64,000 nt of DNA. Origin: Actinomyces ruminicola (GTDB lineage: Bacteria > Actinomycetota > Actinomycetes > Actinomycetales > Actinomycetaceae). The stretch covers positions 1 to 64,000 of the forward strand of contig NZ_FNIM01000001.1 of the NCBI RefSeq assembly GCF_900103885.1. Reading direction: 5' to 3'. The notes under the pieces were generated by a model, which was given only the letters and a program-made list of their open reading frames with translations, was not told where the DNA came from and did no database searches. The translations under genes and the position numbers were made by a program. Below, in pieces: positions 1 to 64,000 of the stretch (position 1 is its first letter; the number at the start of each line of letters is the position of its first letter).

Positions 1-232
1 AACAAAATGCTGAACCTATACCAACCCACCCATGCAGGCAGGCCAGACCACCCCGTATTAGCCGCCCTTTCAAGCAGTTATCCAGGAGAAGAGGGCAGGT
101 TACTCACGTGTTACTCACCCGTTCGCCACTAACCAACCCACCAGCAAAAACCAGCAGGAAAGCCCGTTCGACTTGCATGTGTTAAGCACGCCGCCAGCGT
201 TCGTCCTGAGCCAGGATCAAACTCTCCAAACA
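1..232 (-). rRNA. rrs: 16S ribosomal RNA, 5' end only
   Basis: Read on the minus strand, the sequence carries the universal 16S start (GAGTTTGATCCTGGCTCAG at 224 downward) followed by the GACGAACGCTGGCGGCGTGC helix region. Counting from E. coli numbering puts base 1 near 232. The gene runs off the left edge of the window, so only about 230 nt are present. It lies downstream of tyrS in the same orientation but has its own promoter. Confidence 0.97.
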
Positions 233-376
233 AAACAAAAACCAAACAAAGAAACCAACAAAAAACACCAACCAAAACAAACAAACACGACACACTATCG
301 AGATCCCAAACAACACACCCACCGAGTCTCCACATCGCCTCATCGGCAATTGCTTCTTCTCGGAAGCGCCGGAGGA
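233..376 (-). promoter_or_regulatory. rrn transcribed leader with antitermination-like element
   Basis: This stretch separates the rrn promoter from the 16S start and is unusually T-rich on the transcribed strand for this genome. At 291-316 (minus strand) it contains GTTGTTTGGGATCTCGATAG, which resembles the TTGTTTGAGAACTC-type leader element of actinobacterial rRNA operons that carries the Nus-factor antitermination signal. The likeness is from memory of mycobacterial leaders; no alignment was run. Confidence 0.6.
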
Positions 377-405
377 ACTTTAGCGAACCGCGCGATCGGG
401 GTCAA
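377..405 (-). promoter_or_regulatory. rrn promoter, -35 TTGACC / 17 bp / -10 TAAAGT
   Basis: On the minus strand, TTGACC (405-400) and TAAAGT (382-377) are separated by exactly 17 bp, near the housekeeping sigma consensus. Transcription would start near 370, about 140 nt before the 16S gene. No second equally good promoter was seen in the tyrS-rrs gap. Confidence 0.75.
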
Positions 406-536
406 ATCGGAAATCCGTGATCCCCGTCTCGCTCAGCGGCTCTGTTGAGTTACTCCGTTCCGCCTTCTCGGGTCATCCCCGTTGCCGGCGGCAGGGAGAG
501 ACTCTACGCAGCCGTCCCGCCCCGGTCAAACGGCGC

Positions 537-571
537 GGCGGTGACAACAGCCACAAGCCGTTGCCACCGCC
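537..571 (-). terminator. Possible terminator after tyrS
   Basis: A 12-bp inverted repeat with one mismatch (537-548 and 560-571, GGCGGTGACAAC / GTTGCCACCGCC) sits about 70 nt past the tyrS stop, with an 11-nt loop. There is no U-tract, which is common for GC-rich actinobacterial terminators. Confidence 0.4.
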
Positions 572-639
572 GCTCCATGTCGGGGATAGCAAGCGGACCA
601 CGCCGCGGCAGCCCTTGGCGCCCCGTTCCCCTCCAGGCG

Positions 640-1902
640 TCAGGCGCGTCGGCCGACGGCGAGATTGCGTCGGCCTTTGCGAATGAGTACCACGTCGCCG
701 GCCAGCAACTGTTCCTGAGCCACCGGTGCGTCCTCGTCCAGCACCTTGACGTTATTGAGGTAGGCGCCGCCGGCCGCCACCGTCTTGCGAGCGGCGTTAC
801 GACCCTTCTCCAGGCCTGCCCCGACCAACAGGTCGACGATCGTCGACCTGCCCACCTCGAGCGGCGCGGCCGGCAGATCCGCGGTGGCGGCGGCCAGAGT
901 CGCCTCGTCCAACGCACTCAGTTCCCCCTTCCCCCAGAGCGCCGCCGTGGCCGCCTTCGCCTGAGCGGTCGCCTCCGCTCCGTGAACCCATGTGGTCACC
1001 TCGTGAGCCAGAACGCGCTGAGCCTCACGCGCCTTCGGGTTGGTGGCCACAGAGTCCTCCAGCCGTTCGATCTCCTCGCGCGGCAGGAAGGTGAAGACCT
1101 TGAGGAAACGAACCACGTCGGCGTCCTCGACCTGGAGCCAGAACTGGTAGAAGGCGTACGGGCTGAGCATTTCGGGGTTGAGCCAGATCGCTCCGCCCTC
1201 GGTCTTGCCGAACTTGGTGCCGTCGGCCTTGGTGATCAGCGGGTTGGTCATGACGTGCACCGAGGCGCCTTCAACCTTGTGGATGAGGTCCATGCCGCCC
1301 ACCAGGTTTCCCCACTGGTCGTTTCCGCCTACCTCCAAGCTGCAGCCGTACCGGCGGTAGAGCTCGAGGTAGTCGTTGGCCTGGAGGATCTGGTAGCTGA
1401 ACTCGGTGAATGAGATGCCCTCCTCGCTCGCCAGACGGCGGGCCACGATGTCCTTGGACAGCATGGTGCCCATGCGGAAGTGCTTGCCGAGGTCCCGCAG
1501 GAAGTCGATCGCACTCAGCTGCGCAGTCCAGTCCAGGTTGTTGACGATCCGGGCGGGGTTATCGCCGTCGAAGTCGAGCAGGTGTTCCAGCTGGGCCCGC
1601 AGTCCTTGCGCCCACTCGGCGACCACCTCCTTGGTGTTGAGCGTGCGCTCGCCCTTGGCGCGCGGGTCGCCGATGAGCCCGGTGGCGCCACCCACCAGGG
1701 CCAGCGGGTGGTGTCCGGCCAGTTGCAGATGACGCATGACCTTCACCGCCACCAGATGACCGTGATGCAGGGAGGGCGCGGTCGGGTCGAAGCCGCAATA
1801 GAAGGTGACCGGTCCGCTGGCCAGCGCTGCGCGCAGCGCGTCGATGTCGGTGTGCTGAGCAATGAGGCCCCGCCACTGCAGCTCGTCCAGGATGTCGGTC
1901 AC
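640..1902 (-). CDS. tyrS: Tyrosyl-tRNA synthetase
   Basis: Cytoplasmic class I aminoacyl-tRNA synthetase that charges tRNA-Tyr with tyrosine. The protein shows the HIGH-type motif in PSLHHGHL, the KMSKS-type loop as KFGKT, the tyrosine-pocket segment YQILQANDYLELY with GGNDQWGN, and a C-terminal S4-like RNA-binding domain (GRNAARKTVAAGG onward). The reading frame opens with GTG at 1935. I prefer the GTG at 1902 because AGGAAGG lies 9 nt before it and family proteins begin close to VTDILDEL; this gives 420 aa, a normal length. It is the last gene before the rRNA operon, a neighbourhood also known from other actinobacteria. Confidence 0.96.
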   Translation of the reverse strand: MTDILDELQWRGLIAQHTDIDALRAALASGPVTFYCGFDPTAPSLHHGHLVAVKVMRHLQLAGHHPLALVGGATGLIGDPRAKGERTLNTKEVVAEWAQGLRAQLEHLLDFDGDNPARIVNNLDWTAQLSAIDFLRDLGKHFRMGTMLSKDIVARRLASEEGISFTEFSYQILQANDYLELYRRYGCSLEVGGNDQWGNLVGGMDLIHKVEGASVHVMTNPLITKADGTKFGKTEGGAIWLNPEMLSPYAFYQFWLQVEDADVVRFLKVFTFLPREEIERLEDSVATNPKAREAQRVLAHEVTTWVHGAEATAQAKAATAALWGKGELSALDEATLAAATADLPAAPLEVGRSTIVDLLVGAGLEKGRNAARKTVAAGGAYLNNVKVLDEDAPVAQEQLLAGDVVLIRKGRRNLAVGRRA

Positions 1903-2112
1903 GGTCCTGTGCCTTCCTATGTCTTCTCCCGGCACACGCGGTCCGGGGCCGGAGCGGTTGCCCGGCGCGGGCTAGTCTGCCACGGCCTCCCGACGCGCCC
2001 GGCACGCCGTCAACGGACCGGACACCGCGCCGGCACTCCCCCGCACGCCTGCTCAAAGGGAGTCCGCGGGTTCAGCAGCTCCGACGGCACCCTCATCGGC
2101 GGCCTAGGCGGG

Positions 2113-2133
2113 CGGTCGCTGCCCTGGCGACCG
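2113..2133 (-). terminator. Hairpin just after the methyltransferase gene
   Basis: A perfect 7-bp inverted repeat (CGGTCGC / GCGACCG) with a 7-nt loop starts 3 nt past the stop codon at 2137. It is a plausible 3' end for the argH-mpg-methyltransferase transcript. Confidence 0.45.
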
Positions 2134-2136
2134 AAG

Positions 2137-2772
2137 TCATACCGGCCGCCCCGTTGGCCGGTCCCAAACCAGTGAGTAGCGCCAGTAGAACCGCCTGCGC
2201 ACCCGGGCACCGGGCAGCGTCCGCCCGGCCGCACCGCGAATCTCCCGCAGTGACTGGCGCGCCGGAGCCGTGGGCACGCCGATGTCTCGCCGCTCCCGGT
2301 GCAGCAGGCTCGCAATCCGGATGGGTACCACGCTCAATGCGCTCAGCACCCAGTCCGCAGCGGAGGCGTTCGCAGCCAGCCCGATGACCAGAAGCCTGCC
2401 ACCGGGAGCGACCAGCGCGGCCAGACGGTCCAGCCCTGCTTCCAGGGGCAGGTGGTGCAGGACCGCCACGCAGGTGACGGTGTCGAACTCTCCGAGCCCG
2501 TCGGCCGCTCCCGGCTCCAGCACGTCTGCCTGCCGCACGTCGGCTCCGTCGACTCCGGTCAGGCGGTCACGGGCCCGTCGGGCGGTATCCGGGTCCGCCT
2601 CGATCCCGACGACCTGGTCGCACACGCCCGCGAGCCGTTCCAGGAGCAGTCCCTCGCCGCAGCCCACATCCAGGGCGCGTCCGCCCCTGCGGGCGGCGTC
2701 GGCCACGATCTCATCATGGAAGGCCGCATTGTGGTTCCAGTAGTGGTCGTGCCCGGAGAGGCGGGTGCTCAT
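2137..2772 (-). CDS. Class I SAM-dependent methyltransferase
   Basis: Predicted small-molecule methyltransferase of 211 aa. It has the Rossmann motif I ALDVGCGEG, the acidic motif II residue in VVGIEADP, and the motif IV/post-IV segment TVTCVAVLHHLPLEAGL typical of the UbiE/Methyltransf_11 group. The substrate cannot be read from sequence. The start is ATG at 2772, preceded by GGGGAGGA. That ATG overlaps the stop of the upstream glycosylase gene (ATGA), so the two are probably translationally coupled. A longer frame reaching 3024 is an overlap artefact inside the glycosylase gene. It ends the argH-mpg unit, with no evident link to arginine. Confidence 0.8.
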   Translation of the reverse strand: MSTRLSGHDHYWNHNAAFHDEIVADAARRGGRALDVGCGEGLLLERLAGVCDQVVGIEADPDTARRARDRLTGVDGADVRQADVLEPGAADGLGEFDTVTCVAVLHHLPLEAGLDRLAALVAPGGRLLVIGLAANASAADWVLSALSVVPIRIASLLHRERRDIGVPTAPARQSLREIRGAAGRTLPGARVRRRFYWRYSLVWDRPTGRPV

Positions 2773-3464
2773 GATCCGGTCCTCCCCCGGCGTCGGGGTC
2801 GGGCGGGCTTGTAGGGGGAGACGGTGGGCTCGCCGTCGAGCCAGAAGCGCCACGGGTAGACCGTGCCGTCGCCGCCGGGACCGGATACGCCGGTACGCGG
2901 GCCGGTGCGGATGGAGGCGGGATCGGGAGCCCGGCCCGCTCCCGGCAGCTCCAGGGCGATGCGGGAGCCCGGCGGGCCGAGCCGAAGCCCGTCGTCGTCC
3001 AGGGTGAGACCGAGCGCCTGACACAGGCGTGCCGGTCCGCGGGCGAGGTCACGATCGCTGCGGGCGGCCGGACGGCGCCGACGGGCCAGCTCGAGCCCAG
3101 CCGTCACCTCGCCGCCGCGCAGCAGCACGGCGCGAGAGCTCCCGGCGGGGCCGCAGACGATATTGGCGCAGTAGTGCATGCCGTAGGTGAAGTAGACGTA
3201 GATGGCGCCCGCGGCCTCGAACATGGAGGCGTTGCGCGCGGTGCGACCGTGATAGGCGTGCGAGCCCGGATCGGCCTCGCCCCGATAGGCCTCAACCTCC
3301 GTCGAACGCACGGCCACATCTCCCTGCGGCGAATGGGCGGTCAGCGTGGCGCCGAGCAGTCGCGGCGCCACCTCGACCGGGTCTCCGGCGAGCAGGGAGG
3401 CCACCTCCCCGGGTACTACGGGGACGTCGATGCGCAGGCCCTCCTCAGCAGCCGGCTTCGCCAT
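2769..3464 (-). CDS. DNA-3-methyladenine glycosylase (AAG/Mpg family)
   Basis: Base-excision repair enzyme that releases alkylated purines, 231 aa. The family fingerprint is clear: STEVEAYRGEADPGSHA around residues 53-70, then GRTARNASMF and YVYFTYGMHYCANIVC, the segments that form the nucleotide-flipping pocket with the catalytic Glu in TEVEAY. The C-terminus (from about 215) is a basic, low-complexity tail. It lies 7 nt after argH and overlaps the methyltransferase start by 4 nt, so it sits inside a co-transcribed unit. Length is typical for the bacterial family. Confidence 0.93.
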   Translation of the reverse strand: MAKPAAEEGLRIDVPVVPGEVASLLAGDPVEVAPRLLGATLTAHSPQGDVAVRSTEVEAYRGEADPGSHAYHGRTARNASMFEAAGAIYVYFTYGMHYCANIVCGPAGSSRAVLLRGGEVTAGLELARRRRPAARSDRDLARGPARLCQALGLTLDDDGLRLGPPGSRIALELPGAGRAPDPASIRTGPRTGVSGPGGDGTVYPWRFWLDGEPTVSPYKPARPRRRGRTGS

Positions 3465-3471
3465 ATGGTCC

Positions 3472-6419
<2,948 letters not shown>

Positions 6420-6607
6420 GCTCTCCTCCTTGTATTCGTCCCCCCGCATCCGGGTTGAGGTGGGTCCGGCTCATGGGGCATCGGCAGGGTGGCGGGTACC
6501 GGCTGTGTGGCACCGGCCTGCTGTTGCCGTAGCGTAACCGCATCCGTCCGTTTGTGAGGCGGAATCGGCCGCGTCTCGCGCCCCGAGCGGCAGCGCGCTC
6601 GCCATAT

Positions 6608-6650
6608 GCAGGTGGCCGGAAGCCCTCAGACGGGGCCGCCGGCCACCTGC
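6608..6650 (-). terminator. Strong hairpin after argG
   Basis: A perfect 12-bp inverted repeat, GCAGGTGGCCGG (6608-6619) and CCGGCCACCTGC (6639-6650), with a 19-nt loop. It begins 34 nt past the argG stop and could terminate the argC-to-argG transcript before the polymerase-like gene. Confidence 0.65.
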
Positions 6651-6684
6651 GCGATGTGGCGCTTCAGTGGTGCGGGTCTCGGCG

Positions 6685-7908
6685 TCAGAAGGCCACGCCG
6701 CGTCCCAGGCGCACGTCGCGGGCGGCGGCGAGCTTGGACTGCATGCCGTAGATCTCGATGAACCCGCGGGAGGAGGACTGATCGAAGGTGTCCCCGGTCT
6801 CGTAAGTGGCCAGGTTGAAGTCGTACAGGCCGGTGTCGGTGCGGCGGCCGTTGACGGTGGCGCGGCCGCCGTGCAGCACCATGCGGATGTCGCCGGTCAC
6901 GTAGTACTGGGTGTCCTCGATGAAGGCGTCCAGGGAGCGCTTGAGCGGCGAGTACCACTGGGCCTCGTAGACCAGGTCCGACCAGGTCTGCTCCAGCTGC
7001 CGCTTGTAGCGACGCTGCAGGCGCTCCAGGGTGACGGACTCCAGGGCCTGGTGCGCCTCGATGAGCGCGACGGCGCCGGGGGCCTCGTAGATCTCGCGGG
7101 ACTTGATGCCCACCAGCCGGTCCTCGACCATGTCGATGCGGCCCACGCCCTGGGCGCCGGCACGGCGGTTGAGCTCCTGGATGGCCTCCAGCGGGGTTAC
7201 TGCCTTGCCGTCGATCGCGGTGGGCACGCCCTGCTCGAAGTGGATGACGACCTCATCGGGCAGCGGCGGGTAGGTGGGGTCGTCGGTGTAGACGTAGACG
7301 TCCTTGGTGGGTGCGTTCCACAGGTCCTCGAGGAACCCGGTCTCGATGGCCCGGCCCCACACGTTCTGGTCGATGGAGAAGGGGTTGTGCTTGGTGGTCT
7401 CGATCGGCAGGTCGTGCTTCTCGGCGTACTCGATGGCCACGTCCCGGGTCAGGGCGAGGTCTCGCACCGGGGAGATGCAGTTCATGTCCGGGGCCATGGA
7501 GGTGATGGCCACCTCGAAGCGGACCTGGTCATTGCCCTTGCCGGTGCAGCCGTGCGCGACGGTGCTGGCGCCGAACTCGCGGGCGGCCCGCACCAGATGC
7601 TTGGCGATCACCGGGCGGGACAGGGCCGAGACCAGCGGGTACTTGCCCTCGTAGAGCGCGTTGGCCTTTAGGGCGGGCATGCAGTACTCCTCGGCGAACT
7701 CGTCGCGCGCGTCCGCCACGTAGGCCTCCACCGCGCCGCAGTCGAGGGCCCGCTGGCGAATAACCTCCAGGTCCTCCCCGCCCTGGCCGACGTCGACGGC
7801 GACGGTGACGACCTCACGGCCGGTCTGCTCACCGATCCAGCCGATGGCGACGGAGGTGTCCAGGCCCCCGGAGTAGGCGAGGACGACGCGGTCCTGGTGC
7901 TTGCTCAT
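6685..7908 (-). CDS. argG: Argininosuccinate synthase
   Basis: Condenses citrulline and aspartate with ATP in the penultimate step of arginine synthesis. The 407-aa protein opens with [15 protein letters not shown], the PP-loop ATP-pyrophosphatase signature, and has the second signature [13 protein letters not shown] and the substrate-binding segment [10 protein letters not shown]. Length fits the family. It lies 87 nt after argR with only a weak A-rich ribosome-binding region (AGAAAGAAA), so it may be expressed from the argC operon or from its own promoter. A strong hairpin follows it. Confidence 0.97.
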
Positions 7909-7995
7909 ATGCGTTCTGTTTCTTTCTCTGTGGGGTCCGCAAAAGACGGTTCTTGGGCGGATGTTTCGGGTGGGACTGTTGGCGGCGGACCGCGG

Positions 7996-8556
7996 TCAGC
8001 TGTGCGGGCCCGGGCCGGCCAGGGACAGCAGGTGCGCGGCCACCTCGGCCGCCACCGACTCCGAACGGGTGATGACCAGGACGGTGTCGTCCCCGGCGAT
8101 GCAGCCGAGCACGCCCGGCAGCATGGCGTCGTCGACGGCGCTGGCCAGCAGCTGGGCCGCCCCCGCAGGGGTGCGTAGGACCAGCTGGTTGCCGGCCCAT
8201 TCGGCGGTGACCACCAGGTCGGCGCACCACCGGGCCAGTCGCGCGGTGGTGTGCTCGGTCAGGGGCTCCTCGCCGCCCCCGATGGGCGGCACCTGGCCGG
8301 GGGCGCCGGCCTCGGGGATGGCGTATACCTGCGTGCCGCCCACCGAGCGGATCTTGGTGGCGCGCAGCTCTACCAGGTCGCGCGACAGCGTCGCCTGCGT
8401 GGTGCTCACGCCGTGCCGCGCCAGCGCCTCGCGCAGCTCCCCCTGGGAGTGGATGCGCTCATGGCCGAGGATCCTGGCGATCAGGGCGTGGCGGGCCGCC
8501 TTGGTCGGGGGCGTGCCGACGCCGTCGACCACGGGCGCGTCGGGGGCCGTGTTCAT
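7996..8556 (-). CDS. argR: Arginine repressor
   Basis: Hexameric arginine-responsive repressor of the arginine regulon, 186 aa. The N-terminal winged helix is visible in ARILGHERIHSQGELREAL with the recognition helix STTQATLSRDL, and the C-terminal arginine-binding/oligomerisation domain has GTIAGDDT-like GCIAGDDTVLVI. Start ATG 8556 overlaps the argD stop (ATGA). The N-terminal tail of about 20 residues and an inserted loop make it slightly longer than typical 150-170 aa members. In many actinobacteria argF sits between argD and argR; here it does not. Confidence 0.96.
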   Translation of the reverse strand: MNTAPDAPVVDGVGTPPTKAARHALIARILGHERIHSQGELREALARHGVSTTQATLSRDLVELRATKIRSVGGTQVYAIPEAGAPGQVPPIGGGEEPLTEHTTARLARWCADLVVTAEWAGNQLVLRTPAGAAQLLASAVDDAMLPGVLGCIAGDDTVLVITRSESVAAEVAAHLLSLAGPGPHS

Positions 8557-9800
8557 GCCGCTGCCCGCCGGGCGAGGACGTCGGTGAGCGTTGCCGTGAA
8601 GGCGTCGGCGTCGGCGTCGGACAGGATGAAGGGGGGCGCGAGCCGCAGCGTGTCCGGACGGGGCGGGTTGACGATGAAGCCGCGCCGCTCCAGGTCGGCG
8701 GCCACCTCCGCGGCCGGGCCGACGGCTTCGTGCAGGCCGACGCCGCGCAGCAGTCCGGCCCCGCGCACCTCGGCCACGCCGGGGACAGCGGCGAGCTCCG
8801 CCGCCCAGCGGTCGCCGAGTTCGACGACCCGTTGCAGCAGTCCCTCCGTCTGAATCGTGTCGATAACGGCCAGGGCGGCCGCCGCGGCCACCGGGTTGCC
8901 ACCGAAAGTGGTGCCGTGCTGGCCCGGGCCGAGCAGCCCGGCCGCCGCGCCGGTGGCGACGGTGGCGCCGACCGGCATCCCCCCGCCCAGGCCCTTGGCG
9001 AGGGTGACCACGTCCGGCTGTACGCCGGGGGCGAGCCGGTGGTGGGCCATCCACGCACCCGTACGTCCCATGCCGGTCTGCACCTCGTCGAGGATCAGCA
9101 GCGCGCCGGCGGCGGCGGTGAGCTCGCGGGCCGCCTCCAGGTAGCCGGCGGGCAGTGGGCGTACGCCGGCCTCCCCCTGAATGGGCTCGACGATGAGGGC
9201 GGCCACGTCCTGCCCCATGGCCCTGCGCAGGGCGTCGACGTCGCCGGCGGGGATGAACTCCACTCCGCCGGGCAGAGGTTCGAAGGGCTCGCGGTAGGCG
9301 GCCTTGTGGGTCAGCGCCAGTGCCCCCATGGTGCGCCCGTGGAAGGCGTCCTCGAGGGCGAGCACGCGCGGACGGTCGGCGCCGCCGTGGCGGCGGGCGA
9401 TCTTGAAGGCGGCCTCGTTGGCCTCCGTGCCGGAGTTGGCCAGGAAGACGCGGGATGCCTGCCGGGCCTCTGGAAACACGAGGGCGTCCAGGGCCTCGGC
9501 CAGGGCGATCTGGGCCGGGGAGGTGAACAGGTTGGAGATGTGTCCCAGGGTGTTCAGCTGCTCGGTGACGGCGGTGACGATGGCCGGGTGGGCGTGGCCC
9601 AGGCAGTTGACGGCGATGCCTGCCAGCAGGTCGATGTACTCGGTGCCGTCGGCATCCCAGACGTGGGTGCCCTCGCCACGCACCAGTACCCGGCCGGGCG
9701 TGCCGAAGGTGTTCATGACGGCGCCGGCGTAGCGCTGCCGCCAGCTCTCATTGGTGCCGACCGCCGCGGCGGCGGTGGGAACGGGCTCGGGGACGGTCAC
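8553..9800 (-). CDS. argD: Acetylornithine aminotransferase
   Basis: PLP enzyme converting N-acetylglutamate semialdehyde to N-acetylornithine with glutamate as amino donor. The 415-aa class III aminotransferase shows [14 protein letters not shown] (the Asp that contacts the pyridine nitrogen) and [15 protein letters not shown] with the Schiff-base lysine. The GTG at 9800 is supported by AAAGGAGG about 9 nt upstream and by its GTGA overlap with the argB stop. Its stop overlaps argR in the same way. Confidence 0.96.
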
Positions 9801-10732
9801 AGCGTTGCGCCTCCTTTCGTGCGTGACTGGGGGATGACGTCGGGGTGGACCACGGTGCCGACGCCGTCGTCGGTGACGATCTCCAGCAGCATGGAGTGGG
9901 GCTGGCGGCCGTCGACGACGTGGGCCTGGCCGACGCCGCCGCGCACGGCCCGCAGGCAGGCCTCCATCTTGGGAACCATGCCGCTGGACAGCTCCGGCAG
10001 CAGCGCCTCAAGCGCATCGGCGCCGATGCGGGAGACCAGTGAGTCCTTCTCCGGCCAGTTGGAATACAGCCCCTCCACATCGGTGAGCACGATGAGCTTC
10101 TGAGCCTTCAGGGCGACGGCGAGCGCTGCGGCCGCGGTGTCGGCGTTGACGTTGAGCACCGTGGTGGCGTCGGCCACGAGCGGGGCCACCGAGGAGACCA
10201 CCGGGATGCGCCCCTGGTCGAGCAGCTCGATCACCGAACGGGGGTCGACCTCGACGACGTCGCCGACCAGGCCGACGTCGACGCTCTCACCGTCGACGGT
10301 GGCCAGGCGCTGGCGGGCGCGCAGCAGGCCACCGTCCTCTCCCGAGATGCCAACGGCCGCGGAACTGTACTCATTGAGCAGACTGACCAGCTCCCGCTGC
10401 ACGCCGCCGGTGAGCACCATGCGCACCACGTCCATGACTTCGGGCGTGGTCACGCGCAGGCCGCCCCTGAACTCGGACTCGATGCCGAGCCGAGCCAGCA
10501 TGGCGCTGATCTGGGGGCCGCCGCCATGGACCACCACGGGGCGCAGGCCCACCTGGTGAAGGAAGAGGACGTCGGCGGCGAAGGCGCGTTTGAGCGCGTC
10601 GTCGACCATGGCGTTGCCGCCGTACTTGATGACGATCGTGGCGCCCTTGTAGGCGCGCAGCCAGGGCATGGCCTCCAGCAGGACGGAGGCCTTCTGGGTG
10701 GGAGTCAGCGAGGTGGGAAGAGTGGTGCTCAT
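9797..10732 (-). CDS. argB: Acetylglutamate kinase
   Basis: Phosphorylates N-acetylglutamate in the second step of arginine synthesis. The 311-aa amino-acid-kinase fold has the lysine-containing glycine-rich loop [22 protein letters not shown], and the nucleotide-side motif [14 protein letters not shown]. An N-terminal helix of about 25 residues before TIVIKYGG is the kind found in arginine-inhibited hexameric NAGKs, suggesting feedback control (inference). ATG 10732 overlaps the argJ stop by ATGA. Confidence 0.96.
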
Positions 10733-11925
10733 GTCGTGTAGTCCGCGTTGATGGTCACGTATCCGTGGGTGAGGTCGTTGGTCCAGACCGTGGCGGCGGC
10801 ATCGCCCGCGTTCAGGGCGATGTCTATACGGGTCTCGCGCGGGGTCATGTCCACCGTGGAGCGGTCCTCGCCGAGGGCGCCGTGGCGGTATACGGTCACC
10901 CCGTTGATGGCGACGTCTACCGCATCGGGGTCGAAGGGACAGACCGCCTCGGGGACGGTGCCGAGCTGCGAGATGACGCGCCCCCAGTTGGGGTCCTCAC
11001 CGGCGACGGCGCATTTGAGCAGGTTCGAGGCCGAGACGGTGCGGGCGGCGGCCTCGGCGGCCGCCTCGGTGATCGCGCCGGTGACGGTGATGGCGATGTC
11101 GTGCGTGGCGCCCTCCGCGTCCGCCACCAGTCGACGTCCCAGCCGGCCCAGCAGCTCCTGAACGGCGGCGCCGAAGTCCTCCGGTGCGGGGGTCTTGCCG
11201 GAGGCTCCGGAGGCGAGCAGCAGGACGGTGTCATTTGTGGACATGCAGCCGTCGGAGTTGATGCGGCCCACGGTGCGGGCGGCGGCACGGGACAGGGCCG
11301 AATGAGCGGTGCCGGCGTCGACGACGGCGTCAGTGGTGATCACGCACAGCATGGTGGCCATGCCGGGGGCGAGCATGCCCACGCCCTTGATCATGCCGCC
11401 GATGGTCCAGCCGTCCAGGTGGAGGGTGTCCTCCTTGGAAACGGTGTCGGTGGTCATGATGGCCGTGGCGGCGGCGTGGCCGGCGTCCGGCGTGTCGGCC
11501 AGGGCTCGGACTGCGGCCGCCGCGCCTGTCAACAGATTCGGCATGTCCAGCGGCACCCCGATGACGCCGGTGGAGCACACCAGGACGGAGCCGGGCTGCG
11601 GGCCGGGGCGGTCGTGAGCGAGCAGCTCGGCGACGCGTGCGGCGGTGGCGGCGGTGTCCGCGGCGCCCTGGGGGCCGGTGCAGGCGTTGGCGGAGCCCGA
11701 GTTGAGGATGACGGCGCGGGCGGCTCCCGGCGAGCCGTGCTCACCCGCCAGCACGGAGCGGCACCAGTGCACGGGGGCGGCGGCGACTCGGTTGGTGGTG
11801 AACACGCCGGCGGCCACGTCCAGGGGGCCGTCGTTGACCACCAGGGCCAGGTCGGGCCTGCCGGACTCCTTCAGCCCGGCGTTGATGCCGGCGGCGCGGA
11901 AGCCGGCGGCGGCGGTGACGCTCAC
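10729..11925 (-). CDS. argJ: Ornithine acetyltransferase / N-acetylglutamate synthase
   Basis: Recycles the acetyl group from N-acetylornithine to glutamate; some family members also use acetyl-CoA. The 398-aa precursor has the self-cleavage site in [20 protein letters not shown]: cleavage before the Thr of ATML would yield alpha and beta chains, with that Thr as the N-terminal nucleophile. The GTG start at 11925 has GGAAGGAG upstream and overlaps the argC stop (GTGA). Whether it is mono- or bifunctional cannot be decided from sequence. Confidence 0.96.
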
Positions 11926-13022
11926 GGCGCGACTCCTTCCGTGATGATCCCGGTGGTCTCGGGCAGGCCCAGGGCCAGGTTGAGGGACTGGAGAGCGGCT
12001 GAGGCGGTGCCCTTGCCGAGGTTGTCGATCGCGCAGATGATGACGGCGGCACGGGCGGCGGCGTCGTAGGCGACCTGCACGGTGGCCAGGCCGGAGCCGG
12101 CCACGGCGCCGGTCACGGGCCAGGTGCCCTCCGGCAGCAGGTGGATCAGCGGCTCACCGGTCCCGGTGGCGCCGTAGACGCGCTGCCAGGCCTCGCGCAG
12201 GAGGGCGCCGGGATCGGCGTCGGCACCCGCGGCCGCGGTGACCGGCGCGGTCACGGTGGCGAGGATGCCGCGACTCATGGGGACCAGCACTGGGGTGAAG
12301 GACAGGCGGACGGCGTCGGGGGCGGCCCCGGCCACCTGAAGGTTCTGAATGATCTCGGGAATGTGGCGGTGGGTACCGCCCACGGCATAGGGCTGGGCGG
12401 ACCCGAGCGCCTCGGATGCGGTCAAATGGGGCTTCAGCGCCTTGCCGGCTCCCGAGTAGCCCACGGCCAGCACCGCGTTCAACCGGCCGGGATCGATGAG
12501 TCCGGCGGCAATGCCGGGCTGGGCGGCGAGGGTGACGGCGGTGACGTTGCAGCCGGGGACGGCGATACGGCGCGCGGCGGCCAGTTCGCCGCGCTGCGCG
12601 GCGGCGGCCGTCTCGCCGGCGTGGAGCAGTTCGGGCATGCCGTAGGTCCAGGCGCCGGCATAGTCGGTGCCGTAGAACTGCTCCCAAGCGGCCCGGCTGG
12701 TCAGGCGGTGGTCGGCGCCGCAGTCCACAAGGATCGGCGTAGGCCCGGGAGCCTGCTCCAGCGCGGCGGCGACTGCGCCCGAGACGCCGTGCGGCAGCGC
12801 CAGCACGACGACGTCGTGCCCGGACAGGTGCTCGGCGTCGGTCGAGGCGACGACCCGGTCGGCCAGGCTGATCAGGTGCGGGTGGTGCTGCCCCAGCCGT
12901 GTACCGACCGAGGAGTTGGCGGTCACGGCGCCGATCTCTATGTCGGGGTGGGCGGCGAGGAGGCGGAGTACCTCTCCGCCGGCGTACCCGGTCGCTCCGG
13001 CGACCGCTGCTGTCCATGTCAC
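11922..13022 (-). CDS. argC: N-acetyl-gamma-glutamyl-phosphate reductase
   Basis: NADPH-dependent reduction of acetylglutamyl phosphate, third step of arginine synthesis. The N-terminal Rossmann motif [17 protein letters not shown] and the catalytic-cysteine region [19 protein letters not shown] are clear. Two starts are possible: ATG 13037 and GTG 13022. Neither has a Shine-Dalgarno. TATGGT lies 6 nt before the GTG, so a leaderless mRNA starting at 13022 (366 aa) is my preferred reading. It is the first gene of the argCJBDR run. Confidence 0.94.
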
Positions 13023-13055
13023 GCAGAAACCATACATCCGAGTGGATACATATAC
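13023..13055 (-). promoter_or_regulatory. argC promoter and candidate ARG box
   Basis: The AT-rich patch directly before argC contains TACATCCGAGTGGATACA (13034-13051), an 18-bp imperfect palindrome of the size expected of an ARG box, and TATGGT (-10-like, minus strand 13034-13029). ArgR is encoded in the same operon, so feedback repression here is plausible. The sequence does not match the AT-rich ARG consensus closely, so this is an inference. Confidence 0.45.
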
Positions 13056-13124
13056 ACAGCCGGAAGGCGCCTGCGCCGGGTCGGCTTACTCACATCGGGC
13101 GCCGCGGAACCGTCCTGATCGGGA

Positions 13125-13616
13125 TCAGCCGTCGGCCAGCGCGGCGGTGATCGACCCGGCCCAGGCGCGCACCGCGTCGAAGTCGCGAAAGTCCCCTTCG
13201 GAGGCACCCCCCATGCGGGCGATCGAGCGCTCGCGCAGCGACAGCTCGGCCGGCGCGAAGCGGCCGGCGAAGGTGGCGTGGTCCTCGGGCTCGATGGACA
13301 GCAGCACCGGGCCGATGCGGTGCGGGTCGGAGATCTTGCCCTTGGGCAGGCCCGACAGCCCCACCGAGAAGGCCCACACCGGGTGCGAGTGCAGTTCCTG
13401 GCTGAACCGCTGGGTGAAGTCGATGGCCTCCGGAGTCCAGCGGGTCATGTACACGGCGCTGCCGAGCACGAAGGCGTCGTAGTCGGTGACGTCGTCGACG
13501 TCCTCCGGGCGTGCCTGTTCGACGTCGTGACCGGCGAGGCGCAGCTCCCGCGCGATGACAGCGCCTACCTCATCGGTGGAGCCGTGTCGGGAGGAGGAGG
13601 TGAGCAGGATCTTCAT
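13125..13616 (-). CDS. Flavodoxin-like protein (HemG/menaquinone-dependent protoporphyrinogen oxidase group)
   Basis: The 163-aa single-domain protein begins KILLTSSSRHGSTDEVG, the FMN phosphate-binding loop of flavodoxins, followed by DYDAFVLGSAVYMTRW and HPVWAFSVGLSG, which matches the flavodoxin_5 / HemG-like group rather than classical electron-carrier flavodoxins. Its role is probably FMN-dependent redox; the partner is unknown. The start is ATG 13616. There is no Shine-Dalgarno, and GATACT lies 6 nt upstream, so leaderless expression is possible. It is 82 nt downstream of pheT and could also be its distal partner. Confidence 0.8.
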   Translation of the reverse strand: MKILLTSSSRHGSTDEVGAVIARELRLAGHDVEQARPEDVDDVTDYDAFVLGSAVYMTRWTPEAIDFTQRFSQELHSHPVWAFSVGLSGLPKGKISDPHRIGPVLLSIEPEDHATFAGRFAPAELSLRERSIARMGGASEGDFRDFDAVRAWAGSITAALADG

Positions 13617-13698
13617 GGCGTCAGTATCACCGGCCGACCCCGGGTTTAGCAGGCCGTGTCGCGTCCAACCGGGCAACCGTGACCACCTCCACAGTCAG

Positions 13699-16353
13699 TC
13701 AGGCGCGCAGCTCGGCATCCAGGCGCTTGGCGGCGCGCTTGACCACGCGCTTGCGCACCGCGGCGGTCTCCTCGGCGGTCAGCGTGCGATCGGGGGCCCG
13801 CAGGCGCAGGGAGAAGGCCAGAGACTTCCGCCCCTCCCCCAGCTGAGGGCCGCGGAAGACGTCGAACAGGCGCACCTCCTCCACCAGCTCTCCAGCGGCC
13901 TCCCGCACCACCTGCTCAACTGCGGCGGCGGTAACCGATTCGTCGACGACGAGTGCGACGTCCTCCTTGGCGGCCGGGAAGGTGGACACGGGCCGCACCT
14001 GCGCCACGCCCGCCTCCGCGACAGCCGCCAGCAACGGCTCCAGGTCGAGTTCGACGGCACAGGTGCGAGCCGGCAGGCCGAGCTCACGGGCGACGCGCGG
14101 GTGCAGTTCGCCGGCATGGGCCGCCAGCGCGCCGGGCACCAGCTCACGTCCCCGGCGCACCGACTCCAGGCGCACCTCGGCGGTGCGGCCGGGGTGCCAG
14201 GGCGCATAAGGCGTCTGCGGGGCCGTGACCTCTACGGCAACGCCGAGAGCCGCCGCCACCGTGCGCACGAGCTGAATGGCATCGGCCCAGTCCCAGGGGC
14301 GGGCCGCTCCCAGCACTCCGGCGCGCTCCCTGTCCCCGGCCAGGACGATGCCCACGTGCGTGGGCTGGTTGGGGATGCCGGCCCTGAGCGCCGCGACCTC
14401 CTCCTCCGTGGGACGGCGTTCCACCCCGGGGATGGGGGCCGGCACGGTCCCGGCCGGGTGGGTGACGGAGCCGAGCTCGAAGACGGCCACGTCCTCCAGG
14501 CCGCGGGAGACGTTGCGGCGGGCGACCTCCAGCAGGGAGTCGAGCACACTGGTGCGCAGCAGCGGGGCGTCGTCGGCCAGCGGGTTGGCCAGGCGCACCG
14601 CCGCCCGGCGCGGGTCGTCGGCCGGGAGCTCGAGCCGGTCGTGTATGTCACCGATGAACGGGTAGGACAGCACCTGGGTGAGCCCTGCGTCGGCCAGGGC
14701 GCGCACGATGTCACGCCGGGCGCGCTGCCGCACGGTCAGGCCCGTGCCCGCGGGGGCCACCGGCACGATCGATGCGATGTTGTCGTAGCCGTCCAGGCGG
14801 GCGATCTCCTCGGCGAAGTGCGCGGCGCCGACCAGGTCCGGACGCCAGGTGGGCGGCGTGACCGCGAGGAGCTCAGCACCGTCGGCGTCGGCGCCCGCAC
14901 CCTCGACCGTGCAGCCGATGGCACGCAGCAGCTCGGTGACGCGAGCAGTGCCGTAGGCGACGCCGGTCAGGCGCTCGGCGGCGTCGGCGCGAATGACGAG
15001 CGGGGCGGGGGCGGCGGTGCGGTTGACGTCGGTGGCGGCGTCATCGGCGGTGCCGCCGCCGTAGCGGACCAGCAGGTCTACGGCGCGCTGCGCGGCCACC
15101 GGGGCCAGCTCGGTGTCCACGCCGCGCTCATTGCGCTTGGAGGACTCGGTGGCCAGCTTGTGGCGGCGGGCGGAGCGGGCGATGGACACGGCGTCGAAGT
15201 GGGCGGCCTCGATCAGCACGTCGGTGGTCTCGGCGTCGATCTCCGTCTCGGCGCCGCCGAACACGCCGGCCAGCACCAGCGGCCGGGATCCCTCCCCTGA
15301 CGGGGAGTCGCAGATCAGCAGGTCCTCGGCGTCCAGGGAACGGGTGACCTCGTCGAGGAAGGCGAGGGTCTCCTCCGCCCGGGCGCGACGTACCACGATG
15401 GGAGCGGCCAGCTTGTTCAGGTCGAAGGCGTGCAGCGGCTGGCCCAGGTCGAGCATCACGTAGTTGGTGACGTCGACGGCCAGGCTGATCGGGCGCATCC
15501 CGGCGGCGATCAGGCGGTCCTGCATCCACTTCGGGGAGGTGGCGCCGGGGTCGATGCCGCGCACCACCCGGGCCACGTAGCGGTCCACGCCGGGCCGGCC
15601 GTGAATCGGGGAGGTGTCCTCGGCGAAGCGGACGGGGAAGCCGTCCTCGCCTCCGGCGGCGACGCCGTGCGGGAACAGGTCGGGATTGGCGCCGTCGGCC
15701 GGGTCGGTGAAGCGGGCACCCGTGGCGTGCGAGTACTCGCGGGCCACCCCGCGCATGGAGAAGCAGTAGCCGCGGTCGGGGGTGATGTTGATCTCCAGGA
15801 CCTCCTCCCCCAGGCCGAGCAGGCCGATGGCATCTGTTCCCGGGGCGGGGATCTCCTCGCCGTCGCGGCCCTGGGCGGACAGCCAGCGCTCCAGCACGAT
15901 GATGCCGGAGTGGTCGTTGCCGATGCCGAGCTCGCGCTCGGAGCAGATCATGCCGTCGGAGATGTGCCCGTAGGTCTTGCGGGCGGCGATGGTGAAGTCG
16001 CCGGGCAGGACCGCGCCGGGCAGGGATACCACCACGTGGTCGCCTGCCTCAAAGTTGTGGGCGCCGCACACGATGCCGCGGCTGGGCAGCTCCGAGGGCT
16101 CCTTGCCGGTGCCGGGGGCGTCATTGTGCGCGCCCACGTCAACCCGGCAGTAGTTGATGGTCTTGCCGTTCTTCTGCTCCTTGGCCTCGCGGGTCAGCAC
16201 CCGGCCGACGACGAGGGGGCCGGTGACGGCGGGGGGAACGATGCGCTCCTCCTCCAGGCCGACCCTGACCAGGTCGGCGGCCAGGTCGGCGGCGCTCGTC
16301 CCGCCGGGGACGTCGGCGTGCTCGCGGAGCCACTCGATCGGGACGTACGGCAT
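13699..16353 (-). CDS. pheT: Phenylalanyl-tRNA synthetase, beta subunit
   Basis: Forms the alpha2-beta2 enzyme with PheS. The 884-aa protein has the full bacterial architecture: N-terminal tRNA-binding EMAP-like domain (INYCRVDVG, GIVCGAHNF, DGMICSERELGIG), B3/B4 editing domain, B5 domain, the catalytic-like core (GYDNIASIVPVAPAGTG, LRTSVLDSLLEVARRNVSRG) and a C-terminal anticodon-binding FDX-ACB domain (STFPAAKEDVALVVD). About 60-80 residues longer than the E. coli protein, as is usual in actinobacteria. It starts 1 nt after the pheS stop. Confidence 0.97.
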   Translation of the reverse strand: MPYVPIEWLREHADVPGGTSAADLAADLVRVGLEEERIVPPAVTGPLVVGRVLTREAKEQKNGKTINYCRVDVGAHNDAPGTGKEPSELPSRGIVCGAHNFEAGDHVVVSLPGAVLPGDFTIAARKTYGHISDGMICSERELGIGNDHSGIIVLERWLSAQGRDGEEIPAPGTDAIGLLGLGEEVLEINITPDRGYCFSMRGVAREYSHATGARFTDPADGANPDLFPHGVAAGGEDGFPVRFAEDTSPIHGRPGVDRYVARVVRGIDPGATSPKWMQDRLIAAGMRPISLAVDVTNYVMLDLGQPLHAFDLNKLAAPIVVRRARAEETLAFLDEVTRSLDAEDLLICDSPSGEGSRPLVLAGVFGGAETEIDAETTDVLIEAAHFDAVSIARSARRHKLATESSKRNERGVDTELAPVAAQRAVDLLVRYGGGTADDAATDVNRTAAPAPLVIRADAAERLTGVAYGTARVTELLRAIGCTVEGAGADADGAELLAVTPPTWRPDLVGAAHFAEEIARLDGYDNIASIVPVAPAGTGLTVRQRARRDIVRALADAGLTQVLSYPFIGDIHDRLELPADDPRRAAVRLANPLADDAPLLRTSVLDSLLEVARRNVSRGLEDVAVFELGSVTHPAGTVPAPIPGVERRPTEEEVAALRAGIPNQPTHVGIVLAGDRERAGVLGAARPWDWADAIQLVRTVAAALGVAVEVTAPQTPYAPWHPGRTAEVRLESVRRGRELVPGALAAHAGELHPRVARELGLPARTCAVELDLEPLLAAVAEAGVAQVRPVSTFPAAKEDVALVVDESVTAAAVEQVVREAAGELVEEVRLFDVFRGPQLGEGRKSLAFSLRLRAPDRTLTAEETAAVRKRVVKRAAKRLDAELRA

Positions 16354-16354
16354 G

Positions 16355-17645
<1,291 letters not shown>

Positions 17646-17651
17646 GGGCGC

Positions 17652-18500
17652 ATGCGCGTGAAGGAGATCGCCGATCTGGCCGGCACCACCGCGCGGGCGG
17701 TGCGTCACTACCACCGGCTCGGGCTACTGCCGGTGCCACCGACCGTGCGCGGGCGGCGGGAGTACGGGGTGGCGCACCTCGCCCGGCTCATGCGGATCCG
17801 CTGGCTGGCCGACGGCGGGCTCTCCCTAGCGCAGATCGCCGAGGTACTCGCCGGCGATCCGGGCGGCGCCGACCGCGAGTCGGTGCTGCACAATCTGCGG
17901 GCCACTCGTGAGACGGTCATTGCGCGTCGCCGCGAGCTGCAGGCGCAGGAGGCGCGCATCGACGAACTGATCGCCCGGGTCGAGGACGGGGAGGGACTCG
18001 AGCCCATCCCCCAGCTGCTGGTGCGCTTCTACGACGCCGTACAGGCACGCCTGGAGGAGGAGGGGCTGAACATCCGCGGGCTGCGGGCCGAGCGGCAGGT
18101 GGTGACGGCGCTGTCCGCCCTGGGGCTGGTGCCCGACAGCATCGGCACCTTCCTGGCCGAGCTGGATGACGCCGAGTGGGAGGCGGGCGTACGCATCTAT
18201 GCCGAGATCGCCCGCCTGGAGCAGCTGCACGGCGACACTGCGCGCACCGCGGCCATCCAGTTGGCCGAGGAGACCTGGGACTACACCCTCCGGCATCGTC
18301 GTACGGCGCTGGCGGCATTCTCCGACTTTCCGACCGGGTCGCCGGGTCGTACCACCTGGCGGCTGACCCAGATGATCACCGACACCTACACCGGACCGGC
18401 GCAGCACCTGTATCTCGATCGCTTTCTGGAGCTGCTCCTGGCCGACCAGGAGTTCGCCGTCGTGATTCACCGCCTGGCGGGCGATGATCCCACGCTTTGA
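17652..18500 (+). CDS. MerR-family transcriptional activator
   Basis: The 282-aa regulator has an N-terminal winged helix-turn-helix (VKEIADLAGTTARAVRHYHRLGLL, then REYGVAHLARLMRIRWL) of the MerR type, a coiled-coil dimerisation helix (about residues 78-120) and a C-terminal effector domain of about 160 residues with no cysteine motif, so it probably senses an organic ligand and not a metal. It heads an operon with an ABC exporter, as in drug-responsive MerR systems. There is no ribosome-binding site; the promoter position implies a leaderless message and autoregulation. The exporter substrate is the natural candidate inducer (inference). Confidence 0.88.
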   Translation: MRVKEIADLAGTTARAVRHYHRLGLLPVPPTVRGRREYGVAHLARLMRIRWLADGGLSLAQIAEVLAGDPGGADRESVLHNLRATRETVIARRRELQAQEARIDELIARVEDGEGLEPIPQLLVRFYDAVQARLEEEGLNIRGLRAERQVVTALSALGLVPDSIGTFLAELDDAEWEAGVRIYAEIARLEQLHGDTARTAAIQLAEETWDYTLRHRRTALAAFSDFPTGSPGRTTWRLTQMITDTYTGPAQHLYLDRFLELLLADQEFAVVIHRLAGDDPTL

Positions 18501-18570
18501 GCCGCCCCGCTGCTCTATAACAACCATCCCGAATTCCCCTGCTCCGCATCGATATGAAAGGACACCGCCA

Positions 18571-19530
18571 ATGACCCCACGCCACAAAAGCGGCCGCACG
18601 GCCGTAGTGCACCCGACGAACCCGCCCGACGCCGACACCCCGATCCGCGTGGAGGGCCTGGTCAAGCGCTTCGGTCGCTTCACTGCTCTGGACGGGCTCG
18701 ACCTGGAGGTCGCCGCCGGGCAGGTGCACGGCTTCCTCGGCCCGAACGGGGCCGGAAAGTCCACCACCATCCGCACCCTGCTGGGGCTGTACCACCCCGA
18801 CGGCGGGCGGGTACGGGTACTGGGCCGCAGCCCGCGGCGGGAGGCGCCCCAGATCAACCGGGAGGTGTCCTATGTGGCCGGGGACGTGGCACTGTGGCCG
18901 AACCTGACCGGTGGGCAGGCGCTCGACGCCCTGGCGGGGCTGCGCGGCAGGCGGGATCGCGCCCGGGAGGACGAGCTGATCGAGCGCTTCGCCCTGGACC
19001 CGACCAAGAAGGTGCGCACCTACTCCAAGGGCAACCGGCAGAAGGTGGCGCTGGTGGCGGCACTGGCCGCGCCCACCCGCCTGTTGATCCTCGATGAGCC
19101 GACCAGTGGTCTGGATCCGCTGATGGAGCAGGTCTTCATGCAGGAGGTGACCCGCGCCGCGGCGCAGGGGCGCACCGTGCTGCTGTCCAGCCATATCTTC
19201 GCCGAGGTGCAGCGCCTGTGCAGCGCGGTGACGATTATCAAGGACGGGCGGGTGGTGGAGCAGGGCGACCTGGCCCGGTTGCAGCAGCTGGCCCGCACCC
19301 AGATCGAGGTGGGCGGCGAGGCCGACCTGCTGCGCGGCATCGCCGCGTCACTGCCGCAGCTGGCAGACGCCCTATCCATTGAGGACGGCCGCCTGAGCGT
19401 GCAGGTGGGCGCCGCCCGGGTACCCCAGGTGCTCGCGGCCGTGGCCGCGCAGGGTGCGACCGACGTGATCTGCCGGCCGGCGAGCCTGGAGGACCTGTTC
19501 CTGCGTCACTACGAGGAGGTGCGCGGATGA
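18571..19530 (+). CDS. ABC exporter, ATP-binding protein
   Basis: Cytoplasmic ATPase of an ABC-2 type exporter, 319 aa. Walker A GPNGAGKSTT, signature YSKGNRQKVALVAAL (a variant of LSGGQ seen in drug/polyketide exporters), Walker B LLILDEPTSGLD and the H-loop LLSSHIF are all intact. The C-terminal 80 residues form the extension usual in DrrA-like proteins. I chose ATG 18571, which has AAAGGA upstream; an upstream in-frame ATG at 18484 would overlap the merR gene. The gene overlaps the permease gene by 4 nt. Confidence 0.92.
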   Translation: MTPRHKSGRTAVVHPTNPPDADTPIRVEGLVKRFGRFTALDGLDLEVAAGQVHGFLGPNGAGKSTTIRTLLGLYHPDGGRVRVLGRSPRREAPQINREVSYVAGDVALWPNLTGGQALDALAGLRGRRDRAREDELIERFALDPTKKVRTYSKGNRQKVALVAALAAPTRLLILDEPTSGLDPLMEQVFMQEVTRAAAQGRTVLLSSHIFAEVQRLCSAVTIIKDGRVVEQGDLARLQQLARTQIEVGGEADLLRGIAASLPQLADALSIEDGRLSVQVGAARVPQVLAAVAAQGATDVICRPASLEDLFLRHYEEVRG

Positions 19531-21152
19531 GCACCCACGACGAGCTGCGCGGCATGTCCCGCGCGTTGCGGCTGACCGCCAGGAGGCTGCGCCTGCAGGC
19601 GCTCGCCTGGATCCTGCCGCTGTGGCTGGGCATGGCCTCCTTCGCGCCGGCCTATCAGGACGCCTACTTCGCCGATGCGGGCGTTGTTGCGGCGAATAAT
19701 CCCGTCGTCGAGGCGCTGCGCGCCTCCCCGGGCACGCGCCTGCTGTACGGCGAGCTCCCCTACCCGGGGACAATCGGCCAGCTGGTGCAGTGGGAGGGCG
19801 CCACCTACCTGCTGGTGTGCACCGCGCTTATGGCGGTGCTGCTGACCTGCCGCCTGCTGCGCGGCGATGAGGACGAGGGCCTCACGGAGCTGCTGCGGGA
19901 CACTGGCACCGGCCGCTGGGTCCCCTTCCTCGCCCCGGTACTGGTGATCTGGACGGCGGTGGCGGTCCTGACCGTCCTGGTAGGCGCCACCCTGGCGGTT
20001 GAGGCCCAGGAATATGAGGCGCTGACCGTCTCGGGCGGATGGGCGCTGGCCGGTGTGACCGCGATCGTCGGCTGGGGGTTCGCGGGGTTGGCTGCAGTGG
20101 TCTGCCAGTTGGCGCGCAGCGCCGCCGGTGCCCGCCCGCTGGCACTGGCATGTGTTGGGGTTGTCTTCATGCTGCGGGTGGCGGCCGACCAATGGGAGGT
20201 CACCTGGCTGCGGTGGCTCACGCCGCTGGGCTGGCGCGACCTGGTCGCCCCCTACACCGACGACGACCCCGTGCCACTGGCCGTGTGCACCGCAATATGC
20301 GGGGCACTAGTGGCAACAGCCGGAACACTGTACGCCCACCGGGAGTATGCCGACGGCTACCTGCCCGACCGCTCGACCAGCGCACGCCGATGGCACGTGC
20401 GCGGCTACGCCGACCTGCTCGGGCGCCTGTCCGTGCGCACGACACTGGCGTGGATGGCGGCGGTGGCCTGCTTCTCGGCGCTGTTCGGATCCACGACCGA
20501 GGGCATCCTGGACATGATGCGGGATGAGCGCATCGCCGAATACGTGAACATGCTGGTACAGGCCGGCGCCGACATGATGGAACAGTTCATGTCACTGATG
20601 ACGGTCATGCTGGTACTGCTGATCGCGGTGGCCGCAACGGGGCAGGCGGGCCGGCTTGCCGCCGATGAGGGCGTCGGCCTGGTGGAGGCCGAGGCGGCCG
20701 TCGGAGTGCCGCGCTGGCGTCTGTTCCTGATGCAGGCCGCCTCGGCGGTAGTGGTGGGGACGATTCTGCTGGTGCTGTGCGGAGCGGTGCTGGCCGCAGT
20801 CACGGCCACGCAGGTGACCGAGGATCATGCCGTGGAGCGGGCCTTCGTGTTCACCGTCAGCCAGTTGCCGGGCCTGCTGGCGGCCATCGGCATCGCTCTG
20901 GCGGTGGTCGGCGTGGCACCGCGACGCTTCGGGATCGTGTGGGCGGTCATCGCCTGGAGCGCCTTCGCCCGGCTGCTCGCCGGCATGATGGACCTGCCGC
21001 AGTGGGCGCAGGACCTCAGCGTACTGGGACACTACCTTGATGTCGTCGGCGACCCCGACTGGGTACCGCTGGCGGTGCAGACGGCCGTCGGGGCGGTCGG
21101 CACCGCCGTCGGGCTGATGGCCTACCGGCGTCGCGACCTGGTCGGGACCTGA
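19527..21152 (+). CDS. ABC exporter, permease of the polyketide-antibiotic exporter type
   Basis: A 541-aa integral membrane protein with about 12 hydrophobic segments in two halves separated by a hydrophilic stretch around residues 270-300. This duplicated ABC-2 layout is found in actinobacterial TnrB/antibiotic-exporter permeases. It starts with ATGA overlap on the ATPase gene, so the two form one exporter. Regulation by the linked MerR protein suggests drug or metabolite efflux; the actual substrate is unknown. No clear terminator follows. Confidence 0.85.
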   Translation: MSTHDELRGMSRALRLTARRLRLQALAWILPLWLGMASFAPAYQDAYFADAGVVAANNPVVEALRASPGTRLLYGELPYPGTIGQLVQWEGATYLLVCTALMAVLLTCRLLRGDEDEGLTELLRDTGTGRWVPFLAPVLVIWTAVAVLTVLVGATLAVEAQEYEALTVSGGWALAGVTAIVGWGFAGLAAVVCQLARSAAGARPLALACVGVVFMLRVAADQWEVTWLRWLTPLGWRDLVAPYTDDDPVPLAVCTAICGALVATAGTLYAHREYADGYLPDRSTSARRWHVRGYADLLGRLSVRTTLAWMAAVACFSALFGSTTEGILDMMRDERIAEYVNMLVQAGADMMEQFMSLMTVMLVLLIAVAATGQAGRLAADEGVGLVEAEAAVGVPRWRLFLMQAASAVVVGTILLVLCGAVLAAVTATQVTEDHAVERAFVFTVSQLPGLLAAIGIALAVVGVAPRRFGIVWAVIAWSAFARLLAGMMDLPQWAQDLSVLGHYLDVVGDPDWVPLAVQTAVGAVGTAVGLMAYRRRDLVGT

Positions 21153-21155
21153 TCG

Positions 21156-21191
21156 GCGTTTTGACCGATAGGTTGCCTGCGTTTTGACCGA
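21156..21191 (+). repeat. Two 13-bp direct repeats
   Basis: GCGTTTTGACCGA occurs at 21156-21168 and again at 21179-21191, 23 bp apart start to start, immediately after the permease stop. The function is unknown; it could be a tandem protein-binding site or a chance duplication in a short convergent spacer. Confidence 0.6.
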
Positions 21192-21237
21192 CACGCGCCC
21201 CACAGATGGTCACTGATCGGCTCTGTCACGCCGACAT

Positions 21238-21597
21238 TTACTGAAGCGCGGCAAGTCCAGCTACGTGACATGCGGCCGCAACGACGGCACCGCCCGCCAT
21301 GCCGGGCTGCCTACGCGCTATGCCGGTCACTATGTCACCGAGCTGAGCGAGCGCGGCAACGGTCAAGACGGCCTGGGTCAGCGGATACACGGGCGTCAGC
21401 CAGACGGTCACCGCAACCAACACACCTAGCGGTACCGCCCTTGCCGCGTACATCGCCGGATAGAAGCGATCACCGTCGGCGCCTGTGCTGCCCGGAGCCA
21501 GCAGCCCCGGGCGGAGCAATGCCGCCGCAGCGGCAATCGCCGACACGACGCCCATGACGGAGTTCAGAAGCGCCAACCACCATGGCATGCAAACCAC
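21238..21597 (-). CDS. Small membrane protein, DUF4267-like
   Basis: A 119-aa protein made almost wholly of four hydrophobic helices, with YPAMYAARAVPLGVLVAVTVW and a GMAGGAV turn, the pattern of DUF4267-type small membrane proteins. It is divergent from, and shares its upstream region with, a MarR-type regulator whose likely operators lie between them, so it is probably the regulator's target. No enzymatic motif is visible. The family name is from memory and moderately secure. Confidence 0.72.
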   Translation of the reverse strand: MVCMPWWLALLNSVMGVVSAIAAAAALLRPGLLAPGSTGADGDRFYPAMYAARAVPLGVLVAVTVWLTPVYPLTQAVLTVAALAQLGDIVTGIARRQPGMAGGAVVAAACHVAGLAALQ

Positions 21598-21602
21598 CTA
21601 CC

Positions 21603-21628
21603 TGAATCGTTCAGTAGTGAATGATTCA
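21603..21628. promoter_or_regulatory. Twin operator between DUF4267-like gene and marR
   Basis: Two 11-bp near-palindromes, TGAATCGTTCA (21603-21613) and TGAATGATTCA (21618-21628), are spaced 15 bp start to start in the divergent spacer. MarR dimers bind such sites. They overlap the first possible ATG of marR (21621), which suggests translation begins further downstream. Confidence 0.65.
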
Positions 21629-21647
21629 GTACAGTATCATCGTCCTT

Positions 21648-22103
21648 GTGGAGCCAAAAGAGGATCGGGGCGGCGAGGCGATCCTGTCCGCCGCCTGTTT
21701 CCAGTTGGGCATGGTCGGCGCACAGATCACCAGGAGCTTCGCCGAGCAGATCGCTCCGACCGGACTGACTCACAAGCAGGTGGGCCTGCTGGCCGTCGTT
21801 GACGCCGGGCCGGCGACCTCGCAGCGCGACATCGCGACGCGGCTGCGTGTGGCGCCAAGCCTGGTAGTGACGCTAGTGGACCAGCTCGTGGACCTCGGGG
21901 CCGTAAGCAAGACCCGCAGTCGCAGCGATCGCAGGGCTCACAAGATCGAGATCACCCCCGAGGGGCGGCGGCTGCTCGCCAGCGCCGTTGCGGCGGCCGA
22001 AGCGTTGGACACCGATATCCGCAGCACCCTCTCCCCCGCAGGCCGGGCTGCCTTAAGCACACTGTTGACGGAGCTCAACACACACCAAGACCGGAATCCG
22101 TAG
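21648..22103 (+). CDS. MarR-family transcriptional regulator
   Basis: Winged-helix repressor of about 151 aa with LTHKQVGLLAVVDAGPATSQRDIATRL, the recognition helix APSLVVTLVDQLVDLGAV and the wing KTRSRSDRRAHKIEITPEG. It probably represses the divergent membrane-protein gene and itself. Two starts are possible: ATG 21621, which lies inside the operator pair and has no ribosome-binding site, or GTG 21648, which lies 7 nt after TATCAT (21635-21640) and would be leaderless. I prefer GTG 21648. The ligand is unknown. Confidence 0.85.
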   Translation: MEPKEDRGGEAILSAACFQLGMVGAQITRSFAEQIAPTGLTHKQVGLLAVVDAGPATSQRDIATRLRVAPSLVVTLVDQLVDLGAVSKTRSRSDRRAHKIEITPEGRRLLASAVAAAEALDTDIRSTLSPAGRAALSTLLTELNTHQDRNP

Positions 22104-22197
22104 CACAGTCACAGGATTTGATCGCCGCTGGGGACCACAACCCGCATCGGATACTCGAGCACGCGATACATGCTCCGCTTGCTACGGAGTGATGATT

Positions 22198-22455
22198 ATG
22201 ACTACGATTCCGCACCGCGAGCTCCGTAACGACAGCGCCGCAATCCTCCGCCGAGTGGAGGCCGGCGAGAGTTTCGAGATTACGAACAACGGACGTCCCG
22301 TAGCCGAGCTTGTGCCTATCACCCAGGACCGCCTAGCGCTACTGCGGCGGCAAGGGGCCACGCGCCCCGCAGTCCCCACAGACTTCAACGCCCTCAAACG
22401 CGCGCGAGGCCTCAGCTCAAAAGATGTATTGGACGACTTGCGCGGTGAGCAATGA
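22198..22455 (+). CDS. Phd/YefM-type antitoxin
   Basis: An 85-aa antitoxin with the prevent-host-death fold: TIPHRELRNDSAAILRRVEAGESFEITNNGRPVAELVP, which binds DNA as a dimer, followed by a C-terminal tail that should wrap the toxin. Of the in-frame starts (GTG 22189, ATG 22192, ATG 22198) I choose ATG 22198 because GGAG lies 8 nt upstream. It overlaps the PIN-toxin gene by 4 nt (ATGA). A small inverted repeat (CTCCG 22173-22177 / CGGAG 22185-22189) just before it may be an autoregulatory site. Confidence 0.9.
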   Translation: MTTIPHRELRNDSAAILRRVEAGESFEITNNGRPVAELVPITQDRLALLRRQGATRPAVPTDFNALKRARGLSSKDVLDDLRGEQ

Positions 22456-22847
22456 CCATTTGCTACCTGGACACCTCCGCAGCGCTCAAGCTTCTCATCG
22501 AGGAAGTCGAGTCAGGTCCTTTAGCCACCTGGCTGACCGAGGGGACCGCGAACGGCATGTTCCTGTGCTCCTCCTTCTTGCTACACACCGAACTGCACTG
22601 CGCCGCGAAGCGACACCGACAACTCGATGAGCAGGCCGCCGCGCTCTTGTTGTCTGGGGTTGAACTCATCGACATAACCCGGGAGCAACTACTCAACGCA
22701 TCGCGGGATTCTGCGGGGCTGCGCGCGGCAGACGCGATCCACCTCGCAGTTGCTCTGGACGTACGCTCCGACCTGCTCCTCACTTACGACCAGGCGATGC
22801 GGCAAGCCGCGGTGCAGCGAGGGCTGGCGTTGGCCGCCCCGAAGTGA
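22452..22847 (+). CDS. vapC: VapC-type PIN-domain toxin
   Basis: A 131-aa PIN ribonuclease. The four acidic residues that bind metal are in canonical positions: D7 (YLDTSA), E47 (HTELHC), D94 (RAADAIHLA) and D113 (TYDQAM), so the toxin looks intact. VapC toxins cut specific tRNA or rRNA stem-loops; the target here is unknown. It is translationally coupled to the Phd-type antitoxin, one of the usual pairings for VapC in actinobacteria. A strong terminator follows 25 nt after the stop. Confidence 0.92.
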   Translation: MTICYLDTSAALKLLIEEVESGPLATWLTEGTANGMFLCSSFLLHTELHCAAKRHRQLDEQAAALLLSGVELIDITREQLLNASRDSAGLRAADAIHLAVALDVRSDLLLTYDQAMRQAAVQRGLALAAPK

Positions 22848-22871
22848 TCCCTTACGCGGAGCGATACCGCG

Positions 22872-22910
22872 GGGGTCGCGGCAGTCTTCACTGCCGCGAC
22901 CCCGTTTATA
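22872..22910. terminator. Bidirectional terminator, 14-bp perfect stem with CTTC loop
   Basis: GGGGTCGCGGCAGT (22872-22885) and ACTGCCGCGACCCC (22890-22903) pair perfectly around a CTTC tetraloop, followed by GTTTATAT. It lies between the convergent vapC and inositol-phosphate synthase genes and can serve both. Confidence 0.92.
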
Positions 22911-22931
22911 TGGGCGCAACGACCTTGCTGA

Positions 22932-24011
22932 TCAGCGCTCGATGTCGCCCCGGATGAAGGCCTCGGTGGAGTCCATGGCCTCCTCGTCGGGGCGCTGCTG
23001 CGGCGGGGACTTCATGAAGAAGGACGCCGGGGACAGCAGCGGCCCGCCGATGCCCCGGTCCAGGCCGATCTTCGCGGCCCGGATGGCGTCGATGACCACG
23101 CCGGCGGAGTTCGGGGAGTCCCAGACCTCGAGCTTGTACTCCAGGCTGACCGGAGCGCCGCCGAAGTTGCGGCCCTCCAGGCGCACGAAGGCGAACTTGC
23201 GGTCGTCCAACCAGCCGACATAGTCGGAGGGTCCGACGTGGATGTCCTTCTCGGCGAACTGCTTGGAGACGTTGGAGGTGACCGCCTGAGTCTTGGAGAT
23301 CTTCTTCGACATCAGCCGCTCACGCTCCAACATGTTCTTGAAGTCCATGTTGCCTCCCACGTTGAGCTGGTAGGTGCGGTCGATGGTGATGCCGCGCTCC
23401 TCGAAGAGTCTGGCCAGCACTCGGTGAGTGATGGTGGCGCCGATCTGGGACTTGATGTCATCGCCGATGATCGGCAGGCCCGCGTCGGTGAACTTCTGCG
23501 CCCAGGCCGAGTCGGAGGCGATGAATACCGGCAGGCAGTTGACGAAGGCACAGCCGGCGTCGATGGCGCACTGGGCGTAGTAGCGGTCCGCCTCCTCCGA
23601 GCCCACTGGCAGGTAGGAGACCACGACGTCGACCTGGGCGTCCTTGAGCGCCTGGACGACGTCGACCGGGGGTTCGCTGGATTCCTGAACGGTCTCGCGG
23701 TAGTACTTGCCGAAGCCGTCGAGGGTGACGCCGCGCTGGACGCTCACGCCGGTGGGGGCGACGTCGGCGATCTTGATGGTGTTGTTCTGCGAGGCGTTGA
23801 TGGCGTCGGCCAGGTCGAGCCCGACCTTGGCTGCGTCGACGTCGAAGGCGGCCACGAACTCGATATCCGAGACGTGGTAGTCGCCGAACTGGACGTGCAT
23901 CAGGCCGCCCACCGTGTCGGTCGGTTTGGCGTCGGCGTAGTGGGTGACGCCTTGCACCAGCGACGACGCGCAGTTGCCCACACCGACGATGGCGACACGT
24001 ATCTTGCTCAT
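22932..24011 (-). CDS. ino1: myo-Inositol-1-phosphate synthase
   Basis: NAD-dependent conversion of glucose-6-phosphate to inositol-1-phosphate, the source of phosphatidylinositol, mycothiol and glycolipids in actinobacteria. The 359-aa protein has the Rossmann loop [16 protein letters not shown] and the catalytic-domain segments [27 protein letters not shown] and [19 protein letters not shown] choose ATG 24011 because AGGAGA lies 5 nt upstream; a longer frame to 24071 has no ribosome-binding site. The short actinobacterial/archaeal form is expected. Confidence 0.95.
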
Positions 24012-24024
24012 CTGTTCTCCTAAT

Positions 24025-24066
24025 CGGCCCATTGGGCCGTTCGAGGATCTGACGCGCGCGATTTTA
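24025..24066 (-). promoter_or_regulatory. ino1 promoter and leader palindrome
   Basis: TAAAAT at 24066-24061 (minus) is a good -10 element placing the start near 24054. The 15-mer CGGCCCA-T-TGGGCCG (24025-24039) is a perfect palindrome in the leader, directly before the ribosome-binding site. It could be an operator or a small hairpin occluding translation. Inositol-responsive control of ino1 is known in Corynebacterium; applying it here is inference. Confidence 0.5.
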
Positions 24067-24179
24067 GCCATCCGCCCTGGTCAAGGCATGTCACGCCCGT
24101 GAATAGCGGCATTCAGCGAATACGCACCTCGGCGCCCGGTCGGCGCACCAGAGTCAGCGGCTCGTTGCCGGTGTGGGCC

Positions 24180-24250
24180 TTGCAGTCGCGCGGAAGAATC
24201 GGTACGCTAGCTGAACACGCTCAGCGAACGCGTTCAGTGAACGCGTTCTA
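24180..24250 (+). promoter_or_regulatory. tetR promoter with three operators at 13-bp spacing
   Basis: TTGCAG (24180-24185), a 17-bp spacer and TACGCT (24203-24208) form a weak promoter. Directly downstream, three related 14-bp palindromes begin at 24211, 24224 and 24237: CTGAACACGCTCAG, GCGAACGCGTTCAG and GTGAACGCGTTCTA. The core GAACGCGTTC is perfect in the last two. The exact 13-bp period suggests cooperative binding of the adjacent TetR product. Confidence 0.75.
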
Positions 24251-24276
24251 AGTAGGGCCGAGTCCAAGGAGGGTCG

Positions 24277-24888
24277 ATGCCCACACGCGCCGAATCACGC
24301 GATGCCACCAGGGCCCGAGTCTTAGCAAGCTCGCGAAGGCTGTTCGAGGAAAGAGGTTTCAACGCGACGACCATTAAGGACATCGCGGCGGACGCCGGCG
24401 TCAGCGTAGGAAGCGTCATGTACGTCGGAGATAAGAGCGGCCTGTTGGTTGCATGCTTTGACGAACGCATAGAGGCGCTACACACCGGTCACCCTCCGAC
24501 CAGCCGCACACAAGTGCGGTCTGAAGGTGGCGGCGATGGCGCACAGGCGATCCTTGACATCCTCTCTCCCTTCATCGACTTGTTCGCCAGTAGCCCCGAC
24601 CTCGCCCGGTCCTACGGAGCGGTGCTCATCTCCGGCGCTCACAGTTCGAGAGTCTTCAGCGAACTGCGGGAGGAGTTGATCAACGAACTCCAGGACATCT
24701 TTGCTGCGGCCACCGACTGCTCGACAACGGCCGCCAAACAGCGTGCCACAACTGCATACCTTGCCTATCTGGGCGCACTTCTCGAATGGGTATCCATCCC
24801 GGGAGCCGGGACGGACGCACTCTGCAGCCGGGTGCGCGACGCGGTCCACCCGCTCCTGACAGCCTCCACCGAGGAGCACAACCAATGA
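24277..24888 (+). CDS. TetR-family transcriptional regulator
   Basis: A 203-aa repressor with an N-terminal helix-turn-helix (LFEERGFNATTIKDIAADAGVSVGSVMYVGDKSGLL) and a helical ligand-binding domain of about 150 residues. It has the strong ribosome-binding site AAGGAGGG 5 nt before ATG 24277. Its promoter carries three tandem palindromes, so tight autoregulation is likely. The stop overlaps the start of a small membrane-protein gene (ATGA), which is therefore its probable co-regulated partner. The ligand is unknown. Confidence 0.9.
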   Translation: MPTRAESRDATRARVLASSRRLFEERGFNATTIKDIAADAGVSVGSVMYVGDKSGLLVACFDERIEALHTGHPPTSRTQVRSEGGGDGAQAILDILSPFIDLFASSPDLARSYGAVLISGAHSSRVFSELREELINELQDIFAAATDCSTTAAKQRATTAYLAYLGALLEWVSIPGAGTDALCSRVRDAVHPLLTASTEEHNQ

Positions 24889-25244
24889 CACTGCTCCCTC
24901 ACTTTCCGTGGCTGGTGGTCCTCCTCGCAGTTGTACTGCTGGGTGACGCCACCTTGTCGCTGCGACCTCCTGCCTTCATCCGTAACTGCCTCACCGGAGT
25001 CGGATTTCCGCGGCAGTGGTGGTGGACTCTTATTGTCATCAAGGTCTTGGCGGCCGTCGGCCTGCTTATCGGTTTGCGCGTGCCGGGAGTCGCGCTCGCC
25101 GCCAACACAGGCGTGATCTGCTACTTCCTGTGCGCCGTCGTCGCCCACGTCAGGGCAGGGTTCATGGGCCGCGAGCTGTGGATCAACTGCCTGGGCATGC
25201 TAACCCTGGCCACTGCAACCGCCATCGCGTCATTCGTCGGCTAG
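24885..25244 (+). CDS. DoxX-like small membrane protein
   Basis: A 119-aa, four-helix membrane protein: LLPHFPWLVVLLAVVLLGDATLS, then WWWTLIVIKVLAAVGLLIGL, VALAANTGVICYFLCAVVAHV and a final hydrophobic segment. The FPRQWWW...KVLAA and HVRAG motifs match DoxX-like (DoxX_2) proteins that are often paired with TetR regulators. Translationally coupled to the TetR gene. The function of such proteins is largely unknown. Confidence 0.75.
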   Translation: MTLLPHFPWLVVLLAVVLLGDATLSLRPPAFIRNCLTGVGFPRQWWWTLIVIKVLAAVGLLIGLRVPGVALAANTGVICYFLCAVVAHVRAGFMGRELWINCLGMLTLATATAIASFVG

Positions 25245-25383
25245 CCCCTCTCCCGGCCATCACCGCATCAGTCACAGATTACCGCCTAGGCGCCCATGCT
25301 CATCTGGCCCGTCGCGCTGGTGGGCTACTGGAGGCGACGCGCATAGTCCATAGGCGTAACGCCACGGGACCACGCCGCTCTCC

Positions 25384-25506
25384 TGTCACCAGATGCACCA
25401 CTTTCCTGGTCGGCTCCACATAAGCATCAGGCTCCTCCCCCGACATCCAGGGGTAAACGCACCTGCCCTAACTACTCGACCGCAAAAAGTGGTGCATCCA
25501 GTGACA
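25384..25506. repeat. MITE-like element or long inverted repeat
   Basis: A 21-bp inverted repeat with two mismatches (TGTCACCAGATGCACCACTT at 25384 onward and its complement at 25486-25506) bounds 81 bp without coding potential. The total of about 123 bp with terminal inverted repeats resembles a miniature non-autonomous element. It lies 25 nt downstream of gluD, so a role as a transcription barrier is also possible. No target-site duplication was seen. Confidence 0.5.
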
Positions 25507-25530
25507 CCGACGGCTCTCGAACACGCCGTC

Positions 25531-26385
25531 TCAGCGGGTACGCGCCTCCACGCGCCGCGCGAGTGCCCCCAGGGCCCAGTTGATGACTACGTAGATCACC
25601 GCGATGATTACGTAGGCAGGCAGATAGACATCGAGATGGGCGGTCACCCGCGCCGACGAGGTGAGCAGGCGCCCGGCGTACATCAGCTCCAGGTAGGCGA
25701 CCACGTATCCGAGCGAGGAGTCCTTCAGGATCGTCACCAGCTGGGTGATCAGCGTCGGGAGCATCAGCCGCAGCGCCTGGGGCGCCAGGATCAGGCGCAT
25801 GGTCTGCCCCGCGCTCAGCCCGAGCACCTGGGAGGCCTCGGTCTGGCCGCGGTCCAGGGCGAGCACGCCGGCGCGGAAGACCTCCGCCGTAGTCGCCGAG
25901 GAGCACATGACGATGGGCACGGTGAGCATCCAGAACGGCGGCAGCGTCAGCCCCCAGCGCGGCACCGCCAGCAGGAAGAAGTAGATCAGCAGCAGCATGG
26001 GGATGGCGCGCATGGTGTCGATCCAGGCGCCGACCACCATGCGTACCAACGCATTGCGGCTGGTGCGTACCCAGCCCAGGCCGACTCCCAGGGGGAAGGA
26101 CAGGGCGGCGCCGACGGCGGTGACCAGCAGGGTGTCCGCCAGGGCCCTCCCGAGGTAGCCGACCACGGACTGTCCCAGGAAGTAGCGCCACTTGGGGTAG
26201 GCGAGCTGGCCGGCCTGATCGAGTTGCATCAGGGCCGCTGCTGCAAGCGCCAGGATGATCAGGGTGACGAGCACCGAGCCGATGAGAATGCGGCGCCGCC
26301 CCTTGGGGCCGGGGGCGTCGAAGAGCAGGTCGGCGTCGCTGGCGCCGGCCGAGCGGGTGGGAGTGCGTGCGGTCAGGGCGCTCAT
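25531..26385 (-). CDS. gluD: Glutamate-type ABC transporter permease
   Basis: Inner-membrane subunit of a polar amino-acid importer, 284 aa. It has the His/Glu/Gln permease fold: a leader region, five or six membrane helices, and the EAA coupling loop in EASQVLGLSAGQTMRLILAPQA-type sequence ending in P-Q-A. ATG 26385 overlaps the gluC stop by ATGA. Together with gluA, gluB and gluC it matches the gluABCD order known from Corynebacterium glutamicum. Substrate glutamate is inferred from that order. Confidence 0.88.
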   Translation of the reverse strand: MSALTARTPTRSAGASDADLLFDAPGPKGRRRILIGSVLVTLIILALAAAALMQLDQAGQLAYPKWRYFLGQSVVGYLGRALADTLLVTAVGAALSFPLGVGLGWVRTSRNALVRMVVGAWIDTMRAIPMLLLIYFFLLAVPRWGLTLPPFWMLTVPIVMCSSATTAEVFRAGVLALDRGQTEASQVLGLSAGQTMRLILAPQALRLMLPTLITQLVTILKDSSLGYVVAYLELMYAGRLLTSSARVTAHLDVYLPAYVIIAVIYVVINWALGALARRVEARTR

Positions 26386-27035
26386 GCGCGGGCCTCTCTT
26401 CCAGCGATGCGGCGCTCCAGCAGACCGCCGAGCTGGGTGGCCAGGAAGGCGATCGCCAGGTAGGTCAGTCCCGAGGTGAGGAAGGTGATCACCGCCTGGG
26501 CATAACGCAGATTGAGCTGCTGGGTGACATTGGTCAGCTCGGGCACGCCGATCGCTGCGGCCAGAGACGATCCGATCAGGCAGGAGATGAAGATGTTGAC
26601 CAGCGGCTGGATGGTGCGGGCGAGCGCCTGCGGCAACACCACGGCGCCGATGATCAGCCCGAAGGGCATGCCCAGGGCGCGGGCCGCCTCGATCTGTCCC
26701 TTGGACACGGAGTTGATGCCTGAGCGCACCGTCTCGCACACGAAGCCGGAGGCGGAGAAGACGATGGCGGTGACGGCCGCGGCGAACAGCGACAGCGGCA
26801 CGCCCGCCCGCGGCGCGGCGAAGGCCGCCAGGATCATCAGACACAGAGTGGGGATGTTGCAGGCCACCGTCACCCAGGCGGCGCCCAGGACACGCAGCGG
26901 CGGGATCGGGCTGACGCGGAAGACCGCGATCACCGTGCCGACGACGAGCGCGCATGCGTAGCCGATGACGGCTATCGTCAGGGTCGTAGCGAGCCCCTGG
27001 CCGATCATGCCGAGGTTGTCGGTGATGACATTCAT
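26382..27035 (-). CDS. gluC: Glutamate-type ABC transporter permease
   Basis: Partner permease of 217 aa with five hydrophobic helices and the EAA loop [21 protein letters not shown] choose ATG 27035, preceded by GGAGGAGG; a GTG at 27041 is in frame but lies too close to that site. It follows gluB by 92 nt that contain a stable hairpin and overlaps gluD by 4 nt, so the two permeases should be made in equal amounts. Confidence 0.88.
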
Positions 27036-27056
27036 GGGCACCTCCTCCGGAATGTC

Positions 27057-27087
27057 GGGGCGGCCGCCCCGGAGGGCGGGCCGCCCC
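27057..27087 (-). promoter_or_regulatory. Hairpin between gluB and gluC
   Basis: GGGGCGGCC (27057-27065) and GGCCGCCCC (27079-27087) pair around a 13-nt loop; the first arm is part of the self-complementary GGGGCGGCCGCCCC. The position fits a partial terminator or RNA-stabilising stem that raises the ratio of binding protein to permeases. Confidence 0.6.
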
Positions 27088-27127
27088 TACACGTGTTGCA
27101 GTGCGAGCGGACTGGTGTTGGTCCGGC

Positions 27128-28117
27128 TCAGTCGGTTGCCGACGCCGTAGCGGCTGCCGTCTCGGAGCCGGGCACGGAGCCGATTACGGGCGGCTCGGGG
27201 GCCTCGCCGCCGATGATCGCGCCGATGGTGGCCGTCCAGATGGCATTCCAGGTGCCGTCGTCGTAGATGGTCTGCAGGAAGGTGTTGACGAACTCCTGGG
27301 CGTCGGAGTCCTTGGGCAGGCCGATGCCGTAGGGGTCCTCGGTGAAGGGCTCGCCGACGATCTTGACGGCGTCGTTGGACTGCACCTCGCTGAGCTCGAG
27401 GGACTGGTCGACGACGTAGGCATCCACCTGACCGGCCTCCAGGGCCGCGACGCAACTGGAGTGGTCCTGGAACTGCGCCTGCTCGGCCTCGGGGGCGGCC
27501 TCGTCCAGGGCGGGGCCGGAGGAGGAGTTGGACTGGACGGCGACCTTCACGCCGGCCAGGTCGTCTACGCCGTTGATGCCGGTCTCGTCGGCGCGGACCA
27601 GCACGGACTGGCCGGAGGAGTAGTAGGGGCCGGCGAAGGCGATCTTCTCGGCGCGCTCGGGGGTGATCGTGTAGGTGGCGAAGACGGCGTCCACCTGACC
27701 GTTCTCGAGCATGGTCTCCCGGGTGTCGGAGGTGACCTGGGTTACCTCCAGCAGGGAGCGGGCGTCGTCCCCTCCGATGATGTAGCGGGCCAGGGCCTGG
27801 GCGAGGGCGGCGTCAAAGCCGGAGACCTTCCCGGTGGCGGGGTCCTCCAGGGAGAACACCTCGGAGGTCTTGGTGCCGCCGGTGCTCAGCACACCCGCAT
27901 TCTTGATGGCCGAGGCCCAGGTGGAGGCGGCCACCACGTCGTCGGCGGCTACCGGGCCGGAGTTGATGACGGTGTCGTAGTCGACGGCGTCAGCAGAGGA
28001 GTCGATCGCCTGGCCGTCGGCGCCGGTGTCGGCGCAGGCCGCCAGCACCGCGGCAACCGAGGCGGCACCGGCGGCGGTCAGCAGGCCGCGGCGGGAGAAG
28101 TTGACAGAGACGGACAT
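27128..28117 (-). CDS. gluB: Glutamate-type ABC transporter, solute-binding lipoprotein
   Basis: Extracytoplasmic amino-acid receptor of 329 aa. The N-terminus has a twin-arginine-like SRRGLL followed by a hydrophobic stretch and the lipobox LAAC, so it should be anchored by a diacylglyceryl cysteine near residue 27. The mature part shows family-3 features: [34 protein letters not shown] and [14 protein letters not shown] 28117 has AAAGGAAA upstream. It lies 89 nt after gluA and before the permeases. Confidence 0.92.
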
Positions 28118-28206
28118 GGTGTTTCCTTTCGAAGCGGGCAGGGCATGGATTGGCATTTAGAGGCCGGCAGGCGGCCACAGGTTGATGGTGAGACGGAGGG
28201 CTGGGC

Positions 28207-28974
<768 letters not shown>

Positions 28975-29313
28975 TAGGAGCCTCTTCTCGATATTAGGGC
29001 GAATGGGACTGGGACTGTCTCAACGACAGCAACAGCAACACATTCGCATGACCACTTGCGTTCCCTTCGGTTCGGGTCCGCGGCGACCGGCCCTCCCGGC
29101 CACCGTTGCGGCGCCCCGGCTCCGATCCGGGCGGATCGTGCTGCGCGCGCTGCGTGCACAGTAGCACCCGACGCAGGTAGGAACGTGCGCGAGTCGCCTC
29201 CGGCCGCGCCACCTGGGAGCGGCCTCACAGCGCCGTCTCGGTGTTTGAGACGCGGCGAGGTTCAGTAGTTGAGGAAGAGGCCGTACAGCCGCGTTGCGAA
29301 CTAACATCCAGCC
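28975..29313. other. Divergent intergenic region, gluA / TIR-SLOG gene
   Basis: About 340 bp without a gene. The left end carries the gluA -10 element. The rest is GC-rich with short GCAACA repeats near 29030. Frames reading through it are continuations of overlapping shadows. I see no convincing promoter for the TIR-SLOG gene; TTGAGG near 29270 lacks a partner at the right distance. Confidence 0.6.
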
Positions 29314-31713
29314 ATGACCCCTGATGTCATCGACACCGCAGTCGCTCCCCGCCGACCAGCTCCCTCCCCCACCGTCCTGGATGTGTTCGTGGTCTGGCAT
29401 CCCGGAGACAGGATCGGAAGGGACATCCGCAACGCCCTGTTCGACCACTACCACTCCGACGTGTTCTCCGGGCTGGCGGGCGGTGCGGTGGAGGTTTACG
29501 GGCGGTCGGAGCCCGCCCCGGGATCCGACACCCCGCCCGCGATCACAACCCGGGTCGGCAGTGCCGGTAGTGGGCCCGCGGCTACGCACTCCCCGGCGAT
29601 GTTCTCCGTAATACTCGTGGTGGTTGGTCGGCACCTGGTCCAGGCCAGTATGAAGGAAGGGCCCTGGCGCGAGTACCTGGAGGATCTGCTGCGCCTGCGG
29701 GACGACGACGCAGCTCCCGGCAAGATCCTCGTCCTGCCGGTGATGCCCGAGAATCGCATCGAGTCGCAGGGCACTCCTGTTGCCCGGCTGCTGGAGCGCC
29801 AAGGGGTTTCCGGCAGCCGCGGCCTGCAGCAGATCATCAACGGCGATCCCGCTGCCGCCCACGGAGCACTGGCACGCGATCTCGGTCAGACGATCGTCCA
29901 GGAACTGCTGCGAGAGCCCGGGGATCCTGTAAGAATCACCGTCTTCGTGTCTCACGCCCGCGATGACATACCCCGGGCGGACCATGTGAGTGTCACTCCG
30001 CATGGTCCGGTTGCCAAGGTTCAGGCTCTAGCCAACCGGACCCGGCTTGCTACATTCATTGATCTTCATGATCTCCAGGGTGGGGAGGAGTGGGACGCCG
30101 CTATACGCGATCGTGCCAGTCACAGTGCCTTGCTGATGGTCCGCACTGACAAGTACGCCTCGCGGGAGTGGACACAGCGGGAGGTGTTGGAGGCGAAGCA
30201 GGCGGACATGCCCGTTGTGTGCCTGAGTTCGCTTACCAGCGGCGAGCAGCGGGGATCATTCCTGATGGACCACGTGCCCACTGTGGCCTACCCGGTGGAC
30301 TCGACGACGGAGCGTGGCGGGGATGCAGGCGGCTTGGAGTCCCGGGACTCGCTGACCGCCACGCAGGAGCGGGCGGTGATAACGGCGCTGAACCGTCTGG
30401 TTGACGAGGCGCTCAAGCGGGCCCTGTGGCGGCGCCAGGAGATTCCTCGCGATGTCGAGGCGCGGCTGGGCGCGTCTTCCCAGGATGCAGCTGCGGAGAG
30501 TGGCTCCAACAATGACGGCTTCGATGCGGCCCCCGTACATCCGCCGGAGCCGTTGATGCTCACGAGTTTTCTGACCGCGCACAAGCAGGCTTTCCCTCAG
30601 GATCACCACCTCTGGCTCCTGCACCCGGACCCGCCACTGCTGCCACCGGAGCACGAGATCATGGTCGATCTCTGCGCGCTGTCCGGGTATGAGCGTGACC
30701 AGGTGCATCTGCTCACGCCCCGCACCTTCTTCGCTGCGGGAGGCGTATGGGGCGATGGCGAGCCATCGCTGAACAACTCGAATCTGGCGCTGGAGCGCCC
30801 ACTCGCCACGCGCATGCTTGGGATCTCCATGGCGAAGAGTCCGGACTTGGAGGCACGCGGCCTGTCCGACCGCCATCTGGAGTTGGCGGTGGCGGAGGTC
30901 GCACAGATGATGCTGCTGGCCGGCGGCGGAGTGACCTACGCGGGCGCCATCGGAACCCATGCACCGGATCTCACGGCGGCGGTAATCGATACCGTCGTGC
31001 GCTATGTCAACGCTGCGAAGCAGGAGCAACACCGGCACCCCGGCACGCGCGCTGCCGGGCAAAGGCTCCATCCCGGCGACATGTTCAGCCTGACCGTGCC
31101 CCGCATGGTCCTGTCGAAGCGTGAGTCGCTGGATCGCCTCGCACGTGTTACGGAAGCTCTCGCTGCTTTTGGGCGAGTCGACGTGGTCGATGAGCACGGG
31201 CGCCTGATCGACCTTGACCAGGCACAGCTGTGGACCGATTCCGACCCCGAGCTTCTCGCACGGGCTTATAGCAGTGTGCGCGGTGTGCTGCCGCAATTCT
31301 GCGACGCCAGGCTGCTGATCGGCGGGAAGACGGCTCCCGCCTCCCAGTCGGATTCCAAGGGCTACGCGGGAGCCATTCCGGGAATCATTGAGGAGGCCCT
31401 GTACACGGTTCGTGCCGGCCAGCCCCTATTCATCGCGGGCGGCTTCGGCGGTGCCGCCGCCGTCCTGGCACACGAGCTGGGGATTGGCGCGGGCATTCCG
31501 GTGTCAGAGGCTTCGCTCGCCGCCGTCCGCGCGCTGCCGACCTGCCGCGATGCCGTCGAGGAGATCGCAAGTGGGTTCGATCCGACCTTGACGGGGCTGA
31601 ATGCTTCAGATCTAGAGCGTCTGGCCGCCACGCAGCGCGCTTCGGAACTGGCGGGCCTGATTGCGCGTGGCCTCAGTGCCTGCGCCACGGATGCTGGAGG
31701 CACCGATGCCTAA
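29314..31713 (+). CDS. TIR-TIR-SLOG multidomain protein, candidate anti-phage effector/sensor
   Basis: A 799-aa soluble protein with no membrane segment. Residues about 21-200 form a TIR-like domain (LDVFVVWHPGDRIGRD, FSVILVVVGRHL). Residues about 206-325 form a second TIR domain (ITVFVSHARDD, TFIDLHDLQGGEEWD) with W286-xxx-E290 in REWTQREV, where E290 fits the catalytic Glu of TIR NADases. After a linker, residues about 430-570 (LLAGGGVTYAGAIGTHAPD) and 660-720 (RLLIGGKTAP, GYAGAIPGIIEEA, PLFIAGGFGGAA) look like SLOG nucleotide-binding modules. Inference: SLOG senses a nucleotide and the TIR domain depletes NAD. The gene overlaps the next TIR gene by 8 nt. No ribosome-binding site is evident at ATG 29314. 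Confidence 0.75.
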   Translation: MTPDVIDTAVAPRRPAPSPTVLDVFVVWHPGDRIGRDIRNALFDHYHSDVFSGLAGGAVEVYGRSEPAPGSDTPPAITTRVGSAGSGPAATHSPAMFSVILVVVGRHLVQASMKEGPWREYLEDLLRLRDDDAAPGKILVLPVMPENRIESQGTPVARLLERQGVSGSRGLQQIINGDPAAAHGALARDLGQTIVQELLREPGDPVRITVFVSHARDDIPRADHVSVTPHGPVAKVQALANRTRLATFIDLHDLQGGEEWDAAIRDRASHSALLMVRTDKYASREWTQREVLEAKQADMPVVCLSSLTSGEQRGSFLMDHVPTVAYPVDSTTERGGDAGGLESRDSLTATQERAVITALNRLVDEALKRALWRRQEIPRDVEARLGASSQDAAAESGSNNDGFDAAPVHPPEPLMLTSFLTAHKQAFPQDHHLWLLHPDPPLLPPEHEIMVDLCALSGYERDQVHLLTPRTFFAAGGVWGDGEPSLNNSNLALERPLATRMLGISMAKSPDLEARGLSDRHLELAVAEVAQMMLLAGGGVTYAGAIGTHAPDLTAAVIDTVVRYVNAAKQEQHRHPGTRAAGQRLHPGDMFSLTVPRMVLSKRESLDRLARVTEALAAFGRVDVVDEHGRLIDLDQAQLWTDSDPELLARAYSSVRGVLPQFCDARLLIGGKTAPASQSDSKGYAGAIPGIIEEALYTVRAGQPLFIAGGFGGAAAVLAHELGIGAGIPVSEASLAAVRALPTCRDAVEEIASGFDPTLTGLNASDLERLAATQRASELAGLIARGLSACATDAGGTDA

Positions 31714-32362
31714 GGTGAAGGTGTTCCTGAGCTATAACGAGGGCGCTGCTGGCGGGAAGGCGGCGCAGGAACTGCACGATGAGCTGTCGAAGGCGCATGT
31801 TGACGCCGTCATGGCGCGGCACGCAATACTTCCAGGAACCGACTGGGAACAGGCGATCCGCGCCGAGTTGGAGTCCAGCGCCGCCCTCGTAAGCGTGGGT
31901 ACCAAAGGTTACTCAGCTCGTCCGTGGTGCCAGCAGGAGATCGGCTGGGCGCTCGGAAGGCATGTGCCTATCCTATGGATTCAGTACGCCGACGGCGAGT
32001 CCCCGGCGGGCTTTCTTGCGCGCACTCAGGCGTTGGTCGCGGATGACCCCGACCGGCCGATGTCGATCGCGAGGGACGTCGTACAGTGGCTTGCAAAGCA
32101 GAAGAACACGCGTGAGGCGCTAGTTGACAGCTTGCTGTCCGCGTTGGAGACGTCTGACAGTTACAGAGCCACCCGTGAGTGCGCCGAACTGCTGATTCTG
32201 GCTGGCACTCTATCGGAAGACGAATGGAACAGAGTGACGCAGGCGGCAGAAACAAACCGTCAAGTCAGGGATGCTTTTGAGTGGATAGGTGAAGGCCGTT
32301 ATCGGCGCAGGGTGGCTATGCTCGACTGGCTGAAAAGGCATATCGGGCCGTTGGACCCATAA
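31706..32362 (+). CDS. Stand-alone TIR-domain protein
   Basis: A 218-aa protein whose residues 1-135 form a TIR domain: KVKVFLSYNEG, then ILPGTDWEQAIRAELESSAALVSVGTKGYS and W74-xxx-E78 in RPWCQQEI, the same Trp-to-Glu spacing as in the upstream protein. E78 is the predicted catalytic residue. Residues 136-218 are helical and charged, of no recognised family. ATG 31706 has GGAGG 6 nt upstream inside the preceding gene, which it overlaps by 8 nt, so co-translation is expected. By analogy to Thoeris ThsB it may make a cyclic ADP-ribose-type signal for the SLOG domain next door (inference). Confidence 0.8.
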   Translation: MPKVKVFLSYNEGAAGGKAAQELHDELSKAHVDAVMARHAILPGTDWEQAIRAELESSAALVSVGTKGYSARPWCQQEIGWALGRHVPILWIQYADGESPAGFLARTQALVADDPDRPMSIARDVVQWLAKQKNTREALVDSLLSALETSDSYRATRECAELLILAGTLSEDEWNRVTQAAETNRQVRDAFEWIGEGRYRRRVAMLDWLKRHIGPLDP

Positions 32363-32374
32363 AAGCGTCAGTCA

Positions 32375-33283
32375 TCATCCGAGGTCCTGCACTCGGGCGC
32401 TGGCATACAGGCAGATGGCGGCGGCGGAGGCGACGTTCAGGGACTCGGCCCGCCCGTAGATGGGGATCGAGACCACCGTATCCGCCGCCTCCAGGGCCTC
32501 GGGCGCCAGCCCCCGGGCCTCGTTGCCCAGCAGCCAGGCCGACGGCGCCGCCAGCTCCGCCTCGGCGTCGAACAGGCTGATGGTTCCGTGCCCGTCGGCA
32601 GCGAGCAGCCTCAGCCCCGCCGCTCGCAGGGCTGCAGTCGCCTTCTCCAACGTGACACCGGTGAGCACCGGCAGGTGGAACAGGGAGCCGGCCGTGGCGC
32701 GCACGACCTTCGGGTTCGTCGGGTCCACACTGCCCTTAAGCAGCACGACGGCGTCGGCGCCGGCGGCGTCGGCGGCGCGGATGATGGTGCCGGCGTTGCC
32801 GGGGTCCTGGGTCTCGGTGAGCACGGCCACCAGGCGTGCACCTGACAGCGCCGCCTCCAGGGCAGCCCCTGCGAGGGCGTCGGCCTCGCGCGCAGCGTCG
32901 CTCTCCGTCACGGGTGCGGCGGCCTCCGCCCCTCCCCCGCCGTCTCCCGACTCCGGCGGAGCCACCACGGCGTCGGTACTCACCACGGCGAGCACCCCCT
33001 GGGCGTCCGCGCTCATGGCCGCCATGACCTCGGGGGTGACCAGGTGGGTGTACAGGCCCGCGGCTGCGGCGGCCTCGGCGATGTCGGCGTGAGCTCGGGC
33101 CGCCTCCTGCGTCAGGTAGACGTCGAGCACGTAGTCGGCCGCGTGACGGACCGCCTCGCGCACGCCCTGCGGCCCCTCCACCGCGAAGCGGCGGTGCTTG
33201 TCGCGGGCGGAGCGGCGGGCCAGCCCGGCCACCCGGGTGATGCGGGTGGCCGCGGGGTTGTCCAGGATCGCGGTTGCACTCAT
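32375..33283 (-). CDS. SpoU/TrmH-family RNA 2'-O-methyltransferase
   Basis: SAM-dependent SPOUT methyltransferase acting on rRNA or tRNA ribose, 302 aa. It has an N-terminal substrate-binding domain (RRFAVEGPQGVREAV) and the three knotted motifs: ETQDPGNAGTIIRAADAAGA, WLLGNEARGL and IPIYGRAESLNVASAAAI. A glycine- and alanine-rich insertion separates the domains. It lies just upstream of infC-rpmI-rplT in chromosome order and shares their strand, as in many actinobacteria where a TrmH-type gene follows rplT. The exact target base is unknown. Confidence 0.92.
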   Translation of the reverse strand: MSATAILDNPAATRITRVAGLARRSARDKHRRFAVEGPQGVREAVRHAADYVLDVYLTQEAARAHADIAEAAAAAGLYTHLVTPEVMAAMSADAQGVLAVVSTDAVVAPPESGDGGGGAEAAAPVTESDAAREADALAGAALEAALSGARLVAVLTETQDPGNAGTIIRAADAAGADAVVLLKGSVDPTNPKVVRATAGSLFHLPVLTGVTLEKATAALRAAGLRLLAADGHGTISLFDAEAELAAPSAWLLGNEARGLAPEALEAADTVVSIPIYGRAESLNVASAAAICLYASARVQDLG

Positions 33284-33309
33284 ACGCGCAGGTTACCGGC
33301 CATACGAAG

Positions 33310-33365
33310 CCGACCCCCGCATCCCAATCCCGTCGAAAGCGGCGGGGATCGAGTGCGGGGGTCGG
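33310..33365 (-). terminator. Terminator after rplT
   Basis: CCGACCCCCGCA (33310-33321) and TGCGGGGGTCGG (33354-33365) form a perfect 12-bp stem, and the 32-nt interior can fold further (ATCCC / GGGAT). It lies 57 nt past the rplT stop and just before the SpoU gene, which would then need its own promoter. Confidence 0.8.
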
Positions 33366-33421
33366 GTCAGTGGTCACGGACGCGCGCGGCGACCGCTGAT
33401 GCGCCTAGAAGCGGCGCGGGA

Positions 33422-33802
33422 TCAGGCATTGGGGGCGTTGACGTCCGCGGGCAGCGCCTTACGGGCGGTCTCCACCAGCGCCTTGAAGGCGGCGGGCTCG
33501 TTAACGGCCAGCTCGGCCAGCATGCGGCGGTCGACCTCCACGCCGGCCAGGCCCAGGCCCTGCATGAACCGGTTGTAGGTCATGCCCTCGGCGCGGGCGG
33601 CGGCGTTGATGCGCTGGATCCACAGGCGACGGAAGTCGCCCTTGCGGGCGCGGCGGTCGCGGAAGGCGTAGACGCCGGAGTGGGTGACCTGCTCCTTCGC
33701 CTTGCGGTACAGGCGGGAGCGCTGCCCGCGGTAGCCGGAGGCGCGGTCGAGTACGGTACGACGCTTCTTCTGGGCGTTTACAGCCCGCTTCACACGTGCC
33801 AT
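33422..33802 (-). CDS. rplT: Ribosomal protein L20
   Basis: Large-subunit assembly protein of 126 aa. The start [28 protein letters not shown] and the segment [28 protein letters not shown] are diagnostic. It is the last gene of infC-rpmI-rplT, 30 nt after rpmI. L20 represses this operon in several bacteria; the structured leader upstream of infC may be its target here (inference). Confidence 0.98.
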
Positions 33803-33832
33803 GTGATGACTCCTTGTTGTGTTGTGGGCTGA

Positions 33833-34027
33833 TCAGCGACCGAGCAGACGCTTGACCTGGCGGACGTCGGCCGGGGCCACGGGCTGGTCCTGGGACAGCT
33901 TGCGCTTGCGGCGGGAGGACTTGACCTCCAGCAGGTGGCGCTTGCCGGCCTGCTCGCGCATGAGCTTGCCGCTTCCGGTGACCCGGAAGCGCTTCTTGGC
34001 ACCGGAGTGCGTCTTGTTCTTCGGCAT
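33833..34027 (-). CDS. rpmI: Ribosomal protein L35
   Basis: A 64-aa, highly basic large-subunit protein starting [20 protein letters not shown], the L35 signature. ATG 34027 is preceded by GAGGAAA. A longer frame opening at 34264 is not supported. It sits between infC and rplT, the conserved bacterial order. Confidence 0.98.
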
Positions 34028-34157
34028 GTTTATTTCCTCATTCTCGGTCCCCGACGCCGGGTGGGTCGGGGGCTGCGGACCTCGTCGTGTGACGGGGCTG
34101 GGTATGTGTGCAGTATGTGCGCGTGCCCGCGGGGGCGGACCTGCTGCCGGTGCGGGC

Positions 34158-34805
34158 TCATTCGCCCGCGGCGGCCTCCTCGGCGGCCTTTGCCTCCGCC
34201 TTGGCCTCGCGTGCGGCCCGGGCGGCCTGCTTCTCGGCGCGGCGGCTGGCGCGGGCGGCCTCACGGCGCCGACGCTGGTCGGACTTGACCTCCGCCTTCT
34301 TGCGGGTGGGGGCCAGCACCATGACCATGTTGCGGCCGTCCTGGCGGGGGTGAGACTCGATGTTGCCCAGCTCGGCGACCTCTTCGGCCACGCGCTGCAG
34401 CAGGCGGATGCCCAGCTCCGGGCGGGACTGCTCGCGCCCGCGGAAGCGGACGATGCACTTGACCTTGTCCCCGCCCTTGAGGAAGCGCTCGACGTGCCCC
34501 ATCTTGGTGGCGTAGTCGTGCTCGTCGATCTTGGGACGGAACTGGATCTCCTTGAGCTGGGTGTTGGCCTGGTTGCGCCGGGCGTCGCGCGCCTTCATGG
34601 CCGACTCGTACTTGAACTTGCCGTAGTCCATGAGTCGGCACACCGGGGGGCGTGCGTCGGGGGCGACCTCTACGAGGTCGAGGCCGGCCTCTTCGGCCAG
34701 GCGGAGGGCGTCCTCTACCCGGACGATGCCGACCTGCTCACCGCTGGGGCCGACCAGCCGCACCTCGGGGACGCGGATCCGTTCGTTGATACGGGGCTCG
34801 CTGAT
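34158..34805 (-). CDS. infC: Translation initiation factor IF-3 (ATC start)
   Basis: Keeps ribosomal subunits apart and checks initiator-tRNA pairing; 215 aa. The first AUG-like codon in frame is GTG at 34763, but it would delete the conserved N-terminus [14 protein letters not shown]. That segment is encoded upstream, and an in-frame TGA (34817-34815) lies four codons before it with no ATG, GTG or TTG between. The start must therefore be non-canonical: ATC at 34805, with GAGGA about 7 nt upstream. Rare AUU/AUC-type starts let IF-3 repress its own translation in other bacteria. The C-terminus carries a long Ala/Lys/Glu-rich helix (about residues 180-215). Confidence 0.95.
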
Positions 34806-34817
34806 GACTGTTCCTCA

Positions 34818-35035
34818 CTCTTGTCAGTGGTAACCGTCGCAACGAAGAAGGCCTTCGCCGCATACGCGCACGAAGGCCTTTCATGTGCTCGCAAGAGCAC
34901 GGCCGCAGGCACCCGAAAGGGCCGCGACCGCGAGGATCGCTCCTCGCATGACCCGGCCCCTCTTGAGGGACCCAGGTGGGATTTCTCCGCTTGCGTGCCG
35001 GAGATACGCCCCCGGCCGGTCGGTGCCCGAGTTTA
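34818..35035 (-). promoter_or_regulatory. infC leader RNA with several hairpins and extended -10 promoter
   Basis: TGC-TAAACT, an extended -10 element, lies at 35038-35030 (minus), so the leader is about 215 nt. It holds perfect hairpins: GCGAGGA/TCCTCGC (34930-34947), GTGCTC/GAGCAC (34885-34900) and a 10-bp stem AAGGCCTTCG/CGAAGGCCTT (34848-34880) followed by a U-containing tail. This looks like an attenuator for L20- or IF-3-linked control. It matches no riboswitch I recognise. Confidence 0.65.
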
Positions 35036-35110
35036 GCAGTCGCCTGCCGGACCGCGGCCGCGCCGGGCGTCGGAGGAGATGTGAGTCTGCCCATAGACCC
35101 GCCGGACGTT

Positions 35111-35959
35111 TCAAGCCGGCACCGGGCACAGCTCCACGGTGTCGATGAACTCGCCCCAGGCCGGGTTGACCATGACGTACTGGCACTGCTCCAGGGCGGC
35201 GGCCACGGCACGGTTGCCGGCGGAGGCATCCACACGTATGAACACGCGCAGCTCGGCGCCCTCGCCCGGGGCGAAGGCGACCCCGGTCACTCCGTCCACG
35301 GCGCCCAGCTGCGCGGCCACCTCCGCCTGCACCGGCTCATTGCGCCAGGAGGGGATCCAGTCCTCTCCCCCGGCCAGGGCGACCACGGCGGGACGCGGCA
35401 GCCGCAGGTCGCGGGTGCCCGGGTCCAGCACCCACAGCTGGTCGGTGCTCAGGCAGGCCACCTGGGCGGCGCGCTGGGGCGTGACGGGGACGGGACGCAC
35501 GTCTTCTCGCCAGACCGCGACCGCGGCGGCCGAGGTGAACACCGGCAGGGCCAGGTGCCCGTCATCGAGCCGGACGGCCAGCTCCGCGGCGTCCTCGGCG
35601 GCGTCGGCCGTGTGCGGCTCGTGCGCGGGAATCCCCGGTGCGGACTCCCCCAGCCTGACCGGCTTGGGTCCGCCGACGGCGTGCGCCGCCACGGGCACGA
35701 TCAGACGACTCGCCGCCAGCGCGGCCAGGAGCCGGTCGAGGTACTCGTGGCGCGGCAGCTCCTGGGCCGCCAGGGCGGCGGTCACGGCGGGGTCAGCGGC
35801 GCCGTCGTCGGACGCGAAGGGGGTGGGGGCGGACAGCAACTGCTCCAACCGGTCTCGGGCGGCCATGGCGGCCGCCAGCTGCGGGTCCTCGGGCAGTCTC
35901 CCGCCGGCATCGTCGACGGGCGCCGAGTAGGTGCCGGTATTGTCCGGGGTGTTGACCAT
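35111..35959 (-). CDS. SseB-family protein
   Basis: A 282-aa cytoplasmic protein with two halves related to SseB domains: LDDGHLALPVFTSAAAVAVWR (about residue 130) and the C-terminal ELRVFIRVDASAGNRAV region. SseB-like proteins are common in actinobacteria and often follow priA/hisA, as here (2-nt gap), but no biochemical role is established. The N-terminal 60 residues are Ala/Pro-rich. It ends the his operon. The leader of infC begins about 75 nt downstream. Confidence 0.8.
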   Translation of the reverse strand: MVNTPDNTGTYSAPVDDAGGRLPEDPQLAAAMAARDRLEQLLSAPTPFASDDGAADPAVTAALAAQELPRHEYLDRLLAALAASRLIVPVAAHAVGGPKPVRLGESAPGIPAHEPHTADAAEDAAELAVRLDDGHLALPVFTSAAAVAVWREDVRPVPVTPQRAAQVACLSTDQLWVLDPGTRDLRLPRPAVVALAGGEDWIPSWRNEPVQAEVAAQLGAVDGVTGVAFAPGEGAELRVFIRVDASAGNRAVAAALEQCQYVMVNPAWGEFIDTVELCPVPA

Positions 35960-35961
35960 GC

Positions 35962-36705
35962 TTATCGCGTCCCCTGCGCGGAGTCCTCGCCACGGCAGAC
36001 GGCCAGTGCCTCCTGGAGGGTGAAGTTGCCGTTGTACAGGGCCTTGCCGACGATCGCGCCCTCGAGCCCGTAGCGCTCCAGGCGGGCGAGGGCGCGCAGG
36101 TCGTCCAGGTGGGCGATGCCGCCGGAGGCGACCACGGGAGCAGCGGTGCGCTCACATACCTCCCGCAGCAGCTTGATGTTCGGCCCCATCAGGGTGCCGT
36201 CCTTGGTGACGTCGGTGACGACGTACCGGGCGCAGCCGGCGGCGTTCAGGCGGTCCAGGGTCTCCCACAGGTCCCCGCCCTCCTTGGTCCACCCGCGAGC
36301 GGCCAAGGTGGTGCCGCGCACGTCCAGGCCGACGGCGATCTTGTCCCCGTGCTCGGCGATGACCCGCTCGGTCCACTCCGGGTCCTCCAGGGCGGCGGTG
36401 CCGAGGTTGACGCGGGCGGCTCCGGCGGCCAGCGCCCGGTGCAGGGATTCGTCGTCACGGATGCCGCCCGAGAGCTCGACCTTCACGTCCACCTCCCCGA
36501 CGATGCGGGCCAGCAGCGGGGCGTTGGTGCCGCGCCCGAAGGCCGCGTCCAGGTCCACCAGGTGGATCCACTGCGCGCCGGCATCCGCCCAGTCTCGTGC
36601 CGCCTCTATGGGGCTGCCGTAGTCAGTCTCGCTGCCGGCCTCGCCGCGCAGCAGACGAACGGCCTTGCCGTAGGCAACATCAACGGCCGGGAAGAGGGTG
36701 AGCAT
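35962..36705 (-). CDS. priA: Phosphoribosyl isomerase A (HisA/PriA)
   Basis: (beta-alpha)8-barrel isomerase converting ProFAR to PRFAR in histidine synthesis; actinobacterial PriA also isomerises phosphoribosylanthranilate for tryptophan. The 247-aa protein has [15 protein letters not shown] with the catalytic Asp, [14 protein letters not shown], the second catalytic Asp in [15 protein letters not shown], and the [12 protein letters not shown] loop with the Arg/Trp typical of dual-substrate PriA. ATG 36705 is 51 nt after hisH. Dual function is inferred from this loop. Confidence 0.93.
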
Positions 36706-36756
36706 GGGCGCCTCCTTGAAGTGATAGAGCGGTTGGTTGGCTGAATTACGCCGATA

Positions 36757-37422
36757 TCAGAGCGTGGTGAGCCAGTTGCGCAGCAGCTGTGCCCCGGCGT
36801 CCCCTGATTTCTCCGGGTGGAACTGGGTGGCGCTGAGCGCTCCGTTCTCGACGGCGGCGATGAAGTCCTCGCCGTGGGTGGACCAGGTGGCGCGGGGCGG
36901 GCGCGTTCGGCCGGGACCCAGCAGGACGGCCGGGTCGGTCTTGGCGGCGTAGGAGTGCACGAAGTAGAAGCGCTCGGAGCCGGAGGAGTCGAACAGGCCT
37001 TTGAACAGGACCGTATCCGCGGGTGGGCGCACCTGGCTCCAACCCATGTGGGGCACGACGTCCGCCTCGAGGCGGGAGACGGTGCCGGGCCACTGGGCCA
37101 GCCCACGCGCCGCCTCTGTGCCGGACTGCTCGGTGTGCTCGGTGGACGTCTCAAACATCACCTGCATGCCCACACAGATCCCCAGCACGGGCCTGCCACC
37201 CGCCAGCCGTCGGTCGATGAGCCGGGGGGCGTCGACGGCGCGCAGCTGTTCCATGACGGCGGCGAAGGCGCCGACGCCCGGAACGACGAGCCCGTCGGCG
37301 CTGGCCACGGCGTCGGGGTCCGCGGTCAGCTCGGCGGCGGCGCCCACGCGTTCCAGGGCGCGCATCGCCGAGCGCACGTTTCCGCTTCCGTAGGACAGGA
37401 CGACGACGTGTGGTTGCCTCAC
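36757..37422 (-). CDS. hisH: Imidazole glycerol phosphate synthase, glutaminase subunit
   Basis: Class I glutamine amidotransferase supplying ammonia to HisF, 221 aa. The catalytic triad is visible: Cys in LGICVGMQ, His and Glu in QFHPEKSG. The oxyanion strand PGVGAF is present. GTG 37422 is the start, with a moderate AGGG upstream. The partner hisF is not in this window. It lies between the unknown gene and priA. Confidence 0.96.
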
Positions 37423-37464
37423 GAGGACACCCTACCTAGGCGCGTGCGTATGGCCGCCACCATG

Positions 37465-38316
37465 TCAGTTACCGGACTGGTCACCCTGATCGCGGCCCCC
37501 GCCACGCTGACGCATGCCCCGGCCCAGCCAGCGCATCATTCGCCCGGGCTTGACCTCGCTGGTCCTGACGGCGCCCGGAACCCTCTCGGCCCGAGTGACG
37601 CCCAGCAGGATGTCCTCGATAGTCTGGTCGGCGGACGCCAGCAGCAGCCCGGCGCTCGTCTCCTCCCCCGCCTCGCCGTTCTGATAACGGCGGGCGGTGA
37701 TGGTGCCCGACAAGCCGCTCTCAATGCCGACGTCCGTGGCCAGGTCCGCGGTCATGAGCACCACGCCCAGGCGGCTGAGGCGGGACAGGGCACCGGCGAG
37801 CTCGGCCGCCTCGGCGGGCTCGGTGTCGGTTCCGCCCAGAAGCTCGGCGATGTCCCACTCGGCGTGTGCGGAGACGAACTCCTTGACCGCGATGGCACCG
37901 GAGCGGGAGGGCACCACCCAGCAGTCAAGGCCGCCGGCGGCGCACAAGGCGGCCAGGGCATCCGCGCTGGCCAGCGGAGTGAGCACGACGGCGATCTTCA
38001 CGGCCTTGGCGCCGCCGTCCTCGGCGTTCGCGTCGGCGTCCAAGGCGGCGGCCAGGGCCTCGACCTCGGCAAGCTGCTCGGGGGTCAGCTCGGCGTCGTC
38101 GCCGGAGCCGACCGAGCCCGCGGAGGCGGCACTGCCGGGGAGGCCGTAGACGTTGTGGGGAACGTCGTCGGTTGAGACGGGGCCGGTGGCCTCCGGCAGG
38201 TCGGAGGGCTCGGAGGGCAGCTGCAGGCCCTCCATCATGGCGGCGAACTCGGCGTCGATGTCCGGCTCGTCGTCGCGGCGGCCGGCCGGGCCGGCGGAGT
38301 GGTCGTCATGCATCAC
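37465..38316 (-). CDS. Conserved-looking hypothetical protein in the his operon
   Basis: A 282-283 aa protein I do not recognise. The N-terminal 100 residues are acidic and low-complexity. From about 105 there is a compact domain: [44 protein letters not shown], then [40 protein letters not shown], which looks like an alpha/beta fold. The C-terminus is basic and glycine-rich. The start is GTG 38316 or ATG 38313, overlapping the hisB stop. It sits between hisB and hisH, so it is co-expressed with histidine enzymes, but no function can be assigned. Confidence 0.8.
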
Positions 38317-38912
38317 AGGGCGCCTTTGGTTGAGGGGATGCCGTCCACGCGGGGGTCGGGCTCCACTGCGGAGCGCAGGGCGCGGGCGAGGGCCTTGAAC
38401 TCGGCCTCGGCAATGTGGTGGGGGTCGCGGCCGGAGATCACGCGCACGTGCAGGCAGATGCCGGCGTGGTAGGCGATCGCCTCCAGGCAGTGGCGGACCA
38501 TGGATCCGGTGAAGTGCCCGCCGATCAGGTGGTGCACGAAGGCCTCGGACTCGCCGTCGTGCACGAGGTAGGGGCGGCCGGAGAGGTCGACGACGGCCTG
38601 CGCCAGGGCCTCGTCCAGGGGCACCAGGGCGTCGCCGAAGCGCTTGATGCCGCGCTTGTCCCCCAGGGCGGTCTTCAGGGCCTCACCGATGCAGATGGCG
38701 GTGTCCTCCACGGTGTGGTGGACGTCGATGTCGGTGTCCCCGGAGGCGCGCACGGTCAGGTCGATCAGCGAGTGCTTGCCCAGGGCGGTGAGCATGTGGT
38801 CGTAGAAGGGGACCGTGGTGGAGATGTCGGTGCTGCCGGTGCCGTCCAGGTTCAGCTCGACGATGACTGAGGACTCGCTGGTGGCGCGTTCAATGCGGGC
38901 GGTGCGGTTCAT
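38313..38912 (-). CDS. hisB: Imidazoleglycerol-phosphate dehydratase
   Basis: Manganese-dependent dehydratase of histidine synthesis, 199 aa, monofunctional (no phosphatase domain). Metal-binding motifs [19 protein letters not shown] and the second copy [14 protein letters not shown]...[17 protein letters not shown] are intact. ATG 38912 overlaps the hisC stop by ATGA and its own stop overlaps the next gene. Confidence 0.97.
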
Positions 38913-40093
38913 GCGTTGTTCTCCTTTGTATCCGCGGTATCCGCCCCCGTGGTCACGTGCACGAGCGCATCACGGAAGCGTTCCATCTCCTGCGGGGTGC
39001 CGACGCATACCCGAAGATACCCGTCCGGCCCGACCACGCGAATGAGGACGCCCCGATCCAGCAGCCCCTGCCACACCGCCTCGCGGTCTGCGAAGGGGCC
39101 GAACAGCACGAAGTTCGCATCGGACTCGTAGGCGGTCCAGCCCTGCGCGCGCAGCCAGGTCACCAGGGCGTCGCGTTCCTCGCGCAGCGAGGCGACCTGG
39201 CTCATGAGCTCCTCGCGGTGCGCCAGGGCAGCCAGGGCCGCCGCCTGGGAGACGGCGGACAGGTGGTAGGGCAGGCGCACGATGCGCAGCATGTCCACCA
39301 GCTCGCGGGATCCGGCCAGGTAGCCCAGTCTCAGTCCGGCCATGCCGAAGGCCTTGCTCATGGTGCGCGTCACGGCCAGGTGCGGGTACCGGTGGGCTCC
39401 GGCGGCGTCGGTGCGCGCCAGCAGCTCCAGCGCGCTGGGCACGCCGGGCCGGCGGAACTCACCGTAGGCCTCGTCGACCACTACTACACAGTCGGCGGGA
39501 TCCGGGCCCGCGGCCGCGTCGTCGGGGCCGTGACCGCGAGCGGCCTCCAGGATGGCGGCGACGTCGTCGAGCGGCAGGGCGGTGCCGGTGGGATTGTTGG
39601 GGCTGGCAAGGATGACCACGGCGGGGCGCTCGCGCTCGATGGCCGCGGCGACGGCGTCTGTATCGAGGGTGAAGTCCTCCCGCCTGGCCACGGTGACGTA
39701 GCGGGTGAAGGTGTCGCGGGCGTACTCGGGGTACATGGAGTAGGTGGGAGTGAAGGACAGGCAGCTGCGCCCCGGGCCGCCGAAGGCCTGCAGCACCTGC
39801 AGCATGACCTCGTTGGATCCGTTGGCGGCCCAGATCTGCCGCCAGTCCAGCCGCACCCCGGCCTCGGCATCCAGGTAGTCGGCCAGGGCGGAGCGCAGGG
39901 CGGGGAAGTCCCGATCCGGATAGCGGTTCAGCCCCGCAGCGGCCCGGCCGACGGCGGCCGCGATGTCAGCCGCCACGGCGGGGCTGGGAGGGTAGGGGTT
40001 CTCGTTGACGTTGAGGCGTACGGGCACGTCCAGTTCAGGCGCGCCGTAGGGTTCGCAGCCCTGCAGATCGGGCCGTAGCGGGAGAACGGTCAC
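38909..40093 (-). CDS. hisC: Histidinol-phosphate aminotransferase
   Basis: Class I/II PLP aminotransferase, 394 aa, converting imidazole-acetol phosphate and glutamate to histidinol phosphate. [14 protein letters not shown] is the substrate-arm signature, [10 protein letters not shown] binds the cofactor, and [15 protein letters not shown] contains the Schiff-base lysine. The start is GTG 40093: there is no Shine-Dalgarno, but TAGACT lies 6 nt upstream, so the message is probably leaderless. First gene of the hisC-hisB-orf-hisH-priA-sseB run. Confidence 0.96.
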
Positions 40094-40099
40094 GCCGCG

Positions 40100-40127
40100 A
40101 GTCTACGCGGAATCGCCTGCCGGTCAT
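40100..40127 (-). promoter_or_regulatory. hisC promoter, leaderless
   Basis: On the minus strand ATGACC (40127-40122), a 16-bp spacer and TAGACT (40105-40100) precede the hisC GTG by 6 nt. Transcription would start on or next to the start codon. Confidence 0.65.
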
Positions 40128-40299
40128 TCCCGCGTCCAGGCCGATCGCGAGGGCGGTGACGAGATGCAGTTCGCCGCGGAAGACGTCACACGCATCGGCA
40201 CCGCGTATAACCCGGCAGCAGCGCATCTAGCCCCACCTTGAGGACGAGCCGGTTGCCGGCGGTGATGACGAGTGGGCCCGCCACCGCGAGGATCAACGA

Positions 40300-40333
40300 C
40301 CCAGCGGCCGCGCCCTGGGGTGCGGCCGCTGGG
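40300..40333 (-). terminator. Terminator after the MetE-C-like gene
   Basis: CCCAGCGGCCGC (40300-40311) and GCGGCCGCTGGG (40322-40333) form a perfect 12-bp stem with a 10-nt loop, 17 nt past the stop at 40351. The remaining 170 nt before hisC hold no gene I can support. Confidence 0.88.
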
Positions 40334-40350
40334 AAGCGCCGGGAGAAGGC

Positions 40351-41547
40351 TCAGAAACGCGCAGAGGCCAGCCGGGCGCCCTCGGTCAGGGAGGCGAGCT
40401 TTGACCAGGCGATGTGCGCGTGGACGCGCCCGCCCAGGCCGCAGTCGGTGGAGGCGACCACGCGTTCGGGGCCGACCAGGCGCGCGAAGCGCTCGATGCG
40501 GTCGGCCACGAGTTCGGGGTGCTCCAGCACGTTGGTGGCGTGGGAGACGACTCCCGGAATCAGGTACTTGCCGTCGGGCAGCGGGGTGTCCCGCCAGATC
40601 TTCCACTCGTGCTCGTGGCGGACGTTGGCGGCCTCGAAGCTCAGGCCGTTGGCATTCACGGACAGGGCCAGGTCGACGATCTTGTCGAAGCCGAGGTCGG
40701 TGGAGTGGGGGCCGTGCCAGGAGCCCCAGCACACGTGGTAGCGGACCTGGGCGGGGTCGATGCCCTCCAGGGCGTGGTTGAGGGCCTCGATGCGCACCGC
40801 GGAGAAGCGGCGGTAGTCCTCCAGCGGCGGCTCGGTGACGAACTGGTCCCAGGACTCGGCCAGGTCGGGGGCGTCGATCTGGACGGTGAGTCCGGCGTCG
40901 GTGATGGCCTTGTACTCCTCGCGCAGCGCCTCCGCCCACGCCCACACGCAGGCCTCGTCGTCTTCGTAGTAGTAGTTGCCCACGCGGGCCGCCGCGGCGG
41001 GGCTGATGGAGGCGACGAAGCCCTCGCTCAGCGGCTTGCCGGCCTGCTCGAGGCCGTGCTTCAGGGCCGCGACGTCACGGGCTACCGTGGCCTGCCCGGT
41101 GTAGCGGATCTCGCCGGTGACGCCGGGGAATACCCACGGTCTGCGAGTAGCCAGGTGAATGCCGGAGGTGGGGTCGGAGTAGGCGTCGGCGTAGGCGACC
41201 CAGTCACGCCGGTCGGTCATGGCGTCCAACTCGAGCTTGCCGGCCGGAGTGGGCTTGCGCTCGGGCAGTTGGTCCAACAGCTCCAGGCCGCTGAAGCGGC
41301 TGAAGGAGTAGGACCACCAGGCACCGTAGTCGACCTTCTCGGTCATGGCGTGGCCGTATTCGCCGTCGTTGACGATCGTCAGGCCGATCTCGGCCTGACG
41401 GGCGACGACGGCGTCGGTCTGTTCGGCGATGATCGCGGCCAGGGCGGCATCGTCGAGCGTGCCGGCGGCGTGGGCGGCGTTCGCCTCGAGGAGGGCATCG
41501 GTGCGGGGCAGGGAGCCGACATGGGTGGTGCGGATTTGTGTGGCCAT
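40351..41547 (-). CDS. MetE C-terminal-domain-like methyltransferase (cobalamin-independent methionine synthase family)
   Basis: A 398-aa protein with the zinc-dependent methyltransferase barrel of MetE but without the N-terminal half of full MetE (about 750 aa). It starts TTHVGSLPRTDALLE, has IVNDGEYGHAM, QIDAPDLAESWDQFV, YHVCWGSWHGPH (a zinc His/Cys site) and ASTDCGLGGRVH with the distal Cys. Such short proteins use non-folate methyl donors or unknown thiols. ATG 41547 follows GGAAGGA. A SAM-I riboswitch precedes it, which ties it to methionine or SAM supply. The methyl donor is unknown. Confidence 0.88.
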   Translation of the reverse strand: MATQIRTTHVGSLPRTDALLEANAAHAAGTLDDAALAAIIAEQTDAVVARQAEIGLTIVNDGEYGHAMTEKVDYGAWWSYSFSRFSGLELLDQLPERKPTPAGKLELDAMTDRRDWVAYADAYSDPTSGIHLATRRPWVFPGVTGEIRYTGQATVARDVAALKHGLEQAGKPLSEGFVASISPAAAARVGNYYYEDDEACVWAWAEALREEYKAITDAGLTVQIDAPDLAESWDQFVTEPPLEDYRRFSAVRIEALNHALEGIDPAQVRYHVCWGSWHGPHSTDLGFDKIVDLALSVNANGLSFEAANVRHEHEWKIWRDTPLPDGKYLIPGVVSHATNVLEHPELVADRIERFARLVGPERVVASTDCGLGGRVHAHIAWSKLASLTEGARLASARF

Positions 41548-41558
41548 AACGGGTCCTT

Positions 41559-41670
41559 CCATCGGTCCTGGCGGGAGCACCGCACCGGCGGCTGCCTGCC
41601 GACGGCGTGGTTGCTGCGGCGTCGACGAGCCAGGTCTCTCGGCCGCTCTGGATGGTGCGGGGGCAGCATA
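41559..41670 (-). promoter_or_regulatory. SAM-I (S-box) riboswitch with promoter
   Basis: On the minus strand the P1 arms are CCATC (41655-41651) and GATGG (41563-41559). Between them are conserved S-box blocks: AGAGCGGCCGAGAGACCTGG, then GACGCCGCAGCAACC and GGTGC..GTGCTCCCGCCAGGACC. P1's 3' arm runs into GGAAGGA, the ribosome-binding site of the methyltransferase gene, so control is probably translational. TATGCT (41670-41665) is the -10 element and the aptamer begins almost at the transcription start. Confidence 0.9.
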
Positions 41671-41831
41671 ACAAGGCCCACCGGGAGTCATGAGGGGCGA
41701 GTCCCAAAGTGTGGACGGCACGGTCCGGGCCACTTCTGCGCCGAACCGCCATATCGGCACGGAATCAACGAATCCGAGAACCCTGCATATCCGTCCTGAC
41801 GACTCCGGCTCCCCTGCCGGAGTTGAGCCGT

Positions 41832-42497
41832 CTAACGCTCGGCGACGATCTCCACGCGGCGGTTGGCCGCTCGTCCCTCTTCCGACACGGAGCCGTCCTC
41901 GTTCTCCTCAGCGGCGATCGGCTCGGACTCCCCCTTGCCCTGTGCGGAGATGGTTAGCTCTGGCAGCTGGGCGACTACGTATACCCGTACCGCCTCGGCG
42001 CGGCGCTCCGACAGGTCCTGGTTGTAGGCATCGTCATCCACCGAGTCCGTGTGCCCGGTGATCGTCACCTTGGTAGGTGGGTCGCTCCGCCAGTCCTCGA
42101 TCAGCTCGTCCAGAACCTCATGTGCGCGCTCGGTGAGCTCGGCGGAGTCAGTCTCGAAGTTGACATCGCTCGACAAGGTCGTGGTGGTGCGGTCTTCCGA
42201 CTCGACCACCGAGGCTGCGCCGTCCAGCGTACCGATCGGCGCCTCAATGTCGTAGGACCGCAGCTCGAGGGAGTACACGGGCGTGTCAACGTCCTCAGCG
42301 GCTTCGGGCATCACGCCCGGGGCGACGCATCGGGTAGTGGTGGAGGCCGAAGCGGATGCGCTGGCCGCCGACGTCGCCGAGACCGCCAGCGCCCTCGGCG
42401 CGGAGGTGACTGCGTCCGGCCCCACCGACAGCACCAGCGCGGCCCCGACAACCACCGCAGCCGCCACCGGCACCGAGCACGCCCTCCGGCGGGTCAT
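41832..42497 (-). CDS. Exported OmpA/MotB-type C-terminal domain protein
   Basis: A 221-aa protein with an N-terminal signal or membrane segment (residues 9-30) and a C-terminal OmpA-like peptidoglycan-binding domain: VNFETDSAELTERAHEVLDEL, TITGHTDSVDDDAYNQDLSERRAEAVRVYV and GRAANRRVEIV. It should sit on the outer face of the membrane and grip peptidoglycan. The gene overlaps the preceding lipoprotein gene (ATGA), suggesting a joint cell-envelope role. OmpA-like modules occur in actinobacteria, but not as outer-membrane porins. Confidence 0.88.
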   Translation of the reverse strand: MTRRRACSVPVAAAVVVGAALVLSVGPDAVTSAPRALAVSATSAASASASASTTTRCVAPGVMPEAAEDVDTPVYSLELRSYDIEAPIGTLDGAASVVESEDRTTTTLSSDVNFETDSAELTERAHEVLDELIEDWRSDPPTKVTITGHTDSVDDDAYNQDLSERRAEAVRVYVVAQLPELTISAQGKGESEPIAAEENEDGSVSEEGRAANRRVEIVAER

Positions 42498-43141
42498 CGG
42501 GTCACCGCCACGTCGGTGAACAGCTGCAAGCCCGGGATGGAGATGGTGACCGTCTCCACGTTCTCCGGCAGCGGCGCGTACATGTTGTAGTAGATCGCCG
42601 TATCGCCCGGGCGGATTCTGTCGGGGCGCGAGCAGAGCGGGTCGCCGTCGGTGTTGCGGGCGGTCTCATAGGTCTTCTGGTTGAGGCCGTCGATTATGGT
42701 CACGTCGGCAGTCGTGCCCGAACCGAACGAGGTGGTCGGGTAGAGCCCCTCGTGGTCATCGTCGTCGGGTGAAAGGCTGGTCACCGAGAAGGTGACAATC
42801 GTGAAGCCCCCGGTCACGGTGACGGCATTGAGGTCCACCCGCGCCGGTTCCTCAGCGGCCGAGCCGTTGTTCAGCTCGGTCTCCTGGGAGCCGAGTACCG
42901 GCAGCTCGCCGGTGAAGGGCAGCGCCGTGCCGGCGGCGGAGGCCTGCGCGGCCGCGCTGGCCACGTCTGCGGCCGCGCCGGCGCCCTCGCCGTCGTCGCC
43001 GCCACGCCTGGTCAAGCCGCATGCCGCCAGCGCCCCGACCAGCGCTACAGATCCTCCCAGCGCCAGGAAATGACGCCGACCGCAACCTTGAGATGACGCG
43101 GATGCGGTGGCGGAAACCCGCTTGAACGAAGACATGAGCAT
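42494..43141 (-). CDS. Putative Tat/lipoprotein of unknown function
   Basis: A 215-aa exported protein. The N-terminus has GRRHFLALGG (twin-arginine type) and a hydrophobic stretch ending in the lipobox GALAACG, so lipidation is likely near Cys 41. After a Gly/Ala/Ser-rich linker there is a beta-rich domain (VDLNAVTVTGGFTIVTFSVTSLSPDDDD, DTAIYYNMYAPLPENVETVTISIPGL). It is not a family I recognise. ATG 43141 has AGGAGA upstream. Coupled by overlap to the OmpA-like gene. Confidence 0.82.
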   Translation of the reverse strand: MLMSSFKRVSATASASSQGCGRRHFLALGGSVALVGALAACGLTRRGGDDGEGAGAAADVASAAAQASAAGTALPFTGELPVLGSQETELNNGSAAEEPARVDLNAVTVTGGFTIVTFSVTSLSPDDDDHEGLYPTTSFGSGTTADVTIIDGLNQKTYETARNTDGDPLCSRPDRIRPGDTAIYYNMYAPLPENVETVTISIPGLQLFTDVAVTR

Positions 43142-43256
43142 GCAGCTTCTCCTTGAAGGGGATCGGGGTCATCAGCGGGGACCATCCACCCGCGCCCTAA
43201 CCGGCTGTCAGCTTCGTGCGCCGACGCGCTTGGAATCCCACCCGAGATCTATCGAA

Positions 43257-43285
43257 ACGTTATCTAATGGCTCAGGTGTAGTCAA
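43257..43285 (-). promoter_or_regulatory. Promoter of the lipoprotein-OmpA operon
   Basis: TTGACT (43285-43280), 17 bp and TAACGT (43262-43257) on the minus strand, about 110 nt before the lipoprotein start. The 284-nt spacer to recQ also holds a possible recQ promoter: TAGCGT at 43413-43418, 7 nt before its ATG. Confidence 0.65.
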
Positions 43286-43425
43286 GCTCGCGCAACCATG
43301 CATTGAGGGTCGACGATACGGGTACGAGGTCGGCGGGGCCCGACGTGATGGCTCCGATCAGCGGATGTCCTGCAGTGGGCCGGCGTCATGGTTACCAGTC
43401 GGTGCAGCGGGTTAGCGTGGCTGCC

Positions 43426-45735
43426 ATGAACTCGCCCGCCTCGACCATCACGCCCGTCGATCCCGCGGCCCCGCCCGGCGGCGGGGCCGCTCCCATCCGG
43501 GAGCGCGCCGAGGCGGTGCTGCGCGCCCTGGTCGGGCGGGCGGAGGCCCGGCTGCGCGCGGATCAGTGGCGCGCCATCGAGGCGCTGGTGGTGCAGCGGC
43601 GGCGGACGCTGGTGGTGCAGCGCACCGGCTGGGGCAAATCCGCCGTCTACTTCGTGGCCACCGTACTGCTGCGGGAGGGCTGGGCGGGGTGGCGGCCCGG
43701 CGCCCCCGTCCCCTCCCCCGGCGCCCGCACCGGTGCGGGCGCCACCGTGATCATCTCTCCGCTGCTGGCGCTGATGCGTGACCAGGTGGCCTCCGCCCGG
43801 CGCGCCGGCATCAACGCCCTGACCATGAACTCGGTCAACGCCCCGCAGTGGCCCGAGATCCAGGCCCAGATACACCGCGGCGAGGTGGACGTGCTGCTGG
43901 TGTCCCCCGAGCGGCTCAACAATCCCGTCTTTCGGGATGAGGTGCTGCCGGGGCTGGCGGCCGACGCCGCCCTGGTGGTGATAGACGAGGCGCACTGCAT
44001 CTCCGACTGGGGGCACGACTTCCGCCCCGACTACCGGCGCATCCGCACGCTGCTGGCGGGCCTGCCCCCGGGCACGCCGGTGCTCGCCACCACGGCGACG
44101 GCGAATGCCCGGGTCACGGCCGACGTCGCCGAGCAGCTCGGCTCCCCCGCCGCCGGAGTCCCCGGAGCGGGAGAGGACGCCGAGACGCTGGTGCTGCGGG
44201 GGACGCTCGCGCGCGAGTCCCTGCACCTGGGTGTGCGCCGCCTGCCGGACTCCGCCACGCGCCTGGCCTGGCTGACCGACTACCTGCGCGCCACGCCCGG
44301 ATCCGGCATCGTGTACTGCCTGACGGTGTCGGCCGCCGGCGAGGTCGCCGCGCAACTGCGCGATGCGGGCCTGGAGGTTGCCGCCTATACGGGCCGCACG
44401 GACGCCGCGGAGCGGGAGCGCCTGGAGGGCGAGCTCCAGGGCAACCGGGTCAAGGCGCTGGTGGCGACCAGTGCCCTGGGCATGGGCTTCGACAAGCCGG
44501 ACCTGGCCTTCGTCGTACACCTGGGGGCGCCGAGTTCTCCGGTGACCTACTACCAGCAGGTGGGCCGAGCGGGGCGCGGAGTCGAGCGCGCGGAGGTGGT
44601 ACTGCTGCCGGGGGCCGAGGACCGGGCCATTTGGAATTGGTTCGGCTCCCAGGGCTTCCCGCCCGAGGACGCGGTTCGCGAGGTGCTGGCCGCACTGGAC
44701 GCCCGCGACCGAGCCGGTGCGGAGCCACTGAGTACGAACGCGCTGGAGACCGTGGTGCCGCTGCGGCGCCCGCGGCTGGAGTCAATGCTGAAGGTGCTCG
44801 ACGTCGACGGCGCGGTTAGGCGGGTGCGCGGCGGTTGGGTGTCGACCGGCCGCTCCTGGGCGTATGACGCGCAGCGTTATGCGCGCGTGGAGGCCGCCCG
44901 TGCCGCGGAGCAGGAGTTGATGGAGCGTTATGAGGCGCTCGCGGCGCCCGCGTGCCGCATGTCCTTCCTGCGCGATGTGCTTGACGATCCCGAGCTGACC
45001 CGGGGCTGGCGGTGCGGCGCCTGCGACCTGTGCGGCGGGCTGCAATTGCCTCCGGCGCCGGGCGAGCGGGAGATCGCCGCGGCTCGGCGGGCCCTGTCCC
45101 GGGTGGGCATCGCGCTCGAGCCCCGCAAGCGGTGGCCCACCGGCATGGACCGCCTGGGGCTGCCCGAGCTCACCGGCACTATTGCCGAGGCCGACCGGCC
45201 GGAGCCGGGTCTGGCGGTCGGGCGTCTGGACGGTCTGGGTGTTTCGGCGTCCCTGCGCGACCTGCTCGACTCCGGTGCGGACGGCGAGGTGCCGCCCGGC
45301 CTACGCGCTCCCGTGCTGGAGGTCGTCGACAGGCTCGTCGCAGACATGAGTCTCCCAGGCGGGCAGGACGACGGCGGGCGGGCGGCAACCGGGGAGGTGG
45401 CCGTGGTCATTGTCGACTCGCGTACGCGCCCGCGGCTCGTGCGCCATCTCGGGCGGGCACTGACCCGTCACCTGGGGGCCATCCCCCTGGGTGTCATTGA
45501 GGTGCTCGGCGCGCCGGGTCGGCACGATGTCGGATCCGCCTTCCGGCTGGCCGAGGTCGCCCGTTCGCTGACGCTGAGGGGATGGTCGCCGCGAAGGCGG
45601 GCGCGGCTCCGCGGCGCCCGGGTCGTGCTGGTGGATGACTGGGCCGACTCCGGCTGGACGCTCGCCGTCGCGGCTCGGCTGCTGCGCCGGGCGGGAGCGG
45701 CCTCGGTACACCCCCTGGTCCTGGCGCAGCGCTGA
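43426..45735 (+). CDS. recQ: RecQ-type DNA helicase fused to a phosphoribosyltransferase-like domain
   Basis: A 769-aa ATP-dependent 3'-5' helicase. Motif I is TGWGKS (G68-S72), motif II VIDEAHCISDWGHDFRPDYRRI, and motif VI QQVGRAGRGVE. A cysteine-containing zinc segment (CRMSFLRDVLDD...CGACDLCGG) follows. The last 120 residues are not the usual HRDC domain: VVIVDSRTRPRLVRHLG and VLVDDWADSGWTLAVAARLL, which reads as a PRPP-loop of the type I phosphoribosyltransferase fold. I choose ATG 43426, probably leaderless. The upstream in-frame codons to 43303 look non-coding. Confidence 0.9.
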   Translation: MNSPASTITPVDPAAPPGGGAAPIRERAEAVLRALVGRAEARLRADQWRAIEALVVQRRRTLVVQRTGWGKSAVYFVATVLLREGWAGWRPGAPVPSPGARTGAGATVIISPLLALMRDQVASARRAGINALTMNSVNAPQWPEIQAQIHRGEVDVLLVSPERLNNPVFRDEVLPGLAADAALVVIDEAHCISDWGHDFRPDYRRIRTLLAGLPPGTPVLATTATANARVTADVAEQLGSPAAGVPGAGEDAETLVLRGTLARESLHLGVRRLPDSATRLAWLTDYLRATPGSGIVYCLTVSAAGEVAAQLRDAGLEVAAYTGRTDAAERERLEGELQGNRVKALVATSALGMGFDKPDLAFVVHLGAPSSPVTYYQQVGRAGRGVERAEVVLLPGAEDRAIWNWFGSQGFPPEDAVREVLAALDARDRAGAEPLSTNALETVVPLRRPRLESMLKVLDVDGAVRRVRGGWVSTGRSWAYDAQRYARVEAARAAEQELMERYEALAAPACRMSFLRDVLDDPELTRGWRCGACDLCGGLQLPPAPGEREIAAARRALSRVGIALEPRKRWPTGMDRLGLPELTGTIAEADRPEPGLAVGRLDGLGVSASLRDLLDSGADGEVPPGLRAPVLEVVDRLVADMSLPGGQDDGGRAATGEVAVVIVDSRTRPRLVRHLGRALTRHLGAIPLGVIEVLGAPGRHDVGSAFRLAEVARSLTLRGWSPRRRARLRGARVVLVDDWADSGWTLAVAARLLRRAGAASVHPLVLAQR

Positions 45736-45761
45736 GTCGGGCCGTCGCCTCCGCGGCGGTG

Positions 45762-45777
45762 CGGGGCGGTTGCCCCG
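45762..45777. terminator. Terminator between convergent recQ and glycosidase-like genes
   Basis: CGGGGC-GGTT-GCCCCG is a perfect 6-bp stem with a 4-nt loop in the 63-nt convergent spacer; a second GC-rich hairpin lies just before it (GCCGTCGCCTCCGCGGCGG). Confidence 0.6.
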
Positions 45778-45798
45778 ATCCGGCATCAGCATCCGCAG

Positions 45799-47439
45799 TC
45801 AGTCGGAGCCCTCGATACGCGCCGCGTCAACCAGGTCCTGCGCCACCGCGCCGGAGCCGTCCTCCGGCCCCGACGGGCCCGGCTGGTCCTGCGTGTCGGG
45901 GGCAATCACCCCCTCGTCCTGGAGGTAGTACCACCACAGCGGCGCCGCCCAGGCGCGCGGTTGCCCTAGCGCGGCGGCGGTCAGGTGCCGGGCGACCGCC
46001 GCCCGGCCGGCCTCGACGTCGTCGGGCGAGCCGAACCACCACGGCCCGTCGTCCAGGTCGTCCGCCCCGTATCCGAGCTCGGTCAGCGCCGTGCGCTTGT
46101 CGCCCGCCACCCGTCCCAGAGCGTCCAGGACGCGCCGGGCGCCGGAGCCCAGCGGGTGCCACTGCGGGTAGACGGACAGCCCGACGACGTCGACCAGGTC
46201 CAGCAATTCCTCCCCCAGGTTGGTGGCGGCCCAGGAGATGACGGACTCCGCGGCCGTGCCCTGTCCGAGCTGGTAGTACAGGGTGAGCACCCGGGTGGCC
46301 GCCGCGGTGGCCGGGTCCGCCGCCAGGGCGCGGGCGGCCGCGAGTGTCCGCGCGACGGCGCCGGGGCCGGTCCACTCCCCCGCCAGCTCGTTGCCGACCT
46401 CCCAGGCGTCGGCCTCGGGGAAGGCGTGGAGCAGCGCCCTCAGCCGCCGGTCCCAGCTCTCCTCATCCAAGTCGGCCAGGGCCTGGGAGTCGCAGACCTG
46501 CACCATGACCCGGGCGCCCGCCTCGTGCAGCTCGGTGACGCACCGCCGCCACCCGTTCATCTCATCGGCGTCGTCGGTGTCCTCGACGACGATCCGCACC
46601 AGCACCGACCGTCCCGCCTCGTCCAGGGGCGCGATGACCTGCGCGGCGCGCCCCTTTGGGGGGGCGGCGGTGAAGGTGACTCCGAGCATGGCGTCGGCGG
46701 GGCCGAGCCGGGCGGCGGCCTGATCCAGGGCGAGCTGCGCCGTCGTCGCCGCCTCGAGAGCGGCCTCGGCGAGGGTGGCTCGCTCGGTGGGCGTCGTCGC
46801 CGCAGCGCAGGCGGCCAGGGCCTGCGCGGTCCGGGTTCGCAACGCCTCCAGCGCCGCCGTCTGGTCCCCGTCGTCGGCGAGAACCGGGGCGCCCGCCTGG
46901 GCCTCGTGCAGGCCTTCAGCGGCCAGCTCGGCCAGGGCGTAGCGGCCGGGGCCGGGCAGATCCACCAACAGCGCGGAGTAGCCGTGACTGGTCGGCCAGG
47001 ACAGGTTCAGGCAAGCGATGCGCCCTGCGGGCAGCTGGACAGCGGCGCTGGCCTCGACGTGCCTTTGCAGGGGCGCCAGCTCGATGAGTTCAAGCGTTTC
47101 GGCGTCGAGCAGGGCGTCGTCGCGAGCGTCCTCGCCGATCCCGTTGGTCTGCACCTCCAGCACGCCGTCCAGGTCCAGCAGCTCACCGTCGGTCCCGGCG
47201 ACGTCAAGCAGCACCAGGCCGCCCGCGCCTCCTGTGGAGGCGGTTGGCGCCGCGGGGTCTCGGGGCACGGCCAGTCGCCGCACGAGCGCCAGGACCGCCG
47301 CAACAAGGGCGGCTGCGACTCCTATGAACAGGCCGATGACGCGGCGCCGGCTCAGCGGTGGCCGCCGCGCCGGCTCCCGGGAACCGTCGGTGTCTCGGTT
47401 CCCGGGGCCGGCGCGGGCGCCATCATCTCCGGCAGTCAT
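45799..47439 (-). CDS. Membrane-anchored clan-A glycosidase-like protein
   Basis: A 546-aa protein with a single N-terminal membrane segment (RRRVIGLFIGVAAALVAAVLALV, about residues 32-53) and an extracytoplasmic TIM-barrel. The barrel shows AWEVGNELAG (N350-E351, the acid/base position of clan GH-A) and RTALTELGYG with E454 as candidate nucleophile, plus VDVVGLSVYPQWHPLG between them. It could trim or release the polysaccharide made by the locus (inference). The N-terminal 250 residues match no family I know. Last gene of the EPS operon. Confidence 0.75.
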   Translation of the reverse strand: MTAGDDGARAGPGNRDTDGSREPARRPPLSRRRVIGLFIGVAAALVAAVLALVRRLAVPRDPAAPTASTGGAGGLVLLDVAGTDGELLDLDGVLEVQTNGIGEDARDDALLDAETLELIELAPLQRHVEASAAVQLPAGRIACLNLSWPTSHGYSALLVDLPGPGRYALAELAAEGLHEAQAGAPVLADDGDQTAALEALRTRTAQALAACAAATTPTERATLAEAALEAATTAQLALDQAAARLGPADAMLGVTFTAAPPKGRAAQVIAPLDEAGRSVLVRIVVEDTDDADEMNGWRRCVTELHEAGARVMVQVCDSQALADLDEESWDRRLRALLHAFPEADAWEVGNELAGEWTGPGAVARTLAAARALAADPATAAATRVLTLYYQLGQGTAAESVISWAATNLGEELLDLVDVVGLSVYPQWHPLGSGARRVLDALGRVAGDKRTALTELGYGADDLDDGPWWFGSPDDVEAGRAAVARHLTAAALGQPRAWAAPLWWYYLQDEGVIAPDTQDQPGPSGPEDGSGAVAQDLVDAARIEGSD

Positions 47440-47451
47440 CTGCGGTCCGTG

Positions 47452-49362
47452 TCATCTCAGCTCGGTGGCGGGTACGAAGGTATAGCCCTCCGCGCGGACG
47501 CCCTCGACGATCTCCTGCAAGAGCGAGACGTCGTAGTAGGGGTGGAAGAAGAAGCTGGCTGTGGCGTGGGTGTTCACCAGGTTCGCGTGCGCCGCGGCCA
47601 CGATGTCCGCGGGCAGGCGCGGCGGGTGCTGGTTGTAGGACTCCAGTTCCACATTGCCCAGGTTCTCCGGCAGCACATGGCTGCCGTAGGGGTCATTGAC
47701 GGCGTAGGGGAAGAACTGACCGAAGTAGTCGAAGCTTCCGCCGGTTCCGCCGGTCAGCAGGCCCGCGTGCAGGAGCTCGCGCTCGTAGCGCACCTGATAG
47801 ACCTGGTTAATGCCGTTGTAGGCGGCGGCCGTGGCCGCGTAGTGGGGCGTTTCGAATACCGTCGGCTCGGGTAGACCGACCTGGGTGAAGACGGCTCGGC
47901 CCTCCAGCACCCGCTGGGCGGCCCAGGCGGTGCCGGTGCCGGACAGGTCGCCGCCGATCTGCACCCAGGAGTCGTTGGCACAGGTAACCGCCGGCGCGGT
48001 GTTGTCGTTCAAGTCTGTGCACCAGGAGCGGATGAACTCGAAGTCGTCCGTGCTCACCGCGTTGTAGGGATTGCTCAAGTCGGAGAACTGGTGGCGGGTG
48101 CCGTGCTGGATCAGGGTGCCGCCATTGGCGACGGCGTAGGCGAGCACTTCAACCAGTTCCGGATTGTCCACCAGGGTGAGGGTTTCGGGGACCGAGTCGT
48201 TGTAGACCCCGCCCGGGTCGGTGTACACGGGCACGACGGCGATCTGGAACGGGACCCCCGCCCCGACCAGGTAGTCGACGATGGTGCGCAGTTCCGTGCC
48301 CGTGGTAGCGGGGCTGACGTCCTCGATCCGCACGGCCGCCTGCCGGATGGTGGCGGCCTCGGGCTGGAGGATGTCGAGCACGATGTCTGCGGCGGCCAGG
48401 TAGCGGTCCCGCTCCGAGAGGTAGGACAGGGGGATCTCGCCGATGTAGGTGAGGTTTCCGGACTTCACGGCCCAGGGGAAGGAGCTGCCGGTCGACTGCG
48501 CAATGGACGCGCAGTCGGTGGCCGTGCCCGCCGCGTCGGAGCAGTTGGCGGTCCCCAGCACCGTGACCTGCTCCGGGCTGGTGATCCGGGGGGCGAGGAT
48601 ACCGCCGGTGTTGAGGGCGTTGCGGGTCAGGTCCTGCCCGTTGTAGGTGACGCTGGTGACCGTGTCGGTGGAGTCGATGTACGAACCGGCCGCGTCCCAG
48701 CCATACCGGGTGGTGAAGGTGGCGCGGTCCTGGGTGTCGGCCGCCAGCTGCCAGATGTTGAAGCCGGACCACAGCACCGGCACGTCGCCGGTGAGGACGT
48801 CCTCGATGAAGGCCCGGGGCAACGGCTCGTCATAGGTGGATCCGGAGTAGATGACTGCGGTGAAGGAGCCGGCCAGGCCCGCGACATAGTCGGCCACCGG
48901 CATGGCCGTCACCGTGCCCGAGTGAGAGGCCAGCATGCCCATGCCCAAAGCGTAGTACTCGCCGAGATGGGCGTAGGGGCCGGTCGAGTCGAACAGGACG
49001 AGGGTACGGGCCGGGCCGGCCTGCTCAGTGGAGAAGGTGCGGGCCGAGGCCGGCAGGGCGGCATTGGCCGGCAGGTCGCGCACCTCGGCGTCCGCGTCGG
49101 CGGCCTCGACCGGTTGGGCCAACTCCGCCTCGTCGACCACGCCTGCGGCAACCAGCGGCAGCTGCTGCTCGGCGGCGGCCGCGGGCTCCGGCGGCGCCTC
49201 GACCGCCGCTTCCTCAGTGATGTCGACCGGGGTCACGGCCGGTTCGGTCTCCACCGCGACGGCGGTCACGGCGGGTCCGGTGGTGGCGGGCACCAGGAGA
49301 GCGGCCGCCAGCATCAGGCCGAAGGCGGCGCCGCGGCGCCGATTCAGGGATCGGGGAAGCAT
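47452..49362 (-). CDS. Secreted DUF2334/polysaccharide-deacetylase-like protein
   Basis: A 636-aa exported protein with a signal peptide (AAFGLMLAAALLVPATTGPAV). The C-terminal half has the NodB-like pattern of DUF2334: VRIEDVSPATTGTELRTIVDYL (metal Asp), LIQHGTRHQFSD (metal His pair) and SFFFHPYYDVSLLQEIVEG. Likely a deacetylase acting on N-acetylated sugar polymers outside the cell. The first half, about 330 residues, is a glutamine-amidotransferase-like or Rossmann-like domain (RTLVLFDSTGPYAHLGEYYALG). ATG 49362 abuts the wecB stop with GAGGAG upstream. Confidence 0.82.
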   Translation of the reverse strand: MLPRSLNRRRGAAFGLMLAAALLVPATTGPAVTAVAVETEPAVTPVDITEEAAVEAPPEPAAAAEQQLPLVAAGVVDEAELAQPVEAADADAEVRDLPANAALPASARTFSTEQAGPARTLVLFDSTGPYAHLGEYYALGMGMLASHSGTVTAMPVADYVAGLAGSFTAVIYSGSTYDEPLPRAFIEDVLTGDVPVLWSGFNIWQLAADTQDRATFTTRYGWDAAGSYIDSTDTVTSVTYNGQDLTRNALNTGGILAPRITSPEQVTVLGTANCSDAAGTATDCASIAQSTGSSFPWAVKSGNLTYIGEIPLSYLSERDRYLAAADIVLDILQPEAATIRQAAVRIEDVSPATTGTELRTIVDYLVGAGVPFQIAVVPVYTDPGGVYNDSVPETLTLVDNPELVEVLAYAVANGGTLIQHGTRHQFSDLSNPYNAVSTDDFEFIRSWCTDLNDNTAPAVTCANDSWVQIGGDLSGTGTAWAAQRVLEGRAVFTQVGLPEPTVFETPHYAATAAAYNGINQVYQVRYERELLHAGLLTGGTGGSFDYFGQFFPYAVNDPYGSHVLPENLGNVELESYNQHPPRLPADIVAAAHANLVNTHATASFFFHPYYDVSLLQEIVEGVRAEGYTFVPATELR

Positions 49363-50574
49363 TCAGTTCTCCTCGGTGATGGAAGTGGCTCTTTCAGGGG
49401 TGAAGTCCGGCACCCGCTCGCCAACACCGGTCAACGCTGCCATGGCGGCGGTGATGCGGGAGCACGCCCGCCCATCACCGTACGGGTTGGCCGCATTCGC
49501 CATGCGGGCGTGGGCATCGGCGTCGTCCAGCAGGGTGCCGACGGCCTGGACAATCGTCTCCTCATCGGTGCCGACGAGTCGGGCCACCCCGAAGCCGACG
49601 GCCTCCGGACGCTCGGTGTTCTCCCGCATCACCAGGACCGGCTTGGACAGGGCCGGCGCCTCCTCCTGCACCCCACCGGAATCGGTGAGCACCAGGTGGG
49701 CGCGGTTCATGAGTGTGCAGAACTGCCCGTACTCCAGCGGCTCGGTGATGACCACGTTGTCCAAGCCCTCGATATGCGGCAGGATCGCCGCCCGCACCTT
49801 GGGGTTGCGGTGGGCGGGCAGCACCACGAGGTCGTCGGGGTGCGCGCGCGCCACGCGGGCGACTGCACGACCAATCGCCTGCATCGGCCGCCCCCACGAC
49901 TCACGGCGGTGCGCGGTCACCAGCACCACTCGTCGACGGCTATCGGCCGTGGCCTCGGCCAGGGCGGGATCGGTGAAGGGCACCGGCCTGGCCACGGCCT
50001 CCAGCAATGCGTCGATGACGGTGTTGCCGGTGACTACGACGTCTGCGGCATCAGTGTTCTCCCGCAGCAGGTTGTCGCGGGCCAGCGCGGTAGGGCACAG
50101 GTGCAGGGAGGCGACCTGCGTCAGCAGCCGCCGGTTGGCCTCCTCGGGGTACGGGGAGGCGATGGAGCCGGTGCGCAGCCCGGCCTCCACGTGCGCCACC
50201 GGCACCTGGTGGTAGAAGCCCGCCAGGCCGGCGGCGAATGCGGAGGTGGTGTCACCCTGGACCGCCAGCAGGTCGGGGCCGAGCTGCTCAATGGCGCGCT
50301 CCACCCCCTCCAGTGTCCCCACGGTTACCTGCGTCAGGCTCTGGCCGGGGCTGTGGATGTCGAGATCCATGTCCGGGGTGATGCCGAAGAAGTCATTGAC
50401 CTGGTCGAGCATTTCGCGATGCTGGCCGGTGACGACGACTACCGGCTCGAAACGCTCGTCGTGCTGCAGGGCGCGCACCAGTGGGGCCATCTTGATGGCC
50501 TCGGGCCTGGTTCCGTACACCAGCATCACGCGTGGGCGGGCGCCCGCCGCGGTGGTGGCCAAGGTGTTTTGCAT
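49363..50574 (-). CDS. wecB: UDP-N-acetylglucosamine 2-epimerase
   Basis: Non-hydrolysing epimerase converting UDP-GlcNAc to UDP-ManNAc, 403 aa, cytoplasmic GT-B-like fold. VYGTRPEAIKMAPLVRAL, VTGQHREMLDQV, VQGDTTSAFA, HVEAGLRTG, VTAHRRESWG and LTDSGGVQEEAPAL (with the conserved EE) are all present. ATG 50574 has GAGGAG 5 nt upstream. In this operon it should supply ManNAc units to the GT2 synthase, or to a cell-wall linkage unit. Confidence 0.95.
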   Translation of the reverse strand: MQNTLATTAAGARPRVMLVYGTRPEAIKMAPLVRALQHDERFEPVVVVTGQHREMLDQVNDFFGITPDMDLDIHSPGQSLTQVTVGTLEGVERAIEQLGPDLLAVQGDTTSAFAAGLAGFYHQVPVAHVEAGLRTGSIASPYPEEANRRLLTQVASLHLCPTALARDNLLRENTDAADVVVTGNTVIDALLEAVARPVPFTDPALAEATADSRRRVVLVTAHRRESWGRPMQAIGRAVARVARAHPDDLVVLPAHRNPKVRAAILPHIEGLDNVVITEPLEYGQFCTLMNRAHLVLTDSGGVQEEAPALSKPVLVMRENTERPEAVGFGVARLVGTDEETIVQAVGTLLDDADAHARMANAANPYGDGRACSRITAAMAALTGVGERVPDFTPERATSITEEN

Positions 50575-50634
50575 GTGTCTCCTCAGGGGTTTCAGGGTTA
50601 TGGACGAGACTGGCCTTGTGAATGAGATATCTGC

Positions 50635-51318
50635 TCAGGGCTCGGACGGCGTTATCGTCACGTCGACTTCGGCGTCCTCGGTGTAGGCGGCTGCGGCACC
50701 GGATCGGTAGGGGGAATCGGTGTCGGTCACGGAAACCAGATGCTCGCCCTCCACCGTGATGGTGGCAGTCATTCTGCCCTTCGCGGTGGTGTCGATGCTG
50801 ATGGCCACGTGATGCTCCTGGCCGACGGGGAAGCGTGGAGTGTTGCCGGAGGCCAGGAACTGCTGCTTGCCGGGATAGGCGGGATTCTGTTTGGACACCT
50901 CCCAGCCGTTGGGCTTGAGTACGAGCGCATAGAAATGGTCGTTGTCCTGATAGCTCCATATCAGCCAGGCGACCTCCCACGGATTGGGGGCACCGCCCCG
51001 CCGAAGCTGCCTGCGGGTGAGCATGGTCGCGTCGAAGGCCGTGACCCGTCCCGGGGCGACGCTGACCTCGCGTGAGGCGGCCAGCCCCGCGTGGGTCTCG
51101 TCCGCCGCGGTCGCGGGAGCCGGACTGAGGCTCACCGTCTTGCCGCGGCACGACGCCGAGCCGTACCCGTCGAATACCAGCCCCCAGGCCGTGCAGTTCA
51201 TGTCCTCACCTCTGACGAGCCCGGCGGCCATCAAGGTCGCTGCCAGAACAATTACCAATACCGCGGCGGACAGCTTGCTCGGGCGCCGTCGACGGGGCCT
51301 TCCAGCGGTTCCGGTCAT
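50635..51318 (-). CDS. Secreted or membrane-anchored concanavalin-like glycan-binding protein
   Basis: A 227-aa protein with a basic N-terminus and a membrane/signal segment (LSAAVLVIVLAATLMAAGLV). The exported part looks like a LamG/DUF1080-type beta-sandwich: WSYQDNDHFYALVLKPNGWEVSKQ, GQEHHVAISIDTTAKGRMTATITVEG and YRSGAAAAYTEDAEVDV. Such folds bind sugar polymers. It overlaps the GT2 gene by 4 nt and so is part of the EPS operon. No catalytic residues were identified. Confidence 0.75.
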   Translation of the reverse strand: MTGTAGRPRRRRPSKLSAAVLVIVLAATLMAAGLVRGEDMNCTAWGLVFDGYGSASCRGKTVSLSPAPATAADETHAGLAASREVSVAPGRVTAFDATMLTRRQLRRGGAPNPWEVAWLIWSYQDNDHFYALVLKPNGWEVSKQNPAYPGKQQFLASGNTPRFPVGQEHHVAISIDTTAKGRMTATITVEGEHLVSVTDTDSPYRSGAAAAYTEDAEVDVTITPSEP

Positions 51319-52691
51319 GGTTGCGCCTCCTGAGCGATCACTTCGGGAACGGAACCGTGTTCCGCCTCGCGGGCTGTCTTGGCCCAGCCGGACCTGCCCA
51401 GGAACTCACGCGCCAGCGCTCGCCAGCCGAAGACTCCTGCGAGCAGTCCATAGAGCACGAAGAGGTGGCACCACGCCGCGCAGCGCACGGGCCCCGCGCC
51501 CTCGTCAGGCTCATACAGCCAATACACCAGGGCATACAGGTATGACGGCCCGAAGGCCAGCAGATACGTGCCGGGCACCCACGACCACTGCTGCGGCACA
51601 CCGCGAATCACATTGATGACGCACAGCGCCAGCATCAGCAGGAACGAGATGACCAGTAGGGAGCCGGCCAGCAGCAGGTAGGGGCTCAGAACCTGCCACA
51701 GGGTGTCGGCACGGGCGCGGCCCCTTAGGCGCCGGGCGATGAAGCCCAGCAGGCTCCGGGCCTGCAGATTGCCCTGGAACCAGCGGGTGCGCTGGCGAAT
51801 CAGCCGCCGCAGGGAGGTCACGCCCTCCTGATGCACTGCGGCGTCGCCCCTGAACTCGTTGACCCATCCGGTGCCGTTGAGCCGGATTCCCAGGTCGAAG
51901 TCCTCCGTCAGGGATCGTGTCCAGGGGCTCCTCCCCAGCGCGTTCAGCGCAGCCAGCCGCACGAACTGGGCGTTTCCGCCCATGCCGACGCTCCGCATGC
52001 GGCGGCGCCCCTGCTGGAAGATCGAGGTGAAGGTGACAAACTCGATGTCCTGCATCCGGGCCAGCAGCGAGGCGCGGCGGTTGGAGATGCGCACGCCGAG
52101 CTGGACGGCGCCCACGGTCTGGTCGCGGAAGGCGCCGCGCACCACCTCCCAGGCGGTCGGGTCGAGGTGTCCGTCGGCGTCGACGACGCCGACGATGACG
52201 TACTCGGGATCGATATCCCGGTAACGCTCACGAATGATCTCCACGGCGTGGTTCAGCGCCTCGCCCTTTCCCTGCCGGGCGTTGGGCGGATCGCGTCGCA
52301 ACAGCGCCACGCGCGGGTCGGCGATGGCGCTCACGATCTCGCTCGTCGTGTCATCCGACCCGTCGTCAATCACCAGGACGTGCAGCGCCGGATTGGGGTC
52401 CTCCAGCAGACGGGCCACCGACGGCCCGATCACCGCGGCCTCGTTGAGGCAGGGCATCAGCACCACGATCTGCAGTGGCTTCCCCACGGGATGCTGTAAC
52501 GGCCGTGGTGATCGATCCCCTTGCCCGGCGCGCTTGCGCCTGCCGGTCAGGATGTGGGCAGCACAGGCCAGCACCAGCATGTAGGTCAGTGCCACGGCCA
52601 CCATGGCGACGGCCCCGAGCATGCCAACCGTATCCAGGCCCGCCAGGAGGTCTGCGCCGCCGAAGCTCCAAACGTACTGCGTCGCGATCAT
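51315..52691 (-). CDS. Family-2 processive glycosyltransferase (polysaccharide synthase)
   Basis: A 458-aa membrane enzyme with one N-terminal helix, a cytoplasmic GT-A domain and four or more C-terminal helices, the layout of BcsA/HasA/PgaC synthases. Motifs: VVLMPCLNEAAVIGPSV, VVDADGHLDP (DxD), SLTEDFDLGIRL (TED) and RQRTRWFQG (QxxRW). It should polymerise and extrude a glycan from a UDP-sugar. With wecB adjacent, UDP-ManNAc or UDP-GlcNAc is the likely substrate (inference). Overlaps flanking genes by 4 nt on both sides. Confidence 0.9.
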   Translation of the reverse strand: MIATQYVWSFGGADLLAGLDTVGMLGAVAMVAVALTYMLVLACAAHILTGRRKRAGQGDRSPRPLQHPVGKPLQIVVLMPCLNEAAVIGPSVARLLEDPNPALHVLVIDDGSDDTTSEIVSAIADPRVALLRRDPPNARQGKGEALNHAVEIIRERYRDIDPEYVIVGVVDADGHLDPTAWEVVRGAFRDQTVGAVQLGVRISNRRASLLARMQDIEFVTFTSIFQQGRRRMRSVGMGGNAQFVRLAALNALGRSPWTRSLTEDFDLGIRLNGTGWVNEFRGDAAVHQEGVTSLRRLIRQRTRWFQGNLQARSLLGFIARRLRGRARADTLWQVLSPYLLLAGSLLVISFLLMLALCVINVIRGVPQQWSWVPGTYLLAFGPSYLYALVYWLYEPDEGAGPVRCAAWCHLFVLYGLLAGVFGWRALAREFLGRSGWAKTAREAEHGSVPEVIAQEAQP

Positions 52692-52960
52692 GCCGCTCCC
52701 GCTTCCGACGACGGCTGGTCGGTGGGCAGCAGCGCCACGGTCCTGCGCGGCGACGTCGCCCCCGCCTCCTCACAGTCGGCGCGACGTCTGCGGCGCACAC
52801 TCCAGGCGCCATAGACGTTGAGCACGACGAAGACCAGGGCGATCAGAAGGAATCCGAAGCCCGCCAAGTCGAGCAGCACGCGGGCGAGGATCTGCAATCC
52901 TCCAGGGAACCCGCCGGAATCCGGGTAGCCGACACCGGGCGCAAACAGTAAACAGGGCAT
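52688..52960 (-). CDS. Small membrane protein heading the EPS operon
   Basis: A 90-aa protein with one strong hydrophobic segment (VLLDLAGFGFLLIALVFVVLNVYGAW) flanked by a short N-terminal part and a basic, then acidic, C-terminal tail. It belongs to no family I know. It overlaps the synthase start by ATGA, so it may be a small accessory subunit. ATG 52960 has no ribosome-binding site; a downstream in-frame GTG is possible. Confidence 0.65.
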   Translation of the reverse strand: MPCLLFAPGVGYPDSGGFPGGLQILARVLLDLAGFGFLLIALVFVVLNVYGAWSVRRRRRADCEEAGATSPRRTVALLPTDQPSSEAGAA

Positions 52961-53037
52961 GCCAACTCATCAGGGACAGGGGATCAGGGGGCAGCACACA
53001 AGGAATGTCAGGGGCGACCTTGTGCGCCTGCCATTTC

Positions 53038-53046
53038 AGGCTAGCA
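53038..53046 (-). promoter_or_regulatory. Candidate EPS operon promoter, extended -10 TGC-TAGCCT
   Basis: TGCTAGCCT on the minus strand (53046-53038) is an extended -10 element about 75 nt before the first gene. The -35 region is poor. The rest of the 247-nt gap to hisD contains only a weak CTGAATT/AATTCAG repeat (53160-53183). Confidence 0.45.
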
Positions 53047-53207
53047 CGGATCAGCCGGGAATACCGTCGTGAACGCCTGCCAATACCGCAGATGTGCGGC
53101 ATCTCCTATTCGCCAGTCTCCCCGTTGAATGAGACAACCTGGATTCATGCAAGCGATGTCTGAATTAGCGCCCGCCAATTCAGCGCCCTCAATTCCGCAT
53201 CGCTATT

Positions 53208-54566
53208 TCAGCACCGCCGGGCTCGGGCCGCCTCGCCGTGGGCGGGCAGGTTCTCGGACTCGGCCAGCGCCGTCAGCGGAGCGGTCATGGCCCCCAGCGC
53301 ACCGGCGTCGTAGTCGATCACCTGGACCGGCTTCAGGTAGGCCATGACGTTCAGCCCGGCGGCGAAGCGCGCGGTGCCGCCGGTGGGCAGCACGTGGTTG
53401 GAGCCGGCCAGGTAGTCGCCCAGCGGCACCGGGGAGTACGGGCCCACAAAGATGGCGCCGGCATTGTGGATGCGGCGGGCGACGGCGGCCGCGTCGCTGG
53501 TCTGGATCTCCAGGTGCTCAGCGGCATAGGCATCGGCGACCTCCACGGCCTGGTCCAGATCCCGCACCAGCACGATCGCGGACTGAGCACCGGTCAGGGC
53601 GGTGCGGGCGCGCTCGCGGTGGCGGGTCGCGTCCAGACGGCGGGCCAGCGCGGCATCAACGGCGTCCGCCAGCCGGGGGGAGTCGGTGATCAGGACGGAG
53701 CCGGCGTTGGGGTCGTGCTCGGCCTGCGAGAGCAGGTCGGCGGCGACGTACTCGGGGTCGGCGCCCGAGTCCGCGACGACGGCGATCTCGGTGGGGCCGG
53801 CCTCGGCATCGATGCCGACGGTTCCGCGCACGGCCCGCTTGGCGGCGGCCACGTACACGTTACCGGGCCCGGCGACGACGTCCACCGGCTCGCACAGGGT
53901 GCGCCCGTCGCCGCCCGCGGCCAGGGAGTCGGCGCGGTCGACGTCGTCGGCGGCGTCGGCTCCGTAGGCGAACAGGGCGATGGCCTGGGCGCCTCCGGCC
54001 GCGTAGACCTCGGTGATGCCCAGCAGTGCGCAGGCGGCCAGCACGGTGGGGTGCGGCAGGCCGTCGAAGTCGGGCTGCGGCGGGGAGGCCAGGGCGATCT
54101 GCTCCACGCCCGCCACCTGGGCGGCGACGGCGTTCATCACCACCGAGCTGGGGTAGACGGCCAGGCCTCCGGGAGCGTACAGGCCCACGCGGCGCACGGG
54201 AATCCAGCGCTGAAGCACGTGGCCGCCGGGGATGATCTCGGTGTCGCGCTCGGTGGGCAGCTGAGCGGCGTGCCCGGCGCGGTTGTGGGCGATGGACAGC
54301 TCCAGCGCCTCGCGGACCGCCGGGTCCAGGCCCTCCAGGGCCTCCTGCAGGGCCGCCGCGGGCACGCGCAGGTGGGTAGGGCGCACGTGGTCGAAGCGCT
54401 CGGCGGCATCGCGCAGGGCGGCGGCTCCGCGTTCGCGCACGTCGGCGATGGTGCCGGAGACGGCCTCCAGGGCGGCGGCGACGTCCTGGTCGGCGCGCGG
54501 CAGGGCCGCGGCCAGTTCCCGGGGCGTCAGGTTGGAGTCGCGCAGGTCGATGCGGTTGAGGAGCAT
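53208..54566 (-). CDS. hisD: Histidinol dehydrogenase
   Basis: Zinc- and NAD-dependent enzyme for the last two steps of histidine synthesis, 452 aa. [67 protein letters not shown], the zinc His in [10 protein letters not shown] and the late [19 protein letters not shown] are all present. It lies 13 kb from the hisC-hisB-hisH-priA operon and 10 nt after a GH3 glycosidase gene, an unusual split of the actinobacterial hisDCBHA order. Start ATG 54566. Confidence 0.97.
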
Positions 54567-54576
54567 GGGGGGGAGC

Positions 54577-56982
54577 CTACCGGTTCCGGTAGCGGCGAGT
54601 GCGCTCGTCCTCGATGACCCCCGACCAGCTCAGGCCGTAGCCGAAGGCATAGGCGTGGCCGACGGCGTCGGTGTAGGCCGGGTAGTCGAAGGGCAGGTCC
54701 TCGCAGTGCGTCTCTACGGCGTCCATGGAGGCCGGCAGGGTGATCGGCAGCAGGCCGCTGGGCTCGAATACTCCAGCCAGCAGCTCCCACACGGCCTGCT
54801 GCTGCACGCCGAAGTCGACGACGATCGCGTCGGCGTAGGGCTCCAGCTCGGCCAGCACCGCCGGGTTGTGCATGCGCACCACCACGATGACGGGCCGGGT
54901 CCCCAGCAGTTCCCGGGCGGCGAGGACCGCGTCCAGGTCGGTCTCGTTGGCGGCCCGGTTGGTCTTGCCGCGGTAGGCACGGTCGCCGGTCTCGCGGAAG
55001 TCTCCGGCGGCCAGCGAGCGGGCGCGGGCAGAGGTGGCCGTGTAGGGCCGGTACTGGAGGGTGAGCGGCAGGTAGCCGTTGCCTCCGGCCTCGCGGTCCG
55101 CCGTCGAGTAGGGGTCGGACAGCGGGCTCTCGATGAAGACGACGGCGGCATCGGCCTCCTGCGGGTTGTCGGCGCGCGCCCAGGGGCAGGCGGCGGCGTC
55201 GAAGGGGTCGATGTCGCGGGCGGGCTCTCCCCCGCGCATGAAGCCCGGCTGGGCGTCCACATGCCGGGTGGGCACCCACACACGGCGCACGCCGGGGCCG
55301 AGCGGCAGCACGGAGGCATCGTCGAGAGTCTCGTCGGAGCCGACTGCGGCGCGCTGGTTCTTGAGCAGGACCAGGCTGTCGCGCTGGGCGGCACGGGCGG
55401 CGGCCGTGAAGGCGTCACAGCCGACGACGGCGGTGGAGGCGGCCGGATCGAGATAGGGGTTCTCGAACAGTCCGGCGCGGAAGAAGACCCGTAGCAGGCG
55501 CGCGGCGGAGGCCTCGAAGCGGGCGCGGGCCGCGGTCTCGCCGTCCCGTTCGACGAGGCGGCGATATGCCTCAATGATGGGGGCGGCCTGGCTGTTGCCG
55601 CCGAACTGGTCAATGCCGTTGTCGATGGCCAGCCGGTGGCGGTCGGCGACGTCCAGGTCCTCCACGCCGTAGCAGCGCTGGCCGAAGTGGTCGATCTCCG
55701 GGTCGGGGTCGGCGGTGATGCCCCAGTCGGTGCACACCACGCCGTCGAAGCCGTAGCGCTCGCGCAGCATGCCCTGGACGATGGTGCGCTGGTAGGCGTT
55801 GGCGCGCGGCGTCTGCGCTCCGCCGTTGACGACCTGCCCGTCGGGGGTGCGGTAGTGCCAGGAGATCGTGTAGTAGGGCATGACGGCGCCGGCGGTTCCG
55901 GTTGGACCATCGAGGTGGAAGGCGGCCTCGGTGAAGGCGCGCAGGTGCTCGGCCTCGTTGCCGCCGGGGTAGACGGCGAACTTGCCGAAGCCGTAGTGGG
56001 CGTCGCGGCCGCCCTCGCCGGTGCCGCCGCCGGGCCAGTGCTTGACCATGGTGGCCACCGAGGCGCTGCCCCAGCCGGGGTCGGCGATGCAGGCGGCGGC
56101 CGGGGGCAGGTCGGCGTCGGCCCGGGTGGCGGTCAGGCCGAAGGCCGCCCCCTCGCCGCCACCGGGGGTGGTCTGCATGCCGTCGCAGTAGGCGCGCGTG
56201 TAGTCGGTGACCAGGCCGGAGTGCGGGCCCCAGGTGTCCTGCAGCCGCATCCAGCGCGGGTCGGTGGCGATGTCGATCTGGGGACCGAGCGCCGTGGTGA
56301 TACCCAGGGCGCGGTACTCGCGGGAGATGATCGCGGCGTACTGCCGCACGCGCTCGGGGTCGAACAGGGCCGCCATGCCCAGGCCCTCCGGCCAGCGGGA
56401 GACGTCGGCGGCGGAGGTGGCGAACTCGGCCCCGGAGGCCTCGGCGGCGCCGTTGCGCGGGTCGGTGGAGATGCCCACGGGCACGCCCAGCGGCTGCGAC
56501 TCCGCCAGCGCCTGCATGCCGTTGTTCCAGCGGGCGGCCGTGCCCGCGTCCTGGAGGGTGAAGGCGAGGATGTGGCGGACGTGGTCGGCGGTGAGCATGG
56601 TGCGCTGCTGGTCGGTCAGCGCCCAGGCGGGCACGGCCGCCTCCAGGTAGGAGCGGCCCCCGTAGGTGCCGGCGAAGGGACCGGCTCCGGGATTGGGGAC
56701 GGGCTGGTGCGGCGAGTAGAGCATGAGTCCGGCGATGGCCTCCAGGCTCAGGCGCGAGGCGAGGTCGGCGGCACGCTGCGCGGCGGGCAGCCGCCAGTCC
56801 TCGTACGGCAGCAGCTTCCCGGTGCGGGCCAGGTCCTTGAACAGGTGGCCGTCGACCTCGATCACCGGCGCCGAGGTGACCCCCAGGGTGGGGCCGTCGG
56901 GCTGGGGGTGGAGCGTGACGGCGGGTTCCGCGTCATCGGGAGCGGTGAGCGGGGCAGGGCGGGATTCGGGGTCGGTGGACAC
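54577..56982 (-). CDS. Glycoside hydrolase family 3 protein
   Basis: An 801-aa probable beta-glycosidase with no signal peptide, so likely cytoplasmic. The GH3 N-terminal barrel has [20 protein letters not shown] and the nucleophile Asp in [12 protein letters not shown]; the C-terminal alpha/beta sandwich has [10 protein letters not shown] and [10 protein letters not shown]. There is no fibronectin-like third domain. I choose GTG 56982, with AAGGAG 5 nt upstream, over the frame's opening at 57045. The substrate (beta-glucoside, xyloside or other) is not readable. It directly precedes hisD. Confidence 0.9.
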
Positions 56983-57051
56983 GAGGGCTCCTTCGCAAGA
57001 CGACGCAGCGGCCACCACCAAGCATCGCACGGTCCGGCGCACCACTCCAGG

Positions 57052-57324
57052 CTCTATGGGCAGGGGGTCACCTGCTGGCAGTCCAGCACCTTCTGCTTCT
57101 ACTCGCCACTGTTCGTGGCCGCCGGCCTGGGGGCGACGGCACTGGGCAACCGGTCACGGCGCAGCGCTGCGCTGCCTCAGGCCGCCGCCCAGTGGCGCGA
57201 GGGGCAGATGACCAGGCGCCTGGTAACTGACCACCGCATTCTCATGCGCCGCCTCAAGGAACTGTTGCACCGCACCGGGCTGGAGCCGTTGCGGAGCTCG
57301 ACAGGCATTATCGCTGCGGCATGA
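57052..57324 (+). pseudogene. 3' remnant of an unidentified gene
   Basis: An open stretch with protein-like composition (FYSPLFVAAGLGATALGNRS, then QWREGQMTRRLVTDHRILMRRL) ends in TGA at 57322-57324 but has no start codon or ribosome-binding site, and abuts the GH3 gene start on the other strand. One hydrophobic segment and a basic helix suggest the C-terminus of a membrane protein. It may be a truncated relic; I could not identify the family. Confidence 0.4.
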
Positions 57325-57355
57325 GACCTGGTGAACCGTCGAATTGGGCACTGAT

Positions 57356-57728
57356 TCAGGGAACTCCCTGCTCACCGAGCCAGTCCGCCACCCGCCGCCG
57401 CTCAATTCGCCCCATCGCGACTGAGACCACGAGGTCGTAGGCTTCGTCATCCTCACCATCCAGCGCAAATCCGTTGAGACCGAGGAAGACGACCAGACAA
57501 AGCCATCCAAGACGTTTATTCCCATCCACGAGGGCGTGGTTGCGCACCACTGACTCTAGAAGCACGGCTGCTTTAGCCGCCAGGCTCGAGTACGCGTCGT
57601 GCCCGTAAAGGGGCTGTTGTCGGCCGCTGGGCCGCGGCGGCCAGCATCCCCAGATCCCGCACGTTCGGCACACCGAGGTCTGAGGCGAGTGCGAGCAGAT
57701 CCTCCAAGTCAAGGAAACGTGCGATCAA
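57356..57728 (-). pseudogene. doc: Doc-type (Fic) toxin with a frameshift
   Basis: The frame starting at TTG 57728, overlapping the antitoxin stop, encodes IARFLDLEDLLALASDLG, a normal Doc N-terminus, but runs to a stop after about 55 codons. The second half continues in the next frame: LYGHDAYSSLAAKAAVLL and the Fic motif HALVDGNKR (residue pattern HxxxDGNxR), to the stop at 57356. Removing one C from the run at 57610-57613 joins them into a 123-aa Doc. Doc toxins phosphorylate EF-Tu. As sequenced, the toxin is broken. Confidence 0.8.
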
Positions 57729-57928
57729 TCTCCGAGCCTCCGGAGCAGGCCGGCGTAACGGGCGCGAGCCTGTTCAGACAGCTCGGCGACCCGGTCCTGG
57801 TGCAAATGACGCTCGGCCGTCTCCACAATGGCGCGCGCTGCCGCCTCCTGCTTGGAAGCATTCTGGGACGCGGCCAGCTCGGTGAGAAGACGGTCCCGGC
57901 TCTTATTCAGCCGCAAAGTCATTGCCAC
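57725..57928 (-). CDS. Ribbon-helix-helix-like antitoxin of the Doc pair
   Basis: About 65-67 aa. TLRLNKSRDRLLTELAASQNASKQEAAARAIVETAERH has the short strand, helix, turn and helix of a ribbon-helix-helix DNA-binding antitoxin, and a Glu/Arg-rich tail that would bind the toxin. The start is ATG 57922 or GTG 57928; no ribosome-binding site is clear, and TATCAC 6 nt before the GTG suggests a leaderless message. The stop overlaps the toxin's TTG start. Frames extend to 58000 but the upstream part is unlikely to be translated. Confidence 0.78.
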   Translation of the reverse strand: MAMTLRLNKSRDRLLTELAASQNASKQEAAARAIVETAERHLHQDRVAELSEQARARYAGLLRRLGD

Positions 57929-58000
57929 GAGGGGGTGATACCACTCTGGCGGCAAAGACATAGCGCCTTCCGAGGCCAAGGCCACCGATCCTCGGTCCAC

Positions 58001-58765
58001 TCAGCCGCCGCCCGACACGCCCCGCCGGTCGATAACGTGTATAGGACCTTGTAGGCCGCTGTCCCGCAGGGCGGCGTCGAGCTCGGCCACCAGGGCCTCC
58101 AGGCTGGTCAGGCCGGCCGCCACCTCCGTGTGCTCGATCTGCAGCGCAGCGACTCCCCCGATCTCCGGCACCGGTTCTATGACGAAGCGCTCCCCCGCCA
58201 CCTCCTGCAGCAGCTCCAAGTCCTGCGCGGGACCATAGACGACCGTCTGCGCGGACGGAGGCGACTCGGGGGTGTCACTGAACAGCGGATCGTGCAGCAC
58301 CAGCTCCACGAACACCGTGCCGTCCTCCGCTGCGGGATGAATCTCCCCGAGCCTATGCAGCCGGCCGCAGCCCTCGGCGCCCATGCGGGCGGGCGGCCCC
58401 GCGCCCGCGTAGGCGAAGGCGCGCACTCCACCCCGATTGAATGCGTCCGCAAGGGCCCCGATACGCGGGTCGGTCAGACCGCCGGAATCGTTCCAGAGCA
58501 GCCAGTCGGCCTCGGGCAGGAGGCGCTCGAGGGGATATCCGAGCCGCCTCCCCGCGCTCTGCACCTGCGGCGTCGCCACAAGCGGGAACACGCGCACGAA
58601 AGCCGTATGCGGGCCGGCGCGCGTGACCAGCACGGTGGGGAGCACCAGCCCGGCGTCGATCAGCCAGGGCACCGCCGCCGTCGACCGGGGTGGCTGCCGA
58701 CCGCCGGGGGATGCCCCGGCACGGCGGTCGGCCGCAGATGCGCCGGGCGAGCGGGAGTCATTCAT
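58001..58765 (-). CDS. Hypothetical protein
   Basis: A 254-aa protein I do not recognise. After a disordered 30-residue N-terminus there is an ordered alpha/beta region: WLIDAGLVLPTVLVTRAGPHTAFVRVFPLVATP, LERLLPEADWLLWNDSGGLTDPRIGAL and ALQIEHTEVAAGLTSLEALVAELDAAL. No signal peptide or membrane helix is present. It ends 73 nt before the antitoxin start. Codon use is like its neighbours. Function unknown. Confidence 0.7.
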   Translation of the reverse strand: MNDSRSPGASAADRRAGASPGGRQPPRSTAAVPWLIDAGLVLPTVLVTRAGPHTAFVRVFPLVATPQVQSAGRRLGYPLERLLPEADWLLWNDSGGLTDPRIGALADAFNRGGVRAFAYAGAGPPARMGAEGCGRLHRLGEIHPAAEDGTVFVELVLHDPLFSDTPESPPSAQTVVYGPAQDLELLQEVAGERFVIEPVPEIGGVAALQIEHTEVAAGLTSLEALVAELDAALRDSGLQGPIHVIDRRGVSGGG

Positions 58766-58916
58766 GTGCGGACCGTATGCGCGAGGTCGGACATGAATCG
58801 GATGCGCTTACGCGCCGGCACCGAGAGCGGCGGTCCCGCATGGTTGGGACTGGGCCCGCACCACGGCCGCGCGACTGCGCCCGGCTCGAGCCGAGCGCCC
58901 GGCCGCCAGCTATGCA

Positions 58917-58953
58917 GTGAACGTTCACATTCGGTGGTCGCGGGCTCTATCAT
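58917..58953 (+). promoter_or_regulatory. Promoter and LacI-type operator of the sugar-kinase gene
   Basis: GTGAACGTTCAC (58917-58928) is a perfect 12-bp palindrome with the TGAACGTTCA core seen at many actinobacterial LacI-family sites. It overlaps TTCACA (58924-58929), the -35 element; after 18 bp comes TATCAT (58948-58953). A bound repressor would block the polymerase. No LacI gene is in the window. Confidence 0.72.
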
Positions 58954-59043
58954 GACTGTCAAAGCCAACCGCTCGGTGCGAGGACGCACCCGGCGGCGAA
59001 GCCAGAAACCACCGCGCGAAGCGGACGAGCAACGGAGCAGCAC

Positions 59044-60624
59044 ATGACCCCAGCCACCGCAGACATCGACCCGACCCGTGCCGCCCTCGGCGTCGAGTTC
59101 GGCTCCACTCGCATCAAGGCGGTGCTGATCGACGCGACCGGGACCGTACTGGCTGACGGCGGTCACACCTGGGACAACGAGCTGGTCGACGGGGTGTGGA
59201 CCTACTCGATGGACGCCGTCGTCACCGGACTGCGGGCCGCCTATGCCGACCTGGCACACCGTTATCGGGAGCGCTATGGCGCCCCGCTCACCGAAGTCGG
59301 GGCAATCGGGATCTCCGGGATGATGCACGGATACCTCCCCCTGGACGCAAAAGGGGAGCTGCTGGTGCCCTTCCGGACCTGGCGCAACACCTTCACCCAG
59401 GACTCCTCCCACACCCTGTCGGAGTTGTTCGGGCTGAACATCCCGCAGCGGTGGTCGATCTCGCACCTGCACCACGCCATCACCCACGGCGAGGGGCACG
59501 TGACCCGCATCGCCCGCCTCACCACGCTGGCCGGCTACGTCCACTACCGGCTCACCGGAAGGCACGTGCTGGGTGTGGGCGAGGCCTCCGGCGTGTTCCC
59601 CATCGGCCCGGACGGGCGCTCCTTCGACGCCGACATGCTAGCCGCCTTCGACCGCCTGGTGGAGATGCCGTGGCGACTGTCCGACATCCTGCCGGAGGTG
59701 GCGGTGGCCGGGCAGGAGGCCGGCCAGTTGACCCCCGAGGGCGCGTACCTGCTGGACCCCACCGGCACGCTCCGGCCCGGGGCGCGGCTGTGCCCGCCGG
59801 AGGGCGACGCCGGCACCGGCATGGTGGCTACCAACTCCGTGCGTCCCCGCACGGGCAACGTGTCAGCGGGCACCAGCGCCTTCGCCATGATCGTGCTGGA
59901 CCATCCCCTGCGCAGCCTGGTGGAGCAGATCGACCTGGTGGCCACCCCGTCCGGCGCTCCGGTGGCCATGGCGCACTCCAACAATTGCACCTCGGACTTG
60001 AACGCCTGGGTGGAGGTCTTCTCCCAATTCGCCGAAGCAATCGGTCATCCCGTCCAGCGTGGCCCGCTGTTCGACGTCCTCCTGGGCGCCGCCGCCGAGG
60101 GCGATTTGGACGACTCGGGGGTGCTGTCCTACAACTACCTTTCTGGCGAACACCTGGTGGGGCTGGCCGAGGGGCGGCCGCTGGTTGTCCGCCGTCCAGA
60201 GGGAGTGCTGTCGCTGGCGGGGCTGATGCGTGCGCACCTGTTCGCCGCTTTCGCCTCGATGGCATACGGGGTGAAGATCCTCAAGCAGAGCGAGGATGTT
60301 CCGATCGACTCGATGTTCGCCCACGGCGGCATCTTCAAGACTCCCGAGATCCCCCAGCGCGTACTGGCGGCGGCCTTCGATACCCCGGTGTCCGTGGGGC
60401 AGGCGGCCACCGAGGGCGGTGCCTGGGGCATGGCCCTGCTGTCCGGCTACCTCCTGTGGAGCGAGGGCCTGCCCCTGGAGGACTACCTGGACGAGCGCAT
60501 CTTCGCCGACCTGGCAGTCACTACCATCGCCCCCACCCCCGCGGAGGTCGCCGAGTACGCCCGCTACCTGGACCGTTTCATTGCCGCGCTGCCGGTGGAG
60601 AGGGCCGCCGCCGAGGCTTTCTGA
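59044..60624 (+). CDS. FGGY-family carbohydrate kinase
   Basis: A 526-aa cytoplasmic sugar kinase. The first phosphate loop is ALGVEFGSTRIKAVLID, the sugar-binding region includes GISGMMHGYLPLD, and the second domain has RTGNVSAGTSAFAMIVL and HGGIFKTPEIPQRVLAAAF. It resembles xylulokinase/ribulokinase-type FGGY members, but the exact sugar is not readable. ATG 59044 has GGAG 7 nt upstream. It stands alone behind a promoter with a LacI-type operator, so induction by its sugar is likely. A weak hairpin (60630-60647) follows the stop. Confidence 0.88.
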   Translation: MTPATADIDPTRAALGVEFGSTRIKAVLIDATGTVLADGGHTWDNELVDGVWTYSMDAVVTGLRAAYADLAHRYRERYGAPLTEVGAIGISGMMHGYLPLDAKGELLVPFRTWRNTFTQDSSHTLSELFGLNIPQRWSISHLHHAITHGEGHVTRIARLTTLAGYVHYRLTGRHVLGVGEASGVFPIGPDGRSFDADMLAAFDRLVEMPWRLSDILPEVAVAGQEAGQLTPEGAYLLDPTGTLRPGARLCPPEGDAGTGMVATNSVRPRTGNVSAGTSAFAMIVLDHPLRSLVEQIDLVATPSGAPVAMAHSNNCTSDLNAWVEVFSQFAEAIGHPVQRGPLFDVLLGAAAEGDLDDSGVLSYNYLSGEHLVGLAEGRPLVVRRPEGVLSLAGLMRAHLFAAFASMAYGVKILKQSEDVPIDSMFAHGGIFKTPEIPQRVLAAAFDTPVSVGQAATEGGAWGMALLSGYLLWSEGLPLEDYLDERIFADLAVTTIAPTPAEVAEYARYLDRFIAALPVERAAAEAF

Positions 60625-60658
60625 GACTCACTGCGCGAAGCCGCAGTCGGAGTAGTCC

Positions 60659-61057
60659 TCACGCCCGTCTTGTCTGGGCCCAGTACTCCCAGCAGGCACT
60701 GCGCTCAGGGCCGGCCCAGGCGTCGTCGTCGGTACCGACCTCGCCCTTGGCCTGGTTGATCACCAGAGCCGGCAGCATCGGCTCCCCGCGCTCGGTGCAG
60801 TCGTGCCCGAGCAGATGCAGCAGCGGACCCATGTGCCGCGGCAGGACGGCCCCGCGAATCGCCTCGCTGAGCTCGCCGTAGGTGATGACCTCGCCGTGCG
60901 CGGCGACATCGATGAGCACCGCGCGCGAGCGCGCCACCGCCTCGGCCAGGCGCGGTGTCAGCGTGTGCATGCGCTCCCCCACCGGATACCGCTGCCCCAC
61001 GGTCAGCGCGAGTTCTCCGTCCCGGGACGGTCCGGGTTCTGGCGATGCTCCGCTCAT
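60659..61057 (-). CDS. Hypothetical protein with MGMT-like winged-helix segment
   Basis: About 132 aa. The segment AHGEVITYGELSEAIRGAVLPRHMGPLLHLLGHDC resembles the winged helix of alkylguanine-alkyltransferases and ATL proteins (ITYGELA), but no PCHR or PWHR active site follows; instead there is PMLPALVINQAKGEVGTDDDAW. Similar domains occur in small unassigned bacterial proteins. ATG 61057 or GTG 61069 may start it. The function is unknown; DNA binding is a guess from the fold. Confidence 0.65.
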   Translation of the reverse strand: MSGASPEPGPSRDGELALTVGQRYPVGERMHTLTPRLAEAVARSRAVLIDVAAHGEVITYGELSEAIRGAVLPRHMGPLLHLLGHDCTERGEPMLPALVINQAKGEVGTDDDAWAGPERSACWEYWAQTRRA

Positions 61058-61155
61058 GGCTGCCGACACCCGTCCATCCTGCCAGACTCAGGCTCAGGCA
61101 GGCGGCGGCACGCACAAGTCCGCGCAGCACCACCGACGCCTGCAAAGATAGGGAC

Positions 61156-61392
61156 ATGGCCACCTCCACGTTCCCCTCCGTCACAGTCTCCGGCGAGATC
61201 AAGCTCGGGCAGTTCCTCAAGCTCGCCGGCCTCGTCGAGGACGGTGCCGAGGCCCGTATAGCCATTCAGTCCGGCGATGTCACGGTCAACGGTGAGGTTG
61301 AGACCAGGCGGGGGCACCGCCTGGCCGACGGGGACGTCGTCGTGGTGGACCTGCCGACGGGCGCGGCCGGCGCCGTGGTGACCGCATCCTGA
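61156..61392 (+). CDS. S4-domain RNA-binding protein (YbcJ-like)
   Basis: A 78-aa protein consisting of one S4 domain: EIKLGQFLKLAGLVEDGAEARIAIQSGDVTVNGEVETRRGHRLADGDVV, matching the YbcJ/YaaA group of free-standing S4 proteins implicated in rRNA or tRNA binding. ATG 61156 has no strong ribosome-binding site; TGC-AAAGAT lies 6 nt upstream, so the gene may be leaderless. It is divergent from the preceding hypothetical gene. Confidence 0.88.
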   Translation: MATSTFPSVTVSGEIKLGQFLKLAGLVEDGAEARIAIQSGDVTVNGEVETRRGHRLADGDVVVVDLPTGAAGAVVTAS

Positions 61393-61455
61393 GCACCTGG
61401 ACTCGGCGACTCGAACAAGCCGCGTGCCTCACCCGACAGCGCCGAGTCCCTGTGG

Positions 61456-61516
61456 TGCGAGCTTTTGTGCCCTGGTGTACGGGTATTCGCCGTACACCAG
61501 GGCACAAAAGCTCGCA
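61456..61516. repeat. Perfect 27-bp hairpin, copy 1
   Basis: Arms 61456-61482 and 61490-61516 are perfectly complementary around the 7-nt loop GTATTCG. A 64-bp stretch (61458-61521) is repeated exactly at 62747-62810. The two copies are in the same orientation and enclose the AbiEi/DUF559-like gene. The arms contain AGCTTTTGTGCCCTGGTGTA. Confidence 0.95.
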
Positions 61517-61653
61517 GTGGGCGGTGCCCGAGGCGGGCGCTGACACGGCCGCCCACGTCACCCGCGTCCACAGGGAGTACTCGCGACACCCTCCCGCGCA
61601 TCCCATCAACAGCGCCCGGCATCCATACCCCGCTGCCGCCGCACGCTTGTCCC

Positions 61654-62691
61654 ATGCAGTACTACCCGATGCCCCCGCCACTGCCGCCCATGACGTTCAC
61701 CTCGGAGCGCACGCGCCGCTCCCTACGCGGCAGGGACGACCTGATCGCAGTCGATCGGGGCGCATACGTGCAGCCGCCGGACTCGGCCGCCCCACTGTGG
61801 TCGCAGCAGCAGTACGTGACGCTGGCCCGGTGCGAAGCCGTGCTGCACGCCCACCGCTCGGCCATCAGCCTCACCCACGAGGCCGCCGCGGCCGTCCAGG
61901 GCCTCGCCGTCCCCAGCGCCGAGCCCGATATCCGCGTCGCGGTGACACACAATCACTCGCGCTCACGCAGGCTCCTGCCCCAGCAGACATATGCTCAGGG
62001 CACGCGCAGGCACTCGGGTCGGCGCGTGGCTGCCGTACGCTCCACAACCGCGCCGGCCCCGAGCGACGTCCATGTGGTCGGCGGCCTACGGGTGACCACG
62101 CCGTTGCGCACCGCCATGGACTGCGCCTTCGACCTGCCGGCCCTGGATGCGATCGTGGTGGTCGACTCCGCCCTGCGCGCCGTCTGTCGGCCCGACCGAT
62201 TCACCGGTCATTACGGCGGCGGTCTTTCGGCTGACACCGCAATCGACACGCTGAAAACAATGATTGAGAGGCAGGGACCGCGCGCGGGGAAGCAAAGAGC
62301 ACGCGCCGTCGCAGCCATCGCCGATCCCCGGGCGGAGTCTCCCGGTGAGAGCGTGCTGCGCGGGGTGGTCCACGCCGTCGGCCTGCCCGCCCCGGAGGTT
62401 CAGGAGCGCTGGGCCGACGACGGCGAAATGACCGAGTACTTCCTAGACCTGGCCTGGCCCGAGTATCGCCTCGCGCTTGAGTTCGACGGCTACGGCAAGT
62501 ACCGCAGTGCCGAAGATCTTCGCAATGAGAAGCATCGTGAGATGCGGCTGCGCAACACCGGCGGCTGGCGGGTGCACCGCGTCGAGTGGGGCGATCTGCG
62601 CGATCGTGAGGCCCTGGGGCGACGGCTGGTCGACTTGTTCCCGCCCTGCGTGGCACGGCTGACACGACGCCGAAAGGACCTGTGGCTGTAA
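61654..62691 (+). CDS. AbiEi-antitoxin/DUF559-like protein
   Basis: A 345-aa protein of the actinobacterial type often named AbiEi antitoxin-like with a C-terminal DUF559 or Vsr-like nuclease fold. The N-terminal half has RGAYVQP, RSAISLTHEAAAAVQGL and [16 protein letters not shown]. The C-terminal half shows a PD-(D/E)XK-like set: D265 in FLDLAWPE, E276-F-D278 in ALEFDGYGKY, K282, and WRVHRVEWGDL. ATG 61654 is my start; a TTG at 61465 would place the hairpin inside the protein. No AbiEii toxin gene adjoins. Defence or stress roles are guesses. Confidence 0.75.
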   Translation: MQYYPMPPPLPPMTFTSERTRRSLRGRDDLIAVDRGAYVQPPDSAAPLWSQQQYVTLARCEAVLHAHRSAISLTHEAAAAVQGLAVPSAEPDIRVAVTHNHSRSRRLLPQQTYAQGTRRHSGRRVAAVRSTTAPAPSDVHVVGGLRVTTPLRTAMDCAFDLPALDAIVVVDSALRAVCRPDRFTGHYGGGLSADTAIDTLKTMIERQGPRAGKQRARAVAAIADPRAESPGESVLRGVVHAVGLPAPEVQERWADDGEMTEYFLDLAWPEYRLALEFDGYGKYRSAEDLRNEKHREMRLRNTGGWRVHRVEWGDLRDREALGRRLVDLFPPCVARLTRRRKDLWL

Positions 62692-62744
62692 GCCGCCGAG
62701 TGCACCGAGACACCTCATCGCTGACACACGCGAAACCCGTCTGG

Positions 62745-62805
62745 TACGAGCTTTTGTGCCCTGGTGTACGGGTATTCGCCGTACACCAGGGCACAAAAGC
62801 TCGCA
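62745..62805. repeat. 25-bp hairpin, copy 2
   Basis: Arms 62747-62771 and 62779-62803 pair perfectly around the same GTATTCG loop. It lies between the convergent AbiEi-like gene and dnaE. A degenerate echo of the right arm (GCACAAAGGGTCGCAG) follows at about 62811-62826. Confidence 0.95.
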
Positions 62806-62832
62806 GTGGGGCACAAAGGGTCGCAGCAGGCG

Positions 62833-64000
62833 TCAGCGCTTGAGACAGCCGGGGCCCAGCAGGGCCTTGATGTCGGAGTAGAAGGCCGCAGATGCCTCAA
62901 CGCGCAGGGAGTTGTCAAGCTGGGTGCGCACCTCGCGCCCCGGGCTCGTCAGCGTCAGCCGCACGGTGGACATGCCCGGATGCTTCTCCAGCACGGTCTT
63001 GAACTGCTCCACCAGCGGGCCGGTGCAGCGGTTCGTGGGCAGGGTGATGGTGACCGCCTCATGCGTGGCGCTGGAGACGTCCGGCACCGTCATCTCCTGC
63101 ACGTACAGGGCGACCTGGCCGTCGCGGCGGTTCAGGCGCCCGCGCAGGGTCACGACCGTGTCCGGGGCCAGCATGGTGGATACCGTCTGGTAGGTGGAGG
63201 GGAAGAACAGCGCCTCAATGCTTCCGCCCAGGTCCTCGATCTGGGCTATCGCCCACAGGTTGCCCTGCTTGGTGGTCTTGCGGGTCAACGAGGTGATCAG
63301 GCCGGCGATGGTGACCATGGCGCCGTCGGGCCGGTCGTCGTCCTCAATGAGGTCGGAGATCTCGGTGTCCGCCAGCTTGGCCAGGGCACTCTCCAGGCCC
63401 AGCAGCGGGTGGTCGGAGACGTACAGGCCGAGCATGTCGCGCTCGTAGGCGAGCTTCTCCTTCTTGTCCCACTCGGGCAGGTCGGGGACCTCCGAGGAGA
63501 AGACCGGGCCGGAGCCGAAGCCGGCATCGGCCTCGCCGGCGGCGTCCCCCATGATGGAGGCGAACAGGTCGAACTGGCCGGCGGCCTCGTTGCGCTTGAC
63601 ACCGATGATCTCGTCCACGAAGTCCTCGTGGCAGGCCTGCAGCGCCCGCCGCGACTTGCCGAGCGTGTCGAAGGCGCCGGCCTTGATCAGGGAGTCGATG
63701 GTGCGCTTGTTGCACACGACCGCGGGGACCTTGTCGAGGAAGTCCTCGAAACTGGTGAAGTCGCCCTTCTGCTCGCGGGCCTTCACGATGGCGTCCACGA
63801 CGTTGGCGCCGACGTTGCGGATGGCGCCCAGGCCGAAGCGGACGTCGTCGCCGACGGCGGAGAACTGGGCCCGGGAGGCGTTGACGTCCGGCGGCAGCAC
63901 CTTGATGCCCATATGGCGGCACTCGCCCAAGTACACGCCCAGCTTGTCCTTGTTGTCCTTCTGCGAGGTCAGCAGGGCCGCCATGTACTCGGTGGGATAG
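62833..64000 (-). CDS. dnaE: DNA polymerase III alpha subunit, C-terminal part (runs off the window)
   Basis: The last 388 codons of the replicative polymerase; the frame is open through the right edge (YPTEY precedes the first Met at 63984). GVYLGECRHMGIKVLPPDVN and VRFGLGAIRNVGANVVDAIV are the fingers/beta-binding side; CNKRTIDSLIKAGAFDTLGKSR is the helix-hairpin-helix region; and the OB-fold is at MVTIAGLITSLTRKTTKQGNLWAIAQIEDLGG. The C-terminal tau-binding domain is present and ends in KALLGPGCLKR. Polymerase active-site residues lie outside the window. Confidence 0.96.
   Translation of the reverse strand, partial: YPTEYMAALLTSQKDNKDKLGVYLGECRHMGIKVLPPDVNASRAQFSAVGDDVRFGLGAIRNVGANVVDAIVKAREQKGDFTSFEDFLDKVPAVVCNKRTIDSLIKAGAFDTLGKSRRALQACHEDFVDEIIGVKRNEAAGQFDLFASIMGDAAGEADAGFGSGPVFSSEVPDLPEWDKKEKLAYERDMLGLYVSDHPLLGLESALAKLADTEISDLIEDDDRPDGAMVTIAGLITSLTRKTTKQGNLWAIAQIEDLGGSIEALFFPSTYQTVSTMLAPDTVVTLRGRLNRRDGQVALYVQEMTVPDVSSATHEAVTITLPTNRCTGPLVEQFKTVLEKHPGMSTVRLTLTSPGREVRTQLDNSLRVEASAAFYSDIKALLGPGCLKR

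Follow-up and report, generated by a model that had tools for sequence, protein, structure and literature searches.

The window, i.e., the whole 64,000-nt stretch of the Actinomyces ruminicola genome analysed here, harbors near its right end a single gene bracketed by two long palindromes. On the left side, a gene coding for an S4-domain protein (61156..61392, plus strand) ends 65 nt ahead of the upstream palindrome (copy 1, 61448..61521, no strand assigned), the core of which (61456-61516) forms a 27-bp stem closed by the loop GTATTCG. It is followed by a plus-strand spacer (61522..61653), presumably a promoter or leader, similar in length to the hairpin-to-gene distance at other paired loci, and by the gene itself (61654..62691, plus strand), encoding a 345-aa protein with an AbiEi-like part and a Vsr-fold nuclease part of the DUF559/MTES_1575 type. 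The downstream palindrome (copy 2, 62737..62810, no strand assigned; core 62745-62805) has the orientation of copy 1 and forms a stem of 25-27 bp with the same loop. A degenerate outer half-site, GGCACAAAGGGTCGCAGCAGG (62810..62830, no strand assigned), lies right of copy 2, 20 nt beyond the inner half-site of the arm, as in a nested array; this unit is absent from the description in the initial annotation. The next feature is the 3' end of a dnaE-type gene (62833..64000, minus strand), which runs past the window edge; HHH_6 and OB-fold domains were recognized in its product, which we take to be DNA polymerase III alpha (dnaE). The neighbors at the locus are the S4-domain, FGGY-kinase, and dnaE-type genes, and no gene for the AbiEii (DUF1814) toxin was found among them.

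Two equally oriented copies with a single gene between them share 64 nt without a mismatch (61458-61521 and 62747-62810); this observation, reported in the initial annotation together with the stem and the loop, was borne out; just ahead of the identical stretch, three of ten bases differ between the copies. A scan of the window for direct repeats (at least 30 nt, seed 14) yielded 17 families, of which the palindrome family alone is near-identical (96%), the rest reaching 87% at most. Folded as plus-strand RNA, copy 1 and copy 2 attain -60.8 and -56.6 kcal/mol (z -9.4 and -9.8, respectively), with none of 200 shuffles folding as well. The two stems are followed by GTGGGCGG and GTGGGGCA, respectively, without a T-run, which as a reading of the letters leaves room for transcription termination. 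In the segment 60600-64000, no Rfam family scored above its gathering threshold; the best match, mir-455 (28.8 bits vs. a gathering score of 70), and the other miRNA-hairpin matches were taken as chance hairpins. Searches for plasmid and NCBIfam matches returned none.

Against the REase_MTES_1575 profile (PF18741), the 345-aa product scored 21.9 bits, below the Pfam cut-off of 38.2. Among 25 family members, PF18741 was detected in 21 and PF04480 (DUF559) in nine (E <= 0.1), and the two most frequent PADLOC AbiEi models matched 21 and 20 members (E <= 0.01; best E 3.5e-10); hence, the label “AbiEi/DUF559-like” given to the gene in the initial annotation is a fair one. In the AlphaFold2 model (mean pLDDT 92, pTM 0.91), residues 228-334 match the homing enzyme I-Bth0305I (PDB 3r3p; Z 11.7, rmsd 2.5 over 95 residues), to which hmmsearch also pointed (E 0.0075), and the same part matches NGO0050 (3hrl, Z 10.4) and Vsr (1cw0, Z 9.9). 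Residues 11-224 match AbiEi (6y8q) with Z 8.0 and rmsd 6.0, a Z near 8 being the background of the tool, and MenT-type nucleotidyltransferases fit this part equally well or better (8an4, Z 8.9). The fold match alone would not suffice, so the AbiEi label is based on the PADLOC sequence models; Foldseek on its own gave no match at E <= 0.001. Five residues of the nuclease part (E232, D265, E276, D278, and K282) are invariant in the 25 aligned members. The dN/dS of the gene is 0.16 against each of two orthologues and 0.14-0.21 in nine comparisons, which shows that the nuclease gene is under purifying selection.

The palindromes are not confined to the locus. In the window genome (3.10 Mb, 39 contigs), 14 copies of the window type (F1) were counted, a copy shared by the ends of two contigs (C5 and C28) being counted once; 12 of them lie away from the nuclease gene. 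The solo copies were found by a pattern search with mismatches in which only hairpin-forming places were kept, so both under- and overcounting are possible: with the 16-mer at three mismatches, the control pattern already gave 7/10 hits vs. 25/20. None of the 14 copies falls inside a gene as predicted by our own hexamer script; seven lie between co-directional genes, five between convergent and one between divergent genes, and one at a contig edge. Most of them (11 of 14) follow a stop codon at a distance of 22-76 nt; 12 copies have a 3' end as their nearest gene end, and two have a 5' end. Some copies have a nested structure, the 20-nt unit CTRSTACGAGCTTTTGCACC being doubled on a side. REP palindromes of REPtrons carry a GTAG (or CGTC) tag at one end; as judged by eye, the ends of several window-type copies read CTCGTAGTAG, and palindrome types such as F5 and F8 are without GTAG at their ends.

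Within the genus, the half-site pattern of the window type was found in seven of 49 Actinomyces genomes, with no hits for the reversed-pattern controls. These are the seven closest genomes by the identity of a 190-aa dnaE-type C-terminus (98-100%, all others being at or below 90%), and include Actinomyces glycerinitolerans (G010), A. succiniciruminis (G041), and A. ruminis (G028), which are presumably rumen bacteria and to whose clade the window belongs. Relatives of the window gene with an identity of at least 79% were found in the genus scan at one shared locus only (in G000, G010, and G034), and the gene is intact at the window locus in three of the seven genomes carrying the palindrome.

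The hairpin potential of the window-type copies was followed in 25 copies picked from 41, in which 90.5% of the stem cells are paired. Two-sided changes were recorded in 33 cells vs. 12.7 (sd 4.5) after shuffling, a count reached in none of 500 shuffles, and sliding the partner left at most nine such cells. A weaker measure gave nine pairs with two-sided change vs. 6.0 shuffled, which 27 of 500 shuffles reached. With the caveat that the copies had been found as hairpins, which in itself favors pairing, these results show that the base pairing of the window-type palindromes has been kept while their sequence changed.

Matches to the nuclease family were found in 47 of the 49 Actinomyces genomes, up to ten per genome. 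Mostly the better-scoring of these were picked by hand, orthologues included, so the resulting loci are non-independent; 64 stretches were read, and with the window locus of A. succiniciruminis, which lacks the gene, set aside, 63 loci remained. When the hairpins present in the two 450-nt flanks of a gene were compared (score of at least 25, the control maximum being 11), a matched pair was recorded at 19 of the 63 nuclease-family loci vs. none of the 259 control genes taken from these stretches, making the palindrome–gene link wider than initially guessed; at the other 44 family loci, the strict matched pair was not seen. The 19 pairs represent about 14 distinct hairpin types, with stems of 14-34 bp, mostly at least 20 bp. 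If the hairpin requirement is dropped and the two 400-nt flanks are simply compared, 62 family loci are available, a locus at the end of a contig being left out; the 99th percentile of the controls, whose scores have a long tail (maximum 96, median 13), is passed by 36 of these loci, and the 95th by 47. Outside Actinomyces, against a noisier set of 95 control genes, 12 of 33 loci exceed the 95th percentile and five exceed the 99th; genera with such alike flanks include Cellulosimicrobium, Sanguibacter, Jonesia, Arthrobacter, Mobilicoccus, and others. Palindrome pairing is thereby shown, by comparison of flanks, to be a frequent trait of this nuclease family. In some genomes, other genes are bracketed as well, namely a membrane-protein gene and an operon presumably of the ABC type.

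The paired state is scattered over the protein tree: on the 60-row tree, from which three short or broken proteins (L208, L213, and L227) were left out, it requires 13 changes, at least 11 of them forced, vs. a mean of 16.3 for shuffled labels, with 16 of 500 shuffles giving as few as 13. This distribution fits an old family trait subject to decay and renewal.

The sequences of the palindromes follow the proteins. Out of 171 locus pairs, 161 have a protein identity below 60%, and their hairpin similarity (mean 0.15, maximum 0.36) is about that of shuffled palindromes (mean 0.14, maximum 0.30), whereas the 10 pairs above 60% identity reach a mean of 0.70 with a minimum of 0.33. For 17 of 19 loci, the best match of the upstream hairpin is the downstream hairpin of the same locus, and for the other two it is, by a slight margin, that of an orthologue. 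Three genomes carrying two or three paired genes show the same: the similarity is 0.61-1.00 within a pair vs. 0.09-0.20 to the others. At the same S4–dnaE site, A. dentalis (G005) harbors a relative with 48% identity bracketed by a wholly different pair of 77 nt. Taken at the level of sequence, this shows that each nuclease lineage has a palindrome sequence of its own.

Within the arms, a half-site tends to recur at a distance of 19-20 nt. This emerged from 46 non-redundant flank segments, 16 of which were hand-picked, nine from outside Actinomyces: relative to Markov shuffles, direct repetition inside the segments is strongest at lags of 19 (z 10.2) and 20 nt (z 17.9), and for 28 of the 46 one of these two lags is the best. 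Accordingly, many of the palindromes have the appearance of a pair of inverted arms in which two half-sites are separated by some two turns of the helix, a spacing that would be expected for a DNA-binding protein.

Solo copies were counted for the window type and for three of the 13 other types, F5, F7, and F11, reversed-pattern controls being zero for all three. Half-sites of F5 (forward/reverse) number 35/34 in A. dentalis, 48/46 in G032, and 0/1 in G033, with none in 46 genomes; those of F7 number 14/14 in A. glycerinitolerans, 19/15 in A. succiniciruminis, 10/9 in A. ruminis, 6/6 in G000, and 2/1 in G024, with none in 44. The F7 counts indicate that the window genome carries at least two types, F1 and F7. 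Palindromes of F11 are present in 12 of 49 genomes. Twenty regions of A. dentalis that were read contain 21 F5 elements, none of them inside a predicted gene. Each of the four counted types is scattered and clade-limited (seven, three, five, and 12 of 49 genomes for the window type, F5, F7, and F11, respectively), and each also brackets one nuclease lineage. At the same time, G045 has F11 half-sites (14/22) but lacks any match to the family at E <= 0.001, and G032, with its 48/46 F5 half-sites, has no such bracketed gene at the S4–dnaE site or at the single family match, out of four, that was read. With many palindromes and no matching gene found in G045 and, as far as read, in G032, the gene is not needed for their persistence, and the idea that the copy number depends on the gene fails on these two genomes.

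Comparison of orthologous sites gives an insight into the turnover of the palindromes. At the S4–dnaE site, A. glycerinitolerans has the order S4–palindrome–gene–palindrome–dnaE, and A. succiniciruminis has S4–palindrome–dnaE, its single palindrome being preceded by the sequence found left of the left copy and followed by that found right of the right copy; the simpler reading is that A. succiniciruminis has probably lost the gene. At the same site, a gutted gene is present in G025 and, in G024, a palindrome together with other DNA; A. ruminis has neither the gene nor the palindrome there. A second site, with a membrane-protein gene between two palindromes in A. glycerinitolerans (339 aa) and A. 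ruminis (328 aa), again has one palindrome in A. succiniciruminis, with an exact junction of the same kind; in G000, there is one palindrome and the left gene is shortened. We infer from these two loci, where a palindrome–gene–palindrome order is opposed to exactly one palindrome, that deletions between palindromes have occurred. The two exact junctions imply that palindrome pairs seem to recombine and to delete single genes other than the nuclease gene as well.

The solo copies of the window type tell mostly of loss. Twelve of the 14 copies were queried across the window clade (copy 2 of the window and the copy at C18:15304 being left out); two of them, e1 and e13, were dropped for want of an anchor of at least 100 nt in the compared set (e11 had one), and the 51 cells at the remaining 10 loci comprise 25 with a full palindrome, three with a half, and 23 in which the compared stretch has no half-site. 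The sites that look most plainly empty, e6 and e9, keep remnants of the outer unit in the alignment and are read as losses for this reason; at e7 in A. glycerinitolerans, the palindrome is cleanly absent, and loss and a pre-insertion state both fit. Between A. dentalis and G032, F5 arms were found at four of 16 orthologous G032 loci. Neither a target-site duplication nor a sure pre-insertion site was found among these 16 loci, in which intergenic DNA is too diverged for boundaries, and the 10 anchored window-clade loci, five of which were read as alignments; a proven insertion was likewise not found in the compared loci. Overall, mobility of the palindromes is a matter of inference, and the comparisons are made up of hairpin losses and of the two junctions, which are best read as apparent hairpin–hairpin deletions and not as transposition.

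In some lineages, the two bracketing copies have stayed alike. They are 98.5% alike in the window genome and 96.9% in A. glycerinitolerans vs. 82-83% between the two; with a gene dS of 0.62 between these genomes, the likeness within each points to recent conversion or renewal. The same is suggested by type F11, at 92-95% within vs. 85-91% between genomes. Contrary cases are the window type in G034, with a similarity of 0.86 within the genome, and the F7 pair, with 0.75-0.89 within vs. 0.86-0.94 for the upstream copies between genomes. For solo window-type copies, the similarity is 0.873 between orthologues, 0.795 within the same genome, and 0.783 between different loci of different genomes. 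Since the two latter values are close and the orthologues are higher, the solo copies are probably mostly old and genome-wide homogenization appears to be slight; concerted evolution on the genome scale is therefore weak as an explanation and was retained solely for the bracketing pairs in some lineages.

The anatomy of the feature brings to mind several known systems. REPtrons likewise feature a palindrome-bracketed nuclease gene, intergenic solo copies, and clade-limited sequence types, and the co-evolution of the enzyme with its palindrome has a parallel in TnpA-REP, as described in parts of PMC8266576. The differences lie in the enzyme, AbiEi-like with a Vsr-fold PD-(D/E)XK nuclease here vs. 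the Y1 HUH proteins (RAYT/TnpA-REP, IS200/IS605-like), and in the long stems with half-sites 19-20 nt apart. The Y1_Tnp profile (PF01797) had no match in the window genome and matched five of 14 control genomes; given this absence and the different fold of the gene product, no RAYT is involved. TIRtrons, in which long terminal inverted repeats enclose a RAYT-like gene, resemble the feature in that a gene is bracketed by long repeats forming moderately abundant families, and differ from it in their enzymes, which, unlike the window enzyme, are tyrosine transposases with an HUH motif; tyrosine transposases are ascribed to both REPtrons and TIRtrons in the portions of PMC3733652 drawn upon here. 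The type IV toxin-antitoxin proteins AbiEi and Rv2827c (COG5340) share the AbiEi-like N-terminal part, and the window protein differs from them by the fused nuclease and by palindromes that flank its gene left and right and also occur at other genomic sites. With I-Bth0305I, titled “mobile intron protein” in its PDB entry, the C-terminal Vsr-type fold is shared; its gene is set in an intron, whereas the window nuclease is fused to an AbiEi-like part and encoded in an intergenic, palindrome-bracketed gene, outside any intron or target gene.

The suggestions made in the initial annotation can be weighed against these comparisons. Of the proposed REP/RAYT-like cassette, the anatomy stands, with a palindrome-bracketed gene and scattered solo copies, and the RAYT does not. 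The MITE-type mobility suggested as an alternative found no backing, no target-site duplication having turned up in the compared loci. It had also been remarked that many scattered copies without a link to the gene family would make the element an ordinary intergenic repeat: the scatter is there (12 of 14 copies), but each counted type brackets one nuclease lineage. A transcription barrier, as proposed too, may be a side role, since most copies sit just behind genes.

Taken together, we regard it as reasonably probable that the feature is a partnership of a nuclease with its palindromes, REPtron-like in layout and built on an unrelated enzyme. Found in Actinomyces and in some of its relatives, such a partnership would seem to have evolved independently, as a counterpart to the known one between REP palindromes and transposases. 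In the two-domain protein, the AbiEi-like part would bind, as AbiEi does, to half-sites within the cognate palindrome, as suggested by the co-evolution of protein and palindrome. The Vsr-fold PD-(D/E)XK nuclease would then cut or nick at the palindrome or at an extruded hairpin, as suggested by the fold and the conserved residues. Repair from the second copy could keep the bracketing copies alike; in rare cases, it might copy the palindrome, alone or together with the gene, to new sites at gene ends, a spread suggested by the copy numbers taken on their own. Breaks repaired from the second copy could also occasionally delete palindromes.

The AbiEi-like N-terminal part could instead belong to an autoregulator, the palindromes being its operators, the scattered copies its regulon, and the nuclease incidental or employed in defence. 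The position of the upstream palindrome, ending about 120-210 nt before the aligned protein start at the paired loci, is in line with this, as is the binding of 23-bp inverted repeats in their own promoters by AbiEi and Rv2827c, according to sections of PMC7319586. Still, an operator in the promoter leaves the matching downstream palindrome unexplained, as it does the copies behind genes (a 3' end is nearest to 12 of 14 copies, a 5' end to two), and the nuclease residues would hardly be expected to be invariant in 25 relatives, so this explanation appears unlikely.

We consider even less likely a selfish gene of the homing-endonuclease type, which would cut sites lacking it, with the palindromes providing insertion homology and the solo palindromes being scars, resembling solo LTRs, of gene removal by recombination between palindromes. 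The closest solved nuclease is indeed the homing enzyme I-Bth0305I, the S4–dnaE site is occupied by palindrome–gene–palindrome in A. glycerinitolerans and by exactly one palindrome in A. succiniciruminis, and gene copies are broken or missing in relatives; however, 14 to about 50 solo copies per one cassette are too many unless the cassettes turn over fast, and the relatives of the window gene (identity of at least 79%) reside at one shared locus only, in three genomes. Least likely of all, and rather remote, is that the palindromes are ordinary extragenic repeats, serving as transcript 3' ends or insulators and spread by general recombination, with the gene between them by chance. The 11 of 14 copies 22-76 nt behind a stop codon, the absence of copies from predicted genes, the very stable folds, the 12 copies away from the nuclease gene, and the membrane-protein gene and ABC-type operon bracketed in some genomes would all suit such repeats, yet matched pairs at 19 of 63 family genes vs. 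0 of 259 control genes, in about 14 sequences, would not, nor would a palindrome sequence that follows the nuclease lineage or a stem without a T-run.

The nuclease–palindrome partnership can tentatively be extended to a broader proposal, which may well be right, though we would not rely on it: that AbiEi–Vsr-fold nucleases (DUF559/MTES_1575) drive a separate class of extragenic palindromes in Actinobacteria, each lineage reading the half-sites, 19-20 nt apart, of its own palindrome, breaking it in duplex or hairpin form, and so converting, multiplying, and recombining palindromes over the whole chromosome. In the open-access literature, no report tying DUF559 or AbiEi-nucleases to palindromes was found, and the main text of the RepRanger paper (PMC12306157) has no words beginning with nuclease, transposase, RAYT, or DUF. 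The system would be a REPtron-like one without an HUH transposase, which bears on the origin and persistence of extragenic palindromes. A common and unexplained actinobacterial protein family thereby gains a concrete candidate for its DNA partner along with a testable prediction, and the about 14 natural enzyme/palindrome pairs would let the recognition code be read. If the proposal is true, REP-like elements have evolved at least twice, with HUH and with PD-(D/E)XK enzymes.

The hairpin type that brackets the nuclease gene of the window also encloses a gene of another kind: in two Actinomyces genomes, a gene coding for a membrane protein of 328–339 aa lies between two such palindromes (G010, contig C14, 347193-348443; G028, contig C2, 27368-28593). 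A third genome of the genus, G041, lacks this membrane-protein gene, and a single palindrome remains there.

In A. ruminicola itself (G000), a palindrome of the window type was located on contig C15 at 70075-70131 (locus L048), behind a DnaA-like gene and beside DnaN/RecF-like genes; this copy adjoins the likely replication origin. Three of the six relatives compared carry a full palindrome copy at the matching site. In the same genome, the assembly breaks near a window-type palindrome, at the start of contig C5 and the end of contig C28, where the two copies are nearly identical and one base differs nearby.

The gene coding for the S4-domain protein occurs in G024 together with its palindrome in two copies (contig C1, 2079140-2081645; L119), flanking a gene of 509 aa, which we guess may encode an IS transposase.

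Several repeat families seem to coexist in G032. A GC-rich sequence of about 48 nt (query about 1303-1350), found at many places on contig C1 in about 25 occurrences, is a separate repeat family. Tandem repeats of CGAAACCGGCGGAAAAGACACG-like units are situated between genes in loci L261, L266 and L270, the last of which harbors additional nested palindromes.

In some of the palindrome pairs flanking nuclease-family genes, the loops differ in orientation. In L195, L222 and L228, the loops of the two hairpins are oriented oppositely to each other. In type F7, associated with another lineage of the nuclease family, the asymmetric loop is inverted in both hairpins between L203 (G010) and L204 (G041), with the arms nearly identical, as if the hairpin center had been flipped between the two species.
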